Positions 1 through 64,000 of a DNA stretch of 64,000 nucleotides are shown here, piece after piece. The stretch is from Cyanobacteriota bacterium (lineage in GTDB: Bacteria; Cyanobacteriota; Cyanobacteriia; CACIAM-69d): assembly GCA_022402445.1 (NCBI GenBank), contig JAKRSF010000004.1, forward strand, positions 648,120 through 712,119, in the 5' to 3' direction. Numbering within the stretch: position 1 is the stretch's first letter; each line of letters opens with the position of its first letter. A program made the position numbers and the translations under genes. The notes under the pieces are model-generated. The model made no database searches, was not told the origin of the DNA, and was given only the letters and a program-made list of their open reading frames with translations.

Positions 1-1369
1 TTTTATAGGCTTCCGGGTCGTCGGGGGCTCCCGCGATCGCCTGCTTGAGCTCCTCGATCGCGCCGTTGGCATCCCCCTGGTTATAGAGCACCACGCCCAA
101 GACCCCGTGGAAGGTAGGGCCGTCCGGGTCAATGCCCTGCTTGGCGAAGCGCACCTGGATGGCGTTGGCGGCGTTGAGATCCCCCTGTTGACGGAATAAA
201 TTGCGGGCAATTTTGAGCGACAGCAGCCCCTCGGCCCGTCGCCCCTGCCGCTCGAAGCTGTCGCCGAGGAGTTCATAGGCCGGGGCGCAGCTTGGATCCT
301 GGCTCACGAGGGCGTTCAGGGCCGCGATCGCGTCGTCAAGGCGTCCGGCGGCCACGAGGGTTCGCACCTGCACCAGCGGCGGACTGTCGGGGGAAATGTC
401 AGGATCCGCCACCGTTCCCGGTGTTTCCGTCCCTGCGCCCCCTTCCGTGAGGGGATCCGGCGGCGGCGCTGCCGGGGCTGGTGCGGGATTTGGCGGGGAA
501 TCTGGGGCTGGGTTGGCCGCTGCCGTTGAAGTGGATGCTGGCTCTGGTGCGGGTACCGGTGCCGGTTCTGGGGGAGTTTGCAGGGGCGGCGGCGGCGCGG
601 GGCTGGCGGACTCGCTCGCCACATCCAGCTTCACCAGGCGAGGATTCCCCGCGATCGGCACATCCAGGCGGATATCCAGTTGAATGGCCCCCAGATCAAT
701 GCGCGTCCCCAGGGCCACGTGGGGCACGGGCAAGTTGCGCGACTGCACCTGGGCGATGCTCGCTTCGATCAGTTCAAAGGCGCGATCAAGGGTGCTCTGG
801 ACGGCTTCGGGATCTCCGGCGGCGGCCAGGTCGCGATCGCTCAGGGGATCATCCAAACTCAGGGAACCGAGGGTCTGCGGCTGGATGGCCGTTTCCACCA
901 CCTGGCCCACCACCCGCTGCAAATCGGCAAAATTCAGCCGGGTGCCCGGATCCTGGACCGGCGGCGGTGGTTCCGCCACTGGCCCCGCCGACAGCAGATG
1001 GTCCGCCGCGATCGCGCCCTCGCTGCGATCAGGGGCCGCCTCCCCCGGTGGATTGGCCGGTTTGCCGTCTAGATCGAGCCCCTCGGTCCATTCCGCCGCC
1101 ATCTTGCCCAAGGCCCAACCCTCGACGATCGCGCGGCGTTCCATGCGATCGATCTCCAGCTTTTCTAAAGCCCGCCGCGTGAAGCCCACCATGCGATCGC
1201 GATCGGGAGCCAGCACCCCCATAAACCCAACCGCGAGCCCCCCATCCCCCCGCCGCTCCACCTGCACCGAAATCCCCTCCTTCCGCAGGGGCCGCGACAT
1301 CAGCGCCGCGATCGCCTCCAGGTTGCCCTGTTTGGCCTGGTTGAACAGTCGGGTCGAATCATCAGTCAT
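1..1369 (-). CDS. TPR protein, 3' part outside the window
   Basis: The reading frame is open from an ATG at 1369 to the left edge of the window, so about 456 residues are visible and the C-terminus is missing. Residues 1-110 form an uncharacterised N-terminal segment (start MTDDSTRLFNQAKQGN). A moderately conserved middle part follows, then a long Pro/Ala-rich linker at about 245-320, and then helical repeats from about 325 that fit tetratricopeptide repeats (for example LLGDSFERQGRRAEGLLSLK). TPRs normally mediate protein-protein contacts. There is no signal peptide, so the protein is probably cytoplasmic. It lies 43 bp downstream of mltA on the same strand and may be co-transcribed with it. 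The partner and function are unknown. Confidence 0.7.
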   Translation of the reverse strand, partial: MTDDSTRLFNQAKQGNLEAIAALMSRPLRKEGISVQVERRGDGGLAVGFMGVLAPDRDRMVGFTRRALEKLEIDRMERRAIVEGWALGKMAAEWTEGLDLDGKPANPPGEAAPDRSEGAIAADHLLSAGPVAEPPPPVQDPGTRLNFADLQRVVGQVVETAIQPQTLGSLSLDDPLSDRDLAAAGDPEAVQSTLDRAFELIEASIAQVQSRNLPVPHVALGTRIDLGAIQLDIRLDVPIAGNPRLVKLDVASESASPAPPPPLQTPPEPAPVPAPEPASTSTAAANPAPDSPPNPAPAPAAPPPDPLTEGGAGTETPGTVADPDISPDSPPLVQVRTLVAAGRLDDAIAALNALVSQDPSCAPAYELLGDSFERQGRRAEGLLSLKIARNLFRQQGDLNAANAIQVRFAKQGIDPDGPTFHGVLGVVLYNQGDANGAIEELKQAIAGAPDDPEAYK

Positions 1370-1412
1370 GGGGTGGGGCAGCGGGGGCGGCGGCGGATCA
1401 TGCAGCATCAGC

Positions 1413-2723
1413 CTAGCGCAGCAGGAGATAGTACAAACTGCCCCTAGAGCCGGTCACCCCCGCCCGGTTGCCCGCCTCGACGCCGGTGCCCATGAAATAG
1501 TCCACCCGACCGGGGCCAATCATGGCGCTGCCCGTATCTTGATCCAACACAAATCGGCTCACGGTGCGGTAGACCATCTGGCCGCTGCGATCGCGGTAGG
1601 GCAAACTCGTATGCACCAGGGCCAACGCCCCCGCCGGCATGATCGCGCGATCGGTGGCGATCGACCGCTCCGGCGTCACCGGCAGGCCCAAATTCCCCGT
1701 CGCCGGAGCCCCATGGGTCTCCCGGAAGAAAATGAACCGGCTATTGCGCGGCAAATAATTATCCAACTCCGCCGGATTGCGCCGGAAATAGTCGATCATC
1801 ACCGGCAGCGTCATGCCATCGAGGGGCAGCCGCCCATCCTTCGCCAGTTCGCGCCCCACGCTGACGTAGGGATAGCCGTTGTGGTCCGCATAGCCCACCG
1901 TCGCCACGCTCCCGTCCGGCAGTTGCAGCCGCGCCGATCCCTGGATATGCACCAAAAAGGCGTTCATGCGGTCATCCAGCCAAAACAGTTCCTGGCCGCG
2001 CAGGGGGCTCGCCTCACCGCGCCCGTCCTTCCCTTCCAACTGTTCCCGGGTGGGCATGGGCTGGGTCCAGCGATCAAGGTCCGCCGGTCGGCCATAGAGG
2101 GGATAGCGGAACTGCTCTGTGCGGGTGCGGCTGGCCCGGTAGATCGGTTCGTAATAGCTCGTGAAAAAGACTTCGCCCTGCTGATCGCGCCCCACGGAGC
2201 GATAGAGCAAAAATTCCCGCGCGATCGCCTGTTGCAGCGCCTGGGCCGAGCTTGCATTAGCCACCAGTTGCCGGAACCGCCGCAGACTGGCCGCCACCCG
2301 TTCCCGGCTCACCCCCGGAATGTTGTAGCCCCGATAGGCTGTCACCGCCGCCGGAGTTTCGATGTAGCGCAGGCTGTGATCAATCGCCCGCAGCAGATTC
2401 GTGCGATCGCCCCCCGGCCCAAACAACTGCTCATCCAGGCCAATGGCCCCCAAATTCGGAATCTCCACCGGCTCCAGGGGAATGGGCCGCGACACCGGCA
2501 AATCCTGCTCCATGGGCGGCCTCGGCGTCGGCGGCAGCCCCTCCAGGGGACTCCGGCGGAAATCGGGACCAGGGGACGGACCCTGCTGGGCCGCCAGGGG
2601 CAGCGATCCCCCCAGCAGCATCTGGAACGCCAAAACAGACGCCCCAACCAAAGAGCGCCGACGGAGTTGGCTAAATTGCATAGGGTGTACGTGGTGTGTG
2701 TGTTGCAAAGGTTTGCGAGCCAT
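1413..2723 (-). CDS. mltA: Membrane-bound lytic murein transglycosylase A (MltA family)
   Basis: MltA enzymes cleave the glycan strand of peptidoglycan and leave 1,6-anhydromuramic acid ends. The N-terminus carries basic residues (LRRRS) followed by a hydrophobic stretch ending near LPLAAQ, which fits a Sec signal peptide. The family body follows: FTSYYEPIYRAS, RNSRFIFFRE, and near the C-terminus VDYFMGTGVEAG. That last motif contains the conserved Asp of the double-psi-barrel (3D) domain taken to be the catalytic acid. The length of 436 aa is normal for cyanobacterial members. I kept the ATG at 2723 because GGAAG lies seven bases upstream; an ATG at 2681 would give a shorter, more typical signal peptide. 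The TPR gene follows directly. Confidence 0.9.
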   Translation of the reverse strand: MARKPLQHTHHVHPMQFSQLRRRSLVGASVLAFQMLLGGSLPLAAQQGPSPGPDFRRSPLEGLPPTPRPPMEQDLPVSRPIPLEPVEIPNLGAIGLDEQLFGPGGDRTNLLRAIDHSLRYIETPAAVTAYRGYNIPGVSRERVAASLRRFRQLVANASSAQALQQAIAREFLLYRSVGRDQQGEVFFTSYYEPIYRASRTRTEQFRYPLYGRPADLDRWTQPMPTREQLEGKDGRGEASPLRGQELFWLDDRMNAFLVHIQGSARLQLPDGSVATVGYADHNGYPYVSVGRELAKDGRLPLDGMTLPVMIDYFRRNPAELDNYLPRNSRFIFFRETHGAPATGNLGLPVTPERSIATDRAIMPAGALALVHTSLPYRDRSGQMVYRTVSRFVLDQDTGSAMIGPGRVDYFMGTGVEAGNRAGVTGSRGSLYYLLLR

Positions 2724-2880
2724 TGACAGACTTCCGACCCGGTGAGCGAAACCGGCAAAGCCTTAGGGGCCTTTATAGCTTGAACTGGCCCCAACGGGAT
2801 CAATTCCCGTGACGTTTTTGGCCCCGATCGCTAAACCATGGCCCCGCGATCGCGCGATCGCCACCCCACCCCCAGCCCCC

Positions 2881-3138
2881 CTAATAGGACCGATCAATAC
2901 TCGACGCATAGATCGGCACCACCCGCACCCCCAACACCTGGGACGGGCGCACCAGCAAATACTCCCCCTCCGACAGGGTCATCGGCACATTCACAAACGT
3001 CGAGGTATCCGCCTTCGGCACCAGCACCGTGCTGTACCACTTTTGGAAATCCGGCATCGACGCAAAGCGCACCTCCTCGCGGTGGCCGCCCGCCAAAAGC
3101 AAATGAACCGCAATCTCGTCAGGGGTTTTACTAGGCAT
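2881..3138 (-). CDS. Conserved hypothetical protein, 85 aa
   Basis: A small soluble protein starting MPSKTPDEIAVHLLLAGG. It has no signal peptide and no transmembrane segment. The alternation of polar and hydrophobic residues (EIAVHLLLAGG, YLLVRPSQVLGVRVVPIYA) suggests a small mixed alpha/beta or beta fold. It looks like a real gene because the frame is compact, composition is balanced and there is an ordinary ATG start. I do not recognise the family. It is separated from mltA by 157 bp and preceded by a long non-coding island, so it may have its own promoter. Confidence 0.6.
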   Translation of the reverse strand: MPSKTPDEIAVHLLLAGGHREEVRFASMPDFQKWYSTVLVPKADTSTFVNVPMTLSEGEYLLVRPSQVLGVRVVPIYASSIDRSY

Positions 3139-3300
3139 AGATCTATGGATTCGCCGTCAGCGCCCGGGAAAGAAACAACCCTCAACCGAGACCCCACTGC
3201 GCCGCCAACGGGCCACCCCGCCAGATCAAAACGCACCAGCCCCAGCCGCGAGCCTCCCTAAGGGTATCAGACCCCCCAATAAACCCCAAACAACAGGAAA

Positions 3301-3321
3301 GGACACCCGATGTGGGTGTCC
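3301..3321 (-). terminator. Perfect 8-bp hairpin, possible terminator
   Basis: GGACACCC and GGGTGTCC flank a 5-base loop. Read on the minus strand the stem is followed by TTTCC, a weak U-tract; read on the plus strand there is none. It lies upstream of the 85-aa gene, so on the minus strand it could end a transcript made from the non-coding island. The direction and function are inferred. Confidence 0.35.
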
Positions 3322-3389
3322 CTTCACATAGCAGTTAACTCAAGCAGGAGAATCTCGTTCGTGAACGAACTATCAAGTGACGAACCGTC

Positions 3390-3417
3390 TTTGACCTATC
3401 TAGTTTGACCTATCTAG
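3390..3417. repeat. 14-bp tandem duplication
   Basis: TTTGACCTATCTAG occurs twice in immediate succession inside the non-coding island. It could be a recent slippage product or a pair of protein-binding sites. Confidence 0.8.
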
Positions 3418-4118
3418 ACAACAGACAATCAACTCAGAACAGTCACATCCAGTATCTTGAGAATTGAGCGATCTCCCCGTAGGGATTAGAGTCTGATATG
3501 GAGGGGAAGAACGGGGGCTCTGGGATGAAGATTGTCAAGCCTGAGCGGGCGCTCTGCCCTTTTCTCCCAATACAATCAATTGAGGAAATATCAACTCTCG
3601 ACTTGGATGCAAGCGCAAAACAATCGAGACGAATATACAGCGGTCAGGTTTTTTTCCTCTTCTGAACTAACAGGTTACTTGCTGTTCATCGGTCAGGGAG
3701 GCAACCTCTTGCCTCATTTGTAATGTAGCACCGAACCCCTGGGGACGTGACTGAATTCATCAAAGTTTATGGAGGTCCGGGGGCCTACTGCTGAAACCGT
3801 TAAAGTTCTCTGCGGGGCCTTGCGATCGCGCCCCCTGAAGCGATAGGGACCGGTGGGCGGCGGGTGGCGTTGCTACTGAAGGGGTGAAGTGGTCCCCCGG
3901 TGGGTGATGGGAGGGTGCGAACGATCGCAGGAATTCCCATCGACGGGAAAGGGTTTAAGGGGTAATGGGTTGGGGCGGAGGGTTGACCCAAGGGAGATCA
4001 CTCTCGCATCCCCTGTTCAGATTCGCGAGGAAGCTAAGCAAGAGATGGAAGCGCTCCGGTGGGGTGTGGGGAGGCTAGGGTTGCTGACCCATAGGGGGAG
4101 GGTCTAGCGACGATCGCC

Positions 4119-4316
4119 CTAGCGGCCGGGTAGGCCATCGCCCAGGCCCCATTCATGCTTAATAAACTCCTTGTACATGGTTTCGCGGACCACCATTTGA
4201 CGGTAGAGCTGCACCAGAAATTCCTGGGCTTGATCAAGGCTCATGCGGGCAACCTGGGACTCAAAGGAGCGGATGTTGAATTGCTGCTCCAGTGAAAGTT
4301 CAATCGAACGATCCAT
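4119..4316 (-). CDS. nblA: Phycobilisome degradation protein NblA
   Basis: A 65-aa protein with the family pattern of NblA (Ycf18): IELSLEQQFNIRSFESQV near the N-terminus, then MSLDQAQEFLVQLYRQMV and a conserved EWGL close to the end. NblA is a small helical adaptor that binds phycobiliproteins and the ClpC chaperone and triggers phycobilisome breakdown during nutrient stress or high light. The length is typical. A strong Shine-Dalgarno (GGGAGGA) lies 6 bases upstream of the ATG. A sigma-70-type promoter is visible about 150 bp upstream. The gene is on the same strand as the adenylate cyclase upstream but has its own promoter. Confidence 0.95.
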   Translation of the reverse strand: MDRSIELSLEQQFNIRSFESQVARMSLDQAQEFLVQLYRQMVVRETMYKEFIKHEWGLGDGLPGR

Positions 4317-4466
4317 GGTTTGTTCCTCCCTGTGCGGGGTGTTCGAGCTAGGGACGATCGCGGGGGAGCCATCGATGGCGGTGGCCGCAACCGGTCGCGC
4401 CTAGGACGTGGGAAGCCGGAGACGGGGCCGGTGGCACCGGGGTCTCCTGAACTTGGGTACGACGTT

Positions 4467-4494
4467 ATTACAAAGGGTAACGATGATTTGACAA
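4467..4494 (-). promoter_or_regulatory. Probable nblA promoter
   Basis: On the minus strand a -35 box TTGTCA (4489-4494) and a -10 box TGTAAT (4467-4472) are separated by 16 bp. Each differs from consensus at one position. A GTA-N9-TAC sequence overlaps the -10 box at 4458-4472; it resembles an NtcA site, but that site normally has N8 and sits further upstream, so NtcA control is not established. The predicted 5' leader is about 145 nt. Confidence 0.5.
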
Positions 4495-4658
4495 AATGCC
4501 TACCGTTTTTACCTACTTCCACTGACCTTTGGGATCAGGGATGGGTTCCCGGCGGGGCTGCCCTGGGGGGTGTTGGGGGCGAAAGGGCCAAGGGGCGGGG
4601 CGATCGCGGTGGGGGCGATGGGTGGGGGCTTTGCCCCGATCGCGGGGGCAGGGCGGGG

Positions 4659-6149
4659 TCAAGAATTTCTTATGGATGGCTTTGGAAAGGCCGATGGTTC
4701 GGTTTGGGGAGGGGGCGGCGATGGGGTGGGGGGCGGCAGGCGATCGATGAGGAGATAGAGATCCATGGGGCCTTTGCCCTTGATGCTGACGGGGCCTCGG
4801 GGCTGGAAGTGGTAATGATCCTTGAGTTTGTCGTAGACGGTGGCGCTGGTTTGGATTTGGCCAGCGAGGCCGTGGGATTCCATGCGGCTGGCGACGTTGA
4901 CCGTATCGCCCCAGAGGTCGTAGATGAATTTGCGGGTGCCGATGACGCCGGCGACGACGGGGCCGGTGTGGATGCCGATGCGGATCGAGAAGGGGCGATC
5001 GCCGGGGCGTTGGAATTGGCGGATGCTGTCGCGCATGGCGATCGCGGCCTCGGCCACGGCCCCTACGCAGTTGGGGTGGGGATTGGGGACGCCGCCGACG
5101 GCCATGTAGGCATCGCCGATGGTTTTGATTTTTTCGAGGCCGTAGTGGTCGGCGAGGGCATCGAAGGTGGAGAAGATGCCGTTGAGCTTTTCCACCAGGG
5201 CGGCGGGGGGCAGGGCGCTGGCGAGGCCGGTGAAGTCCACCAGGTCAGCGAAGAGGACCGTGGCGGTCTCGAACCGTTCGGCGATGGGGTGTTCGCCCCG
5301 CTTGAGGCGATCGGCGATGGGGGCGGGCAGGATATTGAGCAGCAGTTTTTCCGTTTCCGCTTCGGCCCGACGGCGCTCTAGGATTTCGTGGCGCACGCGA
5401 TCGTACATGGCGGCAAAGGCGCGGAACACTTCGCCGATTTCGTCATCCCGGGCGGCGGCTTGGCCGGGGAGGCTGGCGACGGGTTCCGGCTGGGCGAGCC
5501 AGTCCCCGGCGGCCATGAGGTCGTCGCGCAGTTGGGTGATGGGGCCGATCGCGGCGCGGCTGACCCCATAGAGGGTGGCGACCGTCCCCACGAGGGACAC
5601 CAGAAAAATCAGGCCACTAATGCGCAGGAAGTAATGCCACAGTTCCTGCTGGCTGGGGCGAAAGTCATGTTCGGCGATCAGCCAATAGGGCAAATCCAGA
5701 TCCTCGGGGGTCCACACGAGGCTGAGGCGGGCTCCGGCGCGATCGAGGGATTGCCGCCGTCCGGTGCGTCGCCAGTCCGCCAGGGTCCAGTGGGGGGCGG
5801 TGCCCAGGCGTTCAACAATTTCCCCGTCGCGGTTGTAGATGGTGATGCCCAGGAGGTTATTGCCCCCCAGGTTCAGGGGTTCCGCCCAGCGATCGCCTAG
5901 GGCCGCCGCGATCGCCGGATCCTTCAGGTCACCGATCGCGGTTTTGAAGGCCACCGTCTGCATCTTCACCAGGGACAGGGTGCTGATCTGCTGAATCAAC
6001 TCCCCCTTGCGGCGCTGGTAGGACGGCAGAAAAATCACCACCTCGATCGCGAGGATACTGCCCAACACCCAAAGGGCGACCCGTTGGGAAAGCTTGGCGC
6101 GCAAAACCTGTCGGAGCGGAAGGGGGGAAGCCATGGGGGGGCCAGTCAT
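4659..6149 (-). CDS. Membrane-anchored class III adenylate cyclase
   Basis: Converts ATP to cyclic AMP. A short N-terminus is followed by a transmembrane helix (about residues 22-44). An extracytoplasmic segment follows, then a second helix (about 175-200), a HAMP-like linker with a coiled-coil stretch, and a catalytic domain from about 290. Catalytic residues are all present: metal-binding Asp in FADLVDFT (about 302) and in KTIGDAYM (about 346), adenine-specifying Lys in EKIKTIG (about 340) and Asp in IYDLWGDTVN (about 411), with the Asn and Arg of TVNVASRM. The Lys/Asp pair argues for ATP rather than GTP. The C-terminus is Pro-rich. I chose the ATG at 6149; the frame runs further up to a TTG at 6194, and an ATG at 6134 is also possible. 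It may sense an extracytoplasmic signal. Confidence 0.9.
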   Translation of the reverse strand: MTGPPMASPLPLRQVLRAKLSQRVALWVLGSILAIEVVIFLPSYQRRKGELIQQISTLSLVKMQTVAFKTAIGDLKDPAIAAALGDRWAEPLNLGGNNLLGITIYNRDGEIVERLGTAPHWTLADWRRTGRRQSLDRAGARLSLVWTPEDLDLPYWLIAEHDFRPSQQELWHYFLRISGLIFLVSLVGTVATLYGVSRAAIGPITQLRDDLMAAGDWLAQPEPVASLPGQAAARDDEIGEVFRAFAAMYDRVRHEILERRRAEAETEKLLLNILPAPIADRLKRGEHPIAERFETATVLFADLVDFTGLASALPPAALVEKLNGIFSTFDALADHYGLEKIKTIGDAYMAVGGVPNPHPNCVGAVAEAAIAMRDSIRQFQRPGDRPFSIRIGIHTGPVVAGVIGTRKFIYDLWGDTVNVASRMESHGLAGQIQTSATVYDKLKDHYHFQPRGPVSIKGKGPMDLYLLIDRLPPPTPSPPPPQTEPSAFPKPSIRNS

Positions 6150-6297
6150 GGGGGCGGCGCGGGGGGCACGCGATCGGGGGGCCACACTGGGCAAGGCCAG
6201 TATTCAGCCAGCAATCAGATCGCGCTAAAGCTGTTTATCCTGCCGGGGGCAGCAAGGGTCAGGAGAGGGGCGATCGCCGGAACAGCCATGGCAACGC

Positions 6298-7200
6298 CTA
6301 GGGGGAGGACGAACGGGTCGCAGAAGGGCTCAACTCCTGCCGCAGGGACACATTCACCTGGGCTCCTACCAACAGGGCAAAGGAACTGAGGTTGAGCCAC
6401 AGCAGCAGCACAATCACCGCCCCGACGGCCCCGTAGATGCGATTGTAGTAGGCGAAATTGGCAACGTAGAGCCGAAAGGCAGCGGACGTGGCGGCCCACA
6501 GCAGCGCCCCCACCGCCGCGCCGGGAATCAAGGGGGTGCCCCTGCGCCAGCGGCTCGGGCCATAGCGATAGAGCAGCCCAAAGGCCACGGCCACGATCGC
6601 GAGGGCGGCGGGCCAGGTGAGGGTGCGCCAGAGGGCCAGGATCGGCTTCGAGAGGGTGACATCCGCCTGGGTCAGGCCCAGCCGCAGCAGCCAGTCGCTC
6701 AGAAAAATGAGAAAGGAGGCGACGGCCACCAGGGCGATCGTCCCCACGGTCAGGGCCAGGGCCACCAGTTTGGTGCGCCAGAACGATCGCCGCTGGCGCT
6801 GGGGGATTTGGTGGATTTCGTCCATGGCGTGGAGGGCGGCTCCGATGGCGCTCGACGCGATCGCGAGGGCAATCAAAAACCCTAGGGAGAAGAAGGGATT
6901 TTCCCTGGGGACGCGGATTTCCTGAACGAAGGCGGTGATCAGGTTCATGGCCTGTTCCGGGGCCAGGAGGCTCATGCGTTCCGCCAGTTTCAAAAAGACC
7001 GCCTCGGAGGGGCGCAGGGTGCCGATCGCGGTGAGGATGGCGATGATGCCGGGAAAGATGGCCAGCATGGCGTTGTAGGCCATTTCGCACGACAGCCCCA
7101 GCAAGCGCCGCTGCACCACGGCGATCGCCACCGATCGCCAGGTGGCCGTGTGCAGAATGCGGGACCAACGGTGCAACTGACGGCGGAGGGGGGAACCCAT
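6298..7200 (-). CDS. YihY/BrkB-family inner-membrane protein
   Basis: A 300-aa integral membrane protein with about six hydrophobic segments. It has the family signatures near the N-terminus (LGLSCEMAYNAMLAIFPGI) and in the C-terminal half (YRYGPSRWRRGTPLIPGA, then YVANFAYYNRIYGAVGAV and LLLWLNLSSFALLVGAQVN). Members were once labelled ribonuclease BN in error; their transport function remains poorly defined. The frame extends further upstream to 7614, but that extension has the composition of a shadow frame, so the ATG at 7200 is preferred. A divergent small gene starts 172 bp away, so promoters for both probably lie between. Confidence 0.85.
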   Translation of the reverse strand: MGSPLRRQLHRWSRILHTATWRSVAIAVVQRRLLGLSCEMAYNAMLAIFPGIIAILTAIGTLRPSEAVFLKLAERMSLLAPEQAMNLITAFVQEIRVPRENPFFSLGFLIALAIASSAIGAALHAMDEIHQIPQRQRRSFWRTKLVALALTVGTIALVAVASFLIFLSDWLLRLGLTQADVTLSKPILALWRTLTWPAALAIVAVAFGLLYRYGPSRWRRGTPLIPGAAVGALLWAATSAAFRLYVANFAYYNRIYGAVGAVIVLLLWLNLSSFALLVGAQVNVSLRQELSPSATRSSSP

Positions 7201-7372
7201 GGGACGGTGGGGGGGAGGGGGCCGGTGCGTTGCCCCTATCCTAATGGCTCGATCCGGTGGGCTTTGGTCTTGGGGGGCAGGGCCGAGGCGATCGCGGCGG
7301 GGGACCGGAGGGGGTGCGGCGCGGTGGGGAAGTATGGTGGGAAGACCGAGGTGTGTATGCCTCGCTGCCCCT

Positions 7373-7618
7373 ATGTCCCGAGTGCCCCGCCTGAAGTTGA
7401 CCTGGAATATGCTGGCGATCGCCCTGCTGCTGCCGAGTGTGGTGGTGATCGCGGCGATCGCCTGGAAACCCCTCTGGCCGGAGCGATCGCGACTGGGCGA
7501 TCGGCCTAGCCTCGACTGTGAACAGCTAGAAATTGAAGGAAGACGGGTGGAACGGTTCTGCCAAAGGACGGTGCCCCCAGCGAGCCCCCAGCCGTTGCCG
7601 CGCGATCGCCCCAATTAA
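7373..7618 (+). CDS. Small single-pass membrane protein, 81 aa
   Basis: Starts MSRVPRLKLTWNMLAIALLL and has one clear hydrophobic helix (about residues 13-30). A short polar tail follows with two cysteines (LDCEQLEIEGRRVERFCQRT), which on the positive-inside rule would face the periplasm. That cysteine pair could form a disulfide. A longer frame from 7199 overlaps the divergent BrkB-family gene and is unlikely. I do not recognise the family. The gene ends just before the inverted-repeat element. Confidence 0.45.
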   Translation: MSRVPRLKLTWNMLAIALLLPSVVVIAAIAWKPLWPERSRLGDRPSLDCEQLEIEGRRVERFCQRTVPPASPQPLPRDRPN

Positions 7619-7639
7619 CGACCCCAAATCAAAAATTAA

Positions 7640-7864
7640 CGGTAGGGTGCGTTCGCTACGGGTAATTGTCACCGGGATGTGGCTACTGCGAACGCACCGC
7701 CCCTTTGGGATGTCACCGGTCAATATTGCCAATGAATATCACCGATGAATATCCCCCGAATGCTGGGCCGAAGTGGGCGATCGCGTTGCTTCGGGGTGGG
7801 TCGGTGCGTTCGGGCTGGCATGGGCGATCGCGTTGGGCTGAACGGGACCGAACGCACCCTACCG
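7640..7864. repeat. 225-bp element with 16-bp perfect inverted ends
   Basis: The ends are CGGTAGGGTGCGTTCG (7640-7655) and its exact reverse complement (7849-7864). The 10-bp core occurs twice more inside, inverted (7689-7698 and 7803-7812), so each end is itself a hairpin of about 60 bp. The centre is AT-rich and holds no gene. TAGGGTGCGTT-type palindromes are common interspersed repeats in cyanobacteria. No target-site duplication is evident. It could be a small non-autonomous mobile element or two palindromic repeats inserted side by side. Confidence 0.7.
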
Positions 7865-7888
7865 GTGATCGATTGATTATTGAATCAT

Positions 7889-10372
7889 CTATAGGCGAAT
7901 TCCTAAAAACCGATCCAGCAGCCGCGATCGCCACAGGTAGCGCAACGTCAAAGCCCACAGCAAACACACCAGCCCCAAAAAGGCATAATCCACCGGATTT
8001 AAAAGGGCCAACTCAAAAAATTCCCGCGTGGCCGGGATCGCCGTGATGCCCACAAACACCGCCAACAGCAGCCCCGCCAGCACCGTATAGCGCCAGTCGC
8101 CACACAGCCGCTCGCCCCCCACCCACGGGGCCGCCGGGGGTTTGAGGAACGGCACCAGCAGCAGGCCACACACCACCAGCACCGTCACCAGGGCCGTCCG
8201 GGGCACCGACAGCAGCGCATCATCTAGCACCACCACCTCGGACCCTTGGGCGGAGCGGCTCCACAAACTCGTCACCAGATAGCCCAAATACACCGCCAAT
8301 GACACCAGGGTTAATGACAACGTGGCGGGCAGGGTGAAATGCAGCATCGATTGGATCACGCCCTTGTCGTGCGATCGCCCCGGCCGCGCCCAGATGGGAA
8401 AACCAAAGGTCGGCAGGCCCACCGCCACGATTGTCACCACGGCGCTGTGTTTATTGAGCATCGGGAAGGTGCCCAGGATTTGGCCCGTGGCGAAAATCAG
8501 CAGGGTGACGCAAAACACCCGCACCATAAACAGCTTCAGCACATCGCGAATGCTGTTATGGATCCGCTGCCCTTCGAGGAACGTGTAGGGCAAGGTTTCA
8601 AAGGAATCGTCCAGCAAAACAATGTCGGCGGCGTTGCGGGTGGCTTTACTGCCGCTTTCCATGGCGATCGCGAGGTTGGCCTTTTTTAGGAAAAGAACAT
8701 CATTGACCCCATCCCCCACCGCCGCCACGTAGTCGCCGCGATCGCGCAGGGCTTCTACCAATTTGGCCTTTTGGTCCGGGGCCACGCGCCCAAAGATGTG
8801 ACATTCCGCCGCCGCCCGCGCGAAGCCCGCCCCATCCAATTGGGCTAATTCCGCCCCGGAAATGGTTTTGAGGGGTTGGCCCGCCCCCACGCCCGCCTGG
8901 GTGGCCACCGCCGTCACCGTGGCCGGATTGTCGCCGGAGATGACCTTGATGGCGATGCCCGCCTGGGTGAATCCCGCCAGGGTTTCGCGCACCTGGGGCC
9001 GCAGTTCATCGGAAAAGATTAGTAACCCCAAGGGTTTTAAATCCTCGGGCAGGGGGGCGCGATCGCGCTGGCTGGGGGGGGGCGGCACCTGGGGCGTGTG
9101 GACCATCAGCAGCACCCGTAACCCCGCCTGCGTCGCCCGCTGGATCCGCGCCTTCAGGGGGTCCGGCAGGGGATCCGCCAGGGCTTTGCCCAAAACCTCC
9201 GGTGCCCCCAGGACATAAAAACCGGCCATCCCATCAGACTCCGCCGCCCCAAAGGCCAGGGCACTCCACTTGCGGGCGGAGGAAAAGGGAATTTCGTACA
9301 GGGGCGATCGCGCCCTCCCCGGACAGGCCCGGACCAGGGCATCGCTCGTGGCATTGGTGGTTTCGACACTGGCCCCGTAGATCCCCACCCATTCGGCCAG
9401 ATCGGCGCGATCGCCCGCGATCGGCACCAACTCCTCCAACCGAATCCGATTCGCCGTCAGGGTCCCCGTCTTGTCCAAACAGAGCACATCCACATTGCTC
9501 AGGGACTCCACCGCGTTCGCCTGCTGGATCAGCACCCGCTGGCGCGTCATCCGTACCGCCGCCAGGGCATAGGACAAGGTAACCGTCAAATACAGGCCGC
9601 TCGGCACCAGCCCCGCAATCACCGCCGCCCGCTGCACCCCATCCTGCAACGACACCACCCGCGCCAGCAGGCCGATCGCCACCATCGCCCACAGGAAGCA
9701 GGCCAGCAGCATAAAGATCCGAATCACCAAATTCAATTCCAGCTGCAACGGCGTGTAGTTGCGGCGAAATTGGCGGGCGCTGGCGGTGAGTTGATAGGCC
9801 AAACTGTCGCGCCCCACCGCCGTGGCCTCATAGAACGCGCGGCCACTGACGCAGGCGGTGCCGGAGTAGACGCGATCGCCCTGGCGTTTAGAAATGGCGT
9901 CCGATTCCCCGGTCAGCAGGGACTCATCCACCTCAGCGGTGCCGCCCCCCGCCAGCACCCCATCCACCAAAATCTGATCTCCGGGCTGGAGGGACAGCAC
10001 ATCCCCCAGAACAATTTCACTCGGATCAATGGATCGCAACTGCCCTTTGCGCACCACCGTGGCCTGGGGTCGGGTCAGCAGGGCGATTTCATCGAGCTTT
10101 TGCTTGGCGGCCATCTCCTGGATGACGCTCACGACCACGCCGCCCAAAATCACCACGATCACGAGCAGGGCATCGCCCACACGCCCAAGGGAAAGCAGGA
10201 CGACGCTGATGGTCAGAAAAACAAAATTAATGAACGTAAAGAGGTTTTCCCGCAGGATTTGCAGATACGAACGGCTGGAGGTGAGGGTGACGTTATTGCC
10301 TTGGCCGGCGGCGCGACGGGCGATCGCGTCGGCTTCCGTGAGGCCAGGGAGGGGGAGGGGGGAAGGGGCCAT
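7889..10372 (-). CDS. Cation-transporting P-type ATPase
   Basis: An 827-aa ion pump. Visible landmarks are the TGES actuator motif (residues 154-157), the phosphorylation motif DKTGT (Asp 300), KVISGDNPATV near 476-486, and the hinge GDGVND (553-558). The helix before the phosphorylation domain reads LVPSGLYLT, that is VPSG where P2-type Ca2+/Na+,K+ pumps have PEGL. There is no N-terminal heavy-metal domain and no CPC motif, so it is not a P1B copper or zinc pump. The closest resemblance I can recall is the CtpE-like group, in which mycobacterial CtpE is linked to calcium uptake; substrate assignment here is inference. It is a single gene with no obvious partner. Confidence 0.85.
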   Translation of the reverse strand: MAPSPLPLPGLTEADAIARRAAGQGNNVTLTSSRSYLQILRENLFTFINFVFLTISVVLLSLGRVGDALLVIVVILGGVVVSVIQEMAAKQKLDEIALLTRPQATVVRKGQLRSIDPSEIVLGDVLSLQPGDQILVDGVLAGGGTAEVDESLLTGESDAISKRQGDRVYSGTACVSGRAFYEATAVGRDSLAYQLTASARQFRRNYTPLQLELNLVIRIFMLLACFLWAMVAIGLLARVVSLQDGVQRAAVIAGLVPSGLYLTVTLSYALAAVRMTRQRVLIQQANAVESLSNVDVLCLDKTGTLTANRIRLEELVPIAGDRADLAEWVGIYGASVETTNATSDALVRACPGRARSPLYEIPFSSARKWSALAFGAAESDGMAGFYVLGAPEVLGKALADPLPDPLKARIQRATQAGLRVLLMVHTPQVPPPPSQRDRAPLPEDLKPLGLLIFSDELRPQVRETLAGFTQAGIAIKVISGDNPATVTAVATQAGVGAGQPLKTISGAELAQLDGAGFARAAAECHIFGRVAPDQKAKLVEALRDRGDYVAAVGDGVNDVLFLKKANLAIAMESGSKATRNAADIVLLDDSFETLPYTFLEGQRIHNSIRDVLKLFMVRVFCVTLLIFATGQILGTFPMLNKHSAVVTIVAVGLPTFGFPIWARPGRSHDKGVIQSMLHFTLPATLSLTLVSLAVYLGYLVTSLWSRSAQGSEVVVLDDALLSVPRTALVTVLVVCGLLLVPFLKPPAAPWVGGERLCGDWRYTVLAGLLLAVFVGITAIPATREFFELALLNPVDYAFLGLVCLLWALTLRYLWRSRLLDRFLGIRL

Positions 10373-10563
10373 GGGGGTGCTTCAGTGAAGGACGGGGGGC
10401 AACCGAGGGGGCATTTTATCGTTGTAGCCCCGGCGGTTGGGTGGGGGGCGATGGGGGGACGGGGGGGAAATTGGTTGGGGAGTGGCCCTGTTGCGTTTTG
10501 GGGCGATCGCTTTTCGAGACGGCCAGCCTTTGCTTAGATGGGAAGGGAATTTGAGTGCAGTGT

Positions 10564-11412
10564 ATGACCGTTGGGATAATTGTGGCGGCCCTGCTGGGGC
10601 TGGGGATTGGGGCTGGCTTGGTCTATTGGCTGATGCAGCAGCGGTTGGCGGCCCAGGGCTTTCAGCACGAAAAGGAGCTGCGCCGCACCCGTGAGGATCT
10701 AGAGCGGGATTTTGAATTGCGGATGCAGGCGGCCATTGAGCCGATCCAACGGCAGCGCGATCGCGATGTGGGTCAGCTTCAGGCGGAAATTGCGCGGCTG
10801 CGATCGCGTCCGACGGATCCTGCCAATCCATTGCCCGCGCCGGTGCCCCCAACGCCGCCCGCCCTGCCGGATCCCTGGGGTGGCGATCGCCGCGCGCCGG
10901 AACCGACCCCCGAGCCCGAACCGACTCCCGAACCGGAACCGATTCTAGAGACGCCGGAGTCCGAGCCCGAGCCTGCGATCGCGCCGGAACCTGTCATCGA
11001 ACCTGAAAGCGCGCCCGAGCCGAGTCCTGAGCCGATCGCCCCGGAAATCTCTGAAACCTCTGAAACTTCCGAGTCCGCCGCGATCGCTCAGATTAGCGCC
11101 TGGGCCGAGCGGATCAAGCGTCAGGGACTGCGGATCGAAGATCAAAAGCAATTTCAAGATGTGGCCCGCCTGAGCCGCGATCGCGACGTACAAACCCGCA
11201 TCGCCGCGATCGAAGCCCTGGGCCTCAGCGCCAGCCCCGCCGCCCGCCCCATTATCGAGGCCGCCCTGCGGGATCCGAGCCTAGCCGTGGTGCGCGCCGC
11301 CACCGTGGCCCTAGACCGCTGCCGCGCGATCGCCCCCCCACCGCCGCCCAAGGCAACAGCCCCCAAGGCCCCCAACGCCAAACCCCAGCGCCCCGCCCCC
11401 CAGGACGCCTAA
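10564..11412 (+). CDS. Membrane-anchored HEAT-repeat protein
   Basis: A 282-aa protein starting MTVGIIVAALLGLGIGAGLV, a single transmembrane anchor. A charged coiled coil follows (about 30-85, rich in Arg/Glu/Gln). Next comes a long Pro-Glu-rich spacer built from PEPTPEPEP-like repeats (about 95-165). The C-terminal part has two or three HEAT-like helix pairs (VARLSRDRDVQTRIAAIEAL and LRDPSLAVVRAATVAL). HEAT repeats bind proteins; no enzyme motif is visible. I used the ATG at 10564 and not a TTG three codons upstream. The downstream dihydroorotase-like gene begins 44 bp later and may be co-transcribed. Confidence 0.7.
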   Translation: MTVGIIVAALLGLGIGAGLVYWLMQQRLAAQGFQHEKELRRTREDLERDFELRMQAAIEPIQRQRDRDVGQLQAEIARLRSRPTDPANPLPAPVPPTPPALPDPWGGDRRAPEPTPEPEPTPEPEPILETPESEPEPAIAPEPVIEPESAPEPSPEPIAPEISETSETSESAAIAQISAWAERIKRQGLRIEDQKQFQDVARLSRDRDVQTRIAAIEALGLSASPAARPIIEAALRDPSLAVVRAATVALDRCRAIAPPPPPKATAPKAPNAKPQRPAPQDA

Positions 11413-11456
11413 ACCCCATTCCTCCCGCCTCGCCCCGCGCGATCGCCCCCCCACCC

Positions 11457-12758
11457 ATGCCCGTCGAACTTCTCCAACAGGTGCGCGCGATCGATCCGGT
11501 CTCGCAACTGGATCAGGTCGTGGATGTGCTCCTCGAAGATGGCCTGATCCTGGCGATCAACCCCGACCCGTCGGCCCACCCCGAAGCGGTAACCCGCCAG
11601 GACTGCCAGGGGCTCATCCTCGGGCCGGGGCTGGTGGATCTCCATAGCCACTCGGGGGAACCGGGCTACGAGTCCCGCGAAACCCTCGAAACCCTGGCGG
11701 CGGCGGCGTTGGCCGGGGGGTTTACGCAAGTGGCGATTTTGCCGGACACCACCCCCCCGGCGGATACGGCGGCGGTGATCCACTGGCTGCGCGATCGCTG
11801 CGCCTGCCCCGTGGGTCCAGAATTTCACCTGTGGGGTGCCCTGACGCGCCCGACGGCGGATGGGGGCGAGATGATGGCGGATTTGGCGGATTTGGCGGCG
11901 GCGGGGGTGATTGGCTTCAGTAATGGCCGCCCGCTCAATAATTTGGTCCTGCTCGATCGCCTGTTGCGCTACGGCAGACCCCTCCAGTTGCCGACGATGC
12001 TCTGGGCGCGCGATCGCAATTTGGGGGCCGATGCCAGCGTCTATGACGGGGCCGAAGCCCTGCGGCTGGGCCTGGTGAGCAGTCCGATCGCGGCGGAATC
12101 GAGCGCCCTAGCCGCCGCCATTGAGTGCATCGCCGAGGTGAATGGGCCGGTGCATTTGATGCGCATTTCCACCGCGCGCGGGGTTGAATTGATCCGCATC
12201 GCCAAGCGGCGGGGCCTGCCCATCACCGCCAGCACCACCTGGATGCACCTGCTCTGCGACAGTCGCCACATTGACGGGCGGGTGCCGCTGCCCGGTAGCG
12301 ATCGCGCCGCGAGCCCCTACGATGCCAGCCTGCGCCTTGCGCCGCCCCTGGGGAATGCCGTCGATCGCCGCGCCCTCCTCGATGGGTTGCGTGATGGCAC
12401 CCTCGACGCGATCGCCATTGACCACACCCCCCACACCTACGAAGAAAAAAACGTCGCCTTCGGAGCCGCCCCCCCCGGAGCCGCCGGGTTTGAATTTGCC
12501 CTGCCCCTGCTCTGGCACTGCCTGGTGGAAACGGGGGAATTGACGGCCCTGCAACTGTGGCAATACCTCAGCGCTGCCCCGGCCCGCTGCCTCGGACGCG
12601 AGCCCGCCGCGATCGCCGTGGGCCAGCCGTCAGAATTGGTGCTCTTTGACCCGAACCGCCCCTGGACCGTCGAAGCGAGTGCCCTCAAGTCGCGATCGGC
12701 CAACACCCCCTGGCTGGGCTGCACCCTCCGGGGCCAGGTCATGAACGTGTGGCGCTAG
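11457..12758 (+). CDS. Dihydroorotase-like protein, probably inactive
   Basis: A 433-aa member of the type I dihydroorotase family of amidohydrolases; dihydroorotase closes carbamoyl aspartate in pyrimidine synthesis. The first metal motif is DLHSHSGEPGYE: both His are kept but the substrate-binding Arg of HxHxRxPG is Gly. The metal Asp expected in a FTDDG-like stretch reads FSNGR. The DHCED-type His is absent (TMLWARD). The His of HVST reads RIST (HLMRISTA). The last Asp (DHTPHTYEEK) is kept. Three of six expected ligands are therefore missing by my comparison. Such pseudo-enzymes are known as structural partners of aspartate carbamoyltransferase (PyrC' in Pseudomonas). The apparently intact pyrC lies 1.8 kb downstream. 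Confidence 0.8.
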   Translation: MPVELLQQVRAIDPVSQLDQVVDVLLEDGLILAINPDPSAHPEAVTRQDCQGLILGPGLVDLHSHSGEPGYESRETLETLAAAALAGGFTQVAILPDTTPPADTAAVIHWLRDRCACPVGPEFHLWGALTRPTADGGEMMADLADLAAAGVIGFSNGRPLNNLVLLDRLLRYGRPLQLPTMLWARDRNLGADASVYDGAEALRLGLVSSPIAAESSALAAAIECIAEVNGPVHLMRISTARGVELIRIAKRRGLPITASTTWMHLLCDSRHIDGRVPLPGSDRAASPYDASLRLAPPLGNAVDRRALLDGLRDGTLDAIAIDHTPHTYEEKNVAFGAAPPGAAGFEFALPLLWHCLVETGELTALQLWQYLSAAPARCLGREPAAIAVGQPSELVLFDPNRPWTVEASALKSRSANTPWLGCTLRGQVMNVWR

Positions 12759-12788
12759 GCACCATCGTCAATTCTGTTCTGTCATTGT

Positions 12789-12835
12789 GGGGGTTGGGTC
12801 TCCCAAACCGAACCCGACCGATCACCACAACCCCC
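12789..12835. terminator. Possible bidirectional terminator
   Basis: Between the convergent dihydroorotase-like gene and lepB, GGGGGTTG (12789-12796) pairs with CAACCCCC (12828-12835). A smaller internal hairpin TTGGG-TCT-CCCAA lies at 12794-12806 and overlaps the left arm, so the two are alternatives. There is no long T-tract on either side. The position between convergent genes is the main argument. Confidence 0.25.
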
Positions 12836-12928
12836 TTCAAGTTTTGGCCTATCAGGGATCGTGGGGGCTGGGCGGGAAGACCCTGCCCCTGCGGATGATC
12901 GGTTGAAAAACGAGAAAATATTGACGTT

Positions 12929-13639
12929 CTATTCCTCCGCGATCGCGGCCTCCGTCGGCCCATCCAGCGTTCCCAGGCGATCGAGGGGCCAGAACCGCCA
13001 CACCGCCCGCCCGATGATGCGATCGCGCGGCACCACCCCCCAGCAGCGGCTATCGTAACTGCGGTTGCGGTTGTCCCCCAGCACCAGGTAGCTATCCGGC
13101 GGCACCGTCACCGGCCCCTCCAGGAACGCATCGGCCCTCGGGCGGCACACATTGATGCCCGTCCCCTGGCGATTATTCTCCAGCGGCGGCACAAAGCGCC
13201 CCTGCAACCTCGGATCCCCCGTATCCAGCACCGTCATCGGAGCCACGTAGGCTTCATCCAGGGCGCTGCCATTGACATACACCCGCCCCTCGCGCAGCTC
13301 CACGCGATCGCCCGGTAGGCCAATGGTCCGCTTGATCATCGCGTCCTTAAAACTCTCCGCCTTGAGGGCATCCGTCGGCGAAAAGACAATGATGTCCCCC
13401 CGGGCAGGCCCCTCGCCAAAGCGATAGCTCAGCTTCTCGACAATGAGGCGATCGTTGATCTGTAGCGCGGGCACCATCGACTCGGAGGGGATATACCGCG
13501 CCTCCGCGATCGACGTGCGAATCCCCAGGGCCAGCACCACGCTCAGGCCGATGGTTTTGACCGCCTCAACCCAGGCATTTTCTTCCTCTTGGGGCGGCTC
13601 AGCGGCGGATTTGACGGATTTTGCGGGATTGTCGGTCAC
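12929..13639 (-). CDS. lepB: Signal peptidase I (active copy)
   Basis: Leader peptidase that cleaves Sec and Tat signal peptides on the outer face of the membrane. It starts with a GTG (MTDNPAKSVKSAAEPP). An N-terminal membrane helix spans about residues 27-45. Box B YIPSESMVPAL carries the catalytic Ser 54, box D MIKRTIGLPGDRV carries the general-base Lys 103, and box E reads YLVLGDNRNRSYDSR. The length of 236 aa is normal for cyanobacterial LepB. It lies 71 bp downstream of a second signal-peptidase-like gene on the same strand, so the two are probably co-transcribed. An upstream extension of the frame overlaps that gene and is not used. Confidence 0.92.
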   Translation of the reverse strand: MTDNPAKSVKSAAEPPQEEENAWVEAVKTIGLSVVLALGIRTSIAEARYIPSESMVPALQINDRLIVEKLSYRFGEGPARGDIIVFSPTDALKAESFKDAMIKRTIGLPGDRVELREGRVYVNGSALDEAYVAPMTVLDTGDPRLQGRFVPPLENNRQGTGINVCRPRADAFLEGPVTVPPDSYLVLGDNRNRSYDSRCWGVVPRDRIIGRAVWRFWPLDRLGTLDGPTEAAIAEE

Positions 13640-13710
13640 GGTGAGGGGGCGGAAAAACCATAAATCTGCTTTGAGTGTAATCGAAACCCCTAGGGCTCGG
13701 CGCGATCGCC

Positions 13711-14364
13711 CTAGGGCCGGAAGGTTGTGGTTCCCGGCAAGAATTCTGGCAGGGTGGCTGTTTGCGTTCCCGCGATCGCTGGCCCCAGATGCGACACCGG
13801 CCCCAGGCGCTCTAGGGGGAAAAACCGCCACACCACCCGGCCAATGATGCTGTCGTGGGGCAGATAGCCCCAGGTGACGCTATCGAAGCTGTTGTTGCGG
13901 TTGTCCCCCAGCACCAGGTATTGACCGGGCGGCACCACCAGGGGAGCCATGGTGTAGTTGGGCTGGTGATCGAGATAGGGTTCCCCGATGGGTTTGCCGT
14001 TGTGAAAAACCTTGCCGTCGCGCACTTCGACGCGATCGCCCGGAATGCCGATGGTGCGGCCAATGAAGGCACCCTTGAGGTCCGGGCGCAGGTTGCGGGC
14101 ATTGACCGGGGGCTGAAAGGCGATCACGTCCCCCTGACGCGGGCTGGTGAAGAGGTAGCTAATTTTTTCGACAATGACCCGATCGTCCTCCACCAGGGTG
14201 GGCTCCATGATCGGTGAATTGACCCGGTAGGATTCCACAAAAAACGCCCGCAGCAGGCCAAAGAGGATGAGGGCCATCCCGGCGGTGGTGCCCCATTCCC
14301 ACCAGGGGAAGGGCAGGTCGGCGGGGACGGTTTGCTCTGCTCGGCGGGGGACGCGATCGGACAC
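13711..14364 (-). CDS. Signal peptidase I-like protein lacking catalytic Ser and Lys
   Basis: A 217-aa paralogue with the fold of signal peptidase I: an N-terminal helix (GMALILFGLLRAFFV), then YRVNSPIMEPTLVEDDRVIV, GAFIGRTIGIPGDRVEV and QYLVLGDNRNNSFDS. At the position of the catalytic Ser (SM) there is Ile 52, and at the position of the general-base Lys (KR) there is Gly 102. I checked both codons (ATC and GGC) on the minus strand. Everything else in the boxes is well kept, which argues against simple decay. It starts with GTG and precedes the active lepB. Staphylococcus aureus has a comparable arrangement (inactive SpsA next to active SpsB). It may bind signal peptides or modulate the active enzyme; this is inference. 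Confidence 0.85.
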   Translation of the reverse strand: MSDRVPRRAEQTVPADLPFPWWEWGTTAGMALILFGLLRAFFVESYRVNSPIMEPTLVEDDRVIVEKISYLFTSPRQGDVIAFQPPVNARNLRPDLKGAFIGRTIGIPGDRVEVRDGKVFHNGKPIGEPYLDHQPNYTMAPLVVPPGQYLVLGDNRNNSFDSVTWGYLPHDSIIGRVVWRFFPLERLGPVSHLGPAIAGTQTATLPEFLPGTTTFRP

Positions 14365-14598
14365 GGTGGCGGTGGGGCGCGGTGACGCGCGGCGAGGGGG
14401 ACTGTGGGGCGATCGCGGGACGCTCGCCTAAGCCTCGATCCATTCTACCGGTCGCTTGGATTCTCGCCGGTAATCGCGGGGCCGGTTATTTTCCCGAGGG
14501 CAAGGGTGACCGGTGGTAGGCTGGCAAATAGCCCCCGATGGCCGCCCCCTTGCTCTACCTCTTCGTTTCTAAGGCCGTGATCTGCGGCCCCTAGTCCT

Positions 14599-15975
14599 AT
14601 GGTTGTTTCCCCTTCGTCCGCGATCGCGGATCTCCCAGATCTCCTGATTCGCCAAGCCCGCATCTGCCACCCCGACGATCGCCTCGCCGTCGGAGATGTG
14701 CTGGTGCAGGGGGGCGTCATCACGGCGGTGGAATCGCATATTGACCGCGATCGCCTCGGGGACGGGGGCCGCGAAATTGATGGCACCGGCCTGACCCTGC
14801 TGCCGGGGGCGATCGATCCCCAGGTGCATTTCCGCGAGCCTGGTTTGGAATATAAGGAAGACCTCCAAACCGCCTCCTACGCCTGCGCCCAGGGGGGCAT
14901 CACCAGCTTCCTGGAAATGCCCAACACCAAACCCCTCACGGTCACCCAGGGGGATATGACGGCGAAATTGGCCCTGGCGGCCTCGAAATGCGTCGTTAAC
15001 TACGGCTTCTTCATCGGCGCGACCTCGGAATGCCTGCCGGACCTGCTGACGACCACCCCCACCTGCGGCATCAAGATTTTTATGGGGTCTATGAAGGGGC
15101 CGCTGCTGGTGGATGAGGAGCCGGTGCTCGATCGCCTCTTCGCCATGGGCCAAACGCCGGACAGTGGCCCCGGTCGCCTGATCGCCGTCCATGCGGAAAA
15201 CCAGGAGCGCATCCAGGAACGGCGCAAGGAGTTTGCGGGCATCAGCGATCCAGCGATCCACTCGGTGATCCAGGACAACCAAGCGGCCCTGGAGGCGACC
15301 CAACTGGCCCTCAAGCTCTCGAAGAAGTACCACCGGCGGCTGCACATTCTGCACATGTCCACGGCGGAGGAGGCGGAACTGATGCGCCGCGACAAGCCCG
15401 CCTGGGTGACCTGTGAGGTGACGCCCCAGCATTTGCTGCTCAATACGGATGCCTACGCCAAGATTGGCACCCTGGCCCAGATGAATCCGCCCCTGCGATC
15501 GCCCCATGACAACGAGGTGCTGTGGCAGGCGCTGCTGGATGGGGTGATTGATTTCATCGCCACGGACCATGCCCCCCACACCCTCGAAGAGAAGGCGAAA
15601 CCCTATCCCGAGAGCCCGTCGGGGATGCCGGGGGTGGAAACGTCGCTGCCCCTGATGCTGACCCAGGCGATCGCGGGGCGCTGCACGGTGCAGCAGGTGG
15701 TGCGCTGGATGTCGGCCAATGTGGCGAAATTCTTTGGGATTCCGCGCAAGGGGGCGATCGCGCCGGGGTTTGATGGGGATTTGGTGCTGGTGGATCTGGA
15801 CACCTATCGCCCGGTCAGCCGCGATCGCCTGCTAAGTAAATGCGGCTGGAGTCCGTTCGAGGGCTGGGAACTGACGGGGTGGCCGGTGGTGACGATCGTT
15901 GGCGGCCAGGTGGTCTACGAAAATGGCCGGGTGAATGGGCAGGTGCGCGGACGGCCCCTATCTTTTGAACCCTAA
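14599..15975 (+). CDS. pyrC: Dihydroorotase
   Basis: Catalyses reversible ring closure of N-carbamoyl-L-aspartate to dihydroorotate, the third step of UMP synthesis. It has 458 aa. Visible active-site motifs are DPQVHFREPGLEYKED, IKIFMGSMKG (position of the carboxylated lysine), LIAVHAEN, LHILHMST, VTPQHLL and ATDHAPHTLEEK. The first motif has Gln where most dihydroorotases have the first metal His. I recall this QVHFREPG form as typical of one dihydroorotase subgroup, so I still expect activity. It is divergent from the signal-peptidase-like gene with 234 bp between them. The window also has pyrFE and a degenerate pyrC-like gene. Confidence 0.9.
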   Translation: MVVSPSSAIADLPDLLIRQARICHPDDRLAVGDVLVQGGVITAVESHIDRDRLGDGGREIDGTGLTLLPGAIDPQVHFREPGLEYKEDLQTASYACAQGGITSFLEMPNTKPLTVTQGDMTAKLALAASKCVVNYGFFIGATSECLPDLLTTTPTCGIKIFMGSMKGPLLVDEEPVLDRLFAMGQTPDSGPGRLIAVHAENQERIQERRKEFAGISDPAIHSVIQDNQAALEATQLALKLSKKYHRRLHILHMSTAEEAELMRRDKPAWVTCEVTPQHLLLNTDAYAKIGTLAQMNPPLRSPHDNEVLWQALLDGVIDFIATDHAPHTLEEKAKPYPESPSGMPGVETSLPLMLTQAIAGRCTVQQVVRWMSANVAKFFGIPRKGAIAPGFDGDLVLVDLDTYRPVSRDRLLSKCGWSPFEGWELTGWPVVTIVGGQVVYENGRVNGQVRGRPLSFEP

Positions 15976-16052
15976 GAGCCCGTAATTCCGTCACCGTAGG
16001 GGCGGGGTTTTCCCGCCCTTGCCCCCGCGATCAATCCCCTTAACGGATCCCC

Positions 16053-16643
16053 TTAACGGGCTTGGAAGAGGACGGCGCTGCTGTTGTCCGACTGGGCGAG
16101 GCGGGGGGTGGGATCGCTGCGATCGACCACCTGACCGATCGCGGTGGCCCCCATGGGCGAAACGACCGTGTTATCGGGCATGGCCCAATAGACCACCATG
16201 GCGGACCCTTGATCCGGCTCGAAGGCGATCGCATCCGCCTGCCAGACCACCTGTTCCATGTCCCCCGGCGCAAAGAGCAGCGTCGCATCGGCGGTGGCGG
16301 CGGACTGGACCCGCAGGACGATTGGCCCAAGGCCCCCCACGTTCCCATCCAGCTCCGGATATTGGGTATAAACCGTGCAGGGGAGCCCCCCGAGGGGAAC
16401 GCCATAGACAAGGGCCGTTTGCAGGGTATTTTGGGCATCGCAGGCCAGCCCCCAGTCCCCATTGTCCCCCTGGGGTTGGAGATCGTCGGCCCAGACGATC
16501 GCGCCGCCCCCATTCATATGCTGCTGCTGATAGGTCTCTAGGGTGGTGGGTGTTTCCGCGATCGCCGGGGGCACCATGGCCCCTCCGAGCAGCACCGCCG
16601 CGATCGCGCCCCAGGTATTCATTGCTACCAGTTGGCTCCCCAT
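16053..16643 (-). CDS. Secreted hypothetical protein
   Basis: A 196-aa protein whose N-terminus has a short polar region and the hydrophobic stretch GAIAAVLLGGAMVPPAIA, followed by ETP, a good Sec signal peptide with cleavage after AIA. The mature part has two cysteines (LACDAQN and LPCTVYTQ) that could form a disulfide, and a predicted beta-rich body (GPIVLRVQSAATADATLLFA). I do not recognise a family. The ATG at 16643 was chosen; an internal ATG at 16622 would give a tighter signal peptide. It lies downstream of ilvC on the same strand, with 303 bp between. Confidence 0.6.
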   Translation of the reverse strand: MGSQLVAMNTWGAIAAVLLGGAMVPPAIAETPTTLETYQQQHMNGGGAIVWADDLQPQGDNGDWGLACDAQNTLQTALVYGVPLGGLPCTVYTQYPELDGNVGGLGPIVLRVQSAATADATLLFAPGDMEQVVWQADAIAFEPDQGSAMVVYWAMPDNTVVSPMGATAIGQVVDRSDPTPRLAQSDNSSAVLFQAR

Positions 16644-16946
16644 GGCCTTGACCCCCAACGCACTCGATTGCTTCAGATGAACTCCCCGGCGGCCTTGCCC
16701 ATCGGACCGCCCTGGTCACCGTTCTATCGTGCCAGCCACCGGGTCCATCTCTAGCTTAGCGATCGCCACTGTCGCGATCGGCACAGCCCCCCAGAATCGG
16801 AAAAATCTTTACGGAAACACACCAAAGAAACGCGCCAGAATTCCCCATGGAACCCCGGCGCGATCGCAACCCCACCCAGCCGGTGGGAGCAAAGGGCTTC
16901 AACCCCCTGTTTTTAGAACGATCAGGAAATCACCGAATCCCCAAGC

Positions 16947-18071
<1,125 letters not shown>

Positions 18072-18162
18072 CTAGGACGGGGATCCGGTGGTGAACCGGT
18101 GGCGATTGGGTTGTGCTGGAGTTGCGATCGCGGCGAAGAACGCGGGACGAGGAGGAGGGACG

Positions 18163-20313
18163 ATGGCGATTATTTTTCTGACGGATGGTAACGACACGAT
18201 CGAGGCGACTGCGGCGGTGGCCTATGGCGGTCGGGGGGGCAATGATCTGCTCATTGGCCTTGATCGCGATGATGTGCTGGCGGGGGGCAGCGGCAACGAT
18301 ACGCTGCTGGGGGGGGCCGGGGATGATGTGCTGCTGGGCAATGGGGGCACCAATGGGCTGACGGGGGGGGAGGGGGCGGATATTTTTGTGATTGAGCGAC
18401 CCGCTTCGCTGATGGGGAGCCTGGCGGCGGCGACGGCGTTGCAGGTGATTACGGATTTTGAGCCGATGCGCGATCGCATTGGCCTAGCGCCCGGTCTGCG
18501 GTTTGCGGATCTGCGGTTTGAAGAGGCCCTGGTGGTCCAGACGGGGGGGTTGCAGGGGCGCGAGATTTCGGAGGCGCAGCTTAATCAGTTTGTGGCCTCG
18601 GGGATTGCGTCGGTGCTGGATCTGGAGGCGGCGCGGGAGGTGCGCATTTTTGCGGGGACGGACACGGTGCCGATCGCGCGGGTGCTGGGGGTGCGATCGG
18701 CGGATCTGACGGCGGCCCAGTTTGTGGAGGCGGAGCGGATCGAGTTTGCGGCGGCAAGCTTTTCGGTGAATGAGAATGGCTCCGCGATCGCGCCGGTGAC
18801 CCTGGTGCGCAGTTTTCCCTATTTCAATGGTGATGCGGCGGCGGCGGCGGTGGGGGTGACGATCGCCCTGCAAAATGGCACGACCCAGGCGGGGGCCGAT
18901 GTGACCCTGGCGACGGTGCCGGTGGAATTCGAGGCGGGATCGCGGACGGCGACGGTGGCCCTGCCGATTGTGGACGATGACCTGGTGGAGGGGGACGAAA
19001 CCCTGGGGCTGTTGTTGCAGAACCCGACGGGCAATGGGCGATTGGGCGATCGCCGGGATGCGACCCTGACGATCATTGACAATGATGAACCGGAGCCGGA
19101 GCCCCCCGGTGCCCTGTCGTTTGCGGCGACGGCCGTACGGGTGAATGAGGGGGATGGGTTTGTGGAACTGACGGTGCGGCGATCGGGGGGCAGCGGCGGG
19201 GAGGTGTCGGCCACGGTGACCCTGGCTGGGGAGACGGCGACGGCGGGGGCAGATTTTGTCGCCACGCCCCAGACCGTTACCTTTGCCGATGGGGATGCGA
19301 TGCCCAAAACCGTGCGGGTGCCGATCGCGGGGGATGCGATCGAGGAGGCGGCGGAAACCTTCCGAGCTACCTTGTCCAATTTGACCGGCGGCGCGATCGC
19401 GGCGGACCCCAGCGCCACCACCGTAGCCATTGTTGATGACGACGCCCCCGCCGGCGTCCTGGAATTTTCCGAAGCGGTCTACTCCGTCGTTGAAGGCACC
19501 CCCACCGTAGCGGTCACGGTCACCCGCAGCGGCGGCACCGCCGGGGCCGTGGGGGCTCAGGTGCTGTTTGGTTCGGGCACGGCGGTCTTTGGCGAGGATC
19601 TCCTCGCGCCAGCGGAAACCATCCTGGTGAATTTTGGCGACGGGGACGCAACCCCCAAAACCATCAGCTTCGTCGTGGCGGATGACGGCCTGCTCGAACC
19701 GACGGAGATCGCGGGCCTTGCCCTCGCCAATGGCACCGGCGGCGCGAGTTTGGGCAGCCGCAGCACCGCCGCCATTGAAATCCTTGACAATGACCAGTTT
19801 GCGGCGCGGTTGGATTTCCGCGATCGCGGCGACCTCCTGCCCGCCGGGGTGGATCCGCTTTCGGGGGTCAGCTTTTCCGCCAATGCCCTGACGATCGCCA
19901 ACTTCGACGCCGGTGGCAGTGGCAATTTTAGCGATCCGCTCCTGGCTCCCAATGCCCTGGCGGTGGGGCTCACCTACGGCGAAGGGGCCAATATCGTCAT
20001 GGAGGTGCCCACGGGCTTTAGGGATCAACTGGCCTTCCGCTATGCGGCCCCCTTCCCGCTGGATCCGGCCCTGGATGCGGATGGGGATGGGCTCCATGAG
20101 GTGATCCTATTTGAGGGACCCAACGGCACGGGCCGCGCGATCGCGATCGCCAAGCTGCCCCCCACCGCCGATCCGGGCACCCCCGTCGGAGCCTTTGCCC
20201 TGACTGCGACCCCCTTTGTGATTAATTTCAGCGGCATCGCGCGATCGGTCGCCTTCGGCAGTCAGGCGGACAAATTGATCCTGGACGATATCCAGATGGG
20301 CGCGATCGCCTAG
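18163..20313 (+). CDS. RTX / Calx-beta calcium-binding extracellular protein
   Basis: A 716-aa acidic protein. Residues ~20-75 hold RTX-type nonapeptides (GGRGGNDLLIG, GGSGNDTLLGGAGDDVLLG), which fold around Ca2+ outside the cell. Three Calx-beta domains follow at about 205-315, 325-430 and 440-545; each ends in a (V/I)DDD or IDNDE/LDNDQ signature and carries the GADF or GEDL turn. The C-terminal ~165 residues are unassigned. There is no Sec signal peptide, as expected for type I secretion, in which the C-terminus is the signal. No ABC transporter or HlyD gene sits beside it. AGGAGGAGGGA provides a strong ribosome site. A role in adhesion or the extracellular matrix is inferred. Confidence 0.85.
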   Translation: MAIIFLTDGNDTIEATAAVAYGGRGGNDLLIGLDRDDVLAGGSGNDTLLGGAGDDVLLGNGGTNGLTGGEGADIFVIERPASLMGSLAAATALQVITDFEPMRDRIGLAPGLRFADLRFEEALVVQTGGLQGREISEAQLNQFVASGIASVLDLEAAREVRIFAGTDTVPIARVLGVRSADLTAAQFVEAERIEFAAASFSVNENGSAIAPVTLVRSFPYFNGDAAAAAVGVTIALQNGTTQAGADVTLATVPVEFEAGSRTATVALPIVDDDLVEGDETLGLLLQNPTGNGRLGDRRDATLTIIDNDEPEPEPPGALSFAATAVRVNEGDGFVELTVRRSGGSGGEVSATVTLAGETATAGADFVATPQTVTFADGDAMPKTVRVPIAGDAIEEAAETFRATLSNLTGGAIAADPSATTVAIVDDDAPAGVLEFSEAVYSVVEGTPTVAVTVTRSGGTAGAVGAQVLFGSGTAVFGEDLLAPAETILVNFGDGDATPKTISFVVADDGLLEPTEIAGLALANGTGGASLGSRSTAAIEILDNDQFAARLDFRDRGDLLPAGVDPLSGVSFSANALTIANFDAGGSGNFSDPLLAPNALAVGLTYGEGANIVMEVPTGFRDQLAFRYAAPFPLDPALDADGDGLHEVILFEGPNGTGRAIAIAKLPPTADPGTPVGAFALTATPFVINFSGIARSVAFGSQADKLILDDIQMGAIA

Positions 20314-20316
20314 CCC

Positions 20317-20745
20317 CTAGCGACGAATAATCACCGACGTGCGATCAAATCCGGGCGGTAACCCTGGCCCCGGCGACGGGGTGCCGGGATTACTGGGGGG
20401 CGGCGTCCCTGGGCCGGGGGCCGGAGGGCTGGGGGCTGCGCCACTGCGGCCACGGGGGGCGGTGGGATCCGCGCTGGCCGATCGCCCTGTCCCCGCCACC
20501 CCCACGGACCCGCGCCCCCCGAGGGGATCCGCCACCCCATTGAGGGCATCGTTAATAAACGACTCCCCAAAGCCGGACTCATTTTGGCGGCGGGATTCTT
20601 CAAAAAAGGCTGGCACTAACCGGGGCCGCTCTTCGGCAGGAACCGGCGTCGCCAGGGCGATCGCCCCAGGCCCCAGCACCCCCGCGATCGCGCCAATCGC
20701 ACCAACCAATAAACCGCCCCATCGCCGCGTCATGACTTGTCCCAT
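20317..20745 (-). CDS. Secreted Pro/Gly-rich hypothetical protein
   Basis: A 142-aa protein with a signal peptide (GGLLVGAIGAIAGVLGPGAIALA, cleavage before TPVPAEERP). A short conserved-looking core reads FFEESRRQNESGFGESFIND, and the tail is a long Pro/Gly/Ser-rich low-complexity segment. No enzyme motif is present. It lies 12 bp downstream of the J-domain gene on the same strand, so it is very likely co-transcribed with it. It converges with the RTX gene, the two stop codons being only 3 bp apart. Function unknown. Confidence 0.6.
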   Translation of the reverse strand: MGQVMTRRWGGLLVGAIGAIAGVLGPGAIALATPVPAEERPRLVPAFFEESRRQNESGFGESFINDALNGVADPLGGRGSVGVAGTGRSASADPTAPRGRSGAAPSPPAPGPGTPPPSNPGTPSPGPGLPPGFDRTSVIIRR

Positions 20746-20757
20746 GGCCTTGGCCCC

Positions 20758-21381
20758 CTAAACCACCTGTTCAATGCGCTCAAACTCCCGCTCCGCCGCC
20801 AGCCACAGATCGCGGTTGTAGGGATCCGCCTGGAGCGCCTTCTTCAGAAAAATTCTGGCCTTATCAAACTCGCGCCGGTCAATCAGCTCGCGCCCCCAGC
20901 GGTGGTAAACGATCGCCAGCCACTGCTGAATCTCCGGATCCTGGGGAATGCGATGCACCAACCCCTCCGCCAGGGCGATCGCGCGGGGCCAGCGGCGCTT
21001 GTGGAGCAGCTCCTGCAACCGCCGGTAGGCATCCTCCTTCAGTTCCTGCTCAAAGGCAGACAGGCGCGGATTCACCAGCACCTGGGGCGATCTCGTCCCC
21101 CAGGGGGTCGTCCGGGCCGTTGGATAGGCCGTCGCCACCGAGCGAGCGCGCCGCTCCCCATCCTGCCGCTGCCGTGCCGCGATCGCCGCCGCCTGCACCT
21201 GAAGCCGCTGGGTCAAGTATTGATAGGCATCCGCGATCGCCATAAACCGGTCCCGCGTCTCGCCCCCCGGATTCGCGTCCGGATGATAGCGCCGCGCCAG
21301 CCGCCGGTACGCCGCCTTCACCTCCTCCAGCGACGCCCCCGACGGCAGCTCCAACAATCGATAGCACTCGCGCAGCGTCAT
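20758..21381 (-). CDS. DnaJ-like J-domain protein with C-terminal TPR-like helices
   Basis: A 207-aa protein. The N-terminal J domain starts MTLRECYRLLELPSGASLEE and has the essential HPD (RRYHPDANPGG) that stimulates Hsp70 ATPase. A charged Gln/Arg-rich linker follows. The C-terminal half has TPR-like helices (AIALAEGLVHRIPQDPEIQQ and KARIFLKKALQADPYNRDLW). There is no zinc finger and no Gly/Phe region, so it is a class C J-protein. The ATG at 21381 has GAGG five bases upstream; the frame runs 14 codons higher but the J domain begins at the chosen start. Its partner is presumably one of the DnaK proteins. Confidence 0.85.
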   Translation of the reverse strand: MTLRECYRLLELPSGASLEEVKAAYRRLARRYHPDANPGGETRDRFMAIADAYQYLTQRLQVQAAAIAARQRQDGERRARSVATAYPTARTTPWGTRSPQVLVNPRLSAFEQELKEDAYRRLQELLHKRRWPRAIALAEGLVHRIPQDPEIQQWLAIVYHRWGRELIDRREFDKARIFLKKALQADPYNRDLWLAAEREFERIEQVV

Positions 21382-21501
21382 CGTTTCCTCGGTTCCTAGG
21401 GCGACCCTCGGGCCAGCCACCATGCAGTGGGCGATCGCATTGTAGCCGACCCGAAAAACCCGCCACCCGCCGCGATCGCCAGACCAGAAATCGGCAGGAT
21501 C

Positions 21502-22095
21502 CTAACGATCCTCAATCACCCGATCCACCAGCCCATACTCCTTCGCCTCCGCCGCCGACATCCAATAGTCCCGATCCGTATCCTTCTTCACTGTCTCCAG
21601 GGACTTGCCCGTATTGTCCGCCAGGATTTGATCCAACTGCCGCCGGGTCCGCAGGATCTCCTTCGCTTCAATATCAATATCCGTCGCCTGCCCCCGGAAC
21701 CCGCCGGTGCTGGGCTGGTGGATCATGATCCGCGCGTGGGGCAGCGCCAACCGCTTACCCTTCGCCCCCGCCGCCAGCAAAAACGCCCCCATGGACGCCG
21801 CCAGACCCACGCAAATCGTCACCACATCCGACTTGATGTGCTGCATCGTGTCATAGATCGCCATGCCCGCCGTCACGGACCCACCGGGGGAATTGATATA
21901 CAGCACAATATCTTTGCTGTTATCTTCCGAATCCAAATACAGCATCACCGCCACAATTTCATTGGCGATTTCATCATCCACTTCCTTACCCAAGAAAATG
22001 ATGCGCTCCTGGTAAAGGCGGTTGTAGATGCTGATCCACTGGGTGTATTGGCTACCGGGCAGGCGGTAGGGAACTTGGGGAATGCCAATCGGCAT
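21502..22095 (-). CDS. clpP3: ATP-dependent Clp protease proteolytic subunit
   Basis: A 197-aa serine protease subunit that forms the chambered Clp core. The catalytic triad is visible: Ser 101 in [13 protein letters not shown], His 126 in RIMIHQPS and Asp near 172 in KKDTDRDYW. There is no long propeptide. It lies 97 bp downstream of clpR in the same direction. In Synechococcus elongatus the mixed ClpP3/ClpR ring is encoded by such a pair, which is why I propose clpP3; the exact paralogue number is inferred from context. This core works with ClpC, the chaperone to which NblA delivers phycobilisomes, so it links to the nblA gene in this window. Confidence 0.92.
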
Positions 22096-22192
22096 GGCGC
22101 TTGACTCCTAAAAAGCGAGAACGAATAACCGCAACAGGACCGAATCGAACTAACCGAAACCATCAAAAACCATGGGGACGATCCCAATGGCC

Positions 22193-22873
22193 CTAGCCAA
22201 TACCGCTCCCGGCGAGGGGTTTGGCGGCGGGGGAATTCGGGGCCAAGACCGTATCGATGATGCCGTACTCCTTGGCCTCGGGGGGGGTCATGTAGAACCG
22301 GCGGTTCATGTCCTTGCTGATGCGATCGGGATCCTGGCCGGTTTTCTTGGCGAAGAGGTGGACGGTGGCTTCCTTGTTGCGAAGCACTTCCTGGGCCTGG
22401 ATTTGAATGTCGGTGGCTTGGCCCCGGGCGGCGCTCTGGGGCTGTTGCAGGACGATTTTGCTGTTGGGCAGGCTGGCGCGGAATCCGGGGGTGCCGGAGG
22501 CCAGCAGCAGGGCGGCCATCCCGACGGCGGAGCCGATGCAGATGGTGTGGACCGGCGGCTTGATGTAGCTCAGGGTGTCACAAATGGCGAAGGCGTCGGT
22601 CTCGAAGCCGAGGGTGCCGATGGAGTTGATGTAGATTTTGATCGGCTTGTCGGGATCGTCGTATTGCAGGTAGAGCAGTTCGGCGATGATCAGTTCGGCG
22701 ACGGCGGGCACGAGGGGCATGCCCAGGTAGACGATGCGCTCCTTGAGTAGGAGGGAGGGCAGGTCGGGGGGGGGGGTGCGGTAGGCGGCGTCGCCCGCGT
22801 AGTAGGGCGCTTGAACGGCTTCAATTTTGGGATACATCATGGTGTCCATGAAATTGCGTTGGGTCGCGTCCAT
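22193..22873 (-). CDS. clpR: ClpR, inactive Clp protease subunit
   Basis: A 226-aa ClpP homologue. The active-site Ser is replaced by Gly (ICIGSAVGMAALLL, Gly 118) and the His by Gln (KIVLQQPQS, Gln 143). This is the expected state of ClpR in cyanobacteria and plastids, where it occupies positions in a mixed ring with ClpP3. The N-terminus is longer than in ClpP (MDATQRNFMDTMMYPKIEAV). It is the first gene of the clpR-clpP3 operon. A 17-bp palindrome lies about 80 bp upstream and overlaps the end of the preceding acyl-CoA dehydrogenase gene. Confidence 0.93.
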   Translation of the reverse strand: MDATQRNFMDTMMYPKIEAVQAPYYAGDAAYRTPPPDLPSLLLKERIVYLGMPLVPAVAELIIAELLYLQYDDPDKPIKIYINSIGTLGFETDAFAICDTLSYIKPPVHTICIGSAVGMAALLLASGTPGFRASLPNSKIVLQQPQSAARGQATDIQIQAQEVLRNKEATVHLFAKKTGQDPDRISKDMNRRFYMTPPEAKEYGIIDTVLAPNSPAAKPLAGSGIG

Positions 22874-22952
22874 CGGGCGGTTGGTTCGGCGGGGATGGGG
22901 CTGCTGGGCGGGCGCTTGGGGCGCTGGTTTAGGGGCGCTGGATGGGGCCGTC

Positions 22953-22969
22953 CTATAGACCGTCTATAG
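22953..22969. promoter_or_regulatory. 17-bp palindrome upstream of clpR
   Basis: CTATAGAC-C-GTCTATAG is a perfect 8-bp inverted repeat around one base, 80-96 bp before the clpR start codon. It overlaps the stop codon of the upstream gene. Its position fits an operator or a promoter-proximal site, but no transcription factor is assigned. Confidence 0.4.
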
Positions 22970-24140
22970 ATAGTAGCGCGTCTGGCCGGTGGTCTGGCTG
23001 CTGGGGCGATGGGTGGGGATCGGGGGCGATCGCGTCGAGGCTGGCTTGGGCGATCGCGGGGGTTTGGCCGGTGACGGCGAAGACGACGGCTTCCCGATGG
23101 AGGCGCTGGGCGCGGTGGTGTTGGCCGTTGGCGGCTCCGCCGTTGGCGATGATGGCGGCTTGGGTGGCGCGGAAGGCGATCGCGATCGCGTTGGCCCGTA
23201 AGCTCAGCCGCTGATCCCAGGGGGCGTCGGGGGGCAGGTGGTAGAGGTCGTGGCGGCAGGTGGTGAGCGATCGCGTGAGGCGTTCGATGGCGGGGTGGGT
23301 GGTGAGCCAGGGGTTGCGATCGCGGGTGCCAGCGAGGCAGTCCAGGGCGGCGGCGGCACAACCGAGGGCAAAGAAGGCTCCGGCTATGACGTTGCGGCGA
23401 TCGAGTTGGCGGATCCAGTCGGCGGGGCGCAGGCCAAGGACGCGATCGCGGGGGATGACGTGGCGATCGCAGCGGGCGCTGACGGTTTGGGCGGCGGCCA
23501 TGGCGGCGAGGGGCAAGGGCTCGCTGAATTGCAAGGTGGCGCGATCGGCGTCTTGATCGAGCGGGATCAGGGCCAGAAGAATCGCCCCATCCGGCAGGGT
23601 GGCGGCCACGACGGCTTCGCTAAAACAACCCCAGCCGGTGATCCAGGGGGCGCTGCCCGTGAGGTGATAGCCGTCGCCGCTGGCCGTCGGTGCCGCCCGC
23701 AGGACCGGTTCCCCCGATCGCCGCAGGTGCGAGAAGCTGATCCCCAGCGATCGCCGCCCCCAGCACAGGTCCGGCAGGTAGCGATCGCGCAGATCCCGGT
23801 TGTCACTGGCGGCCACGATCGCGGCGGCGCTCTGGTGCTGGGCCTGCAAAAAGGCGAGGGCTCCGGAATGGCGCGCCAACAGTTCCCGCACCCGGCCATA
23901 GGCGCGATCGCTCAACCCCAGCCCCCCCAACTCCGTCGGCACCCGCAACCCCAGCCAGCCGCGATCGCCTAAACCCCGAAAGGCCGCCGCCAACGCGATC
24001 GCGTCATGGTCTAGCTGGGCGGCGATCGGATCAATATCCGCCGCGAGGTGCGCGGCCAACGCTGACCAGAAGGGATCGTGATCAGGCATCACCGCCCCAT
24101 ACAAAGGCGTATCAACAACATCAACAGAAGTGGAAGACAT
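22953..24140 (-). CDS. Acyl-CoA dehydrogenase family protein
   Basis: A 395-aa flavoprotein-like enzyme. The N-terminal helical domain contains the GLRVPTELGGLGLSD motif. The central beta domain has SGDGYHLTGSAPWITGWG, the usual FAD-proximal segment. The C-terminal helical bundle is less conserved and I could not place the catalytic Glu. Cyanobacteria generally lack full beta-oxidation, and homologues are often annotated as acyl-CoA dehydrogenase-like or sulfur-metabolism (SfnB/DszC-like) oxidoreductases, so the substrate is open. It is upstream of clpR on the same strand and divergent from the small 73-aa gene. Confidence 0.75.
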   Translation of the reverse strand: MSSTSVDVVDTPLYGAVMPDHDPFWSALAAHLAADIDPIAAQLDHDAIALAAAFRGLGDRGWLGLRVPTELGGLGLSDRAYGRVRELLARHSGALAFLQAQHQSAAAIVAASDNRDLRDRYLPDLCWGRRSLGISFSHLRRSGEPVLRAAPTASGDGYHLTGSAPWITGWGCFSEAVVAATLPDGAILLALIPLDQDADRATLQFSEPLPLAAMAAAQTVSARCDRHVIPRDRVLGLRPADWIRQLDRRNVIAGAFFALGCAAAALDCLAGTRDRNPWLTTHPAIERLTRSLTTCRHDLYHLPPDAPWDQRLSLRANAIAIAFRATQAAIIANGGAANGQHHRAQRLHREAVVFAVTGQTPAIAQASLDAIAPDPHPSPQQPDHRPDALLSIDGL

Positions 24141-24387
24141 GGGCTGAGGGGCGTTTGGGGGGCCAGGGCGCGATCGCCGCCAGCAAGAATATTACGGACC
24201 TTCAACGATTATTCGCGCTTCGACGTTAACGTTCATTTCAAATTGCATCAGCCCCCTAGGGTAGCGTGATACGGTTTATCGGTGCTTGGCACCACCACAG
24301 CCCCTTGCACCGCAATCCTTTCAGCTTCATTCCGATTCCGGTTTTCCTGTGGTTTTATCCCCTTTACCCCCGGTTTGAGAGACTGCT

Positions 24388-24609
24388 ATGGCGACTGACA
24401 ACCGCAACCCCCAGCCTCCCGTATTCGGCGCTCCGATCCCCGCTTCGACCGGCGTGAGCGACTACGTGGCGGAAATGCAGCTTCACATGACCCTCCAGTC
24501 CCGTAACCTGCTGCCGTCCCTGGGCCAAGCCCTCGGCGGTGGCCGCGAGCAACTGCTGCGCGAAGCCCAAGAATCGGTGGAAAAACTCCTGTCCCGCCAA
24601 AGCCAGTAG
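24388..24609 (+). CDS. Conserved hypothetical protein, 73 aa
   Basis: A compact soluble protein: a Pro-rich N-terminus (NRNPQPPVFGAPIPASTGVS) followed by two predicted amphipathic helices (DYVAEMQLHMTLQSRNLL and REQLLREAQESVEKLLSRQ). Its regular codon use and clear ATG support a real gene. The helical, Gln/Glu-rich body suggests a small adaptor or structural protein. I do not recognise the family. It has about 250 bp of upstream intergenic sequence, so it is probably transcribed alone. Confidence 0.65.
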   Translation: MATDNRNPQPPVFGAPIPASTGVSDYVAEMQLHMTLQSRNLLPSLGQALGGGREQLLREAQESVEKLLSRQSQ

Positions 24610-24850
24610 GGGCAATCGGCGGATTTTGGACGGGGTGCAGCGGGATTCCGTTGGGAACGTGTTTAAGGCTCGGGCTAATGCTCGCGGCGGAATTTTCGCA
24701 AGGCCGTTGACAAACCCTTTCCCCTAGGGATTTGACGCGCTAGGGTGTCGGCAGGTTTGGTTAAACGTGCCAAATTTGCGGCTCGGGTTTTTCATGCCTA
24801 GCCTGCGTGTGGTTGCCTAGCGCCCCCGTCCTGCGGGTTATTTGAGAACA

Positions 24851-27800
24851 ATGCTGCCCATCCGCATTCCGAAGGGTTGGAAAGGGTTACGGGATTTGGG
24901 TTCGTTTTGGGGCCGTCGGCAGGGGGCGATCGCCCTGGCCCTCGCGGCTCTGTATATCGTCAGTTCTTGGGTTTCCCTGCGTTTAGCCCTGGTGGGGTCC
25001 GTGTCGCTGGTGTGGCCCGCGTCGGGGGTGGCCCTGTGGGCGGCGCTGCGGTGGCGGTGGCTGGGGGTGGTGGGTATCACCCTGGGGAATGGCTTATTTG
25101 TCCTGTGGCGCGACATCTCGATGCCGTGGCGGGATGTGGGGTTGACCGTCGGCATCGCGGTGGAGATGGTGGCCCTGCTCTTGCCCCTGGGGGCCTATGC
25201 CGGTCCCCGTCCGGCGGTGCGGTTCCTGAGCCATCCCCGGCAGATCTTGCCCCTGGTGGCGGCAATTTTCTTCGGGACGGGAGCCCATGCGGCGATCGCG
25301 GGGCTGAGTTTTGGCCTCTCGGGGATGGCTCCGAATCAGGCGGTGCGGCTGTTCTACCACTGGTGGGTGTCCAATAGCATCGGAGCGATCACCCTCGGGC
25401 CGACCCTGATGCTGTGGGGCCAGGGGACGCGCGGGTTTCTCAACGGCAACCTCCGGCGCTATGGGGAATTTGCCCTGACCCTGGCGATCGCCCTGCTCCT
25501 GAGTTGGCTGAGCTTTGGGCAGCGGTTGCCCCTGGAATATTTGCTGATCCCCGTCGCCGTATGGGCCGCGTTTCGTTACGGCGATCGCGCGGCGGGTAGC
25601 GTCGTGTCCATCGTCACCCTGGCGGGCTGCTTGGCCCTGCTGCTGACCGGCGGCGCAACCCAGGCCCAGGCGATCAATTTTGTCCTGGCGCAATCGTTCC
25701 TGGGCTGTTTGGCGGTGATGGTGTGGGCGATCCTGGCGATCCTGGCGGAACGGGAAACGGTGGCCCATCGCCTCGCCGTTGCCAATCGGGAACTCGAAGA
25801 TCGCATCCTGACGCGCACGGCGGAACTGGAGACGGCCAAATGCGCCGCTGAACAGGAGGTGCAGGAACGGACCCGCGCCCAACGGGCCTTGAGCGATCGC
25901 GCGGCCCTGCTGGAGCAGCACAATCGCATCCTGGCGGACCTATCGCGCAATGAAACCCTCCACCAGGGCCAGGATTTGACCGAGGGACTCCGGCACATCA
26001 CCGAAGCGCTGTGCAGCACCTTGGCGGTGGCCCGGTGCGGCGTGTGGCGGTGCCATGAAACGGGGGGACTGGGGGATGATGGCAACGCTGAAGCGGTCCA
26101 CGTTCTAGAGTCCCTGGATTTGTTCGACCAGCGGGACCGTGACCACTCCTCGGGCTACACCATGGCGATGGCGGACTACCCGACCTATTTCGCGGCCTTG
26201 GCGGTGGGGGAAATGGTCGCCACCTCGTCGGCCCTGTGTGACCCGCGCACGGCGGAATTTGCGGAGGAGTACCTGCGGCCCCTGGATATTCAGGCGATGT
26301 TGGATGTGCCCCTCAAAAAACGGGGGCGGGTGTTTGGGGTGATCTGCCTGGAGCATGTGGGCAGTGAGCGGGCCTGGTTGCCGGAGGAGTTGGCCTTTGC
26401 GCGATCGGTGGGGGATTTGGTGACGTTGGCCTTTGAGGCGCACCGGCGGGTGTTGGCGGAACAGGCGGCCCAGCAGGCTCGGGCGGCGGCGGAGGCGGCG
26501 AGTTTGGCGAAAAGTGAGTTTTTGGCCAATATGAGCCACGAACTGCGCACGCCCCTCAATGGCATCCTCGGCTATGCCCAAATCTTGCAGCGCGATCGCG
26601 TGGAGCCGGACGATCGCCAGCACTATGCCCAGGTGATCCGCCAATGTGGCGATCATTTGCTGTCGCTGATTGAGGATGTGCTGGATCTGTCGAAAATCGA
26701 AGCGCGGCGGCTGGATCTGATGCCGGAGCCCGTGGCCCTGCAGGGCTGCATTGAGGAGGTGGCCCACATGTGCGCGATGCGGGCCGAGGAGAAGGGGCTG
26801 GCGTTTTCCCTGACCCTGGGGGCGGATCTGCCGGATTGGGTGATTGTGGATGGCAAGCGCCTGCGGCAGGTGCTGCTGAATTTGTTGGGCAATGCGGTGA
26901 AGTTCACCCACCAGGGGGCGATTGCCCTGCGGGTGCGATCGCTGGAACCAACGGAAGCGTCAGAACTAGAGCCCATAGAAACGGCAGAAACCAAAGAAAC
27001 CAATGGGGCCGATCGCGCGATCGCGGCGGTGCGGTTCGAGGTGGAGGATACGGGGGTGGGCATTGGGGCGGATCAATGCCGCAAAATTTTTGAACCCTTC
27101 GAGCAGGCGGGATCGAGTCGCCAGCGATCGGAGGGGACGGGCCTGGGTCTGGCCATTGGGCAGCGGTTGGTGCAGCGGATGGGCGGCGCGATCGCGGTGG
27201 AGAGCGAGCCCGGTCGGGGCAGTCGCTTTTGGTTTGATCTACGGTTGCCGATCGCGACGATCGCGGCGGATCCTTCCGGCGAAAACGGTTCACAGCAGGC
27301 AACGATCGTGGGCTATCGGGGCGATCGCAAATCCATCCTCGTGGTGGATGACGGCGAGGCCAATCGGGCGGTGGTGACCACCCTGCTGGAGCCCCTGGGC
27401 TTTGAGATCCGTTTGGCGGTCAATGGCCGGGAGGGGCTGGAGATGGCGATCGCCCAGCCGCCGGACCTGGTTTTGACGGACATCGCCATGCCGGAAATGG
27501 ACGGCCTCACGTTGATTAAACATCTGCGGCAGGACGCCACCCTCGCCCAGGTGCCCATTGTGGTGTCCTCCGCCAGCGTCTTTGAGTTCGATCGCGACGC
27601 CTGCCTAGACCTGGGCTGCCAGGAGTTTTTGCCCAAGCCCCTCGACTTCGATGCCCTCCTGGCGAGCCTCGCCCAGCACCTCGATCTGGACTGGATTGAG
27701 GAAACGCCGCCAGCGGATACGCCCGCGATCGCCACCACGCCGACCACCATCTCCCAGGGGGTTGGGGGCGATCGCGCGGACCCCTTCCCCATCCCGCCCG

Positions 27801-28012
27801 CCGAAATCCTCGTGGCCCTGCGGGAAGCCGTATCCTGGGGCGATTTGCAGACCGTCAAGGCAGAGGCGAAACGCTTACAGGTCCTCGACCCGGCCTATGG
27901 TCCCTTTGGCGATCGCCTCCTGGCCCTGGTGCGGGATTTTGATGACGTGGGCCTCGAAAAACTGATGGCGACCGTCGGCGATCGCGCGATCGCCCCATCA
28001 ATCCAGCCCTAA
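24851..28012 (+). CDS. MASE1-GAF hybrid sensor histidine kinase with receiver domain
   Basis: A 1053-aa kinase. Order: MASE1 membrane sensor with about eight helices (residues 20-300), coiled coil (300-350), GAF (about 365-535), HisKA with phospho-acceptor His 563 in [12 protein letters not shown], HATPase with DTGVGIG and GTGLGLAIG, then a receiver domain ([12 protein letters not shown], phospho-Asp in [11 protein letters not shown]). It ends in a C-terminal helical tail ([20 protein letters not shown]) that also ends the kinase at 47.4-50.3 kb. MASE1 is an integral membrane sensor of unknown ligand. I used the ATG at 24851 and not a TTG three codons earlier. It converges with a second signalling gene, leaving only 4 bp between stop codons. 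Confidence 0.93.
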
Positions 28013-28016
28013 CCCC

Positions 28017-29471
28017 CTAGGAAGCCGTCCCCTGGCGCACCGGCAGATCGATCATAAACGTCGTCCCCTGGCCCAGTTCCGACCGGCAGTGCATCTGGCC
28101 CCCGTGGCGGTGGACCACAATATCCCAACTGATCGACAGGCCCAGCCCCGTCCCCTTGCCGATTTCCTTGGTGGTGAAAAACGCCTCAAAAATCTTGCTC
28201 TGCTGCTCCGGCGCAATGCCCGCACCGTTGTCCGTCACCGATACCCGCACGCGATCGCCCGCCAGCGCCTCCGTCCTCACCTCAATGCGCGGCTGCCAGT
28301 CCAGCTCCGGCCCCGTCCAACTCGGCGGCGGCCCCTCATCGAGGGCATCGATCGCATTGGCCAGCAAATTCATAAACACCTGATTGAGCGGCCCCGCGTA
28401 GCACTCCACCGGCGGCAACTCCCCATAGCGCCGCACCACCTCGATCGCCAGCCGATTGCCCCGCCCCTTCAGCCGCGCATTCAAAATCGTCAGGGTACTA
28501 TCGAGCCCCTCATGGAGATCCACCGCCTTGAGGTGGGACTCATCCAGCCGCGAAAAATTCCGCAGGGACAGGACAATATCGCGGATCCGCTGGGTGCCCG
28601 TTTCCATCGATCGCAGGATCTTCGCCAAATCCTCCCGCACAAACTCAAAATCTAGCTCCGTCGCCACCTTCTCGATGTCCGTTGCGATCGCCCCCCCCAT
28701 CGCCAAATCCACCAACTCCATCAGCCCCTCGACATATTCCTGGGCGATCGTCAAATTGCCGTGGATAAAATTCACCGGATTATTAATCTCATGGGCCACC
28801 CCCGCCACCAACTGCCCCAGGGACGACATCTTTTCCGCATGGATGAGCTGCACCTGGGCCTGCTGCAACTGCGCCAACGACTCCGACAGGGCACGGGTCC
28901 GCTCCTGCACCTGCTCCTCGAGGCCCGCCGCCAACTCCGTCAGAGCCGCCTGGGCCGCCATGCGAGCCTTCATTTCCTGCCGCAGTTGTAGATGGATATT
29001 GATGCGCGCCAGGGCGTCATCCCGCTCCACCGGCTTGGTGATATAGTCCACCCCGCCCACCGTGAGGCCCCGCACCCGGCTGTCCACATCCGCGAGGGCG
29101 GTCATGAAAATGATCGGAATGTCCTGGGTGAGGGGGTCCGCCTTGAGGCGCGCGCAGGTGGTGAAGCCATCAATTCCGGGCATCATCACATCGAGCAAAA
29201 TCAGGTCGGGCCGTGCCTTCTGGGCGCGCTCGATGCCGCTTTCTCCCGAGGAGGCAATCAGGACCTTAAAGCCGCGATCGCGGAGGAACTCAAACACCAC
29301 CTTGAGATTGGTGGGATTGTCATCGATCGCCAGGATGGTGGCCTCCGCGATCGGCCCCTCGTCCTCGATTTCTGGGTTGGAGCGGGGGCGATCGCCCCTG
29401 GCCCGAGCCCCCTCACTCAACCGATCCATTAACTGATCCGTCTGGGTCGGCGGGACTTGACCTGAACTCAT
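28017..29471 (-). CDS. Response regulator-histidine kinase fusion
   Basis: A 484-aa soluble protein. An N-terminal receiver domain (TILAIDDNPTNLKVV, phospho-Asp in LLDVMMPGIDG, and DYITKPV) is followed by a coiled coil (EEQVQERTRALSESLAQLQQ). The HisKA-like dimerisation domain has His in GVAHEINNPVNF, the HEINNP subtype. A HATPase domain follows (DNGAGIAPEQQSKIFEAFFT, GTGLGLSIS). It has no transmembrane helix, so it is probably driven by phosphotransfer from another kinase, plausibly the convergent MASE1 hybrid kinase. The gene at 44.6-46.0 kb has the same architecture. I chose the ATG of MSSGQVPPTQ; the open frame extends 51 codons higher in low-quality sequence. Confidence 0.9.
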   Translation of the reverse strand: MSSGQVPPTQTDQLMDRLSEGARARGDRPRSNPEIEDEGPIAEATILAIDDNPTNLKVVFEFLRDRGFKVLIASSGESGIERAQKARPDLILLDVMMPGIDGFTTCARLKADPLTQDIPIIFMTALADVDSRVRGLTVGGVDYITKPVERDDALARINIHLQLRQEMKARMAAQAALTELAAGLEEQVQERTRALSESLAQLQQAQVQLIHAEKMSSLGQLVAGVAHEINNPVNFIHGNLTIAQEYVEGLMELVDLAMGGAIATDIEKVATELDFEFVREDLAKILRSMETGTQRIRDIVLSLRNFSRLDESHLKAVDLHEGLDSTLTILNARLKGRGNRLAIEVVRRYGELPPVECYAGPLNQVFMNLLANAIDALDEGPPPSWTGPELDWQPRIEVRTEALAGDRVRVSVTDNGAGIAPEQQSKIFEAFFTTKEIGKGTGLGLSISWDIVVHRHGGQMHCRSELGQGTTFMIDLPVRQGTAS

Positions 29472-29930
29472 CGCCTTGATCCGTGTGCAGTGGACGGTGG
29501 TGTTAGCGGACGGTTTCCGGCGGTGGGCCTCCCGTCGAGGGCAACTCCCCGGCCGGCCTTGCCCGTTGGTGTCCCCCTCCCTCCGTATCCAAACGATACG
29601 CAGGTTTAGGGGGATTTTTCCCAAGGAATTTTCAAGCTTGGGTTAAGCCGGGGAAGACCCAAAAAGTGGGGTGCTGCCCCCCGCCCTAGCGCGGGAGTCC
29701 CTGAAGGTGGCGGCCCTTGCGATCAAGCATTTTTGATGGATCAACGCCCGCCTCCGCAGGAATGCAGCTCGCCATCAGTCTACCTAACTTATCTGGGGGA
29801 TGCTAGGGCGCATCATCGGGGCGCGCGGGGGGGCGGATCACCGGGGCGCATGGATTTTGATGGATCCGGCGGCGCGGCCCATGGTTCAAAATTCCAGAAA
29901 ATTTTTAGGTTGAGAAATCCTAGGCGGAAA
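29472..29930. other. 459-bp intergenic region with a 12-bp direct repeat
   Basis: No gene is supported. TTTTGATGGATC occurs at 29731-29742 and again at 29855-29866. GC-rich and G-run stretches lie between (GGGGCGCGCGGGGGGGCGG). The promoter of the divergently placed kinase gene probably lies near its start, but I see no clear boxes. Confidence 0.4.
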
Positions 29931-30015
29931 CGGAGAGGGTGGGATTCGAACCCACGGAACCTTTCGGCTCACTCGATTTCAAGTCGAGCGCATTCGACCA
30001 CTCTGCCACCTCTCC
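29931..30015 (-). tRNA. tRNA-Ser (anticodon UGA)
   Basis: The minus strand folds as a class II tRNA. The acceptor stem GGAGAGG pairs with CCTCTCC, the anticodon loop CTTGAAA sits in stem CGA...TCG, there is a long variable arm (GAGCCGAAAGGTTC), and the T arm is GTGGGTTCGAATCCCAC. The discriminator base is G and CCA is not encoded. Confidence 0.95.
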
Positions 30016-30188
30016 CGGCGGATGCTCTAATTTTACCCCCGTTTTAGGCCCTCTGGGGGGCTATCGCGGCGGTTCTGGTCCGTTTTCCCGCGATCGCGAT
30101 CGCCGGTCCAAGGGGATTGCCACCAAAACAAACCCCCAGAACAACCAAGGATCCTGGGGCATTCTGGGGGGCTGATTTACTTGTCAGA

Positions 30189-30271
30189 TGCGGACGAAAG
30201 GACTTGAACCTTCACGCCACGAGGGCACTAGAACCTAAATCTAGCGCGTCTACCAATTCCGCCACGTCCGC
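30189..30271 (-). tRNA. tRNA-Leu (anticodon UAG)
   Basis: A class II tRNA on the minus strand. Acceptor stem GCGGACG pairs with CGTCCGC, the anticodon stem-loop is CTAGA-TTTAGGT-TCTAG, there is a long variable arm, and the T arm is AAGGTTCAAGTCCTT. The discriminator is A and CCA is not encoded. It lies 173 bp upstream of tRNA-Ser in the same orientation. Confidence 0.95.
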
Positions 30272-30299
30272 TCGGAGTCCATATCATAGCAAACTGTTT

Positions 30300-30794
30300 T
30301 CAAAACCGGGACGGCTTTTTTGAGGATTCATGGGGCGGGGGAGCCTCCGGGTGTTGTAGGCGCTGTAAGGCCCCGAGGGCCGCCTGGGCTCCGGAGGCGG
30401 GATCCCCCCCACGGTCAACCACGCGCTGATAGATCGCGATCGCGGCGTCCCAGTCCCCCCGGCGGCGTAGGGCATGGCCCAGGAGCGCGTCCACATCAAA
30501 GCCCTCGGCAAAGACTGGATCGGTGGTCAGGAGGGTTTCAAAGGTGGCGATCGCGGCATCCTCCTGATCCGTACACAATTGCCAGAACCCACGGCCTAGG
30601 AGGGCGAGGGAGTCTTGGGGCATGTCGGTGCTCGGCGGATCGGGGCAGGGTAATTCGCGATCCACGGCCTCCAGGATTGCCATCGGGTCGCTGCTGTTCT
30701 CCGGCCCTTGCGGCGGCGGCGACGCGATCGCGGTGGTTGCCATGCTGACCCCCAGGAACAGCCCCCCGATCAGACTAGATACAGGCCACACCAT
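30300..30794 (-). CDS. Secreted TPR-type protein
   Basis: A 164-aa protein with a signal peptide (MVWPVSSLIGGLFLGVSMATTAIAS). The body contains one or two TPR-like helix pairs (AIATFETLLTTDPVFAEGFD and LRRRGDWDAAIAIYQRVVD) and two cysteines that may form a disulfide. The ATG at 30794 has GGGGGAGG seven bases upstream, which decides the start; the longer open frame upstream overlaps pyrFE. Function unknown, probably a periplasmic or lipoprotein-like scaffold. It follows pyrFE on the same strand at 100 bp. Confidence 0.65.
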   Translation of the reverse strand: MVWPVSSLIGGLFLGVSMATTAIASPPPQGPENSSDPMAILEAVDRELPCPDPPSTDMPQDSLALLGRGFWQLCTDQEDAAIATFETLLTTDPVFAEGFDVDALLGHALRRRGDWDAAIAIYQRVVDRGGDPASGAQAALGALQRLQHPEAPPPHESSKKPSRF

Positions 30795-30894
30795 GACACC
30801 TCCCCCACGCCATCCATGGTTTTCTTGATGGGCTGATTGACTTGATGATTCAACCGTACGCGATCGGTCAGCGACTTTGACGGGACGCGAGGCC

Positions 30895-32535
30895 CTAGGG
30901 GACGGGGACGGTGCCATGATGGCTGGCCTGGAGCGCCGCTAGCTGATCATCGCTGATGCGGCCCGCCCGGTGCAGGGCGTAGGAAATGTCCGACAGGGCC
31001 AGGGCGGAATGGGCACGGTAACCGGCGGCGGCGATGCGATCCTTGACCCCCCCTTCGTGGTCCAGGAAGACGACGATATCGGTGACCTTGAGGCCGACGG
31101 ATTCGAGTTTCTTGGCCCCCGCGATCGCGCTCTTGCCGGAGATCAAGATGTCATCCACCACCACGACGGTTTCACCGGGCTGGAAATTCCCCTCCACGAG
31201 GCGCTGGGTGCCGTGGGCCTTCACCTCCTTGCGGGGGAACACCAGGGGCCGCTGGAGCCGCAGGGACAGGCCCGTGGCCGTGGGCAGGGAGCCGTAGGGA
31301 ATGCCAGCGATGCGGTCAAACTGGAGCGGTTCCAGGAGGCGGGCGTAGGCGTTGAGGATTTGATTGAAAACGCTGGGATTGGAGATGATGGGCCGCAGGT
31401 CGATGTAGTAGGGAAAGACTGCGCCGGAGGCTTGGATGTATTCGCCGAAGAGGATGCAGCCCAGGTCGTGCAGGGCCAAAATCAGCCGATCTTCCCGGTG
31501 GGGGGCGCGATCGCGCAGGGGCTCTAGGGAAATGGGCCTGCCCTGGAAGCCATTCGAGCCATTCGAGCCGTTAGAGCTATTGGTACCGTTAGAGCCGTTG
31601 GCGCTGGGGCCGGGGCGATCGCGATCGTCATCCCCCGGCGCGATCGGCGGCGGCGCGGGCAGGGTGGGCAGGGTGCGGCGGGCGCGGTTGAGGCAATCGT
31701 AGAGGGTGCGGACCTGGCGGGCGGGGTTGGGGTGGCTCAGGGCCGATCGCGGCACCAGAATAATCAGCCCCTCGTGATCGGTGGTGCGGCCCGCCGCCAG
31801 GGTTTCCGGCAGGTTGCGGTCGATCGCGTCGATCTCCTCCGCCGTCAGGTCGCTGCTGTAGGTTTGGGTTTGTAGAATGCCGCTGGACCACGCCCCCCGC
31901 AGCAGGATCGACCGGGTGGGGGCGATCGCCCGGATGCGCCGCAGCACCGCCGGATCCGACGCCTCCACCTCTAGGCCCACCTGATCGGGAATGCCCCAGC
32001 TTTTGATCTGCTCAATGTTTTGGAGATAGGCGGCGCGATCGCCCTGGTTCGTATCCTGCAAAAAGCGGGCGGAGGGATTTTCCGTGTAGCACAGGGCAAA
32101 AATGGCGCGATCGGGATAGACCAAAAACGGAGCCACATGGTCCTGCCCCGAAAAGGGCGCAACGGTGACCGCATCCACCCGCCAGCGATCGTAGGCCGTC
32201 CGCGCAAAAATACCCCCCGTAATCAGATCCGCATGTTTGGCATCGAGGATGACGGGGAGATTGTCCGGCAGTTTCGCCAGGACCCGCTCCAGCAGCGCCA
32301 GCCCCGCCGCCCCCAGGGTCAGATAAATGTCCAGGGTGGGCTTATAGGCGCAAACCAACCCCGCCGTGCCCGCCACAATTTCCCCGAGCCATCCTTCGAG
32401 CCGATTAATTAAATCGTCGGTCACCTCGAAGGGGCGATCGGGCCGGGGCAAAAATTCAGGACTCGGATCGAGGCCCACGCACAGCAGGCTTTGGTTGCGG
32501 GCGATCGCGGCGGTCAGTTTTTCAGCGAAGGTCAT
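30895..32535 (-). CDS. pyrFE: Bifunctional OMP decarboxylase / orotate phosphoribosyltransferase (inverted UMP synthase)
   Basis: A 546-aa fusion of the last two steps of UMP synthesis. Residues 1-~285 are OMP decarboxylase, with catalytic Lys 100 in LDAKHADLITGG and the phosphate-site segment NIEQIKSWGI. Residues ~290-345 are a low-complexity linker rich in Asn/Ser/Gly (ANGSNGTNSSNGSNGSNG). Residues ~346-546 are orotate phosphoribosyltransferase, with the PRPP loop VVVVDDILISGKSA (457-470). The order decarboxylase-transferase is the reverse of animal UMP synthase; kinetoplastids have this inverted order and related cyanobacterial fusions are known. It would act after pyrC in this window. Confidence 0.93.
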   Translation of the reverse strand: MTFAEKLTAAIARNQSLLCVGLDPSPEFLPRPDRPFEVTDDLINRLEGWLGEIVAGTAGLVCAYKPTLDIYLTLGAAGLALLERVLAKLPDNLPVILDAKHADLITGGIFARTAYDRWRVDAVTVAPFSGQDHVAPFLVYPDRAIFALCYTENPSARFLQDTNQGDRAAYLQNIEQIKSWGIPDQVGLEVEASDPAVLRRIRAIAPTRSILLRGAWSSGILQTQTYSSDLTAEEIDAIDRNLPETLAAGRTTDHEGLIILVPRSALSHPNPARQVRTLYDCLNRARRTLPTLPAPPPIAPGDDDRDRPGPSANGSNGTNSSNGSNGSNGFQGRPISLEPLRDRAPHREDRLILALHDLGCILFGEYIQASGAVFPYYIDLRPIISNPSVFNQILNAYARLLEPLQFDRIAGIPYGSLPTATGLSLRLQRPLVFPRKEVKAHGTQRLVEGNFQPGETVVVVDDILISGKSAIAGAKKLESVGLKVTDIVVFLDHEGGVKDRIAAAGYRAHSALALSDISYALHRAGRISDDQLAALQASHHGTVPVP

Positions 32536-32648
32536 GGGGCTTGGGGAACGGGGCGGCAGCGGCGGCGGACATGGAAGCGTTCGGGAAAGGTTCCAAAATT
32601 CTATAGGGGCGCGGCCCCCTGCGCGTGCCCCCGACCCCGGCCCGCGCC

Positions 32649-33545
32649 CTAGGGGATGGGATCTTGGACGGGGCTGCCGTTGCCGTTGGGGGGAATTGGC
32701 CAGAGGGTGGCGAGGCGCTGGGCCAGTTGCATCCCCAGATCCGTGAGGGGAACGGCGGCCGGATCGGGGGGCGTCACGGGCTGCACCTGATAGGTGCCGT
32801 GGGCTTCGCTGACCCGGACGGGGCCGACGGGTTTGGGGGTCAAGGGGCGGCGCGGTGGGGGCCAGATTTGGGCCGTTTGGGTCAAGACATCCCCCGCGAT
32901 CGCGCCCCAGGACGCCAGGGGGGCCGGTCCACCGGGGGACTCTTGGTAGATCAACTCCAAGGCCGCGATCGCCGCCGTCAGGGCCTCCGGCACCAGATGG
33001 GCCTGCAACTGACGCCCCAATTCATGATCGGCGGTCACCAGGGCAACCCCCTCGCGGATGGCATCGAGGCGGCGACCCAGGCGCTCGAAGCTATGGAGGG
33101 GGGCCAGGGGAATGGTACCGTCCTCATCCGCGCGATCGCGCCCCGGCACCAGCGGGCAATAGCCCCAGAGATAGGCCCGATCCAGCGCCGCACTCAACCC
33201 CACCGGCACCACCCCCAGGCAATCGTCCGGCAGATCCAGGGGCAAATCCCACCGGCTCGGGAGCCCCGCCGTCAGCACCTCGGGGCCAAAGGTGGCGCAG
33301 ATCAAACAGCCCACCTCCGCGATCGCCACGGACGATTGCCCCAGCCAGCCATCGAGGGTCGGGTCCAGGGCCGCCGCCGTGGCCGACTCCCCCAGCCATT
33401 GCAGCAGCCCCGCCAGGGCACCCATCGCCAGACGATCGCAATACAACGCTCGTCCCAGGGCCGCGTCCGCCTGCTCCACCGCCGCGATCGCCGCCGCGCG
33501 ATCGGGATTCGTCAGGGCAATGACCACGGGCTTCAGATCAACCAT
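32649..33545 (-). CDS. Hypothetical protein next to sigma-like factor
   Basis: A 298-aa soluble protein starting MVDLKPVVIALTNPDRAAAI. It is Ala/Leu-rich and predicted mostly helical. It has two cysteines in VGCLICATFG, no signal peptide and no transmembrane helix. The C-terminal ~60 residues are Pro-rich. An open frame reaches 34049 upstream but overlaps the sigma-like gene, and its composition there is that of a shadow, so I start at the ATG at 33545. I do not recognise a family. The sigma-like gene precedes it by 112 bp on the same strand, so it may be its regulator or target. Confidence 0.55.
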   Translation of the reverse strand: MVDLKPVVIALTNPDRAAAIAAVEQADAALGRALYCDRLAMGALAGLLQWLGESATAAALDPTLDGWLGQSSVAIAEVGCLICATFGPEVLTAGLPSRWDLPLDLPDDCLGVVPVGLSAALDRAYLWGYCPLVPGRDRADEDGTIPLAPLHSFERLGRRLDAIREGVALVTADHELGRQLQAHLVPEALTAAIAALELIYQESPGGPAPLASWGAIAGDVLTQTAQIWPPPRRPLTPKPVGPVRVSEAHGTYQVQPVTPPDPAAVPLTDLGMQLAQRLATLWPIPPNGNGSPVQDPIP

Positions 33546-33657
33546 AGGAGGGCACGGCACGGTAGGGGTTGAGGAAATTTTGCATCCTGCGGGGCAAGCG
33601 GCCTGGGCAATGGGCAGACGGGGGGCAGCGGGGCGGATGGCGGCAGGGCCATCGATC

Positions 33658-34527
33658 CTAGGGGGCGGGGGAATGCAGTTGGTGGGCGTAGGCGTCGGGA
33701 TTTTGATCAATATTTTGGGCAATTTCCTGGAGCAGGGGGCGGCACCGGCGCTTCCAGTGGCTGTGGAGGGTCTGTTCATTGAGCTGCCACTGGCGGGCGA
33801 GCGATCTCCAGGTGATCTTGGGTTCCGCCGGGAGGGTTTGGCGGCGGCGCTGGATGGCCGCCCCGCGCGATCGCAAAAATAGGGCCTGGGCGATCGCCCG
33901 ACAGTTATGGGCCGGTTCCTGGGCCGCGTAGCAGTCCCCCAGCCGCCCCTCCGGATCCCGTTCGATATACAGCTCCAACAGCAAGGCCCGCCGCTGGAGG
34001 CGATCGCGCTGCTGCTGCTCCAGCCACGCCTCAAGGCCATCGAGGGCACCGGAGCCCGTCGGCAGCCGATCCAGCCAAGGGGTCTGGGCGCGACCGCTCA
34101 TCCTCTCATCCCCAGCAAACTGGCGGGGGGCCTGATCCAAACTTAAGGGCATTTCCCCCTGGCGGTAGAGATCGAGGATACGGAACCTCAGGTGGCCATT
34201 CACCCACCGCACAAACTGTTGGTAAGTGATCCCCGGAGGGGCCCCGCGATCGTAGCGAAAGGTGGCCAGGTTTTGTTCTACAAAAACCAGGGTGCGATTG
34301 AGGGCATCTAGATAGTCCGGATGGGTATCACGACGCAGCTCCGGTAACTTCGTCACCAGGGCTAGAAGGCGTCCTAGGGCAAGCTCCCGATCCGCCCCCG
34401 TCCCCTGGGTCCGGTCAAGAAGCTCCACCAAGGCATCAGGCGAGCGATCGCGATTCACTCGATAAACCAACAGAAATACCCCCACCCAACGCGTGATCCC
34501 CCAGGTTTCAGCACAAGGCAGCGTCAT
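33658..34527 (-). CDS. Sigma-70-like transcription factor
   Basis: A 289-aa protein. Residues ~70-130 (YLDALNRTLVFVEQNLATFR, then FVRWVNGHLRFRILDLYRQG and PLSLD) resemble the region 2 helices of sigma-70 factors, although the usual core-binding pattern is degenerate. Residues ~235-270 (ITWRSLARQWQLNEQTLHSH) look like a region 4 helix-turn-helix. I recall cyanobacterial sigma-like proteins carrying a similar W-NGHLRFRI-DLY motif. It could be an alternative sigma factor or a sigma-derived DNA-binding regulator. The neighbouring hypothetical gene downstream may be in the same operon. Confidence 0.6.
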   Translation of the reverse strand: MTLPCAETWGITRWVGVFLLVYRVNRDRSPDALVELLDRTQGTGADRELALGRLLALVTKLPELRRDTHPDYLDALNRTLVFVEQNLATFRYDRGAPPGITYQQFVRWVNGHLRFRILDLYRQGEMPLSLDQAPRQFAGDERMSGRAQTPWLDRLPTGSGALDGLEAWLEQQQRDRLQRRALLLELYIERDPEGRLGDCYAAQEPAHNCRAIAQALFLRSRGAAIQRRRQTLPAEPKITWRSLARQWQLNEQTLHSHWKRRCRPLLQEIAQNIDQNPDAYAHQLHSPAP

Positions 34528-34945
34528 TGGCCCCTAGGCTCGATCTAGCGTATCTGAATCTAGCTGATGATCTCCAATTTCCCCCCATATTCTCGCCCCC
34601 CGCCCGGAGGGATAAGGCAGGAAAAGCCGGAGGGCGCGGCGGTTAGGGACATGGGATCAGAAAATGTGATCTTAAAAATCAATTGACCCAATCCCCTGGG
34701 AAATTTTTAGTGAATCTTCACAAAAAAAGGGATCGGTTAGGCATCTGGCCCTGGGGGCTGACTCCCTTGACCTGTTGTACCGGGGGAGTGGGGCTCCGGT
34801 GAGGTGGGGCGATCGCGGTTGGGGGGCGATCGCGGCGATCTCCCTTTGGGGGGGAGTGCATAACTTTTTGGGCCACTCCCGATAAAGCCATAGGGGCACC
34901 GGTCAAGGCCATCTGGGCCGCGATCGCTTCCCCTAGGCCAATGCC
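34528..34945. other. 418-bp divergent intergenic region
   Basis: It separates the sigma-like gene (minus strand) from the gene at 34946 (plus strand). An AT-rich patch (34655-34735) includes AAATGTGATCTTAAAAATCAATTGACCC on the plus strand and probably contains the promoters. A 78-aa minus frame across 34718-34954 is not called because its second half is low-complexity and it overlaps the next gene's start. Confidence 0.35.
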
Positions 34946-35584
34946 GTGACGCATGTCGGAGAAGAGTTTGTGTTGGACTGTCCATTACTGATATCCCCCC
35001 TGGCCCAAGCCACCCGCCCCCAGGCCACCGCACCGGAACCGGGCCACCCCTGGCGGGATGCGACGCAGGGCGATCGCCGATGTTCCCCCCCCCAGGGCCA
35101 CGGGCCGAACCACCGCCCCGAGCAAATCCAGGACTTTTGGCAGCGGCTGATGGAACTGGACTGGCGGCCGCTGCTGGAGGAGTTGAGTGATCAAGGCGGT
35201 GCCCACCGCTGGCCGTGGGAGCGCGCCGTGGCGGCCCTGGCGGACTACCACCAATTTTTGCTGCTGCACTTCCTGTGGCCGGAGGAATCCTTCGCCGTGA
35301 GCGCGGATGTGGATACGGTGTGGCATTTGCATATCCTTGACACCCGCCGCTATGGGCCGGATTGCCAGTGGCTGTTTGGCTATTTCCTGCACCATGTGCC
35401 CCGGATTGGTCGCCAGGGGGATGGCGATCGCCTTGAATACCACCGTCGGCAAGCGGTGCAGCGCCTGCGCGATCGCGCGGACCTGTGGCCCCGGCCATCC
35501 CAAACCCCTGCGCCCCCCGTGGCCCCTCACCTGCTGCGGGGGGACTGGTCCGCCACCGCCTGCATCCTGTCGCGCACGGCCTAG
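34946..35584 (+). CDS. Glycine-rich-domain-protein-like (DUF1399-like) protein
   Basis: A 212-aa protein. The core is residues ~80-175, with VDTVWHLHILDTRRYGPDCQ and WLFGYFLHHVPRIGR, the WHxHILDT...C...FGxFLHH pattern of proteins annotated as glycine-rich domain-containing-like. Its clustered His, Asp and Cys suggest metal binding, but the biochemical role is not established. The first ~55 residues are Pro-rich. The start is uncertain: no ATG lies in frame upstream of the core, so I used the GTG at 34946. Confidence 0.65.
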   Translation: MTHVGEEFVLDCPLLISPLAQATRPQATAPEPGHPWRDATQGDRRCSPPQGHGPNHRPEQIQDFWQRLMELDWRPLLEELSDQGGAHRWPWERAVAALADYHQFLLLHFLWPEESFAVSADVDTVWHLHILDTRRYGPDCQWLFGYFLHHVPRIGRQGDGDRLEYHRRQAVQRLRDRADLWPRPSQTPAPPVAPHLLRGDWSATACILSRTA

Positions 35585-35773
35585 GGCGATCGCCTCGGGG
35601 GGTTGGGGGCACAGGCCCTAGGGGCAGCGGCGGCTAGACAGCCCTCGACCCTTGGGGTTGAATTGAAGGGAAGGCGGGGGCAGCGCCAGCGCGGGTAATT
35701 CCGTGGGTGATTCCGTGCAGTCACCGGGGCCGCCCCCCTCACCCATTCTTCGATCGCCCCCTAGGACTCCGCC

Positions 35774-36706
35774 ATGAGATTCGGCATCGACATCGGCCAC
35801 AACGCCTCCCCCGACATCGGAGCCACCGGCATCCGTCAAGAGGATGACCTCACCCGTGAAGTGGGCACCCGCGTCATCACCCGGCTGCGATCGCTCGGCC
35901 ATACGGTCATTGACTGCACCCCCAGCCGCGCCTCCAGCGTCACCAATTCCCTCTGGCAGCGGTGCAATACGGCCAATGTGAACCGGGTCGATCTCTTCGT
36001 GTCCATCCATTTCAATAAGTTCAATGGGCGGGCCAATGGCACCGAGATTTTTGTGGCGAGCGATGCGGGGCGATCGCGGGCTCAGCCGGTGCTCAATGCG
36101 ATCATCGCTATGGGCTATTTCAACCGGGGCCTCAAGAATGGGGCGCATCTCTACGTCCTGCGCAACACGGCGGCCCCGGCCATGCTGGTGGAATGCTGCT
36201 TCATCGATTCCCGCGCGGACATGGATCGCTACAACTCCGATCGCATGGCCGACGCGATCGTCCAGGGTCTCACGGGCCAAACGGCTCCCCCCGCCCCCCC
36301 CGATGAGGACAGCAAACCCGTCACCGAAATCCTGCAACTGCAAAAGACCCTCAACCAGTTGCGGATCACCGACGCCAATAATCGCCCCCTGACGGAGGAC
36401 GGCCTCCCCGGCCCCGCAACGGAGGCGGCCACCCGCAAACTCCAGGCGGTGCTGGGGCTGGCGACGGATGGCATCGCGGGCGAGCGGACCTGGCGCAATA
36501 TCCGGCAGGTGTTGGCCAAGCCGACGCTGTATTACAACCACGCGGCGGGGCCAGCGGTGCGCTACCTGCAATTCCGCGTGGGGGCGGATGTGGACGGAAT
36601 TTTTGGACCGGGCACCCGGGCGGAGGTGATGCGCTTCCAGAGCATGAACCGGCTGGTGGTCGATGGCATTGTGGGGCCGGCGTCCTGGCGTGTGTTGATT
36701 GGCTAG
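35774..36706 (+). CDS. N-acetylmuramoyl-L-alanine amidase with two peptidoglycan-binding domains
   Basis: A 310-aa zinc amidase that cleaves the bond between muramic acid and the stem peptide. The Amidase_3 domain (1-~170) shows the zinc His in FGIDIGHNASPD, His in VSIHFNKF, and catalytic Glu in MLVECCFIDS. Two PG_binding_1 repeats follow (about 180-240 ending GIAGERTW, and 245-310 ending DGIVGPASW). There is no signal peptide: the protein begins directly with MRFGIDIGH. That is typical of many cyanobacterial and phage-lysin-like amidases, so how it reaches the wall is unclear. No phage genes are nearby. Confidence 0.9.
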   Translation: MRFGIDIGHNASPDIGATGIRQEDDLTREVGTRVITRLRSLGHTVIDCTPSRASSVTNSLWQRCNTANVNRVDLFVSIHFNKFNGRANGTEIFVASDAGRSRAQPVLNAIIAMGYFNRGLKNGAHLYVLRNTAAPAMLVECCFIDSRADMDRYNSDRMADAIVQGLTGQTAPPAPPDEDSKPVTEILQLQKTLNQLRITDANNRPLTEDGLPGPATEAATRKLQAVLGLATDGIAGERTWRNIRQVLAKPTLYYNHAAGPAVRYLQFRVGADVDGIFGPGTRAEVMRFQSMNRLVVDGIVGPASWRVLIG

Positions 36707-36823
36707 GGTGGACCGGGCGATCGCCGCGATGGGTGGAGGCTTCGCCGCGATCGCGGGGGGCCTGTTCCGGAAAGCTGGGAGCTAGGATAGGAATCGTTGC
36801 CCGCAAGATTCAGTCTGCTCCCC

Positions 36824-38413
36824 ATGCCTTCGGAACCGTCCAACGCCAGTGCATCGAACCCTTCAGTCCAGTCGTCGGCGGTCCCGCCCACGGAGGCGGC
36901 GGCGGGCGATCGCCCCAATGCCCTAGAGGAAATTGATCTGGAGGCGGAAATCGAAGCGGAGGAGGAGGGGACCGGGGCGTCCCCCTGGGCGATCGCGGCG
37001 GGGGTGTTGATCCTGCTGGTGATCGGCGTCGGCGGGTGGGGCCTGTGGCGGATCCTGAATCCAGCCCCATCCGAAGGGGACGCGGCGATGGCGGAGATGC
37101 CCCCGGCCCCGGCGGCGGTGGTGCCCGTGGGGGTGGGGACGGTGCTAGAAACCTCGAAGCTGGTGGGTACCCTATCGGCGGCGCGGCGGGTGACCCTGCG
37201 GCCGGAGGTGGAGGGGCGCATTGTGCGGCAGTTGGTGGAGTCGGGGCAGCCGGTGGCGGCGGGCCAGCCGATGTTTCAACTGTCGCCCCAGAAGCGGCAG
37301 GCGGAGCTGGGGGGGACGACGGCGGCGCTGGAATCCCTGCGGGCGGCGAGTAATCGCAGTCGGGCCGATGCGCGGACGATGCTGGCGGAACTGCGGGCGC
37401 GGCAGGCGGATCTGGCGGCCCTCCAGCAGGAGCGGCAGGGGGCGATCGCGGATTTGAAATTGCAGGTGCAGGATTTTGAGCGGACGGAGCAGTTGGTGGA
37501 AGAGGGGGCGATCGAGCGGCGGGAGCTGGATCTAAAAACCAGTGAACGCGATCGCGCGGCGGCCCAGGTGCGCACCCTCAATGATCGCATCGTGGCGGCG
37601 ACGGCGGCGGTGGATGCGGCCAGGGCGCAACTGGAGCGGGCGGAATTTGAAATTGCGGAGGCGGATGGCCGCTACCAGCAGGCGGAGGCGGCGGTGGGGT
37701 TGGATGTGGCGCGGCTGCGGGAAACCCAACTGCGCGCCCCCATTGATGGCCGGGTGGGGGATTTGGCGTTCAAGCTGGGGGATTTTGTGCGCCCGGAGGA
37801 TGCGATCGCGGAAATCATCGACAATCGCACGTTGGAGCTGCGGCTGTCGGTGCCTCTAGAGCGGGCTCCCCAACTGCGGCCCGGTCTGCCGGTGCAGATC
37901 TCGACGCCCCAGGGGCAGGTGCTTGGGACGGGGCGCATTAGCTTTATTTCGCCCACCGCCGACAACGAATCCCAGACGGTGCTGGTGAAGGTGGCGATCC
38001 CGAACCGAGATGGGCAGTTGCTCGATGGGCAGTTTGTCCAGGCGACGGTGCTCTGGAGCCAAAAGCCTAATTCCGTGGTGGTGCCCGCGACGGCGGTGGT
38101 GTTCCAGGGCGATCGCCAGTTCGTCTATGTGGTGAGCGGATCGCGCGATCGCGCCACGGTGCGGCAGCAGACGGTGCAGGTGGGGGCGGTGCGCAACGGG
38201 CAGGCGGAAATTTTGCAGGGGCTCAAGCCCAATGATGCGGTGGTGGCGACGGGCACCCAGCGCCTGTTTGATGGGGCCGCGATCGCGCCGCAGCCGTTCC
38301 AGCCACCCCAGGGAATGCCCGGATCTGGATCTGGAGAGGGGGCCGGGGGGCCGCAGGAGCGCGATCGCCCCGCCGCCCCCAGTCCGAGTCCTAGCCCTAG
38401 CCCTAGCCCCTAG
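36824..38413 (+). CDS. RND efflux membrane-fusion (periplasmic adaptor) protein
   Basis: A 529-aa HlyD/AcrA-family adaptor. A ~60-residue acidic cytoplasmic N-terminus is followed by one transmembrane helix (AIAAGVLILLVIGVGGW). A lipoyl half-motif comes next (RPEVEGRIVRQLVESGQPVA), then a long coiled-coil hairpin (about 155-285) and the second lipoyl half (LRAPIDGRVGDLAFKLGDFV). The beta-barrel domain follows, and the protein ends in a Pro/Ser tail (PSPSPSPSPSP). Such proteins bridge an inner-membrane RND or ABC pump to an outer-membrane channel. No pump gene is adjacent. It converges with tldE. The ATG of MPSEPSNAS is preferred to an upstream start nine codons earlier. Confidence 0.88.
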   Translation: MPSEPSNASASNPSVQSSAVPPTEAAAGDRPNALEEIDLEAEIEAEEEGTGASPWAIAAGVLILLVIGVGGWGLWRILNPAPSEGDAAMAEMPPAPAAVVPVGVGTVLETSKLVGTLSAARRVTLRPEVEGRIVRQLVESGQPVAAGQPMFQLSPQKRQAELGGTTAALESLRAASNRSRADARTMLAELRARQADLAALQQERQGAIADLKLQVQDFERTEQLVEEGAIERRELDLKTSERDRAAAQVRTLNDRIVAATAAVDAARAQLERAEFEIAEADGRYQQAEAAVGLDVARLRETQLRAPIDGRVGDLAFKLGDFVRPEDAIAEIIDNRTLELRLSVPLERAPQLRPGLPVQISTPQGQVLGTGRISFISPTADNESQTVLVKVAIPNRDGQLLDGQFVQATVLWSQKPNSVVVPATAVVFQGDRQFVYVVSGSRDRATVRQQTVQVGAVRNGQAEILQGLKPNDAVVATGTQRLFDGAAIAPQPFQPPQGMPGSGSGEGAGGPQERDRPAAPSPSPSPSPSP

Positions 38414-38446
38414 GGAACTTTGGGGTGATGGGTGGAAATGCCCTCC

Positions 38447-39799
38447 CTAGCCTTCCCCCGTCACCGCCAGTTCCCCCACCCAAACGCGGGGGCAAATGCC
38501 GCCGGGGGTGATTTCCGTCGCCGTTTCCACATGGACGATCGCCTGGAGCAGGTCCCTAAAATCCCCCGCCACCGTGGCCGATTCGATGCTGATGCGATCG
38601 CCCCCCTTCAGGAGCCAGCCGTCGAAGGGCAAGGAAAACGACCCTTCCAGGGAATTGACCCCCGCGTGGAGGGCGTGGAGTTCATCGACCAGGATCACGT
38701 TCTCCGCCGTCGCCACATCGTAGGAGCCCGAGGCCGCGTCCGCCGGTTGCGCCGCCACCACGTGATAAAACTCGGGGCTGATGCTCACCTTTGCACCGAT
38801 GCTGGCGTGGCCCGTCGGCGTGGCCCCCAGGCGTTTGGCGGTGCCCGCGCTGTGCAGGAAGCTGGTCAAAATGCCGTTTTCGATCAGGGGCACCCGGCGG
38901 GTGGGGGTGCCTTCCCCGTCAAAGTAGGTGGCGGCTACGTTTTCCGGGTGGCGGGCGTCGTCATAGACCGACAGGAGCGGAGCGGCGATCGCGGTGCCCA
39001 AGGAATCCGGCGTCGAAAGGCTCTGCTTATCGAGAATGCTCTGGGCGTTGTAGAGGTTAGAAAAGGCCCCCAGCAAGCTCAAAAATGCTTCCGGCGACAG
39101 GACCACGGAATATTTGCCGGACTGGATTTTTTGGTAGTCCAAATGGGCGAGGGTTTTTTCCGTCGCCTCCCGCAGGCAGCCCTCCACATCCAGGCGGGCC
39201 AGATCCCGGGCGATGCGATAGGCTCCGGCGCTGCGGGGTTTGCGGTTGGGCTGCTCGGTTTTGCTCACCAGGTACATGGAGGCATAGGATCGCGCTTCCC
39301 GTCGCTCGGCCCCGTCGCTGTTGAGATAAAACTGTTCCGTATCCTGCTGGGCCAGGTTGTTGTAGGGCACCGCCGCGATCGCCTCGTGGGCCTCTAGGAA
39401 GCGCCGCTCCGCATCCACCAGGGTTTTGAGGAGTTCATCGATGGGGGCGTGGGGGGCCAGATCATCCTTGAGGTCCGCAATGGGCACCGTCGCCTCAGGA
39501 CTAAAGTCCGGCACATGGTCGATCGCGCCGAAATCACTCGCCTCCTGGGCCGTCCGCAGGGCCAGCTCCAGCCCCGCCCGGTCACAATCCGTGGTGGACG
39601 TCACCCCCATGCGCCCGTCCCCATTCCACACCCGCACGGTCACGCTGGAGCGGTTGGCCGCCTTCACCTGTTCCGGTTCCCCGTGATCCACCTTGACGCT
39701 GCTGGAATCCACCGAGGAGCCGTAGATGTCAAATTTGTCGATGCCCAGGTCGCGGGCCAGTTGGTGGGCGTTGCTGGATAGGGTTTGGATGTCGATCAT
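38447..39799 (-). CDS. pmbA: TldE/PmbA-family metalloprotease subunit
   Basis: A 450-aa protein of the TldD/TldE family, which forms a heterodimeric peptidase acting on unfolded peptides such as microcin and antitoxin precursors. The N-terminus (LGIDKFDIYGSSVDSSSVKV), middle (FDGEGTPTRRVPLIENGILT) and C-terminal glycine-rich strand (LEGSFSLPFDGWLLKGGDR) fit TldE/PmbA. I do not see the HExxxH metal motif of TldD, which supports the TldE assignment. The TldD partner is not in this window. It overlaps nothing and ends 33 bp from the convergent adaptor gene. Confidence 0.9.
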   Translation of the reverse strand: MIDIQTLSSNAHQLARDLGIDKFDIYGSSVDSSSVKVDHGEPEQVKAANRSSVTVRVWNGDGRMGVTSTTDCDRAGLELALRTAQEASDFGAIDHVPDFSPEATVPIADLKDDLAPHAPIDELLKTLVDAERRFLEAHEAIAAVPYNNLAQQDTEQFYLNSDGAERREARSYASMYLVSKTEQPNRKPRSAGAYRIARDLARLDVEGCLREATEKTLAHLDYQKIQSGKYSVVLSPEAFLSLLGAFSNLYNAQSILDKQSLSTPDSLGTAIAAPLLSVYDDARHPENVAATYFDGEGTPTRRVPLIENGILTSFLHSAGTAKRLGATPTGHASIGAKVSISPEFYHVVAAQPADAASGSYDVATAENVILVDELHALHAGVNSLEGSFSLPFDGWLLKGGDRISIESATVAGDFRDLLQAIVHVETATEITPGGICPRVWVGELAVTGEG

Positions 39800-40001
39800 G
39801 GTTTGCCGTTAGGGTGTGCCGTGAGGGATCTGGGGGCCGGACGGGGCGATCGCCAGGGCGACGCTTTTCGGGTTGCCTGGTCTATCTTGTCTATTTTGAT
39901 GCAAAAGTTAACGATTGACCGCCAGGATTCCCGACCGGTCTTCGAGCAATTTGCGCCCAAATCCCCGCCTGCCCTCGAACCGATCGCGGGGCGATCGCGG
40001 C

Positions 40002-40499
40002 CTAGAAGGGAATGTCGTCGTAGTCCGGTTCATCGTCCGGGAGGCTCGGGGCCGGGGGCGGCGCGTAGGGGGCCGGAGCCGGGGCATAGGGGGCGGGGCT
40101 GGCGGACCGGGCGGCGGTGATCGGCGTTGGGGGCGTGGGCAGGGGCGCGGGGGGTGCCGCCATGGGGGTTGGGGCTGCTTGCATCGGACCCTGGGCCAAC
40201 TGGGCGATCGCGTGGATGCGGCTGATGCGCAATTCCGCCCGTTTCTCCTTGAAACCCTCCGGGCGATCGATGCTATTCATGGTCAGCCGCCCCTCGATCA
40301 AGACGCGATCGCCCTGGCGGTACTGTTGATGGATCTCCGTCGCCAAATTGCCAAAGCCCACCGCCTTCACCGTCCCCGCCGGATCCTCGGGCCGCACACC
40401 GGGGAATTGCACCAGCATTTCCGCGATCGCCAACTGGTCCGGCGTATGGCGCAACTCCGGCGCTTTGATGATTTCCGCCATCAGCAGACAAGTGTTCAT
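40002..40499 (-). CDS. ssb: Single-stranded DNA-binding protein
   Basis: A 165-aa SSB that protects single-stranded DNA in replication and repair. The OB fold occupies residues ~1-105 (NTCLLMAEIIKAPELRHTPD, KAVGFGNLATEIHQQYRQGD, VLIEGRLTMNS). A disordered Pro/Ala-rich linker (110-150) leads to the acidic tail DEPDYDDIPF, the hook for partner proteins. The start MNTCLLMAE at 40499 has AGGAG 13 bases upstream, a rather long spacing. It follows the nucleotidyltransferase gene's start region by several kb and has no obvious operon partner. Confidence 0.93.
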   Translation of the reverse strand: MNTCLLMAEIIKAPELRHTPDQLAIAEMLVQFPGVRPEDPAGTVKAVGFGNLATEIHQQYRQGDRVLIEGRLTMNSIDRPEGFKEKRAELRISRIHAIAQLAQGPMQAAPTPMAAPPAPLPTPPTPITAARSASPAPYAPAPAPYAPPPAPSLPDDEPDYDDIPF

Positions 40500-40594
40500 A
40501 ACCGTCCATTTGCTCCTGAAATTCCCACCGTCAGTTTGAAGGCACCGGCCCCCCGAAACAAGTCCCCTAGACCGCACCCCCTAGACCGCACCCC

Positions 40595-43135
40595 CTAAAC
40601 AATCTCAAACGCCTCCACATCCACCCCGCGATCGCGATCCACAAACAGGTGCAGCCGCTCCCGGTAATCCCGCAGGGTCTCATCCACCCAATGGCGGTTG
40701 CAGCTATCCACAATCACATGCACCAGCGGCTCCCCCGCATCCGGCAGCAGCAGCACCCAGCCATCACTGGCGCGATCGTGGATCTTCACCCCATCCACCA
40801 GCTCCAACGTCTCCGGCGCGTGGGTTTCCACCAAATGCCGCATCAGCGCCCCCTTCACCGTCCAGGGGCACCGCACCGTACAGCACTTGTGATAGACCCG
40901 GGGCAGCTCCTCCGCCCGAATGTACGCCAGCGATCGCTCCTGGAGCGTCAGCATCTCCACCAGCTTCGCCACACTGAACATCGCATCAAACCCCGGATGG
41001 AGATCCGGAAAAATAAAGCCCATATCCCCACTGCCCCCCAGCACCACATCATGGTTCGCGTGGCAGGTCTCCATCAGCGCCGTCGGATTCACCTTCGTCC
41101 GCACCACCCGGCCATCGTGGCGACGGGCAATGCGCTCCACCGCACTCGACGCACAGGCCGGCACCACCACCGTCCCGCGCGGATGGGCCGTCAAAATCGT
41201 ATCCACCATCAGCGCCGTCAGGGTTTCCCCCCGCACCTGGCCCCCCGTCTCATCCACCAGCACAAACTGCTCCCCATTGGCGGCCATCTGCACCCCAAAG
41301 GTGCCCTGCACCGCCTCCACCACATGGCCCAACTGAATCAGCAGGGATTCGCGCTCCACCCACGACGGCACCGTTTGGTTCAAGCTGGCATTGAGCACCA
41401 CCGCATCGCAGCTATATTTCGCCAGCAGTTGCGGCAAAATCGCCCCGGACACCGCATAGGCATAGTCCACCACGATTTTTGACTTGCTGTAGCGGATGGC
41501 CTCCAGGTTCAAATGGCGCTCGAACCCCCGGCGATAGAGGTCAATCACCTGGCTGGGGTAGGTGACATCGCCGATTTCGTCAATCAGGGCGCGGCGCAGG
41601 TCTTCCTTGAAATAGGCCCCCTCGATCTTTTTCTCCTTGCCTTTGGAGATGTTGATGCCCTTTTCGTCAAAGAATTCGATCAGGATCTGATCGGGCCGCT
41701 CCGGGTGGACCCGCACATGGATGCCGCCGGTGACCTTGAGGGTGGGCACGGCGGACCGGGCGACGGGGATGGCGGTGGCTTCGAGGTTTTGCACATGCAC
41801 CCCCACGGACATCAGACCGGCGATCAGAGATCGCGTGACCATGCGCGAAATGCTCCGTTGATCCCGCGACACGGACACCTGGCTACCGGGGGAGAGGGTG
41901 GAGCCATAGGCCGCCCCCAGCTTCACGGCAAATTCCGGCGTGATGTCAATGTTCGCTAGCCCCGCCACCCCCCGCTGGCCAAAGAGGCTCCGGTGGGCGC
42001 TCTGGCCCCAGATGAGGTTGATGTTGAGCATGGCCCCGGCTTCCACCTGCTTGCTGGGCCAAACCCGCACAAAGGGGCTGATGTGGGCCTCTTCGCCGAT
42101 GCTGGACAGGGACCCGATCACGGCCCCTTCGAGCACATGGGCGCGGCGATCGACGCGGGTGCCCCGGGCGAGGATGCAGGCCCGCAGGTGGGTTTCGTCG
42201 CCGACGATCGCGCCATTCCAGAGGATGGGCCGTTTGAGGTCCGCGTCCGCCCCGACGGTGACGTTATCACCAATGATCGTGCCCGCTTCGACGATCGCCC
42301 GGGGGCCAATGCGGCAGTTGTTGCCAATGAGGGCGGGCGCTTCGATGCGGGCCTGATCGTTGATGTAGGTGTTTTGGCCCACCCACACCCGAGGGGACAC
42401 CTCCCGGTAGGCCACGTCTAGCTTCACCCGGCCATAGAGGGCGTCGTACTGGGCTTCGCGGTAGGCGTCCAGGTTGCCCACGTCGCACCAGTAGCCCTCG
42501 GCCACGTAGCCGTACATGGCTTCGCCGCGATCGAGCAGCAGGGGAAACAGGTCCTTAGAAAAATCACATTCCCGATTGACCGGCAGATGGGCCAGGACCG
42601 ACGGCTCCAGGATGTAGATGCCCGTATTGACCGTATCGGAGAAAATTTCGCTGGTGGAGGGTTTTTCCAGGAAGCGCACGATGCGATCGCGCTCGTCGGT
42701 AATCACCACGCCGAATTCGATGGGGTTGGGCACCCGGGCCAGCACAAGGGTCGCCACCGATTGCCGTTCCCGGTGAAACGCGATCGCGGCGGACAGATCA
42801 AAATCCGTAATGCTATCGCCGCTGATGACCAGGAACGTCCCTTCGAGCAATTCCTCAACATTTTTGACACAGCCCGCCGTCCCCAGGGGATGATCCTCCT
42901 CGACGGCGTAGGTCATGCGGACCCCGAACTCCGTGCCGTCCTGGAAATAATTCCGCATCGCGTCCGGCAAATAATGGAGCGTGGCGATGATTTCGAGGAT
43001 GCCGTGGCGCTTGAGCAGGTTGACGATATGTTCCGCGATCGGGCGGTTCAGCACCGGCACCATCGGCTTGGGTAAATCACAGGTGAGTGGCCGCAACCGC
43101 GTGCCTGAGCCCCCCGCCATCAATACTGCGCGCAT
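40595..43135 (-). CDS. Mannose-1-phosphate guanylyltransferase / phosphomannomutase-like fusion
   Basis: An 846-aa protein. Residues 1-~235 are a nucleotidyltransferase (MRAVLMAGGSGTRLRPLTCD, PKPMVPVLNRP, GDSITDFDL). Residues ~250-370 form a left-handed beta-helix of hexapeptide repeats. The remainder is a phosphohexomutase-like region. The mutase phospho-serine loop (TASHNP in active enzymes) reads VSVSRDQRSISRMVTRSL here, a form I recall from other cyanobacterial fusions. Mutase activity is therefore doubtful, while the transferase looks intact. It probably supplies GDP-mannose or a related sugar nucleotide for glycans such as those made by the cluster at 53.8-64 kb. The ATG at 43135 is the natural start of the nucleotidyltransferase motif. 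Confidence 0.88.
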   Translation of the reverse strand: MRAVLMAGGSGTRLRPLTCDLPKPMVPVLNRPIAEHIVNLLKRHGILEIIATLHYLPDAMRNYFQDGTEFGVRMTYAVEEDHPLGTAGCVKNVEELLEGTFLVISGDSITDFDLSAAIAFHRERQSVATLVLARVPNPIEFGVVITDERDRIVRFLEKPSTSEIFSDTVNTGIYILEPSVLAHLPVNRECDFSKDLFPLLLDRGEAMYGYVAEGYWCDVGNLDAYREAQYDALYGRVKLDVAYREVSPRVWVGQNTYINDQARIEAPALIGNNCRIGPRAIVEAGTIIGDNVTVGADADLKRPILWNGAIVGDETHLRACILARGTRVDRRAHVLEGAVIGSLSSIGEEAHISPFVRVWPSKQVEAGAMLNINLIWGQSAHRSLFGQRGVAGLANIDITPEFAVKLGAAYGSTLSPGSQVSVSRDQRSISRMVTRSLIAGLMSVGVHVQNLEATAIPVARSAVPTLKVTGGIHVRVHPERPDQILIEFFDEKGINISKGKEKKIEGAYFKEDLRRALIDEIGDVTYPSQVIDLYRRGFERHLNLEAIRYSKSKIVVDYAYAVSGAILPQLLAKYSCDAVVLNASLNQTVPSWVERESLLIQLGHVVEAVQGTFGVQMAANGEQFVLVDETGGQVRGETLTALMVDTILTAHPRGTVVVPACASSAVERIARRHDGRVVRTKVNPTALMETCHANHDVVLGGSGDMGFIFPDLHPGFDAMFSVAKLVEMLTLQERSLAYIRAEELPRVYHKCCTVRCPWTVKGALMRHLVETHAPETLELVDGVKIHDRASDGWVLLLPDAGEPLVHVIVDSCNRHWVDETLRDYRERLHLFVDRDRGVDVEAFEIV

Positions 43136-43557
43136 GATTCCTCCGTTGCTATCCAGGGCGAGGTGGGCCGGGGCTGGCGCTGGCAGGGTCATCAGGGAAC
43201 CGACCTCACTTCACCGCCCCGTCGGTTGGGTGCCCTCTTCCCGGTGGGGGTCCATGGTGGGGATGGCCCGTTCCTTGGGGGAGACGCGATCGGCACACCA
43301 CTTCAATCCTAGCCAAGGAGACTGGGGGCGGCAGGACGGTTGCAATTTGTTGCACTCTGGCGCTGGGGGGGGTTGGGGCGGGCTCTGTTTCCGGGCGAGT
43401 GTTTGTAGAATTGCTCTGGAGGGCGCGATCGCCGCTGGCAAGGCCCACCGCTGGATTTGAGGACGAGGTGGCCCCCAGGGACGGTCCTAGGGCCGAAAGG
43501 GGCTAAAATCCTTTGCCACCAACGGGTTGATTACTGTAACCAGAAGGAGCAACATCC
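43136..43557. promoter_or_regulatory. 422-bp divergent intergenic region with likely promoter
   Basis: It separates the guanylyltransferase gene from the small membrane protein gene. A -10-like TAAAAT lies at 43504-43509 on the plus strand, about 49 bp before the 43558 start, and AGAAGGAG at 43541-43548 is a strong ribosome-binding site. No -35 box is convincing. Nothing else is recognised. Confidence 0.4.
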
Positions 43558-43743
43558 ATGGCAAAGCTTCTGATTCTTCTACTGCTGGGGACCTACTGCT
43601 GGGTGGGTTGGCGCTTTTGGAATGGGTTCCGGCGCACGAACTTTTCCCAGGGGCGGCTGCCGTTGACGCTGCTGTGGCCGGTGCTGCTGATCTCGAATCG
43701 GTCCTATCGCCAGAATTTCCAGAAGGCCCTCAAGGGACGCTAG
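43558..43743 (+). CDS. Small conserved membrane protein, 61 aa
   Basis: A 61-aa protein with an N-terminal hydrophobic helix (LLILLLLGTYCWVGWRFW) and a second hydrophobic stretch (LPLTLLWPVLLISNRSY) before a basic tail (RQNFQKALKGR). Small proteins of this pattern are common in cyanobacteria and often labelled hypothetical. A strong ribosome-binding site (AAGGAG) and a promoter-like TAAAAT upstream support expression. Function unknown. The methyltransferase gene begins 79 bp downstream. Confidence 0.7.
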   Translation: MAKLLILLLLGTYCWVGWRFWNGFRRTNFSQGRLPLTLLWPVLLISNRSYRQNFQKALKGR

Positions 43744-43822
43744 GACGCGATCGCGCCGCCACCGCCCCCACTTGACCGATACCCACCACCGATCCCCTGC
43801 GAGGGGCAAGCAACAGGTTTCC

Positions 43823-44536
43823 ATGTCCTTTCAATCCTTGCCCAAGGGGAACGGCGCGATCGGCCCCTGGCAGGCGGCCCTCGATGCCGTCAATGTGCGC
43901 TACAGCCATGAGTTTCGCCGGGAGCCCTTCAATGTGCCGGATGAGGTGGCCGCCATGCCCATCTATCAGGATTTCGTGGCGGGCAAGCTGTCCGGGCGCA
44001 TCGCTACCCCCTTTTGGCAACTGCTCCTGCCGAAGAAAAACTGGCGCTGTCTGGATTTGGGCTGTGGCCTGAGTTTTTTGATTTATCCCTGGCTCGATTG
44101 GCAGGCCCTGTTTCAGGGGCGCGACATTTGCCCGGTGGCCTGCGAATTTCTCAATTCCCGCGCGCCGCAATTGAATTCAAAGCTCTTTAAGGGCACCCTC
44201 TGCGGGGCGGCCCACCAGTTGGAGGATTACGCGCCGAAATCCTTTGATTTGGTGGTGGCGACGGGGGTGAGTTGCTACTATCCCCTGGACTATTGGGAGG
44301 TGGTGCTGGCCCAGGTGAAGCGGCTGCTGGTGCCCGGAGGGACGTTCCTATTTGATGCGATCGCGCCGGAGGCTCCCCTGGCGGAAAATTGGGCGATTTT
44401 AGAAACCTACCTCGGGGCGGAAGTGTTGCTGGAAGGGGGCGATCGCTGGAGCGCCTTGGTCAAATCCGCGGGCGGCCAAATCACCAAAACCCTCGACGGG
44501 GAAGTCTTTCGCGGCTATCGGGTCAAATTTCCCTAG
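43823..44536 (+). CDS. Class I SAM-dependent methyltransferase
   Basis: A 237-aa methyltransferase. Motif I is CLDLGCGLSFLIYPWL (the SAM-binding glycine loop). The post-motif reads KSFDLVVATGVSCYYPLDYW, and motif III-like sequence is RLLVPGGTFLFDAIAP. The substrate is not evident. The ATG of MSFQSLPKG was chosen because the upstream extension starts with TTG and has atypical composition. It may be co-transcribed with the small membrane protein gene upstream and converges with the REC-kinase gene. Confidence 0.82.
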   Translation: MSFQSLPKGNGAIGPWQAALDAVNVRYSHEFRREPFNVPDEVAAMPIYQDFVAGKLSGRIATPFWQLLLPKKNWRCLDLGCGLSFLIYPWLDWQALFQGRDICPVACEFLNSRAPQLNSKLFKGTLCGAAHQLEDYAPKSFDLVVATGVSCYYPLDYWEVVLAQVKRLLVPGGTFLFDAIAPEAPLAENWAILETYLGAEVLLEGGDRWSALVKSAGGQITKTLDGEVFRGYRVKFP

Positions 44537-44570
44537 GGTAGAAGCTTGGGCAAAGCAAAACGCTCAAAAA

Positions 44571-46046
44571 CTATTCCATGGGCAATTCGACAATGAAGCG
44601 CGTCCCCTGGCCCAGGACCGACTCGCAGGTGAGGGTGCCCCCATGGCGCTCCACCACGATCTGATGGGCGATCGCCAGCCCCAGCCCCGTCCCCTTGCCC
44701 ACCGCCTTGGTGGTGAAGGACTTATCAAAAATTCGCGCCTGCACCTCCGCTGGCATCCCCAGGGCGTTGTCCGCAATGATCACCCGCACGCGATCGTCCT
44801 CGGGATTGGCCGCCTCGATCAGTTCCGTGGTCAGGATGAGGCGATCAGGATCCTCCACCAGCTCCTCATAGGGGCGATCGCGCTCCTCAAACGCATCGAT
44901 CGCATTGGCCAGCAGATTCATAAACACCTGATTAATCGGCCCCGGATAGCACATCACCGACGGCAGCGACCCGTAGTGGCGATCAATCACCACCGGCGGC
45001 CGCGCCTGCTTCCCCTTGAGGCGATGCTGCAAGATCAGCAGCGTACTATCGAGCCCCTCCTCTAGGGAAAACTCCACCTTCTGGGCCGTATCCGCCCGCG
45101 CAAAGGTCCGCATCGACCGGCTGATCTGCATAATCCGCGTCGTCCCCTCATCCATCGACAGCAGCAGGGCGGGCAGATCCTTGCGCACAAAATCCAGCTC
45201 GATCTCCTGGGCCAGCTTCGCCAGCTCCGGCGGCGGGTCGGGATAGGTTTTGGTATACAGGTCCAGCAGGCGGATCAGATCCTCCGCGTAGGACTGGGCG
45301 TGCTTGAGGTTGCCGGTCAAAAAGCTGACGGGATTATTAATTTCATGGGCGATGCCCGCCATCATTTCCCCGAGGGTGGACATTTTTTCCTGGGCGGCGA
45401 TCAGCCCCTGGGATTCCCGCAGTTCCTCCATGGTTTTTTGCAGTTGGGCCGTGCGCTGGGCGACGCGCTCCTCGAGGGTTTGGTTGAGGTGGCGCAGTTC
45501 TTCGTTTTTGGCCACCAGTTGGCGGCTCAGGGTGCGCAGTTGGAGATGCACCCCCACCCGGGCGATGAGTTCGTCTTGATTAAAGGGTTTGGTGATGTAG
45601 TCCACGGCCCCGGCCCGCAGGCCCCGCAGGCGATCGGCGGGATCGGTGCGGGCGGTCATGAAGAGGATGGGCAGTTCGCGGGTGGCGGGATCTTCCTTGA
45701 GGCGGCGGCAGGTTTCGTAGCCGTCGATCCCCGGCATCATCACGTCCAGCAGGACCAGATCGGGGGGGGCGTAGTGGATTTGTTCGATCGCGCTTTCCCC
45801 GTCGATCGCCACCCAAACCTCTAGGCCAGCGGAGGTGAGGGCACCGGAGAGCACCTCCAGGTTGGTGCTGTTGTCATCCACCACGAGGACGATATTGGCG
45901 GGGGTCACGGCGATCGCGTCGTCGGTGCCGGGGGGGGAACCATTCCCGAGGCCGGAACCGCCGCCGCCACCAGGGCTGCCCGGCGGGGACGACACCAGGG
46001 CGGAATAGGGGGGGCGATCGGTGGGGTTGGGGGCGTTGGCACTCAT
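44571..46046 (-). CDS. Response regulator-histidine kinase fusion (paralogue of 28.0-29.5 kb gene)
   Basis: A 491-aa soluble protein: a Gly/Pro-rich N-terminus, a receiver domain (IVLVVDDNSTNLEVL, phospho-Asp in LLDVMMPGIDG, DYITKPF), a coiled coil (LEERVAQRTAQLQ), a HisKA domain with GIAHEINNPVSF, and a HATPase domain ([31 protein letters not shown]). It is the last gene of a three-gene set (hybrid kinase, diguanylate cyclase, this gene), with a 35-bp gap to the preceding gene. It probably receives phosphate from an upstream kinase in the set. The N-terminal start at MSANAPN is chosen over one five codons higher. Confidence 0.9.
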   Translation of the reverse strand: MSANAPNPTDRPPYSALVSSPPGSPGGGGGSGLGNGSPPGTDDAIAVTPANIVLVVDDNSTNLEVLSGALTSAGLEVWVAIDGESAIEQIHYAPPDLVLLDVMMPGIDGYETCRRLKEDPATRELPILFMTARTDPADRLRGLRAGAVDYITKPFNQDELIARVGVHLQLRTLSRQLVAKNEELRHLNQTLEERVAQRTAQLQKTMEELRESQGLIAAQEKMSTLGEMMAGIAHEINNPVSFLTGNLKHAQSYAEDLIRLLDLYTKTYPDPPPELAKLAQEIELDFVRKDLPALLLSMDEGTTRIMQISRSMRTFARADTAQKVEFSLEEGLDSTLLILQHRLKGKQARPPVVIDRHYGSLPSVMCYPGPINQVFMNLLANAIDAFEERDRPYEELVEDPDRLILTTELIEAANPEDDRVRVIIADNALGMPAEVQARIFDKSFTTKAVGKGTGLGLAIAHQIVVERHGGTLTCESVLGQGTRFIVELPME

Positions 46047-46081
46047 GGCGCGGTGGGGCAAGGCGGCGGGACGGGGGATGG

Positions 46082-47239
46082 CTAAGGGGCGGTGGCGGCG
46101 TTGACGTTGGTGGCGGCCGTTGTGGCGGGGGGGGCGGGGGGCGGATCGGGGGGCGGAGGGAGGGGGACCGTCGCTGCGCCGTCGCAGAGGCGATCGCGGC
46201 CCTGCTGTTTGGCGAGGTAGAGTCCGCGATCGGCCAGGTCCAACAGGTCCGATGGGGGGCGATCGCGGCTCGGAATCAAGGTGGCCATGCCGATGCTGAG
46301 GGTCACAATCCCCAGGGGCGATCGTTGGTGGGGAATGGCCTGGTGGTGGAGGCGATCGCGAATCATCCCCGCCACCTCCAACGCCCCCTCCGACTGGGTA
46401 TCGGGCAACACTAGCGCGAACTCCTCCCCCCCATAGCGCGCAGCCAAATCAAACGGTCGCCGCGCCGACACCGCCAGGGCCTGGGCAATGGCCATGAGAC
46501 ATTCATCCCCCGCCGGATGACCATAGGTATCGTTATACGCTTTGAAGTAATCTACATCGCACAGCAGCAGCGACAGGTGACGACCATGACGGATTTGCTG
46601 CTGCCAACAGTGGTGCAGGTACCGGTCAAACTCCCGCCGGTTCGCCAGCCCCGTCAACCCATCGGACGTCGCCAGCTTTTCGAGCCGCCCATTGGCCGCC
46701 TGGAGCTTTTCCTCCGCCGCCTTGCGCCAGCGGATCTCCTCCTGGAGCTTGCGGTTCGAGGCCCGCAGATCCCCCTGGAGCTGCTGCATTTTGAGGTGGG
46801 TATAGGCCCGCGCCTGGACCTCCAGCACATCAAAGGGTTTGGTGACATAATCCACCGCCCCCACCTGGAAGCCCAGCACCTTGCGCTCCACATCCGCGAG
46901 GGCCGTGGTGAAGATGACGGGAATGTGGGCCGTCACGGGGTCGGCCTTGAGGCGGCGGCAGGTTTCAAAGCCGTCGATCCCCGGCATCATCACGTCCAGC
47001 AAAATCAAATGGGGCTGGGCGTAGTGGCTTTGTTCGATCGCGCTTTCGCCGTCCGTGGCCACTAAGATTTCCCAGCCGCGATCGCCCAGGGCACTGCACA
47101 GCAGATCCAGGTTGGTGGGATTATCGTCCACCACCAACACCACCCAATGGGTTTCCGGCTCCGCCGATGCGATCGGCAGGGCAGGGCCGACGGACGACGG
47201 CGGGGGCGACACCGGGGGGGGATGGTTGTCTTGATCCAT
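46082..47239 (-). CDS. Receiver-domain diguanylate cyclase
   Basis: A 385-aa protein with a receiver domain (VVLVVDDNPTNLDLL, phospho-Asp in LLDVMMPGIDG) and a coiled-coil linker (RKLQEEIRWRKAAEEKLQAA). A GGDEF domain starts near SDGLTGLANRREFDR and carries the intact active site ARYGGEEF. It makes cyclic di-GMP from two GTP. The sequence RPFD five residues before GGEEF fits the RxxD inhibitory site, so product feedback is expected. The C-terminus is Pro/Ala-rich. It sits between two kinase genes in the same direction, so c-di-GMP synthesis is probably gated by their phosphorylation. The ATG at 47239 is favoured over a TTG four codons upstream. Confidence 0.93.
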   Translation of the reverse strand: MDQDNHPPPVSPPPSSVGPALPIASAEPETHWVVLVVDDNPTNLDLLCSALGDRGWEILVATDGESAIEQSHYAQPHLILLDVMMPGIDGFETCRRLKADPVTAHIPVIFTTALADVERKVLGFQVGAVDYVTKPFDVLEVQARAYTHLKMQQLQGDLRASNRKLQEEIRWRKAAEEKLQAANGRLEKLATSDGLTGLANRREFDRYLHHCWQQQIRHGRHLSLLLCDVDYFKAYNDTYGHPAGDECLMAIAQALAVSARRPFDLAARYGGEEFALVLPDTQSEGALEVAGMIRDRLHHQAIPHQRSPLGIVTLSIGMATLIPSRDRPPSDLLDLADRGLYLAKQQGRDRLCDGAATVPLPPPPDPPPAPPATTAATNVNAATAP

Positions 47240-47402
47240 GGGGTTCGTCAAGCGTTGGGACTAGGGCGCTGGGGGCCTGGGGCTGCCGCCGGTGCTTGGG
47301 GTAGACCGCAGGCGTCAGGGCTTGGGGGCCTTAAGAACAGGCTTCGGTCAGAAACCGCTGGAACCGGATTGATGGGGGAATCGGGGGCACGGGGGGCGGG
47401 GG

Positions 47403-50291
47403 CTAGGGGGCTCGGTATTGATCAATGAACTTGCGCAATTCCTTGATCTGAAAACTGCGGGCGAGGCGTTGGACCTCCGTGGCGAAGGGTTGCAGGGTGG
47501 CGTCCTCGCGGGCGAGGCGATGGGCCTCCTCCTGGATGCGGTTGGCGTTGCCCCGCATGGCTAGCTCGAAGAGGGTGTCGAGGATCGGGCCACTGGGGGG
47601 CACCAGGTCCGCCGGGGTGGGGCGATCGGGGCCGATCGCGGCGGCTGGGGTGGCGCTGAGGGTGTTGCTGCTGCCGCTGACGGTGAGGGTGGCGGGGGCC
47701 AGGGCGGCCATGGTGAGGCTGGCGCTGCCCTTGACCTCCGTTTCGCTGTAGATCCATTCCAACTGGAGGTGGCGGTGCAGTTGCTCGAACAGTTCGGCGG
47801 CCTGGAGGGGTTTGGCTAAAAAGTCGGTGGCTCCGGCCTGGAGGCTGCGCTCGCGATCGCTCAGGAAGACGCTGGCGGACCAGACGATGATCGGGGTGCT
47901 TTTGAGGTGGGGCAAGTTGCGCATTTGGCCGATGAGGGTGTCCCCTTTGCAGTCGGGCAAATTCAGGTCCACGATGATGGCGTCGGGGGCGCGATCGCTC
48001 ACCTGTTCGAGGGCTTGGGCTCCGGTTTCGGCGGCCTTGAGCTTGAAGCCCAACGGCAGCAGGAAGCTGGCGATCAGGTCGCGGTTGGCCTCCAGATCGT
48101 CCACGATCATCAGGGCGCGCCGATCGCCCCGGTAGCCGACGATCGCCTGGGTGTCGCCACTGGCCCCGCTGAGGGTGAGGCTTTCCGTCGCGATCGCCCG
48201 ACCGATGGGCAACTCCAGATCAAACCAAAAGGTGCTGCCTTCGCCCGGTTCACTGGTCACCTGGATGCGGCTATCCATCAGCTCCACAATCTTTTGGCCG
48301 ATCGCCAGCCCCAGCCCCGTGCCCTTGTCCTGGAAGGCGCGATCGCCCACCTGCTCAAAGGGCAAAAAGATCTTGTGCAACTCCTGGGGCGACATGCCAA
48401 TGCCCGTATCGCTCACCTGAAACCGCAGCCGCTGCCGTTCCTCGCCCCCGGCCCCATCCCGCTCCGGCTCCCCCAAGGGCGACACGGTGAAGGTCACATT
48501 GCCCTGCTCGGTGAATTTAATGGCGTTGCCCAACAGGTTGAGGAGCACCTGCCGCAGGCGTTTCTCGTCCGCGTAGACCGTCGCGGGCAAATTCTGAAAG
48601 CCATAGCGAAATTCAATGCCCCGCTTTTCCGCCCGCACCCGGCACATGTCCACCGCCGTCTGCAAAAAGGCTGGCAGTGAAAAGGCGGCGGGCCGCAGTT
48701 CCATCCGCTGGGCTTCGATTTTCGACAGGTCCAGCACGTCCTCGATCAGGGTCAGCAGGTGGGTGCCGCAGTTGTAGATCGTATCGACGGAGTGGCGCTG
48801 GGAGGTGCCGATCGCGCGATCGCGCTGAAGAATCTGGGCGTAGCCGAGGATGCCATTGAGGGGGGTGCGCAGCTCGTGGCTCATGCTGGCCAAAAATTCA
48901 CTCTTGGCGCGGCTGGCGGTGGTGGCGGCCTCCTTGGCGCGATCGGCGGCCTCCTTGGCCTCCCACAGCTCGAAGGTGCGCACCTGCACGCGGATTTCCA
49001 ATTCCTCGAAGGCGTCCTTCAGGCGGCGGGCCATTTGGTTAAACGACAGGGCCAGCCCCTCCAGTTCCCGGATGCCCACGGCGTCCATCACCTGGCGATC
49101 GATTTTGCCCGTGGAGGCGATGCCCTCCGCCGCGTCGATCAGTTCCAGGATCGGGCGGGTGATCCAACGGGTGGTGGCGACCCCCAGCACCGCCGCGATC
49201 GCCAGGGCCGCAAAGCACAGCAAAATGGCATTGCGCGTATTTTCCCGCACCCGCGCCGTGAAGTCCGATTCGGGAATGGCGATCGCCACGAGCCAATCGA
49301 GCCCCCGCCCATCCCGGAAGGGCCGCACGCTAATGAATTGGCGGCTGTTGGAAAAACTGGTCACCAGGCGCGTCGGGCCATTGATCGCCTCAAAACTGCC
49401 GTACTCCTTCAGGAGCCGATAGGCCGTATTGCGCACCTGGGGATTCTCACTCGCCAGGGCGGAAACCCGGCTGGGGCGGTTGTTGCCATCGATGAACAGG
49501 GGCGGCAGGTCGGAGCTGGCCACCAGGTCACCCGATCGCTCGATCGCGAACACCTGGCCGTTTTCCCCCACCTTCAGCTCCTGCAAAAAGCGGCTGATTT
49601 GGGTGATATCAAAATCCACCGCCAGCACCCCCTGCCAGTTGCCGTCGCGATCGCGCAGGGGCCGTGCGGCGCTGATGGTCAAAATCGGCTGGATCGCATC
49701 GGCATAGATCGGCGACCAGGTGGCCTGCCCCGCCGCGATCGCCGACTGGTACCAGGGCCGCAACCGAGGCTCAAAGGCCGGCACCCGCTCCACCACAGCC
49801 CCCCCCTCCTGGCCCGGTGCCGTCAAGGTTTGCAGCACCAAAGCGCCCCCCGTGGCCGCCTCCCGCCGCCAGCGCAGATCCCGCCGCCCCGGCCCCACCC
49901 GCTCCACCCCCTGGAAACTGCCATCGCGGCGACCCAAATACAGCAACTGGGCCGACGGATTCAGCGCCCCTTGGTACCACAAATAGCGCTCTAGGGCCGC
50001 GCGATCGTTCGGATCGAGCAAATCCGCCTCGATCGCGGCGGCAGTACTGGCCAAAAACGCATGGGGCTGGTCCGTATAGCCCTGGAGATAGACATGGATG
50101 CGATCGCTAATTTCCTTCTGGAGCTGTTCGACCAAATCATCAACGGTCTTTTCGCCATTGCGCAGGGCCATGGTGGTCGTCAGGGCCACCACCACAAAAA
50201 TCTGAATGATGAACGGAACAATCAGAATGAAGCTGAGGGAAAGTTTGCCACCATCTTTAGGAGTTGGTGGCCGCAGGGAAAACCAGCCCAT
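47403..50291 (-). CDS. Cache-HAMP hybrid sensor histidine kinase with receiver domain
   Basis: A 962-aa kinase. A first transmembrane helix (about 17-38) precedes a large dCache-like extracytoplasmic sensor (about 40-350) with YQSAIAAGQATWSPIYADAI and LAVDFDIT. A second helix (about 353-374), HAMP, coiled coil and HisKA with His 472 ([12 protein letters not shown]) follow. HATPase ([29 protein letters not shown]), a receiver (MIVDDLEANRD, phospho-Asp in IIVDLNLPDC) and a helical tail end the protein. Cache domains usually bind small ligands outside the membrane. It is the first gene of the 44.6-50.3 kb signalling set. The ATG of MGWFSLRPP is used because the membrane helix follows directly. 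Confidence 0.93.
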   Translation of the reverse strand: MGWFSLRPPTPKDGGKLSLSFILIVPFIIQIFVVVALTTTMALRNGEKTVDDLVEQLQKEISDRIHVYLQGYTDQPHAFLASTAAAIEADLLDPNDRAALERYLWYQGALNPSAQLLYLGRRDGSFQGVERVGPGRRDLRWRREAATGGALVLQTLTAPGQEGGAVVERVPAFEPRLRPWYQSAIAAGQATWSPIYADAIQPILTISAARPLRDRDGNWQGVLAVDFDITQISRFLQELKVGENGQVFAIERSGDLVASSDLPPLFIDGNNRPSRVSALASENPQVRNTAYRLLKEYGSFEAINGPTRLVTSFSNSRQFISVRPFRDGRGLDWLVAIAIPESDFTARVRENTRNAILLCFAALAIAAVLGVATTRWITRPILELIDAAEGIASTGKIDRQVMDAVGIRELEGLALSFNQMARRLKDAFEELEIRVQVRTFELWEAKEAADRAKEAATTASRAKSEFLASMSHELRTPLNGILGYAQILQRDRAIGTSQRHSVDTIYNCGTHLLTLIEDVLDLSKIEAQRMELRPAAFSLPAFLQTAVDMCRVRAEKRGIEFRYGFQNLPATVYADEKRLRQVLLNLLGNAIKFTEQGNVTFTVSPLGEPERDGAGGEERQRLRFQVSDTGIGMSPQELHKIFLPFEQVGDRAFQDKGTGLGLAIGQKIVELMDSRIQVTSEPGEGSTFWFDLELPIGRAIATESLTLSGASGDTQAIVGYRGDRRALMIVDDLEANRDLIASFLLPLGFKLKAAETGAQALEQVSDRAPDAIIVDLNLPDCKGDTLIGQMRNLPHLKSTPIIVWSASVFLSDRERSLQAGATDFLAKPLQAAELFEQLHRHLQLEWIYSETEVKGSASLTMAALAPATLTVSGSSNTLSATPAAAIGPDRPTPADLVPPSGPILDTLFELAMRGNANRIQEEAHRLAREDATLQPFATEVQRLARSFQIKELRKFIDQYRAP

Positions 50292-50712
50292 GGGTGATTC
50301 GCACAAATCGCCGCCAGCGGTGGACGACGGTGAGGGGCGTTGCGGCAATGGGAGCGACCCCGCTGGGGGCCGACGGCGATGGGCCCTGACGATGGCAACG
50401 CCGATGGACAAAAGACTAAGCGAGTTGGACCGCCCGGGGCGATCGCCCTGGGACCGTCTGGGGGCCGTCTGGGGTGCCGAAGATTTGCGGGGCCAGGGGT
50501 CTGGCGGGAAGATCCCAAAAATCCAAGGCCCAAATCGGTGCGGGGCAATGCGGTGGCAACTCTTGGGGAGCCCTAGGGGAAAACCGGCGGGACTCCAAGG
50601 CCATTGTAGGGGCTAGGGGAGGGGGCGGCTGTTCGTCGCGATCGCTTATGGCTCGGTTCTACGGTTGCCCTGGGGAACGATCCGGTGGATTGGCGGCGGG
50701 GGCGGGGAGGCC
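50292..50712. other. 421-bp intergenic region
   Basis: It lies upstream of the hybrid-kinase gene and downstream of the nucleotidyltransferase gene, both on the minus strand. It probably holds the promoter for the signalling set and a terminator for the upstream gene. I see no convincing -10/-35 pair, hairpin or gene in it. Confidence 0.3.
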
Positions 50713-51240
50713 CTAGCGATCGCGGGCCGCCAGGATCCGTTCAATGAGATTGCTGGTGCCCGTGGGCAGTTCAATGGCGATCAGTTCAATGCGCCCCCCG
50801 AGGGACTGCACCAGGGGCGCTTCCGGTAGGGTGGCCAGGTCGTAGTCGCCCCCTTTGACATAAATATCGGGTTTGAGGGCGGCGATCGCGGCTTCGGCGG
50901 TGGGTTCCTCGAAAATGACGACCCCATCGATGGGTTTGAGGGCCGCCAACACTTCCGCCCGCTGGTCCTCCGGCACAATGGGCCGCGCGGGATAGCCCAC
51001 CGGAGCCGGTTTGAGGCCGCGCACGGAGCGATCGCTATTCAACCCCACCACCAGCGATCGCCCCAGGGATTTGGCCGCCGTCAGGTAGCGCACATGGCCC
51101 GCATGGAGCAAATCAAAACAGCCGTTGGTGAACACCAGCGGTCGCCAGCGTTCCGGGTCCGCCGCGATCGCCCGCTGCAAGGCCGCCAGCCCATACACCC
51201 CCCGAAGTCCAGGGTCTGCCCCCGCGCGATCGCATCCCAT
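50713..51240 (-). CDS. rfaE2: Heptose-1-phosphate adenylyltransferase-like nucleotidyltransferase
   Basis: A 175-aa cytidylyltransferase-family protein of the RfaE domain II / HldE C-terminal type. It has VFTNGCFDLLHAGHVRYL, the HxGH nucleotide-binding motif, then VVGLNSDRSVRGLK and IYVKGGDYDLATLPEAPLVQ. The known reaction activates D-glycero-beta-D-manno-heptose 1-phosphate with ATP for LPS heptose. In cyanobacteria lacking typical heptose LPS the sugar may differ. It stands alone, although the glycan cluster begins 2.6 kb away. I used the ATG next to a TTG at the frame start. Confidence 0.88.
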   Translation of the reverse strand: MGCDRAGADPGLRGVYGLAALQRAIAADPERWRPLVFTNGCFDLLHAGHVRYLTAAKSLGRSLVVGLNSDRSVRGLKPAPVGYPARPIVPEDQRAEVLAALKPIDGVVIFEEPTAEAAIAALKPDIYVKGGDYDLATLPEAPLVQSLGGRIELIAIELPTGTSNLIERILAARDR

Positions 51241-51441
51241 CAACCGCTACCCCCCACTACGCCTCGTTTGAATTAACCCGACCATGAAACCATGTCATGA
51301 TCTAGAAACAATACTTCAAACTCGGTAGGGGAGCTGCGATCCGTTTCGGTAACAATCCTTAAAAAGGCTGGGTTGTCGCCTTGGGATCCCCGTTGGAAGC
51401 CCGCCCCGCCTGTTCGTGCCGTCCCCCCATCCCGTGGTGCT

Positions 51442-52908
51442 ATGACCCCCAGTTTGCGCGATCGCGTCTCGGCCCCTGCCCGTTCTGACCTGCCCCCGTG
51501 GCACAAGCCGTTCCAGCGGCCCGCGATCGAATTTGGCCCCGCCCCCTTGACCCCCCTGGCCGGTCGTATCCCCGAGGGCCTGCGGGGTACCCTCTACCGC
51601 AACGGCCCTGGGCGGCTTGAACGGGGCGGAGTGCCCTACGGCCATTGGTTTGACGGGGACGGGGCGGTGTTGGCGGTGCGCTTCGAGGGGGGCCAAGCCC
51701 GCGCCACCTACCGCTATGTCCAGAGCGCCGCCTATCGCCAGGAGGAGGCCGAAGATCGCGCTATTTTCGCCAACTACGGCATGGTGCCCCCCGGCCCGTG
51801 GCTGGGGCGTTTTAATAAATCCCTCAAAAATGCGGCCAATACGTCGGTGCTGCCCCTGGGCGATCGCCTGCTGGCCCTGTGGGAAGGGGGTCGTCCCCAT
51901 GCCCTCGATCGCGACACCCTAGAAACCATTGGGGAAGATGACCTGGGCTATTTGCGGGGCAGTGAAGCCTTTTCCGCCCATCCCAAGGTGGATGCCAAAA
52001 CGGGGGCAATTTTCAACTTTGGCCTGGAGGTGGGGCCGCGTCCAGCCCTGCACATTTACCGGCTCGATGGCGCTGGGCGGTTGCAGCGGCGATCGCGCCT
52101 GCCGTTGAAAAATTTGAGCCTGATCCACGATTGCGTCTGGACCGGTCGCCATTTGATCTTTTGCATTCCCCCCGTGGGGATGCGTCTGCTGCCGGCGCTC
52201 CTGCGGCTGGAAAGTTTTAGTGAAGCCCTCACCTGGCAGCCGGAGGGGATGACCCAAATCCTGGTGGTGGACGGGGACACCCTGGAGGTGACGGCCCGCC
52301 TGGAAGCGCCCCCCTGGTTCCAGTGGCACTTTGGCAATGGCTGGACCGAGGCGGATGGGGCGATCGCCTTCACCCTCTGTCGCTATGACGATTTGGCGAC
52401 GAATCAACACCTGCGGGAGATTCCCACGGGGCGGGTGCGGCGGGCGGCTCCGGCCCAGTTCGTTGAAGTGCGCATCGATCCGGCGGCGGGGCGGGTGCGA
52501 TCGCAGACGGTGCTCTACGATCGCCACTGCGACTTCCCCGTGGTGGGGGCAACGGCGGTGGGCCAGCGGGGGCGCTACAGCTACCTATCGGTCCACCGGG
52601 CGGAATTCCGTCGGCCGGAGGACTATCGCCAGGAACTGTTCGGCGCGATCGCCTGCCACGATGCCCAGCGGGAGACGGTGGCGATCGCGGAGGCGGGACC
52701 GGGCCGCTACCCATCGGAGCCGATTGTGGCCATGGACCGCGATCGCAACGAAAGAAACTGGCTCCTGAGCGTGGTCTACGACGGCAACGGCGACCAAAGC
52801 GAACTGTGGATCTATGATGCCGCCGCGATCGCCCAGGGGCCGCACTGTCGCCTCGCCCTGCCGGGGGTGGTGCCCCACAGTTTCCACGGCATTTGGAGCC
52901 CCGCCTAG
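51442..52908 (+). CDS. Carotenoid oxygenase
   Basis: A 488-aa member of the carotenoid cleavage dioxygenase family, seven-bladed propellers with Fe2+ held by four His. All four are visible: SAHPKVDAK, SLIHDCVW, WHFGNGW and HSFHGIW. The N-terminal blade reads RGTLYRNGPGRLERGG. It cleaves carotenoids or apocarotenoids to apocarotenals; the specific bond and product are not evident. The start MTPSLRDRV is used; the frame continues 23 codons higher through low-quality sequence. It converges with the amidotransferase gene, 25 bp between stops. Confidence 0.92.
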   Translation: MTPSLRDRVSAPARSDLPPWHKPFQRPAIEFGPAPLTPLAGRIPEGLRGTLYRNGPGRLERGGVPYGHWFDGDGAVLAVRFEGGQARATYRYVQSAAYRQEEAEDRAIFANYGMVPPGPWLGRFNKSLKNAANTSVLPLGDRLLALWEGGRPHALDRDTLETIGEDDLGYLRGSEAFSAHPKVDAKTGAIFNFGLEVGPRPALHIYRLDGAGRLQRRSRLPLKNLSLIHDCVWTGRHLIFCIPPVGMRLLPALLRLESFSEALTWQPEGMTQILVVDGDTLEVTARLEAPPWFQWHFGNGWTEADGAIAFTLCRYDDLATNQHLREIPTGRVRRAAPAQFVEVRIDPAAGRVRSQTVLYDRHCDFPVVGATAVGQRGRYSYLSVHRAEFRRPEDYRQELFGAIACHDAQRETVAIAEAGPGRYPSEPIVAMDRDRNERNWLLSVVYDGNGDQSELWIYDAAAIAQGPHCRLALPGVVPHSFHGIWSPA

Positions 52909-52933
52909 GGATCTCGTCGCGGTTCAGGGCAGA

Positions 52934-53701
52934 TCAAGCCACGGACGAGATGCGATCGCGGCGATCGTCGAGCCAATCCGCCAGAAAGCCATCCAGCCAT
53001 CGGGACGCCTCCGGGCCGTGGTGGCGGTGCTGTTCGAGCTGCTCCTCCCGCGATCGCGCCCCCGGCTTCGTCAGCAGATCCGCCCCGCGATCGCACCAAT
53101 TCTCAAGGATCGTCCGCGTCGCCTCCGGGTGGAATTGCAGGCCATAGGCGCGATCGCCATAGGAAAACGCCTGATTCGGAAAGGTTTCACCCTTCGCCAG
53201 GGCGATCGCCCCCGTCGGCACCTCAAACCCCTCCTGGTGCCAGTGGAACACAAACCGCGCCGAGCCGAAGTGGGGTGATTCCGCCCCCGCGCCCGCCACC
53301 ACCGGCCAAATCGGCCAATAGCCAATCTCCCAAACCCGCTGCTCATGGGGAGCCACCCGCCCCCCCAGCACCCGCGCCAGCAACTGCCCCCCCAAGCAAA
53401 TCCCCAGCAGCGGCACCTGCGCCCCCAGCACCGCCTCCATCCACTTCAACTCCGCGCGGATGTAGTCCAAATGATCATCATTGGCACTCATCACGCCCCC
53501 AAAAACGATCACCCCATCCAGCGATCGCAGCTCATCCTCCAGGGGCAGCGCATCCCCCCGGCTCGGCATCCGCACGTCCAATTCATAGCCCCCGCGCCGC
53601 AGCCAGCGCCCCACCCGGCCCGGATCCGCCGTGCCCTGGTGAACCACCGCCAGCACCCGCCGCCGGTCCCGCCGCTGCCCCGCCGTCATTCCCTGTGCCA
53701 T
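52934..53701 (-). CDS. Class I glutamine amidotransferase-like protein
   Basis: A 255-aa protein with the class I triad: Cys in LGICLGGQLLARVLGG, His and Glu in GLQFHPEATRTILENW. The motif VIVFGGVMSANDD precedes. It resembles the stand-alone GuaA-amidotransferase-like group (GMP synthase (glutamine-hydrolysing) annotation), with no synthetase partner next to it, so the acceptor of the ammonia is unknown. The ATG at 53701 is chosen; the frame opens eight codons upstream with TTG. The C-terminus has a charged tail (GARSREEQLEQHRHH). Confidence 0.85.
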   Translation of the reverse strand: MAQGMTAGQRRDRRRVLAVVHQGTADPGRVGRWLRRGGYELDVRMPSRGDALPLEDELRSLDGVIVFGGVMSANDDHLDYIRAELKWMEAVLGAQVPLLGICLGGQLLARVLGGRVAPHEQRVWEIGYWPIWPVVAGAGAESPHFGSARFVFHWHQEGFEVPTGAIALAKGETFPNQAFSYGDRAYGLQFHPEATRTILENWCDRGADLLTKPGARSREEQLEQHRHHGPEASRWLDGFLADWLDDRRDRISSVA

Positions 53702-53805
53702 GGGCCGTTTCGACTCCCCTGCCAACTGGTTTTTTCCCTAGGGTAGCGATCGCGCCGCCGTCCGTTCTGCCACCCAAGCGACAGCAGGCCAGTCTCGAAC
53801 CCCGC

Positions 53806-56403
53806 CTAGGCCGGTAGGGCCGCCCCCTCCTCAAACACGGCCCGGTAGGTGGGCAGCAGCCACGCCGGGAGCCGCTGATCCGCATTGCCCACCTTCATCT
53901 TTCCGGGCGGGTAGTACATCATCGCCCCCAGGAACGCCCTGAGGCCCGCCGGTTTCTCTAGGCCCGTCGCCACCTGCTGGGCGAGCTGCTGGAGGGTTTG
54001 GGTTTCCTCCGGCGTCAGGGCTTCCCGCTGGAATCCGCAGCGCAGGTAGGATCCGTAGCGCCGCCCGAATTCGCTATTGAACACGGCCTCCAGGCGATCG
54101 TCCGGCACGCTCAGCCACAGTTGGGTCACCTGCGATCGCATCTCTCGCAGTTCCGCCGCGATCGCCGTATCCGTCGGATCAATTTCGTAGAGATTCGTCA
54201 AACCCAGGAGCCGATTGAGGAACACCATATCCTCCAGCTTCTCGATGGCATTGGTGGGGGGCGGCGCGATCGGGGGCGGCGCAGTCACCACCGGACTAGC
54301 TGTCTGGGTTGGCACCGGTTCCGATGTCGGCACCGTCCCTGGTACCAAGGGCTCTGAGCGCGTCACCTCAAACACCGTCCGATAGTCCGGCCACAGCCAA
54401 GCCGGGAGCCGCGTCTGGGCATCCCGCACCTGCATCTTGCCCGGTGGGTAGTACAGCATCACCCCCAGGAACGCCTTGATGCCATCCGGCTGTTCGAGCC
54501 CCGCCGCCACCCGCTGACTGAGGGCCTGCACAAAGGCGGTTTCCTCGTCTTGCAGGGGCTCATTCTGGAACCCGCATTGCAGAAGCGCCCGGTACCGGTT
54601 CCCGAATTCGCTATTGAACACGGCCTCCACGCGATCGCCCGGCACCGACAGCCAGAATTCCGCCACCTGCCGCCGAATTTGCCGCAATTCTTCCACAATG
54701 CTTGGTTCGTCCGGGTCGATGTAATACAGGTTCGCGCAGCCCAGCATCCGGTTGAGGAACACCATGTCCTCGGCGAGGTTGGTCGGTGCGGCCACTGGCG
54801 CGGGTGCTGAGGAGGGGGTGGGTTGGTGTTGCGCGATCACGGCGAGGGCTTCCGGTGACTCGAATACCGCCTGATAGTCCGGCAGCAGCCACCCTGGTAG
54901 GCGTTCCGCCGCATTCTGCACGCGCATTTTCCCTGGAGGATAGTACAGCATGGCCGCCATCAGCGCCTTAAGACCATCTGGTTGCTCTACCCCCTCTCCT
55001 ACACGCTCAGATAGCGATCGCAGCCAATGCTGCTCCTCTGGCATCAGCGTCTGAGCCTGTACACCACTCTTCAAGAGGGCTCGATAGCACTGCCCAAAAT
55101 CAGACCCATATATCTGCTCCAATCGGCCATAATCCACGGTCAACCAATACTCGGATAATTGCCATCGTAGCTGACGTATTTCCGTAATAGTATCGGGGCG
55201 CTGCGGGTCAATGTAGTATGAATTCACACACCCAAGTAAACGATGAAGAAACACTCCATCCGTTGCGATATCCTGACTATTGGTATCCGGTGTTGAGCTG
55301 ATTTTAATAGGGCCACCACCATCCATTGCCGTGTTTTTGGGGGATAACGCCTTCTCGATAAGAGCGACTACTGAACTGGCAAGGTCGAAATCATGGTCAT
55401 CATTAGAGTTAGACATACGGCTTGATTTTGTTGTCGATTCATCATGAGGAACATCGAGTCCCGGAGGAGAATTCTGTAGCCAGCTCATGTCTGCAGGGCC
55501 GCGCACACTTCCCCACAGAGACGTTAGGGGAAGATATTGCGTCAGACATAAAGTTGACTCGTGAAGGGCTTGCAAATAGGGAGTATAGATTCTGGACCAA
55601 ACGACTTCCCAGTTGTCCGGACGTACATCATTGGGTGATACAGCGGCAAGATAACCTCTGTCTGGATCCAGTCGAATTCCCTGAAAATGGAAAAAGATCA
55701 GCGGCTGGTCGTCTACAAAAACCCTATCATCCTTGATACAGATGGAGTAGTTGGAAGCGTTCCAAAGAGCCAAGTTTGCCCCTTTGTGCTCAAGAGAGCA
55801 GACCTCAGAAAAACGCTCGAGCCAACTATCTAGATATTTTTGATCGGCAAATTTTCCATCTTCATATCGATCAAAGCACCACTCTAAGCATCGTTCTCTA
55901 TACCACTCTAAGCAACCTAGTCCAGTTACGTTATTTCTGAACGATAGCCAGCCCACATTATAGATGCCGTAACGCTCAAGTGCTTTTCGCTCTGGCGAGA
56001 AACGATGGGGGATAATGGCAATAGAACTGTCATCAATTTCTTGAAAGACAGACTCAGGGTTGTCAAAGAAAAACAGGTCAGAATCAAGATAGGTAATTAT
56101 ATCAATGTCATGATTTTCCTTGAGGAGAAAAAGTGGAAAGCAAGGGGTGCATGTAAAGTAATATTCAACAGTTGTTCTGGTTGGTTTGACTTTCAGCAAT
56201 CCCTGATCATAGTCTTCGAGATCTTTTAGAGGTATTGGGCATAAATTGGGAAGATTAAGAGTTTTAAGGGCCGTGTAACAGTCGGAGCTAAGGCATAAAA
56301 TCCAAAGGTGAAATTTGCTGTTGTAATGCTCCCGGAGAGAATTGTAGAGCGCAAGACCTTTGGGTAGGTAGTTGTGATCAAAATAGGTGCAAAAATAACG
56401 CAT
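53806..56403 (-). CDS. GT8-like glycosyltransferase with three tandem copies of an unassigned domain
   Basis: An 865-aa protein. Residues 1-~300 are a nucleotide-sugar transferase (MRYFCTYFDHNYLPKGLALY, DxD at Asp 107/109 in TYLDSDLFFFD, and FFHFQGIRLD), a type often seen in cyanobacterial polysaccharide loci. After a linker come three ~136-residue repeats (381-515, 544-679, 722-858). Their shared pattern is FLxRxLGxxNxYxIDP, WLxV, FG, YYPPGKMxV and RLPxWLxPxYxxVFE. I know no named domain for them. Pro/Ala-rich linkers separate them. The 5' part and the first repeat are AT-richer; repeats 2 and 3 are GC-rich like the chromosome to the left. It is the most downstream gene of the glycan cluster. 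Confidence 0.85.
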   Translation of the reverse strand: MRYFCTYFDHNYLPKGLALYNSLREHYNSKFHLWILCLSSDCYTALKTLNLPNLCPIPLKDLEDYDQGLLKVKPTRTTVEYYFTCTPCFPLFLLKENHDIDIITYLDSDLFFFDNPESVFQEIDDSSIAIIPHRFSPERKALERYGIYNVGWLSFRNNVTGLGCLEWYRERCLEWCFDRYEDGKFADQKYLDSWLERFSEVCSLEHKGANLALWNASNYSICIKDDRVFVDDQPLIFFHFQGIRLDPDRGYLAAVSPNDVRPDNWEVVWSRIYTPYLQALHESTLCLTQYLPLTSLWGSVRGPADMSWLQNSPPGLDVPHDESTTKSSRMSNSNDDHDFDLASSVVALIEKALSPKNTAMDGGGPIKISSTPDTNSQDIATDGVFLHRLLGCVNSYYIDPQRPDTITEIRQLRWQLSEYWLTVDYGRLEQIYGSDFGQCYRALLKSGVQAQTLMPEEQHWLRSLSERVGEGVEQPDGLKALMAAMLYYPPGKMRVQNAAERLPGWLLPDYQAVFESPEALAVIAQHQPTPSSAPAPVAAPTNLAEDMVFLNRMLGCANLYYIDPDEPSIVEELRQIRRQVAEFWLSVPGDRVEAVFNSEFGNRYRALLQCGFQNEPLQDEETAFVQALSQRVAAGLEQPDGIKAFLGVMLYYPPGKMQVRDAQTRLPAWLWPDYRTVFEVTRSEPLVPGTVPTSEPVPTQTASPVVTAPPPIAPPPTNAIEKLEDMVFLNRLLGLTNLYEIDPTDTAIAAELREMRSQVTQLWLSVPDDRLEAVFNSEFGRRYGSYLRCGFQREALTPEETQTLQQLAQQVATGLEKPAGLRAFLGAMMYYPPGKMKVGNADQRLPAWLLPTYRAVFEEGAALPA
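53830..54240 (-). repeat. Unassigned domain repeat 3 (residues 722-858)
   Basis: Starts DMVFLNRLLGLTNLYEIDPT and ends LPTYRAVFE. It is closely similar to repeat 2 (AVFNSEFGRRYGSYLRCGFQ, MMYYPPGKMKV), which suggests that these two duplicated more recently than repeat 1. Confidence 0.9.
54367..54774 (-). repeat. Unassigned domain repeat 2 (residues 544-679)
   Basis: Starts DMVFLNRMLGCANLYYIDPD and ends WPDYRTVFE. It shares AVFNSEFGNRYRALLQCGFQ and MLYYPPGKMQV with repeat 3 nearly word for word. Confidence 0.9.
54859..55263 (-). repeat. Unassigned domain repeat 1 (residues 381-515)
   Basis: The most divergent copy: FLHRLLGCVNSYYIDPQRPD at its start and LPDYQAVFE at its end, with the conserved MLYYPPGKMRVQNAAERLPG. 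At DNA level it is AT-richer than the other two. Confidence 0.85.
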
Positions 56404-56501
56404 AAGTTTAAGTTCGTTTGAGGAGACGTATGCAAAAGATCAGATTAAATATCTGATCTGGTCTGAATAGCAAAAGCTTTGATGTCTGTGTCTGCATTTG
56501 A

Positions 56502-57614
56502 TTAGCTTTTCTGGCCCCATGCTTTCAAAGAGAGAATGGTGCGTTCGACTTGATCGTTTGTTAATTGAGGATACATGGGTAAACTGCAAATCCGGGGGCG
56601 AATACTTTCAGTGACGGGCAGACCTAGGCTAGTGGTGTGGTGATGTTGGTAAGCAGGTTGTTGATGAACAGGCATGGGGTAATGTAAGCCGGTGCCAATA
56701 CCCTGATTCTTAAGGAATAACCGAAACTGATCGCGCTGATCGCACTGAATTACATATTGGTGGTACACATGCTTGACGGATAGCGCAATGGCAGGGGGGT
56801 GAAGTCTGGAAAGCTTTCCCAATGCGCTAGTGTATTGCTGAGCGATGGCTCGTCGGCAATCATTGTCCCTCTCCAAGTGACGTAACTTGACTCGCAGGAC
56901 TGCTGCTTGAATTTCATCAAGCCGTGAGTTCAAGCCTGCTTCGTGGCTGATGTAGCGATCTTTCCAGCCATATTCCCGCAGGGACTTGGCGCGATCTGCG
57001 AGGACGTTGTTGTTACTAATCAATACGCCACCGTCTCCGATCGCCCCTAAATTTTTCGTTGGATACAAACTAAACGCAGCGAAGTCACCCCAGGTGCCGG
57101 TGGTGCGGTCTCCCAATTTGGCACCATGGGATTGGGAACAGTCTTCGATCACCGCAAGCTGGTGCTCTTCGGCTAAAGCCATGATCTCGGGCATGGCAGC
57201 AGGATGGCCGTAGAGGTGAACAGGAATCACGGCTCGCAGGTTCGGAAATTCCTGAATTGCTTGGGCAAGGTGCGTGGGATCGAGGGTATAAGTATGGGGA
57301 TCGATGTCGAGGAGGATGGGGGTTGCCCCCACCAGTTCGATCGCGGCAACTGTGGCTACAGCGGTATGGGAAACGGTGGCCACAGCATCACCGGGACCAA
57401 TGTCGAGTGATCGCAAGGCCAATTCCAAGGCGTCAGTGCCGTTTGCTACGCCAACTGCGGCGGTAACCCCGATGTAATCGGCGAATTCTTGCTCAAAAGC
57501 AGCAACTTCTTGACCCAAGATGTACCAACCGCTGGCCAAAACACGGGCGATCGCGGTTTCAATCTCAGCCTGGTGGGCCAGATAACTGGCTTTGGGGTCG
57601 GTTTGGGGAATCAC
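56502..57614 (-). CDS. DegT/DnrJ/EryC1/StrS-family sugar aminotransferase
   Basis: A 370-aa PLP enzyme that aminates nucleotide-linked ketosugars. The PLP lysine is Lys 187 in FSLYPTKNLGAIGDGG, and the cofactor Asp is in VIEDCSQSHGA. Other family marks are VGVANGTDALELAL, PVHLYGHPAAMPEI and LNSRLDEIQAAVLR. It starts with GTG. It belongs to the glycan cluster with the epimerase downstream-neighbour gene and probably makes an amino sugar; resemblance to FdtB/QdtB-type 3-aminotransferases is an impression only. Confidence 0.92.
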   Translation of the reverse strand: MIPQTDPKASYLAHQAEIETAIARVLASGWYILGQEVAAFEQEFADYIGVTAAVGVANGTDALELALRSLDIGPGDAVATVSHTAVATVAAIELVGATPILLDIDPHTYTLDPTHLAQAIQEFPNLRAVIPVHLYGHPAAMPEIMALAEEHQLAVIEDCSQSHGAKLGDRTTGTWGDFAAFSLYPTKNLGAIGDGGVLISNNNVLADRAKSLREYGWKDRYISHEAGLNSRLDEIQAAVLRVKLRHLERDNDCRRAIAQQYTSALGKLSRLHPPAIALSVKHVYHQYVIQCDQRDQFRLFLKNQGIGTGLHYPMPVHQQPAYQHHHTTSLGLPVTESIRPRICSLPMYPQLTNDQVERTILSLKAWGQKS

Positions 57615-57704
57615 GGTGTTGATGGCTTCGAGTACTAGACCGGATTTTGTCCCCCCTGAGCCAAGCCCATGATCGGGTCAACAATCCATACCTGAGTATA
57701 AAGG

Positions 57705-58703
57705 CTAGAGGTAGTGTGCTAGGTGCTCCTGATAATAGTGCAGCGATCGTGCCAATCCGGTTTCTAAGGAAACTTGGGGTTGCCAGCCTAGGCAGGTGCG
57801 TAATTGCTCGTCGCTGGCATAGTAGTCCCCGATGTCAATACGTTTGCGATCAGCAGGAAAGTCGTGCACCGTAAATGATCCGCCTCCGTGAAGGTCGATC
57901 ATTAGTTGGGCTAGGTCTTGGAGCGGAATGGTGCGATCTCCTCCCACGTTAAATACTTGACCATTGGCAGCATCATTCGTGGCCGCTAACAGCATGGCGT
58001 TCACGGTGTCATCCACGTAGCTAAAGTCCCGTAGTTGTTCCCCGCCCCACACCTCAAAGGGTTTCCCTTGCACAAGCAAACGCAGCCAAATTCCTAGGAA
58101 CGTCTGCCGAGCATCTTTAACTCGCATTCTAGGGCCATAGGTATTTGTGAGGCGTAACGCACAGGCCCGAATGCCATAAACATTATTGTAAAGAATGTGA
58201 TACCATTCCCCGGCCATCTTATTGATGCCATTAACATCTACAGGCCGCAATAAATGATGCTCATCGACGGGCAAATAATCAGGCTTGCCATAAATTTGAC
58301 GAGTGCTAGCAAAAACGATTTTGATGGCAGGATTATATTTGCGACAGGCCTCTAGGATAGATAGCTGGGCACGGCAATTGATCTCAAGATCGGTGTAAGG
58401 ATCTTGCATAGAGTCCATGTGACTTGTTTGTCCAGCCAGATTGAAAAGATAGTCTTTTCCCTGGACGAGATAGCGCATACTATGCTCATCCCGCACATCT
58501 GAAATATTAATGATGACGTGATCTTGCACTGGTTCAATATTGAACCAATTTCCCCCGTATTCTGGGATTAAACTGTCAATCAAGGTGACTTTTGCTCCCT
58601 GACTGATAAGGGAGATCGCCAAGTTACTCCCGATAAACCCCAAGCCACCAGTGATTAGAATGCTTTTTTGGTGAAAATGAGATGTAGGAGTTACTGGACT
58701 CAT
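57705..58703 (-). CDS. NAD-dependent epimerase/dehydratase, extended SDR
   Basis: A 332-aa nucleotide-sugar modifying enzyme. The Rossmann motif is TGGLGFIGSNL (residues 18-28), the catalytic Thr/Ser region is FASTRQIYG, and LRLTNTYGPRMRVK follows. The YxxxK pair reads NGINK: Lys 162 is kept but the Tyr position is Asn 158. In most SDRs the Tyr is the catalytic base, so the chemistry may differ, although I recall the DVNGINKMAGE form in other epimerase-like proteins. A substrate such as UDP- or dTDP-sugar is not determined. Confidence 0.88.
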   Translation of the reverse strand: MSPVTPTSHFHQKSILITGGLGFIGSNLAISLISQGAKVTLIDSLIPEYGGNWFNIEPVQDHVIINISDVRDEHSMRYLVQGKDYLFNLAGQTSHMDSMQDPYTDLEINCRAQLSILEACRKYNPAIKIVFASTRQIYGKPDYLPVDEHHLLRPVDVNGINKMAGEWYHILYNNVYGIRACALRLTNTYGPRMRVKDARQTFLGIWLRLLVQGKPFEVWGGEQLRDFSYVDDTVNAMLLAATNDAANGQVFNVGGDRTIPLQDLAQLMIDLHGGGSFTVHDFPADRKRIDIGDYYASDEQLRTCLGWQPQVSLETGLARSLHYYQEHLAHYL

Positions 58704-58849
58704 GGGATGTTGCTCAAGGTGCGGAATTTAGTTTTAGAAACAAGAAGAGACCTTCCTGGTAGCACATTTCAAGCGATCCTTGCTTTTGGCTAACCATTAC
58801 GTACACATTGTCACATGTCCAGGCTCGTCAATAAGGTTGTGTGTTTGGT

Positions 58850-61800
58850 CTAAATAGATTTGAAAAGAAAGCCCCGAGCTTCGGCAGTTTCGGGAGCCCC
58901 AGGAACGGCGAATTGTTCGGCAATCAGGAACTCACGCTGGAGTTGAAGGTGTGATTGCCCAGCGCAGTCTAAAACCGCTTGACGGTTTAAGAACCAGCCA
59001 ATGTACTCCGTATGATACCCATAGGCATAGGGGCGTTGGACGACGACAAAGGATTGCGCCTGATGCACAACTGGCAAGCGAGTTAGGTAAAGATACTGGT
59101 CAGTGACTGTAGCTAAACGACCTAGAATGGTTTGCCAATCTTGGCAATATTGTAGGGAAGAACTGGACAAAACTAAGTCATAACGACGTTGGAAGCAGGC
59201 AACTTCATCTTCATAGAAGGTAGCTTGGGGTAACAGTTGCCGTCCTCCTTGGCAAAGCAGCGGGAGATCCTTGCAGTGATAGTCAATTTCTACATCAGGG
59301 AGCAGAGCTTGGGCGATTAGACAATATTGCCCAAGTCCTCCACCCCAATCGAGGATGGAAACTCGATCTTTTTTACGGGCGGCCAGAGCAAGGACATACC
59401 CAAAAGCCATCATGGTGTTGTGGGATCCGTAGCTGGCGGCGGTGACATTGGGGGATTCATGGCTGATACCCAAGGGCGAGGTGGTGCGTAGGGCAGCGGC
59501 AAAGTCATCCCATTTTGCCCGTTGGGTTTCAAGGATACTTTGCACATTCCAGCCCAGAATGTGGGGATCTTGGGTTTGCCAGCCCTGGGGCAAATATTCC
59601 CACTCCGGGCGATTGGGTGGGGGGCTGCTGTTTGCAGGATTAGAGGCCATCGCTGGGGCGGGGGGTGGTGCCGATCGCACTTGAATGGCGGGAATGAAGG
59701 GATCCCAGGTCAGTGCCAGGTTGAGGCTGGTGGTGTTGGGATGGGTGAGGCCGAAGTGCTGCTGAAGGGTGGGTTGGGTGTCCGCCGTCAGGGTGATTAC
59801 TTGGCGGGCATGGTGGTAGAGTTCAGCTAGATCGGTCAGGCAAGGGGCAAAGTTGTGGGCAACCGTAGGATCGGCGGAAGCAACAACGATGACGTAGGGA
59901 ATACCGCGATCGCGGGCGACCTGCTTGGCAGCAAAGTTGGAGAGGGGGCAGGCATCCCCGAAGATGATGAGTTCTGGTCGGATCTCGTTGACCCATTGCT
60001 CGAATGAGACGCGATCGCCCATGCCCAGATGAAACTCAGTTTGGGGATTGTAGGGCAGTGATCGCTGGTTGAAGCCACCCTGGGGCTTAGGGTTGGGGGT
60101 GATGCATGTGAGGGTATGACCGGCCGTCGCGAGTTGTTGGGCGATCACCAGGCGATGCTGGTCGAGATCCGGGTGATCGGGCCAATCCACTTGAAAGAGC
60201 ACAGGAGCGTGGCCTTGGGGTGTAGCTGCTTGCGAGGACCGGGTTTGACGCTCTTGGGCAACGAGATCATTGGCGGCAGGATTGCGGGAAATCCGTAGCG
60301 GCAACTCTAATGTGCGACCTAGGGGTTTGGGCACAAATTGCTCACGAGCCAGAGTTGCATAAACCGACTTCACCTCTAGCAAGTTACCATCCTGAACCGC
60401 ACGAATGCCGCGGTCAGCAGGAATCATCAACCGCCAATCGCACTCCAGCACCCGAAACCCAACTGACTGCGCTAGGTAGCGTAAACAGTCGGGGGTATAT
60501 CGCCAGTAATCGTTGGGCGAAGGGTGGTAGGGGTAGGAGAATACCGTGGATAAAATCAAGAGTCCATCTGGACGCATGATTTTGTGAAAGGCTTCAAAAA
60601 TCTCGAATGGGTTGTTGACATGTTCGAGAACACTTAAGCAGACAGCCGTGCCAAAGGCCTCTGGATATTTAGCTGGGAGTTCTTCAATGTAAGGCTCGCC
60701 GTTTTCGGGGTTGATGATGGCGTAGCCAGGGGCAATGTGATCGAAGGGGCGCTGTTGCAGCCCGACAAATCGTGCCTGCTGATCTCCAGTGCCTACCGTC
60801 AGGTCATAGTCAGCAATGACTGGTTGGGCTAGCCCACCGAGATCCACAAAGGGCTGCTGACAGCCATATTTCTCAACTTGCTGCGTAACGAGTCGGATAT
60901 CGTCCCAAAACATTTCGCGATCGCTCTCCCCGGTAGCAATAGTGGATGGTGGGGCGGGCTGAGCCGCCGTTGCTGGCACTGGTTGACTCCCAGCAGGTCG
61001 GTTTTTTTCTCCCTTGGTCACTAACGATACAACAGTTGGGTGGGGGTCACGACCGGACAGATAGCGATGCACAATGGCATCTAGTTCGGCCATGCGGTGG
61101 CGATAGGTGTGGTCGCGGAGGGTGCGAGCTTGACCGGCACGGGCGATCGCCGCGCGTTCTGATTCATGATCAAGTAAATAGCGCACCTTTTCGATGCATT
61201 CTGCGGCATTGCGGTAGGTGACGACTTCGCGATCGGGTTCAAACAACTCATGCAGGTTGTCCTTGGCATCGGTGACTAAACACGTCCCCACACCCGTTGC
61301 TTCATACAACCGCATGTTGTTGGCATAGCGCTCTGCTACGTCAATGTGGCGATTGAGGGCCATCTTCGAGTTGGCAAGGAGCTGAAACATTTTCAGTCCC
61401 CAGGCTTCTCCGTGATAGCGCTGCTTCAAAGACCAGTCGTCTGGCAACAGGCTCCCACCATAGCCCCAACAATCAATGGGTGTTTGCCGGGCCACTGCTT
61501 CAAAAATTTGAATTCCGGCCTGATGGTTGGGTGAGAATCCCCCAATAAAGCTTGTGTTGTACGATGGGTAATTTTTCTGGATTTTGCTTAAGACTCTAGG
61601 TTCAAAAGCAAGCTGGAAATACTCACTTTGGGTTCCTTGATTCCGAAATCGGGAAACATAGTGCGGGAATGACGTTAATACTAAGTCATAAACACGAAAA
61701 TCAAGATTAGATCGCAATGGACAGGCATTCTGACCAATAATTAATTTAACAAAGGGACGGACTGAACGTAATAACTCTTCCTGCGTCCAATTAATATCAT

Positions 61801-62134
61801 GGATATACAAAATATCGGGACGATAAGTCTCGATTTGTCGTTGTAGAACCTGATGTTGCCAAGCATAAACTTCTTCAGGACGAGTTGGAAAACCCAAGTC
61901 ACGAGCTGATTCCAGTGCCCATCGCTGTTGCAAAATTTGGGCATTAACAAGAATTTCTGTTGACTGATGTCCGAGATTTTGCAGATTCCAAGAGAAGAAA
62001 TCGGAAGTCCCAAAGCATTGCTGTAATAAAACAAGCAGTTGATCCGCGTAGGAAGTCTCAGAGATTCCTGAGTGTGTACTATAGAATTCAGAAATAAATT
62101 CTTCGTAATAGGTCGTAGTAATAAGGTACTTCAC
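58850..62134 (-). CDS. Four-module glycosyltransferase-methyltransferase protein
   Basis: A 1094-aa protein. Module 1 (1-~370) resembles CgeB-type glycosyltransferases: FIGGFSPNHQAGIQIFEAVA, then NNMRLYEATGVGTCLVTDAK. A Pro/Ala linker (375-400) follows. Module 2 (~405-640) is a SAM methyltransferase with a degenerate motif I (FVDLGGLAQPV) but a clear CLSVLEHVNNPFEIFEAFHK and MRPDGLLILSTV. Module 3 (~645-815) looks like the N-terminal lobe of a GT4 enzyme without its C-terminal lobe. Module 4 (~850-1094) resembles TIGR04325-type methyltransferases (SILDWGGGLGQYCLIAQALL). It starts with GTG. It probably adds and caps sugars on a surface glycan. Confidence 0.85.
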   Translation of the reverse strand: MKYLITTTYYEEFISEFYSTHSGISETSYADQLLVLLQQCFGTSDFFSWNLQNLGHQSTEILVNAQILQQRWALESARDLGFPTRPEEVYAWQHQVLQRQIETYRPDILYIHDINWTQEELLRSVRPFVKLIIGQNACPLRSNLDFRVYDLVLTSFPHYVSRFRNQGTQSEYFQLAFEPRVLSKIQKNYPSYNTSFIGGFSPNHQAGIQIFEAVARQTPIDCWGYGGSLLPDDWSLKQRYHGEAWGLKMFQLLANSKMALNRHIDVAERYANNMRLYEATGVGTCLVTDAKDNLHELFEPDREVVTYRNAAECIEKVRYLLDHESERAAIARAGQARTLRDHTYRHRMAELDAIVHRYLSGRDPHPTVVSLVTKGEKNRPAGSQPVPATAAQPAPPSTIATGESDREMFWDDIRLVTQQVEKYGCQQPFVDLGGLAQPVIADYDLTVGTGDQQARFVGLQQRPFDHIAPGYAIINPENGEPYIEELPAKYPEAFGTAVCLSVLEHVNNPFEIFEAFHKIMRPDGLLILSTVFSYPYHPSPNDYWRYTPDCLRYLAQSVGFRVLECDWRLMIPADRGIRAVQDGNLLEVKSVYATLAREQFVPKPLGRTLELPLRISRNPAANDLVAQERQTRSSQAATPQGHAPVLFQVDWPDHPDLDQHRLVIAQQLATAGHTLTCITPNPKPQGGFNQRSLPYNPQTEFHLGMGDRVSFEQWVNEIRPELIIFGDACPLSNFAAKQVARDRGIPYVIVVASADPTVAHNFAPCLTDLAELYHHARQVITLTADTQPTLQQHFGLTHPNTTSLNLALTWDPFIPAIQVRSAPPPAPAMASNPANSSPPPNRPEWEYLPQGWQTQDPHILGWNVQSILETQRAKWDDFAAALRTTSPLGISHESPNVTAASYGSHNTMMAFGYVLALAARKKDRVSILDWGGGLGQYCLIAQALLPDVEIDYHCKDLPLLCQGGRQLLPQATFYEDEVACFQRRYDLVLSSSSLQYCQDWQTILGRLATVTDQYLYLTRLPVVHQAQSFVVVQRPYAYGYHTEYIGWFLNRQAVLDCAGQSHLQLQREFLIAEQFAVPGAPETAEARGFLFKSI

Positions 62135-62172
62135 AGGATTTTCTATAAAAATTTATGTCAATAACAGACTCT

Positions 62173-63042
62173 TTATCGTGGTTTTTCTAAAACCATGAGG
62201 ATGCCATTATTTTGAAAGTGTTGTCTACCGGGATGGAGTTGTTGTAGGAGTGAGTGGGTATAGTCCGGGATAGGGCTCGGAAATGTTAAAGATAGGTTTT
62301 CAATATTAAATAGACTTTGATGCACAAAAGCTAGATAGTCTTCTGTAAACAGGCGATTGATGTGATGAGACTGATAAACATAGTAAACAATCTTTTGAGC
62401 TGTTTCGCGATCAGTATGTTGGCACAGATATTGACATAGTTCGGCGGGCTTCATCAAAAGGTGTCCCCAGGGCGGAATGGGAGATTGACCGTGGTTGAAA
62501 ACTTGGCCGGTGCGATCACTGATTTGGGGCAGGTGGTGGCCATCATGGGCTGACCAGATGGGTGAAAACATCGAGAAAAGCTTGCCACCGGGCTTCAGGG
62601 CATGAAACATCTTGTCCAGGGCTAGGGGGAAGGGCTGGATGTGTTCAAAGGCAGCGATCGAAAAGATTAGGTCATAGTGTCCGTAGTAGGACTCTGGTAG
62701 GTCTTCAATATTGGCCCAGAGGAGACGATAGCGATCAGGGCGCATGGGGCCATAGCCTCGTTCGGCGATCGCCCCCACTGCTGGATTTTTGATGTCACTG
62801 CCCGTATGTACCGATCCACCGGCTGTCTGTAGTTCTGCTTCATAGGCGGGTGCTTCCAAGGCAGTCCAAGTCCTAGCTCCGAGATCATCAAAGACAAACT
62901 CTTGAGGTAGGCTACCTCCCACTTCAAGGATATGTTTGCCCTCAAAACCCACCATCTGCTCACAACATTGCGCGTAGCTAACATGATAGGTCAAACCAAA
63001 TTTGGCTTGACACCTAGGCACTTGGTCACTGGTTAACAGCAT
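62173..63042 (-). CDS. SAM-dependent methyltransferase
   Basis: A 289-aa class I methyltransferase. Motif I is HILEVGGSLPQEFVFDDLGA, and the downstream pattern is DLIFSIAAFEHIQPFPLALD, then ALKPGGKLFSMFSPIWSAHD. It has no signal peptide. It begins 6 bp after the frame-corrected end of the oxygenase-like gene and ends 38 bp before the four-module gene, so the three are probably one transcript. The acceptor, probably a sugar or glycan lipid, is unknown. Confidence 0.85.
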   Translation of the reverse strand: MLLTSDQVPRCQAKFGLTYHVSYAQCCEQMVGFEGKHILEVGGSLPQEFVFDDLGARTWTALEAPAYEAELQTAGGSVHTGSDIKNPAVGAIAERGYGPMRPDRYRLLWANIEDLPESYYGHYDLIFSIAAFEHIQPFPLALDKMFHALKPGGKLFSMFSPIWSAHDGHHLPQISDRTGQVFNHGQSPIPPWGHLLMKPAELCQYLCQHTDRETAQKIVYYVYQSHHINRLFTEDYLAFVHQSLFNIENLSLTFPSPIPDYTHSLLQQLHPGRQHFQNNGILMVLEKPR

Positions 63043-63048
63043 ACTGTA

Positions 63049-63983
63049 TCAACACAAGGCATCTAGTGAGTCAAAAACCCAATGAGAATTTTCACGCAAA
63101 TACTCAGGCATCATCATAAAGTGGCGACGCAACGAAAGGTGGGAGAAGATGTTAAACGCCCAGTAGCACCAATGTCGTTGTAGAGAGCGCGAGCCGCAAG
63201 GTGTAGGGAGCGACTCAGAATCCAAGGGAGGCGATCACGCTTCATAGTAAAGCTTCCAGGTAGACAACCCGCCGCACCTAAATCTGCGTTTGGCACATCA
63301 CTCAGGTAGAGAATTGCTCTATAAACATCTCGTCCTTCGTCAACATGAAAGTAACTGGAACGACCAGTTCCATAAGCCAAGTCTTGATAATCTGACTGCC
63401 ACCATCCCGCATGGGGAACTGATAACTCTAGAGCAAAGCCCGAGAGGGTAGAATGTTCGCGACGGGCAGAACGCATGGCAGAGCTGATTCCCAAGGCTTC
63501 AAATTGTTGATTGAGATATTGAACTATTTCGCGTGGAATTTGGTTAATAGATAACTCTTCACGGCTGTTGATCCCTTGGTCTGCTCGGGATTGAATCGTC
63601 TCCATCCAAAGTTGAAGGGCACGGTGAAGATTATGTACGATCTCTTGGGGAATGTGGCAAGTGAAAAAGCCTTGCTGCTCCAGCAACCGGTATATATTCA
63701 GCTCATGCTGATTGCTGACGACTGGATTCAGGGAGTTGCGACGCTCAAAGTAAGCCAAATCGTCAACTAAGATTCTGATCGTCTGTTGCCACACAGAAGT
63801 CAGGAATTCTTGGACATTCGGGATTTGAGATTTGTTTATGTTATTGAGATGCGTGAAAGTTTTAGCTAGCTTCGGTAATATTTTATGAATCGCGTCTTGT
63901 AGAGAAAGGCGATTACAGGACAGCGAGGTTTCTAAGGACAAGGACTCAATCTCATGACTAAGATCTTGGCAATCCTCCATCAT
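63049..63983 (-). pseudogene. 2OG-Fe(II) oxygenase-like gene with apparent frameshift
   Basis: As read, the frame ends at 63114 after 289 aa, in the shadow-like tail GRLTSSPTFRCVATL. The metal motif is His 213-x-Asp 215 in SSYFHVDEGRDVYRAILYLS, typical of phytanoyl-CoA dioxygenase-like enzymes. In another frame the same DNA reads AFNIFSHLSLRRHFMMMPEY and continues LRENSHWVFDSLDALC to a stop at 63049, which looks like a natural C-terminus. One extra G in the GGG at 63159-63161 (minus strand) would join the two halves. It is either a sequence error or a genuine frameshift. The role, hydroxylation of a lipid or sugar, is not known. Confidence 0.65.
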
Positions 63984-64000
63984 TCTGTTCTCAAAACCAC

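What the first reader, a model, noticed from the sequence alone, without database searches (positions are those of the whole stretch)
13711..14364. Catalytically dead signal peptidase I upstream of the active one
Box B has Ile in place of Ser and box D has Gly in place of Lys, while the remaining boxes are well kept. The gene sits 71 bp upstream of an intact lepB. The layout parallels SpsA/SpsB of Staphylococcus. A retained fold without catalysis suggests a signal-peptide-binding or regulatory role.
Basis: partly seen in the sequence, partly recalled or inferred. Interest (0 to 1): 0.6.

Follow-up and report, generated by a model that had tools for sequence, protein, structure and literature searches.

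The report
Conserved inactive signal peptidase beside lepB
Next to its normal signal peptidase gene this cyanobacterium carries a second copy whose two catalytic residues are gone; its relatives keep such a copy under selection and other cyanobacteria have lost the catalytic serine independently in another form, so it is probably a working non-enzyme rather than a dying gene.

Summary
Confirmed. On the minus strand at 13711-14364 lies a 217-aa signal peptidase I homologue with Ile for the nucleophile Ser and Gly for the base Lys, ending 71 bp before an intact lepB. It is not recent decay: all 6 held genomes of this cyanobacterial family carry one such copy, with differing replacements (Ile/Gly; Ala/Leu in two; Thr/Asn in three) and a shared Pro just before the lost Ser (0 of 67 active homologues). 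It precedes lepB in 4 of 6 genomes and lies downstream of yidC-jag-yceD in 2 of 6. Its S26 core is under purifying selection (dN/dS 0.07-0.27). No Ser is invariant in the clade, so no common replacement dyad. The predicted fold matches active E. coli enzyme and inactive SipA equally well. Unexpectedly, a second kind occurs elsewhere in cyanobacteria: long S26 proteins with a multi-helix N-terminal domain, where 9 of 14 of one subtype lack the Ser, 7 of these keeping the Lys. Best reading: a membrane-anchored, non-catalytic protein that binds exported or membrane peptides near LepB (inferred). The kind is known (SpsA, SipA); I found no report of it in cyanobacteria.

The parts
13711..14364 (-). 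Non-catalytic type I signal peptidase homologue, 217 aa (GTG start): one N-terminal helix (21-41) and the S26 domain; Ile52 at the Ser position, Gly102 at the Lys position, Pro51 before Ile52
14209..14211 (-). codon ATC (Ile52) at the position of the nucleophile Ser (box B, N-S-P-I-M)
14059..14061 (-). codon GGC (Gly102) at the position of the general-base Lys (box D, F-I-G-R)
13640..13710 (.). 71-bp gap between the inactive gene and lepB
12929..13639 (-). Intact lepB (236 aa; Ser and Lys present; Cys165 and Cys199)
14599..15975 (+). dihydroorotase (pyrC), divergent; next to lepB in many other cyanobacteria
11457..12758 (+). second dihydroorotase-family gene, convergent with lepB; also at the lepB locus of other cyanobacteria

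Best explanation
This is a signal-peptidase pseudoenzyme. A signal peptidase paralogue lost both catalytic residues, probably once, in the ancestor of this cyanobacterial family, and has been kept since as a membrane-anchored protein with the peptidase fold (shown by sequence, selection and model). Most likely it uses the remaining shallow hydrophobic groove to hold signal peptides or membrane anchors at the Sec/YidC exit near active LepB. There it would present substrates, or shield segments that must not be cut, without cleaving them. The groove-binding and LepB-partner steps are inferred, and the groove step is weaker for genus g3, which has also lost box E.
For: Both dyad residues are lost in 6 of 6 family genomes, against Ser and Lys in 67 of 67 active rows of the tree set. 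The six form one group with the three trait columns masked (88/46; 90/89). Core dN/dS is 0.07 (bootstrap 0.03-0.12) for G001-G003, 0.10 for G002-G004 and 0.27 for G002-G005. The fold is predicted intact: pLDDT 82, Z 18.2 to E. coli SPase and 17.9 to SipA; the most decayed version has Z 15.1 to SipA. Groove positions M53, L57, F83, I/V101 and a hydrophobic residue 48 are kept in 6 of 6. The gene precedes lepB in 4 of 6 genomes and lies downstream of yidC-jag-yceD in 2 of 6. Other cyanobacterial S26 proteins have also lost the Ser while their S26 domain stays under purifying selection, so a non-cutting use of this fold recurs in the phylum. Precedents: SipA keeps its cleft without the dyad and is essential for pilus assembly (PMC4049620, passages and section 9); yeast Spc1, a non-catalytic subunit, protects membrane segments from cleavage (PMC8277137, abstract).
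Against: There is no expression, interaction or phenotype data. Selection is weaker than on lepB in each of the three pairs compared over the whole gene (0.24 vs 0.029, 0.10 vs 0.016, 0.24 vs 0.17), and for the window's own genus no close pair exists. In g3 box E is degraded and the oxyanion Ser is Leu, so groove function may not be general. In g2 the gene is not beside lepB. In SipA a mutation meant to block the cleft did not stop pilus assembly (PMC4049620), so the cleft may not matter even there. Both models were built on alignments full of active enzymes, which favours the canonical fold.
Confidence: 0.5

Rival explanations
1. Structural partner: the protein dimerises with LepB and stabilises or positions it, and its groove plays no part (recalled analogy: mitochondrial Imp1/Imp2).
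For: Precedes lepB in 4 of 6 genomes; the fold is predicted intact even where box E is degraded; replacements at the dyad differ between genera, as if the site itself no longer matters.
Against: In g2 the gene is unlinked from lepB. Three Acaryochloris genomes have the same Cys-type LepB; in the loci fetched, the only S26 copy without the Ser was a long form in one of them. No interaction test was possible.
Confidence: 0.25
2. Dedicated assembly factor for one exported protein or surface structure, as SipA is for a pilus, not a general LepB helper.
For: SipA has the same type of change (Asp/Gly for Ser/Lys) and matches the models as well as active enzymes do. The family-only distribution of this clade fits a lineage-specific client.
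Against: No client gene is linked: neighbours are lepB, pyrC, yidC-jag-yceD, a sulfate permease or an FKBP.
Confidence: 0.13
3. Recent gene decay (a pseudogene on its way out).
For: The exact Ile/Gly pair is unique to this genome; evolution is faster than that of lepB.
Against: Open frame and loss of both residues in 6 of 6 genomes of three genera; core dN/dS well below 1, while the upstream ORF part of the same g2 gene is near neutral (0.79), an internal control.
Confidence: 0.06
4. Still a protease, with a relocated Ser or Thr and another base.
For: g3 has Thr at the Ser position; the window protein keeps Ser50 (the oxyanion Ser position) and has Lys97 five residues before Gly102.
Against: No Ser is invariant in the six; the one invariant Lys (67) and Thr56 are shared with active enzymes; g3 has also lost the box E Ser and Asp. 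Distances were not measured.
Confidence: 0.04

Closest known systems
SpsA of Staphylococcus (paralogue of the active SpsB)
   Same: Signal peptidase homologue lacking the two catalytic residues in a genus with an active enzyme; inactive and dispensable (PMC12445088, passages)
   Different: Different phylum; sequence kinship not tested; here the copy is unlinked in one genus and carries a Pro signature. The side-by-side spsA-spsB layout is from the finding and recall.
SipA of Streptococcus pyogenes (PDB 4n31, 4k8w)
   Same: Ser and Lys replaced (Asp, Gly), fold and peptide cleft kept, no peptidase activity; best or tied fold match
   Different: Encoded in a pilus cluster with known clients; about 24% identity in the fold alignment; residues at the dead site differ
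LepB1/LepB2 of cyanobacteria (Synechocystis sll0716, slr1377; PMC3210150, passages)
   Same: Same family and domain; the pyrC-lepB locus is shared with other cyanobacteria
   Different: Short active-type versions examined keep Ser and Lys (38 of 38; 67 of 67, which includes 6 long ones)
Spc1 (eukaryotic signal peptidase complex)
   Same: Non-catalytic membrane partner that tunes which segments are cut (PMC8277137, abstract)
   Different: Not an S26-fold protein as far as recalled; analogy of role only

Membership tests
Type I signal peptidase fold (Pfam PF10502, S26) | sequence profile and fold | tested here: met
   6 of 6 members match PF10502; Z 18.2 and 14.7 to E. coli SPase
Active type I signal peptidase | nucleophile Ser in box B | tested here: not met
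   Ile, Ala or Thr in 6 of 6
Active type I signal peptidase | general-base Lys in box D | tested here: not met
   Gly, Leu or Asn in 6 of 6
SpsA-type inactive paralogue | both catalytic residues missing, beside an active paralogue | tested here: met
   window and 3 g3 genomes; not beside lepB in 2 g2 genomes
SpsA-type inactive paralogue | descent from the same ancestor as SpsA | not tested
   no SpsA sequence was fetched
SipA pilus assembly factor | fold and peptide cleft without the dyad | tested here: met
   Z 17.9 to 4n31; hydrophobic groove residues kept at the positions checked; cleft volume not computed
SipA pilus assembly factor | location in a pilus cluster and a role in pilus assembly | not tested
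   the neighbours named by profile include no sortase, but no sortase search was run

The most novel reading that the evidence does not exclude
Cyanobacteria have repeatedly turned signal peptidases into non-cutting receptors for signal peptides and membrane anchors: the short clade of this family, working beside LepB as a second, non-catalytic subunit, and the long multi-helix forms that lost only the Ser but kept the Lys and box E. Together they would be a bacterial counterpart, of independent origin, to the accessory subunits of the eukaryotic signal peptidase complex.
Probability: 0.25. Interest if true: 0.75.

Novelty: new variant of a known kind. Interest (0 to 1): 0.5.

Why it matters
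It shows conserved signal-peptidase pseudoenzymes in cyanobacteria, which export into two membrane systems, and it suggests that losing the catalytic Ser while keeping the fold is recurrent there. What such proteins do is open for SpsA too; a free-living, non-pathogenic group with several independent cases makes the question testable. It also warns that NCBIfam TIGR02227 would label this protein an active signal peptidase I.

Tried and rejected
Recent decay: rejected by conservation and dN/dS.

'Only this family has inactive S26 proteins': my reading, later corrected. A check of the Acaryochloris loci turned up a long form with Gly for Ser, and and 92 more. The Pro-signature clade itself still appears only in this family, as far as that profile reaches.

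Cys pair of lepB as a co-evolved partner feature: the family's lepB carries Cys...DSRCWG in 6 of 6, but three Acaryochloris rows and one Symploca row share it, and no Acaryochloris short copy fetched lacks the Ser. Dropped.

Origin: in the best trees the six lie nearer the second (LepB2-like) lepB of the genome than the adjacent lepB, but descent from the adjacent lepB is not rejected (AU p 0.219). Branches are long; unresolved.

yidC link as ancestral: the yceD loci of G000, G002, G004 and G005 have no S26 gene within about 1.5 kb, so that location is specific to g2.

Long forms: 11 loci share no conserved neighbour. The window family shows no match to the long N-terminal domain, but an empty answer without a positive control proves little.

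Literature: searches listed no paper on an inactive cyanobacterial signal peptidase, judged from the listings; most subscription papers are not held. One search found nothing.

Full report
Observation. The ORF at 13711-14364 lies on the minus strand and encodes 217 residues from a GTG. It is a clear S26 signal peptidase by Pfam (148.7 bits, cut-off 22.9) and NCBIfam (144.4 bits, cut-off 47). In box B the nucleophile Ser is Ile (NSPIM), and in box D the Lys is Gly (FIGRTIG). Boxes C and E are intact. lepB (12929-13639, minus) follows after 71 bp with Ser and Lys in place. The genome holds two further S26 genes with Ser and Lys: a second lepB (C7:136822) and a short protein matching the nickel-SOD maturation protease model (C6).

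Relatives. All six held genomes of the window's family (three genera) carry one copy lacking both residues. They are Ile/Gly in the window, Thr/Asn in G002, G004 and G005 (genus g3), and Ala/Leu in G001 and G003 (g2). With a profile of the six, the six score 325-414 bits and the best of the other 332 class genomes scores 215; a more divergent copy elsewhere is not excluded. A first residue census of all fetched loci (175 loci and the window) gave 169 distinct rows: 145 Ser/Lys, 18 split or partial pieces with a gap at one or both columns, and the 6 inactive ones. These loci were chosen by similarity, not at random.

Signature and descent. In a 73-row set, the residue before the lost Ser is Pro in 6 of 6 inactive and 0 of 67 active rows. 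In a 39-row alignment the Pro three before the Ser is lost in 6 of 6 (Asn, Gly, Thr) and present in 33 of 33 active rows. With the three trait columns masked the six remain one group: bootstrap 88 and SH-aLRT 46, bootstrap not quite settled; 90 and 89 in a second set. One origin is likely but not proven. The parent copy is unresolved: the best trees place the six nearer the second lepB, while descent from the adjacent lepB is not rejected (AU p 0.219).

Locus. A pyrC-lepB-second dihydroorotase neighbourhood recurs in cyanobacteria. In the window and in G005 the inactive gene sits between pyrC and lepB. In G002 and G004 it also precedes lepB, with an FKBP gene upstream and no pyrC within the 19 kb read. 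The gap to lepB is 71 bp in the window and, by the conserved start, 329, 318 and 216 bp in G002, G004 and G005 (coordinates). Tandem lepB pairs occur in six other loci of cyanobacteria (G007, G031, G015, G027, L106, L114), and none of these copies is among the exceptions of the census. In g2 the inactive gene is elsewhere, 0.7-1.1 kb downstream of yidC-jag-yceD on the same strand.

Selection. Whole-gene dN/dS for the inactive copies is 0.24 (G001-G003), 0.10 (G002-G004) and 0.24 (G002-G005); lepB in the same pairs gives 0.029, 0.016 and 0.17. In the S26 core alone the inactive copies give 0.07 (bootstrap 0.03-0.12), 0.10 and 0.27. The upstream 101 codons of the g2 ORF give 0.79, near neutral, so the true start is probably further in; this serves as an internal control. 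Comparisons between genera approach or reach saturation at silent sites, so the window's own copy has no good pairwise test.

Structure. The AlphaFold2 model of the window protein (39-row alignment; pLDDT 82.2, pTM 0.73) matches E. coli SPase 1t7d (Z 18.2, rmsd 1.8, 137 aligned) and inactive SipA 4n31 (Z 17.9, rmsd 3.4, 137 aligned), which are tied. The G002 protein, whose box E is degraded, gives pLDDT 75.0 and best Z 15.1 to SipA (rmsd 2.1, 125 aligned). Both alignments contain many active enzymes. E. coli residue equivalents used are recalled. Groove positions 53, 57, 83 and 101 stay hydrophobic in all six; the Ser278/Asp280 equivalents are kept in the window and g2 but lost in g3.

A second, wider case. 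Checking other genomes, I met an Acaryochloris protein with about 200 N-terminal residues of membrane helices fused to an S26 domain whose Ser is Gly. A class search and further fetching gave more such long forms. In a set of 14 long forms with an RYIPS-like box B, 9 lack the Ser (Ala 5, Gly 3, Thr 1); 7 of the 9 keep the Lys and 2 have Gln. Of the 5 with Ser, one has Ala at the oxyanion position and one has Ala at the box E Ser. A second long subtype keeps Ser and Lys in 13 of 13. On the best tree the Ser/non-Ser state needs 7 changes, one of them for the window's clade. The long S26 domains are under purifying selection where silent sites are not saturated, for example 0.15 (L207-L210, Gly vs Ala) and 0.12 (L199-L203). 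These rows are the best-scoring matches to one inactive query, so 9 of 14 is not a class-wide frequency. The second census over the loci then held (227 loci and the window) gave 194 distinct ORFs: 178 Ser/Lys, the 6, one truncated copy of one of the 6, one fragment, and 8 long forms; L228 was added later.

Mechanism. Shown: loss of the dyad across a clade, purifying selection, and a predicted intact fold with an N-terminal helix. Inferred: peptide binding in the groove and work beside LepB or the Sec/YidC exit. SipA offers the nearest tested precedent: no activity, a conserved cleft and an essential assembly role, but a mutation meant to block its cleft had no effect (PMC4049620; passages, section 9). 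SpsA is described as inactive and dispensable (PMC12445088, passages). In Synechocystis the two signal peptidases divide photosynthetic and export work (PMC3210150, passages); which of these the window's lepB corresponds to was not tested.

Verdict. The kind of thing is known. Its conservation in a cyanobacterial family, and the recurrent Ser loss in long forms, appear unreported in the searches made.

Noticed in passing
L186:922-2088 (+), also L199, L203, L207, L210, L211, L218, L222, L228: Long S26 proteins with a multi-helix N-terminal domain, widespread in cyanobacteria; 9 of 14 of one subtype lack the nucleophile Ser, most keeping the Lys. Possibly a larger finding than the one given.
   Followed up: partly
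12929-13639 (-): The family's lepB has a Cys pair (NVC ... DSRCWG) beside box E in 6 of 6 genomes, also in three Acaryochloris rows and one Symploca row: a possible disulfide or redox switch near the active site.
   Followed up: partly
11457-15975: Two different dihydroorotase-family genes flank the signal peptidase locus; this neighbourhood recurs in cyanobacteria.
   Followed up: partly
L036, L037, L038 (G002, G004, G005 inactive copies): These copies have also lost the box E Ser/Asp, a second step of loss of the catalytic machinery with the fold predicted intact.
   Followed up: yes
L058:10655-11269 (-): An FKBP-type peptidyl-prolyl isomerase gene directly precedes the inactive gene and lepB in G002 and G004.
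   Followed up: no
L098:4394-10672: In another cyanobacterium an active lepB lies 3.7 kb downstream of yidC-yceD.
   Followed up: no
13711-14364 (-): NCBIfam TIGR02227 passes this inactive protein far above its cut-off, so pipelines would name it signal peptidase I.
   Followed up: no

Follow-up and report, generated by a model that had tools for sequence, protein, structure and literature searches.

The window, by which we mean the whole 64,000-nt stretch of cyanobacterial DNA that was analysed, contains an ORF at 53806-56403 that a preliminary description had read as a glycosyltransferase (GT) carrying three tandem copies of an unrecognised domain. The coordinates were right, but the gene lies on the minus strand; the plus strand in the frame of 53806-56403 is full of stops. 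The ORF, its parts, its neighbours and the RTX-related features of the same genome are listed here.

53806..56403, minus strand: intact 865-aa ORF (ATG at 56403), a GT-like head followed by three C-terminal repeats
55534..56403, minus strand: putative GT head, residues 1-290, with a conserved YLDSDL (DxD) motif; GC 42%
55264..55533, minus strand: linker, residues 291-380; GC ~49%
54859..55263, minus strand: repeat 1, residues 381-515; GC ~53%, GC3 54%
54367..54771, minus strand: repeat 2, residues 545-679; GC ~63%, GC3 81%; the repeat modelled with AlphaFold
53830..54234, minus strand: repeat 3, residues 724-858; GC ~63%, GC3 81%
56502..57614, minus strand: DegT/DnrJ/EryC1-type sugar aminotransferase, adjoining the ORF here and its unfused homologs elsewhere
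57705..58703, minus strand: NAD-dependent sugar epimerase/dehydratase of the same syntenic block
58850..62134, minus strand: 1094-aa glycosyltransferase/methyltransferase fusion, found in the same block in locus L148 and, as its N-terminal part, in L110
18088..20313, plus strand: 741-aa protein bearing RTX repeats (PF00353); the window genome has many RTX proteins
G000:C7:544000-560000 (locus L152), ~148 kb from the window ORF: exporter/RTX cassette of the window's own genome

The three tandem repeats of ~135 aa were recovered as described, at residues ~381-515, ~545-679 and ~724-858, together with the motifs quoted for them (AVFNSEFG and YYPPGKM among others). Across 135 gap-free columns, 58 are invariant among the three copies, and the pairwise protein identities are 64% (repeats 2 and 3), 54% (1 and 2) and 50% (1 and 3), with DNA identities of 70%, 57% and 57% in the same order. 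Repeats 2 and 3 are therefore the closest pair, but the earlier wording that they are far closer overstates a moderate difference. This difference is accompanied by a split in composition, GC3 being 54% in repeat 1 and 81% in the other two. A profile built from the three repeats recovers each copy at E < 1e-75, which places their similarity far beyond chance, and profile A2 matches them at E 1e-53 to 1e-48. The head had been called GT8-like, and a conserved DxD-type motif is indeed present; however, neither Pfam, NCBIfam nor the PDB sequences gave it a family or structure assignment, and no GT8 model matched. The label "GT8-like" is accordingly used here as a reading of the DxD motif in YLDSDLFFF. 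The ORF also contains no GT41 catalytic domain (PF13844) by Pfam scan.

The repeat itself was found to be an unnamed domain in the family libraries searched, as had been suspected. Searches against Pfam, NCBIfam and PADLOC returned nothing beyond weak hits, a profile search of the PDB sequences with the repeat returned nothing, and text searches of the literature for the motif or for a prior description of the domain gave nothing relevant. When 87 members of the repeat family were scanned singly against Pfam, no family matched consistently and no TPR appeared among the 25 families listed; TPR or another named repeat was dismissed on this ground. A role in anti-phage defence was likewise set aside, the PADLOC matches being weak, and no phage record encodes a repeat protein. 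AlphaFold modelling of window repeat 2 with 87 sequences (model m77cc401ecd2e) gave a confident, all-helical structure (pLDDT 95.3, pTM 0.89), and a Foldseek search with it through PDB and BFVD, libraries without predicted cellular structures, yielded nothing below E = 1. The repeat is thus predicted to form an all-helical module of ~125-135 residues, and a single copy resembles no characterised domain in these searches.

A first scan of genome contigs with the three window repeats revealed no relative. Profile searches of 386 cyanobacterial genomes, by contrast, matched in 40 genomes and 22 of 142 genera with the profile of the three window repeats, and in 42 genomes with the 87-member profile, the two extra matches being marginal (E ~8e-4). 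A domain missing from the family libraries searched is therefore present in about a tenth of the sampled cyanobacterial genomes, and the proposal of an accessory domain fused to many cyanobacterial GTs held up. The module occurs in three settings. In the first, it stands directly before a GT41 catalytic domain (PF13844), an arrangement seen in 25 domain+GT41 proteins; proteins of this setting range from 640 to >3000 aa and often carry GT2 or GT4 domains in front. The GT41 domain is present in relatives such as those of L034, L055 and L057, the last a protein of 642 aa, and a joint model of domain and GT41 was confident (pLDDT 92.7, pTM 0.91). In the second setting, one to four C-terminal copies follow GT2, GT4, GT41 or methyltransferase domains and, in the window, the GT8-like head. 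The third is a stand-alone protein of ~300-380 aa with two repeats, found in the small-genome family f19, identified through its named relatives as Synechococcus/Prochlorococcus. This last form shows that the module can work when no enzyme is part of its polypeptide. Both the position before GT41 and the stand-alone form lay beyond the view of the preliminary description, as did the fusion-like make-up of the window ORF discussed below.

By a significant profile match C-terminal to its GT head, the window ORF belongs to the repeat-tail family. In a tree of the repeats its copies group with tail and stand-alone copies, and the pre-GT41 copies, with a few tail copies, lie apart from most of these. 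The distribution supports an accessory module that is common to many cyanobacterial glycosyltransferases. The window's own genome also encodes a 1861-aa protein (L034, G000:C11:132000-150000) with several GT2 domains, one module and GT41. Outside the main range, a 599-aa protein of a more distant class (L104:4774-6573, minus strand, G004) has a weak module match (E 8e-4) before a GT2-like region and may be a distant member of the family.

We then examined the gene neighbourhoods of the relatives. In Synechococcus WH7803- and Prochlorococcus-type loci, the two-repeat gene is followed in fixed order by a GT4 gene (PF12000), an RTX-like gene (PF00353) with a Gly/Asp-rich product and a TPR-GT41 gene, after which a further GT41 gene lies on the opposite strand. 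This order was found in the 12 loci with enough flank, including Synechococcus WH7803, MU1642 and several Prochlorococcus, although loci of one lineage are not independent of each other. RTX matches are scarce in some of these genomes, numbering 13 in G274, 3 in G272 and 1 in G264. Elsewhere in f19, the two-repeat gene has as its neighbours a GT4 gene, a C39-type ABC exporter with HlyD, or both, and several of these loci also encode a short Gly/Asp/Asn/Ser/Thr-rich protein. In 10 genomes of the filamentous family f10, and in G227 of f28, a domain-bearing GT gene immediately precedes the genes for rotamase, C39-type ABC exporter and HlyD and points in the same direction as they do. The same slot in f10 is occupied by GT41-type carriers in one lineage and by GT2-type carriers in another. 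The close HlyD subfamily (E < 1e-70) is single-copy per genome and lies no more than ~6 kb from the domain gene in 11 of the 12 genomes in which it occurs.

These observations are not of equal weight. RTX motifs are abundant in large genomes (184 matches genome-wide in G099), making RTX proximity weak evidence there; the proximity statistics in large genomes were consequently set aside in favour of the single-copy HlyD linkage, and the argument is carried by the HlyD linkage and by the fixed gene order of the small genomes. In the L152 cassette of the window's own genome, a 742-aa RTX-like protein and a homolog of HlyD are encoded together with a type I-like ABC exporter similar to the one in L056; no repeat module lies beside them. 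At L055:1477-3414 (plus strand), in the vicinity of a type I exporter and a domain+GT41 gene, lies the gene for a 646-aa RTX protein, equal in length to published oscillin.

Cyanobacterial RTX surface proteins of the SwmA/oscillin type are tied to motility or the cell surface, and the RTX-like genes adjoining the module look like members of this class. SwmA of Synechococcus appears to be glycosylated; the RTX surface protein oscillin is highly so (PMC3034196). A passage of PMC4293000 that cites a study of SwmA-affected mutants describes the loss of swimming in marine Synechococcus upon disruption of three GTs. Taken together, the placement before GT41, the RTX and exporter neighbours and the published glycosylation argue for a recruitment module that holds either the acceptor protein or the team of GTs on it before export. 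That the module recruits GTs in some manner is in our judgement likely. More tentatively, and as the reading we prefer, it would be non-catalytic and gather GTs on an acceptor common to them; surface proteins of RTX type that receive their glycans before secretion are the likeliest candidates. We infer the protein binding, the RTX acceptor and the lack of a catalytic role from sequence, predicted structure and gene order. The preliminary description had suggested a lipid carrier, a glycan or a partner enzyme as the ligand; the neighbourhoods point instead to a fourth candidate, an acceptor protein from among the secreted, calcium-binding RTX surface proteins, and after it to the partner enzyme. 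A widespread, swappable tail with such neighbours would probably help GTs hold the protein being decorated.

In this scheme, the module would bind the shared acceptor, most likely an RTX-type (Gly/Asp-rich) surface protein still in the cytoplasm, or alternatively fellow GTs on that acceptor. Enzymes adding successive sugars would thereby be gathered on the same substrate before the type I exporter takes it out. Copies of the module would have been added as tails to other GT or methyltransferase heads, others exist as a free two-repeat protein, and in the window three copies would be fused to a GT-A-like enzyme that is encoded separately near repeat-bearing genes in other lineages. It is conceivable, with less confidence still, that these parts make up an undescribed, general cyanobacterial system glycosylating type I-secreted RTX surface proteins in the cytoplasm, with a new acceptor-recruitment domain common to GT41, GT4, GT2 and GT8-like enzymes and a free adaptor. 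Such a system would include the abundant marine Synechococcus and Prochlorococcus, and a module found on unrelated GT heads and free beside an RTX gene would offer a direct handle on RTX glycosylation. A partial parallel exists in the glycosylation of serine-rich-repeat adhesins by GtfA/GtfB, where a partner without catalytic activity manages the acceptor on behalf of a GT4 enzyme. The two-repeat protein, encoded on its own next to a GT4 gene, resembles this arrangement; GtfB itself, however, has a GT-B fold.

The main rival, in our view rather unlikely, is an enzyme-docking module for O-antigen or exopolysaccharide assembly, which would bind other GTs or a common scaffold and so join successive transferases into one complex, with a lipid-linked glycan and not a protein as the substrate. 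Nucleotide-sugar clusters that lack RTX genes house many of the carriers, and the module is found with no RTX gene nearby in family f1 and most f2 loci. The window ORF is among these carriers: no RTX or type I secretion gene adjoins it, ~33 kb separate it from the nearest RTX gene found, and its neighbours look like a nucleotide-sugar/surface-glycan island, so that the acceptor could be a glycan. Homo- or heterotypic docking would fit the presence of several copies in one protein and of many carriers in one genome, and the interchangeable heads are consistent with it as well. Docking for glycan assembly does not readily explain, however, why an RTX-like gene and GT41s accompany the stand-alone protein in picocyanobacteria, or why carriers are tied to the type I secretion operon in f10 and f28; moreover, characterised GT41 enzymes have proteins as their substrates.

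A module that binds glycan or lipid carrier, its repeats holding the acceptor sugar or a polyprenyl carrier, appears improbable. Tandem copies fused to GTs recall what is often seen in carbohydrate-binding modules, but the predicted all-helical fold lacks the beta-sandwich usual in these, and the place before GT41 is that of the protein-binding TPR and AAD domains. In OGT/SPINDLY, whose GT41 catalytic domain is shared with the GT41-bearing relatives (PF13844; Foldseek E ~1e-25), TPRs occupy the site where the repeat, non-TPR by Pfam, stands in one GT41 type, and separate TPR-GT41 proteins are often encoded near module genes.

A slightly less probable reading again is that the repeat is homologous to the HMW1C all-alpha domain (AAD), though greatly diverged from it, and recognises acceptor peptides in the same way. 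The AAD occupies the same place before the GT41 catalytic domain, and the profile alignment of the catalytic part starts at equivalent points (residue 206 on the module side and 226 in HMW1C; E 5e-12). In the HMW1C-like AaNGT, the N-terminal AAD reads the acceptor peptide, Arg177 and Asp215 recognising the N-X-S/T sequon (PMC10507012). Gene layout and an alignment by eye had suggested this homology, but profile-profile comparison, Pfam models and Foldseek did not support it, and we keep it as a rival. Profile comparison with the ApHMW1C N-terminus (a sequence checked by its near-identity to PDB 8j30/3q3e) gave no AAD signal, and a single repeat matches no PDB fold below E = 1. PF18071 and PF18254 had no match in 96 and 8 cyanobacterial genomes, respectively, a weak argument as the control genomes were silent too, nor among the 87 repeats. 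The domain+GT41 model fits ApNGT (TMq 0.59, rmsd 10.9 Å by Foldseek) no better than TPR-type GT41s such as the TPR-OGTs.

No sequence relation, and no clear relation of fold, was seen between the module and the AAD in these comparisons. GT41-bearing relatives resemble HMW1C as soluble enzymes with a helical N-terminal domain before GT41 and, as we infer for the module, in that large surface proteins, secreted and encoded nearby, are glycosylated in the cytoplasm. Secretion in HMW1C systems is two-partner, whereas the module loci have type I (ABC/HlyD) genes; the module, unlike the AAD, also occurs in tandem tails on non-GT41 heads and alone; and the window protein, unlike HMW1C, has no GT41.

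Finally, we considered how the window ORF itself arose. Its full-length form is the sole copy among the 6 genomes of its own family, but repeat tails occur in all 6 with differing heads: GT8-like in the window, GT4 in G045 and G421 (which G429 resembles) and GT4 plus methyltransferase in G411. In L043, L110 and L113, homologs of the window genes lie near a separate two-repeat gene, with identities of 38-39% for the head, 46-49% for the aminotransferase and 57-62% for the epimerase. In L148 (G066, another family) the whole block is present as a homolog of the 1094-aa GT, the epimerase, the aminotransferase and an unfused GT head, and ~5 kb after it lies a gene whose 1580-aa product combines five repeats with a GT41 domain; the 1094-aa GT homolog recurs in L110. 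Because these homologs stand near separate repeat genes elsewhere, the window ORF looks, at sequence level, like a fusion of genes that are separate in other genomes, and a fusion in one genome of genes that lie side by side in others usually points to a functional link.

The GC content rises from 42% in the head through 53% in repeat 1 to 63% in repeats 2 and 3 and 66-68% in the genes next downstream, indicating that the ORF straddles the edge of a low-GC sugar island. Repeats 2 and 3 have a composition like that of the resident genome, which fits their being the closest pair. The same rise inside the ORF, and the lack of this exact fusion in any other genome searched, could suggest a non-functional or artificial junction between an acquired GT gene and a resident repeat gene, but 865 open codons, a gradual shift in which repeat 1 takes the middle place, equivalent tails carried by different heads in the rest of the family and an assembly 99.93% complete in 13 contigs make this very improbable.

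The low-GC surface-glycan island occupies the window end (53806-64000) and L108 (G000:C7:710000-729000). Read from its ORFs and scanned in part, it encodes NeuB-like synthase, asparagine-synthase-like, N-acetyl-sugar amidotransferase-like and SpsF-like proteins as well as aminotransferases, epimerases and a UDP-sugar dehydrogenase. The 1094-aa protein consists of a GT4-like part, a methyltransferase, a second GT4-like part and a TIGR04325-like methyltransferase, and is split into two ORFs in L148. Two-repeat genes were also seen on contigs labelled Crocinitomicaceae and Deltaproteobacteria (L121 and L122), which are probably misbinned; the neighbours in L121 are of picocyanobacterial type. In one picocyanobacterium (L067, G255:C1:119139-119917), the two-repeat gene is split over several frames, possibly as a pseudogene, beside a 1484-aa RTX-like gene.
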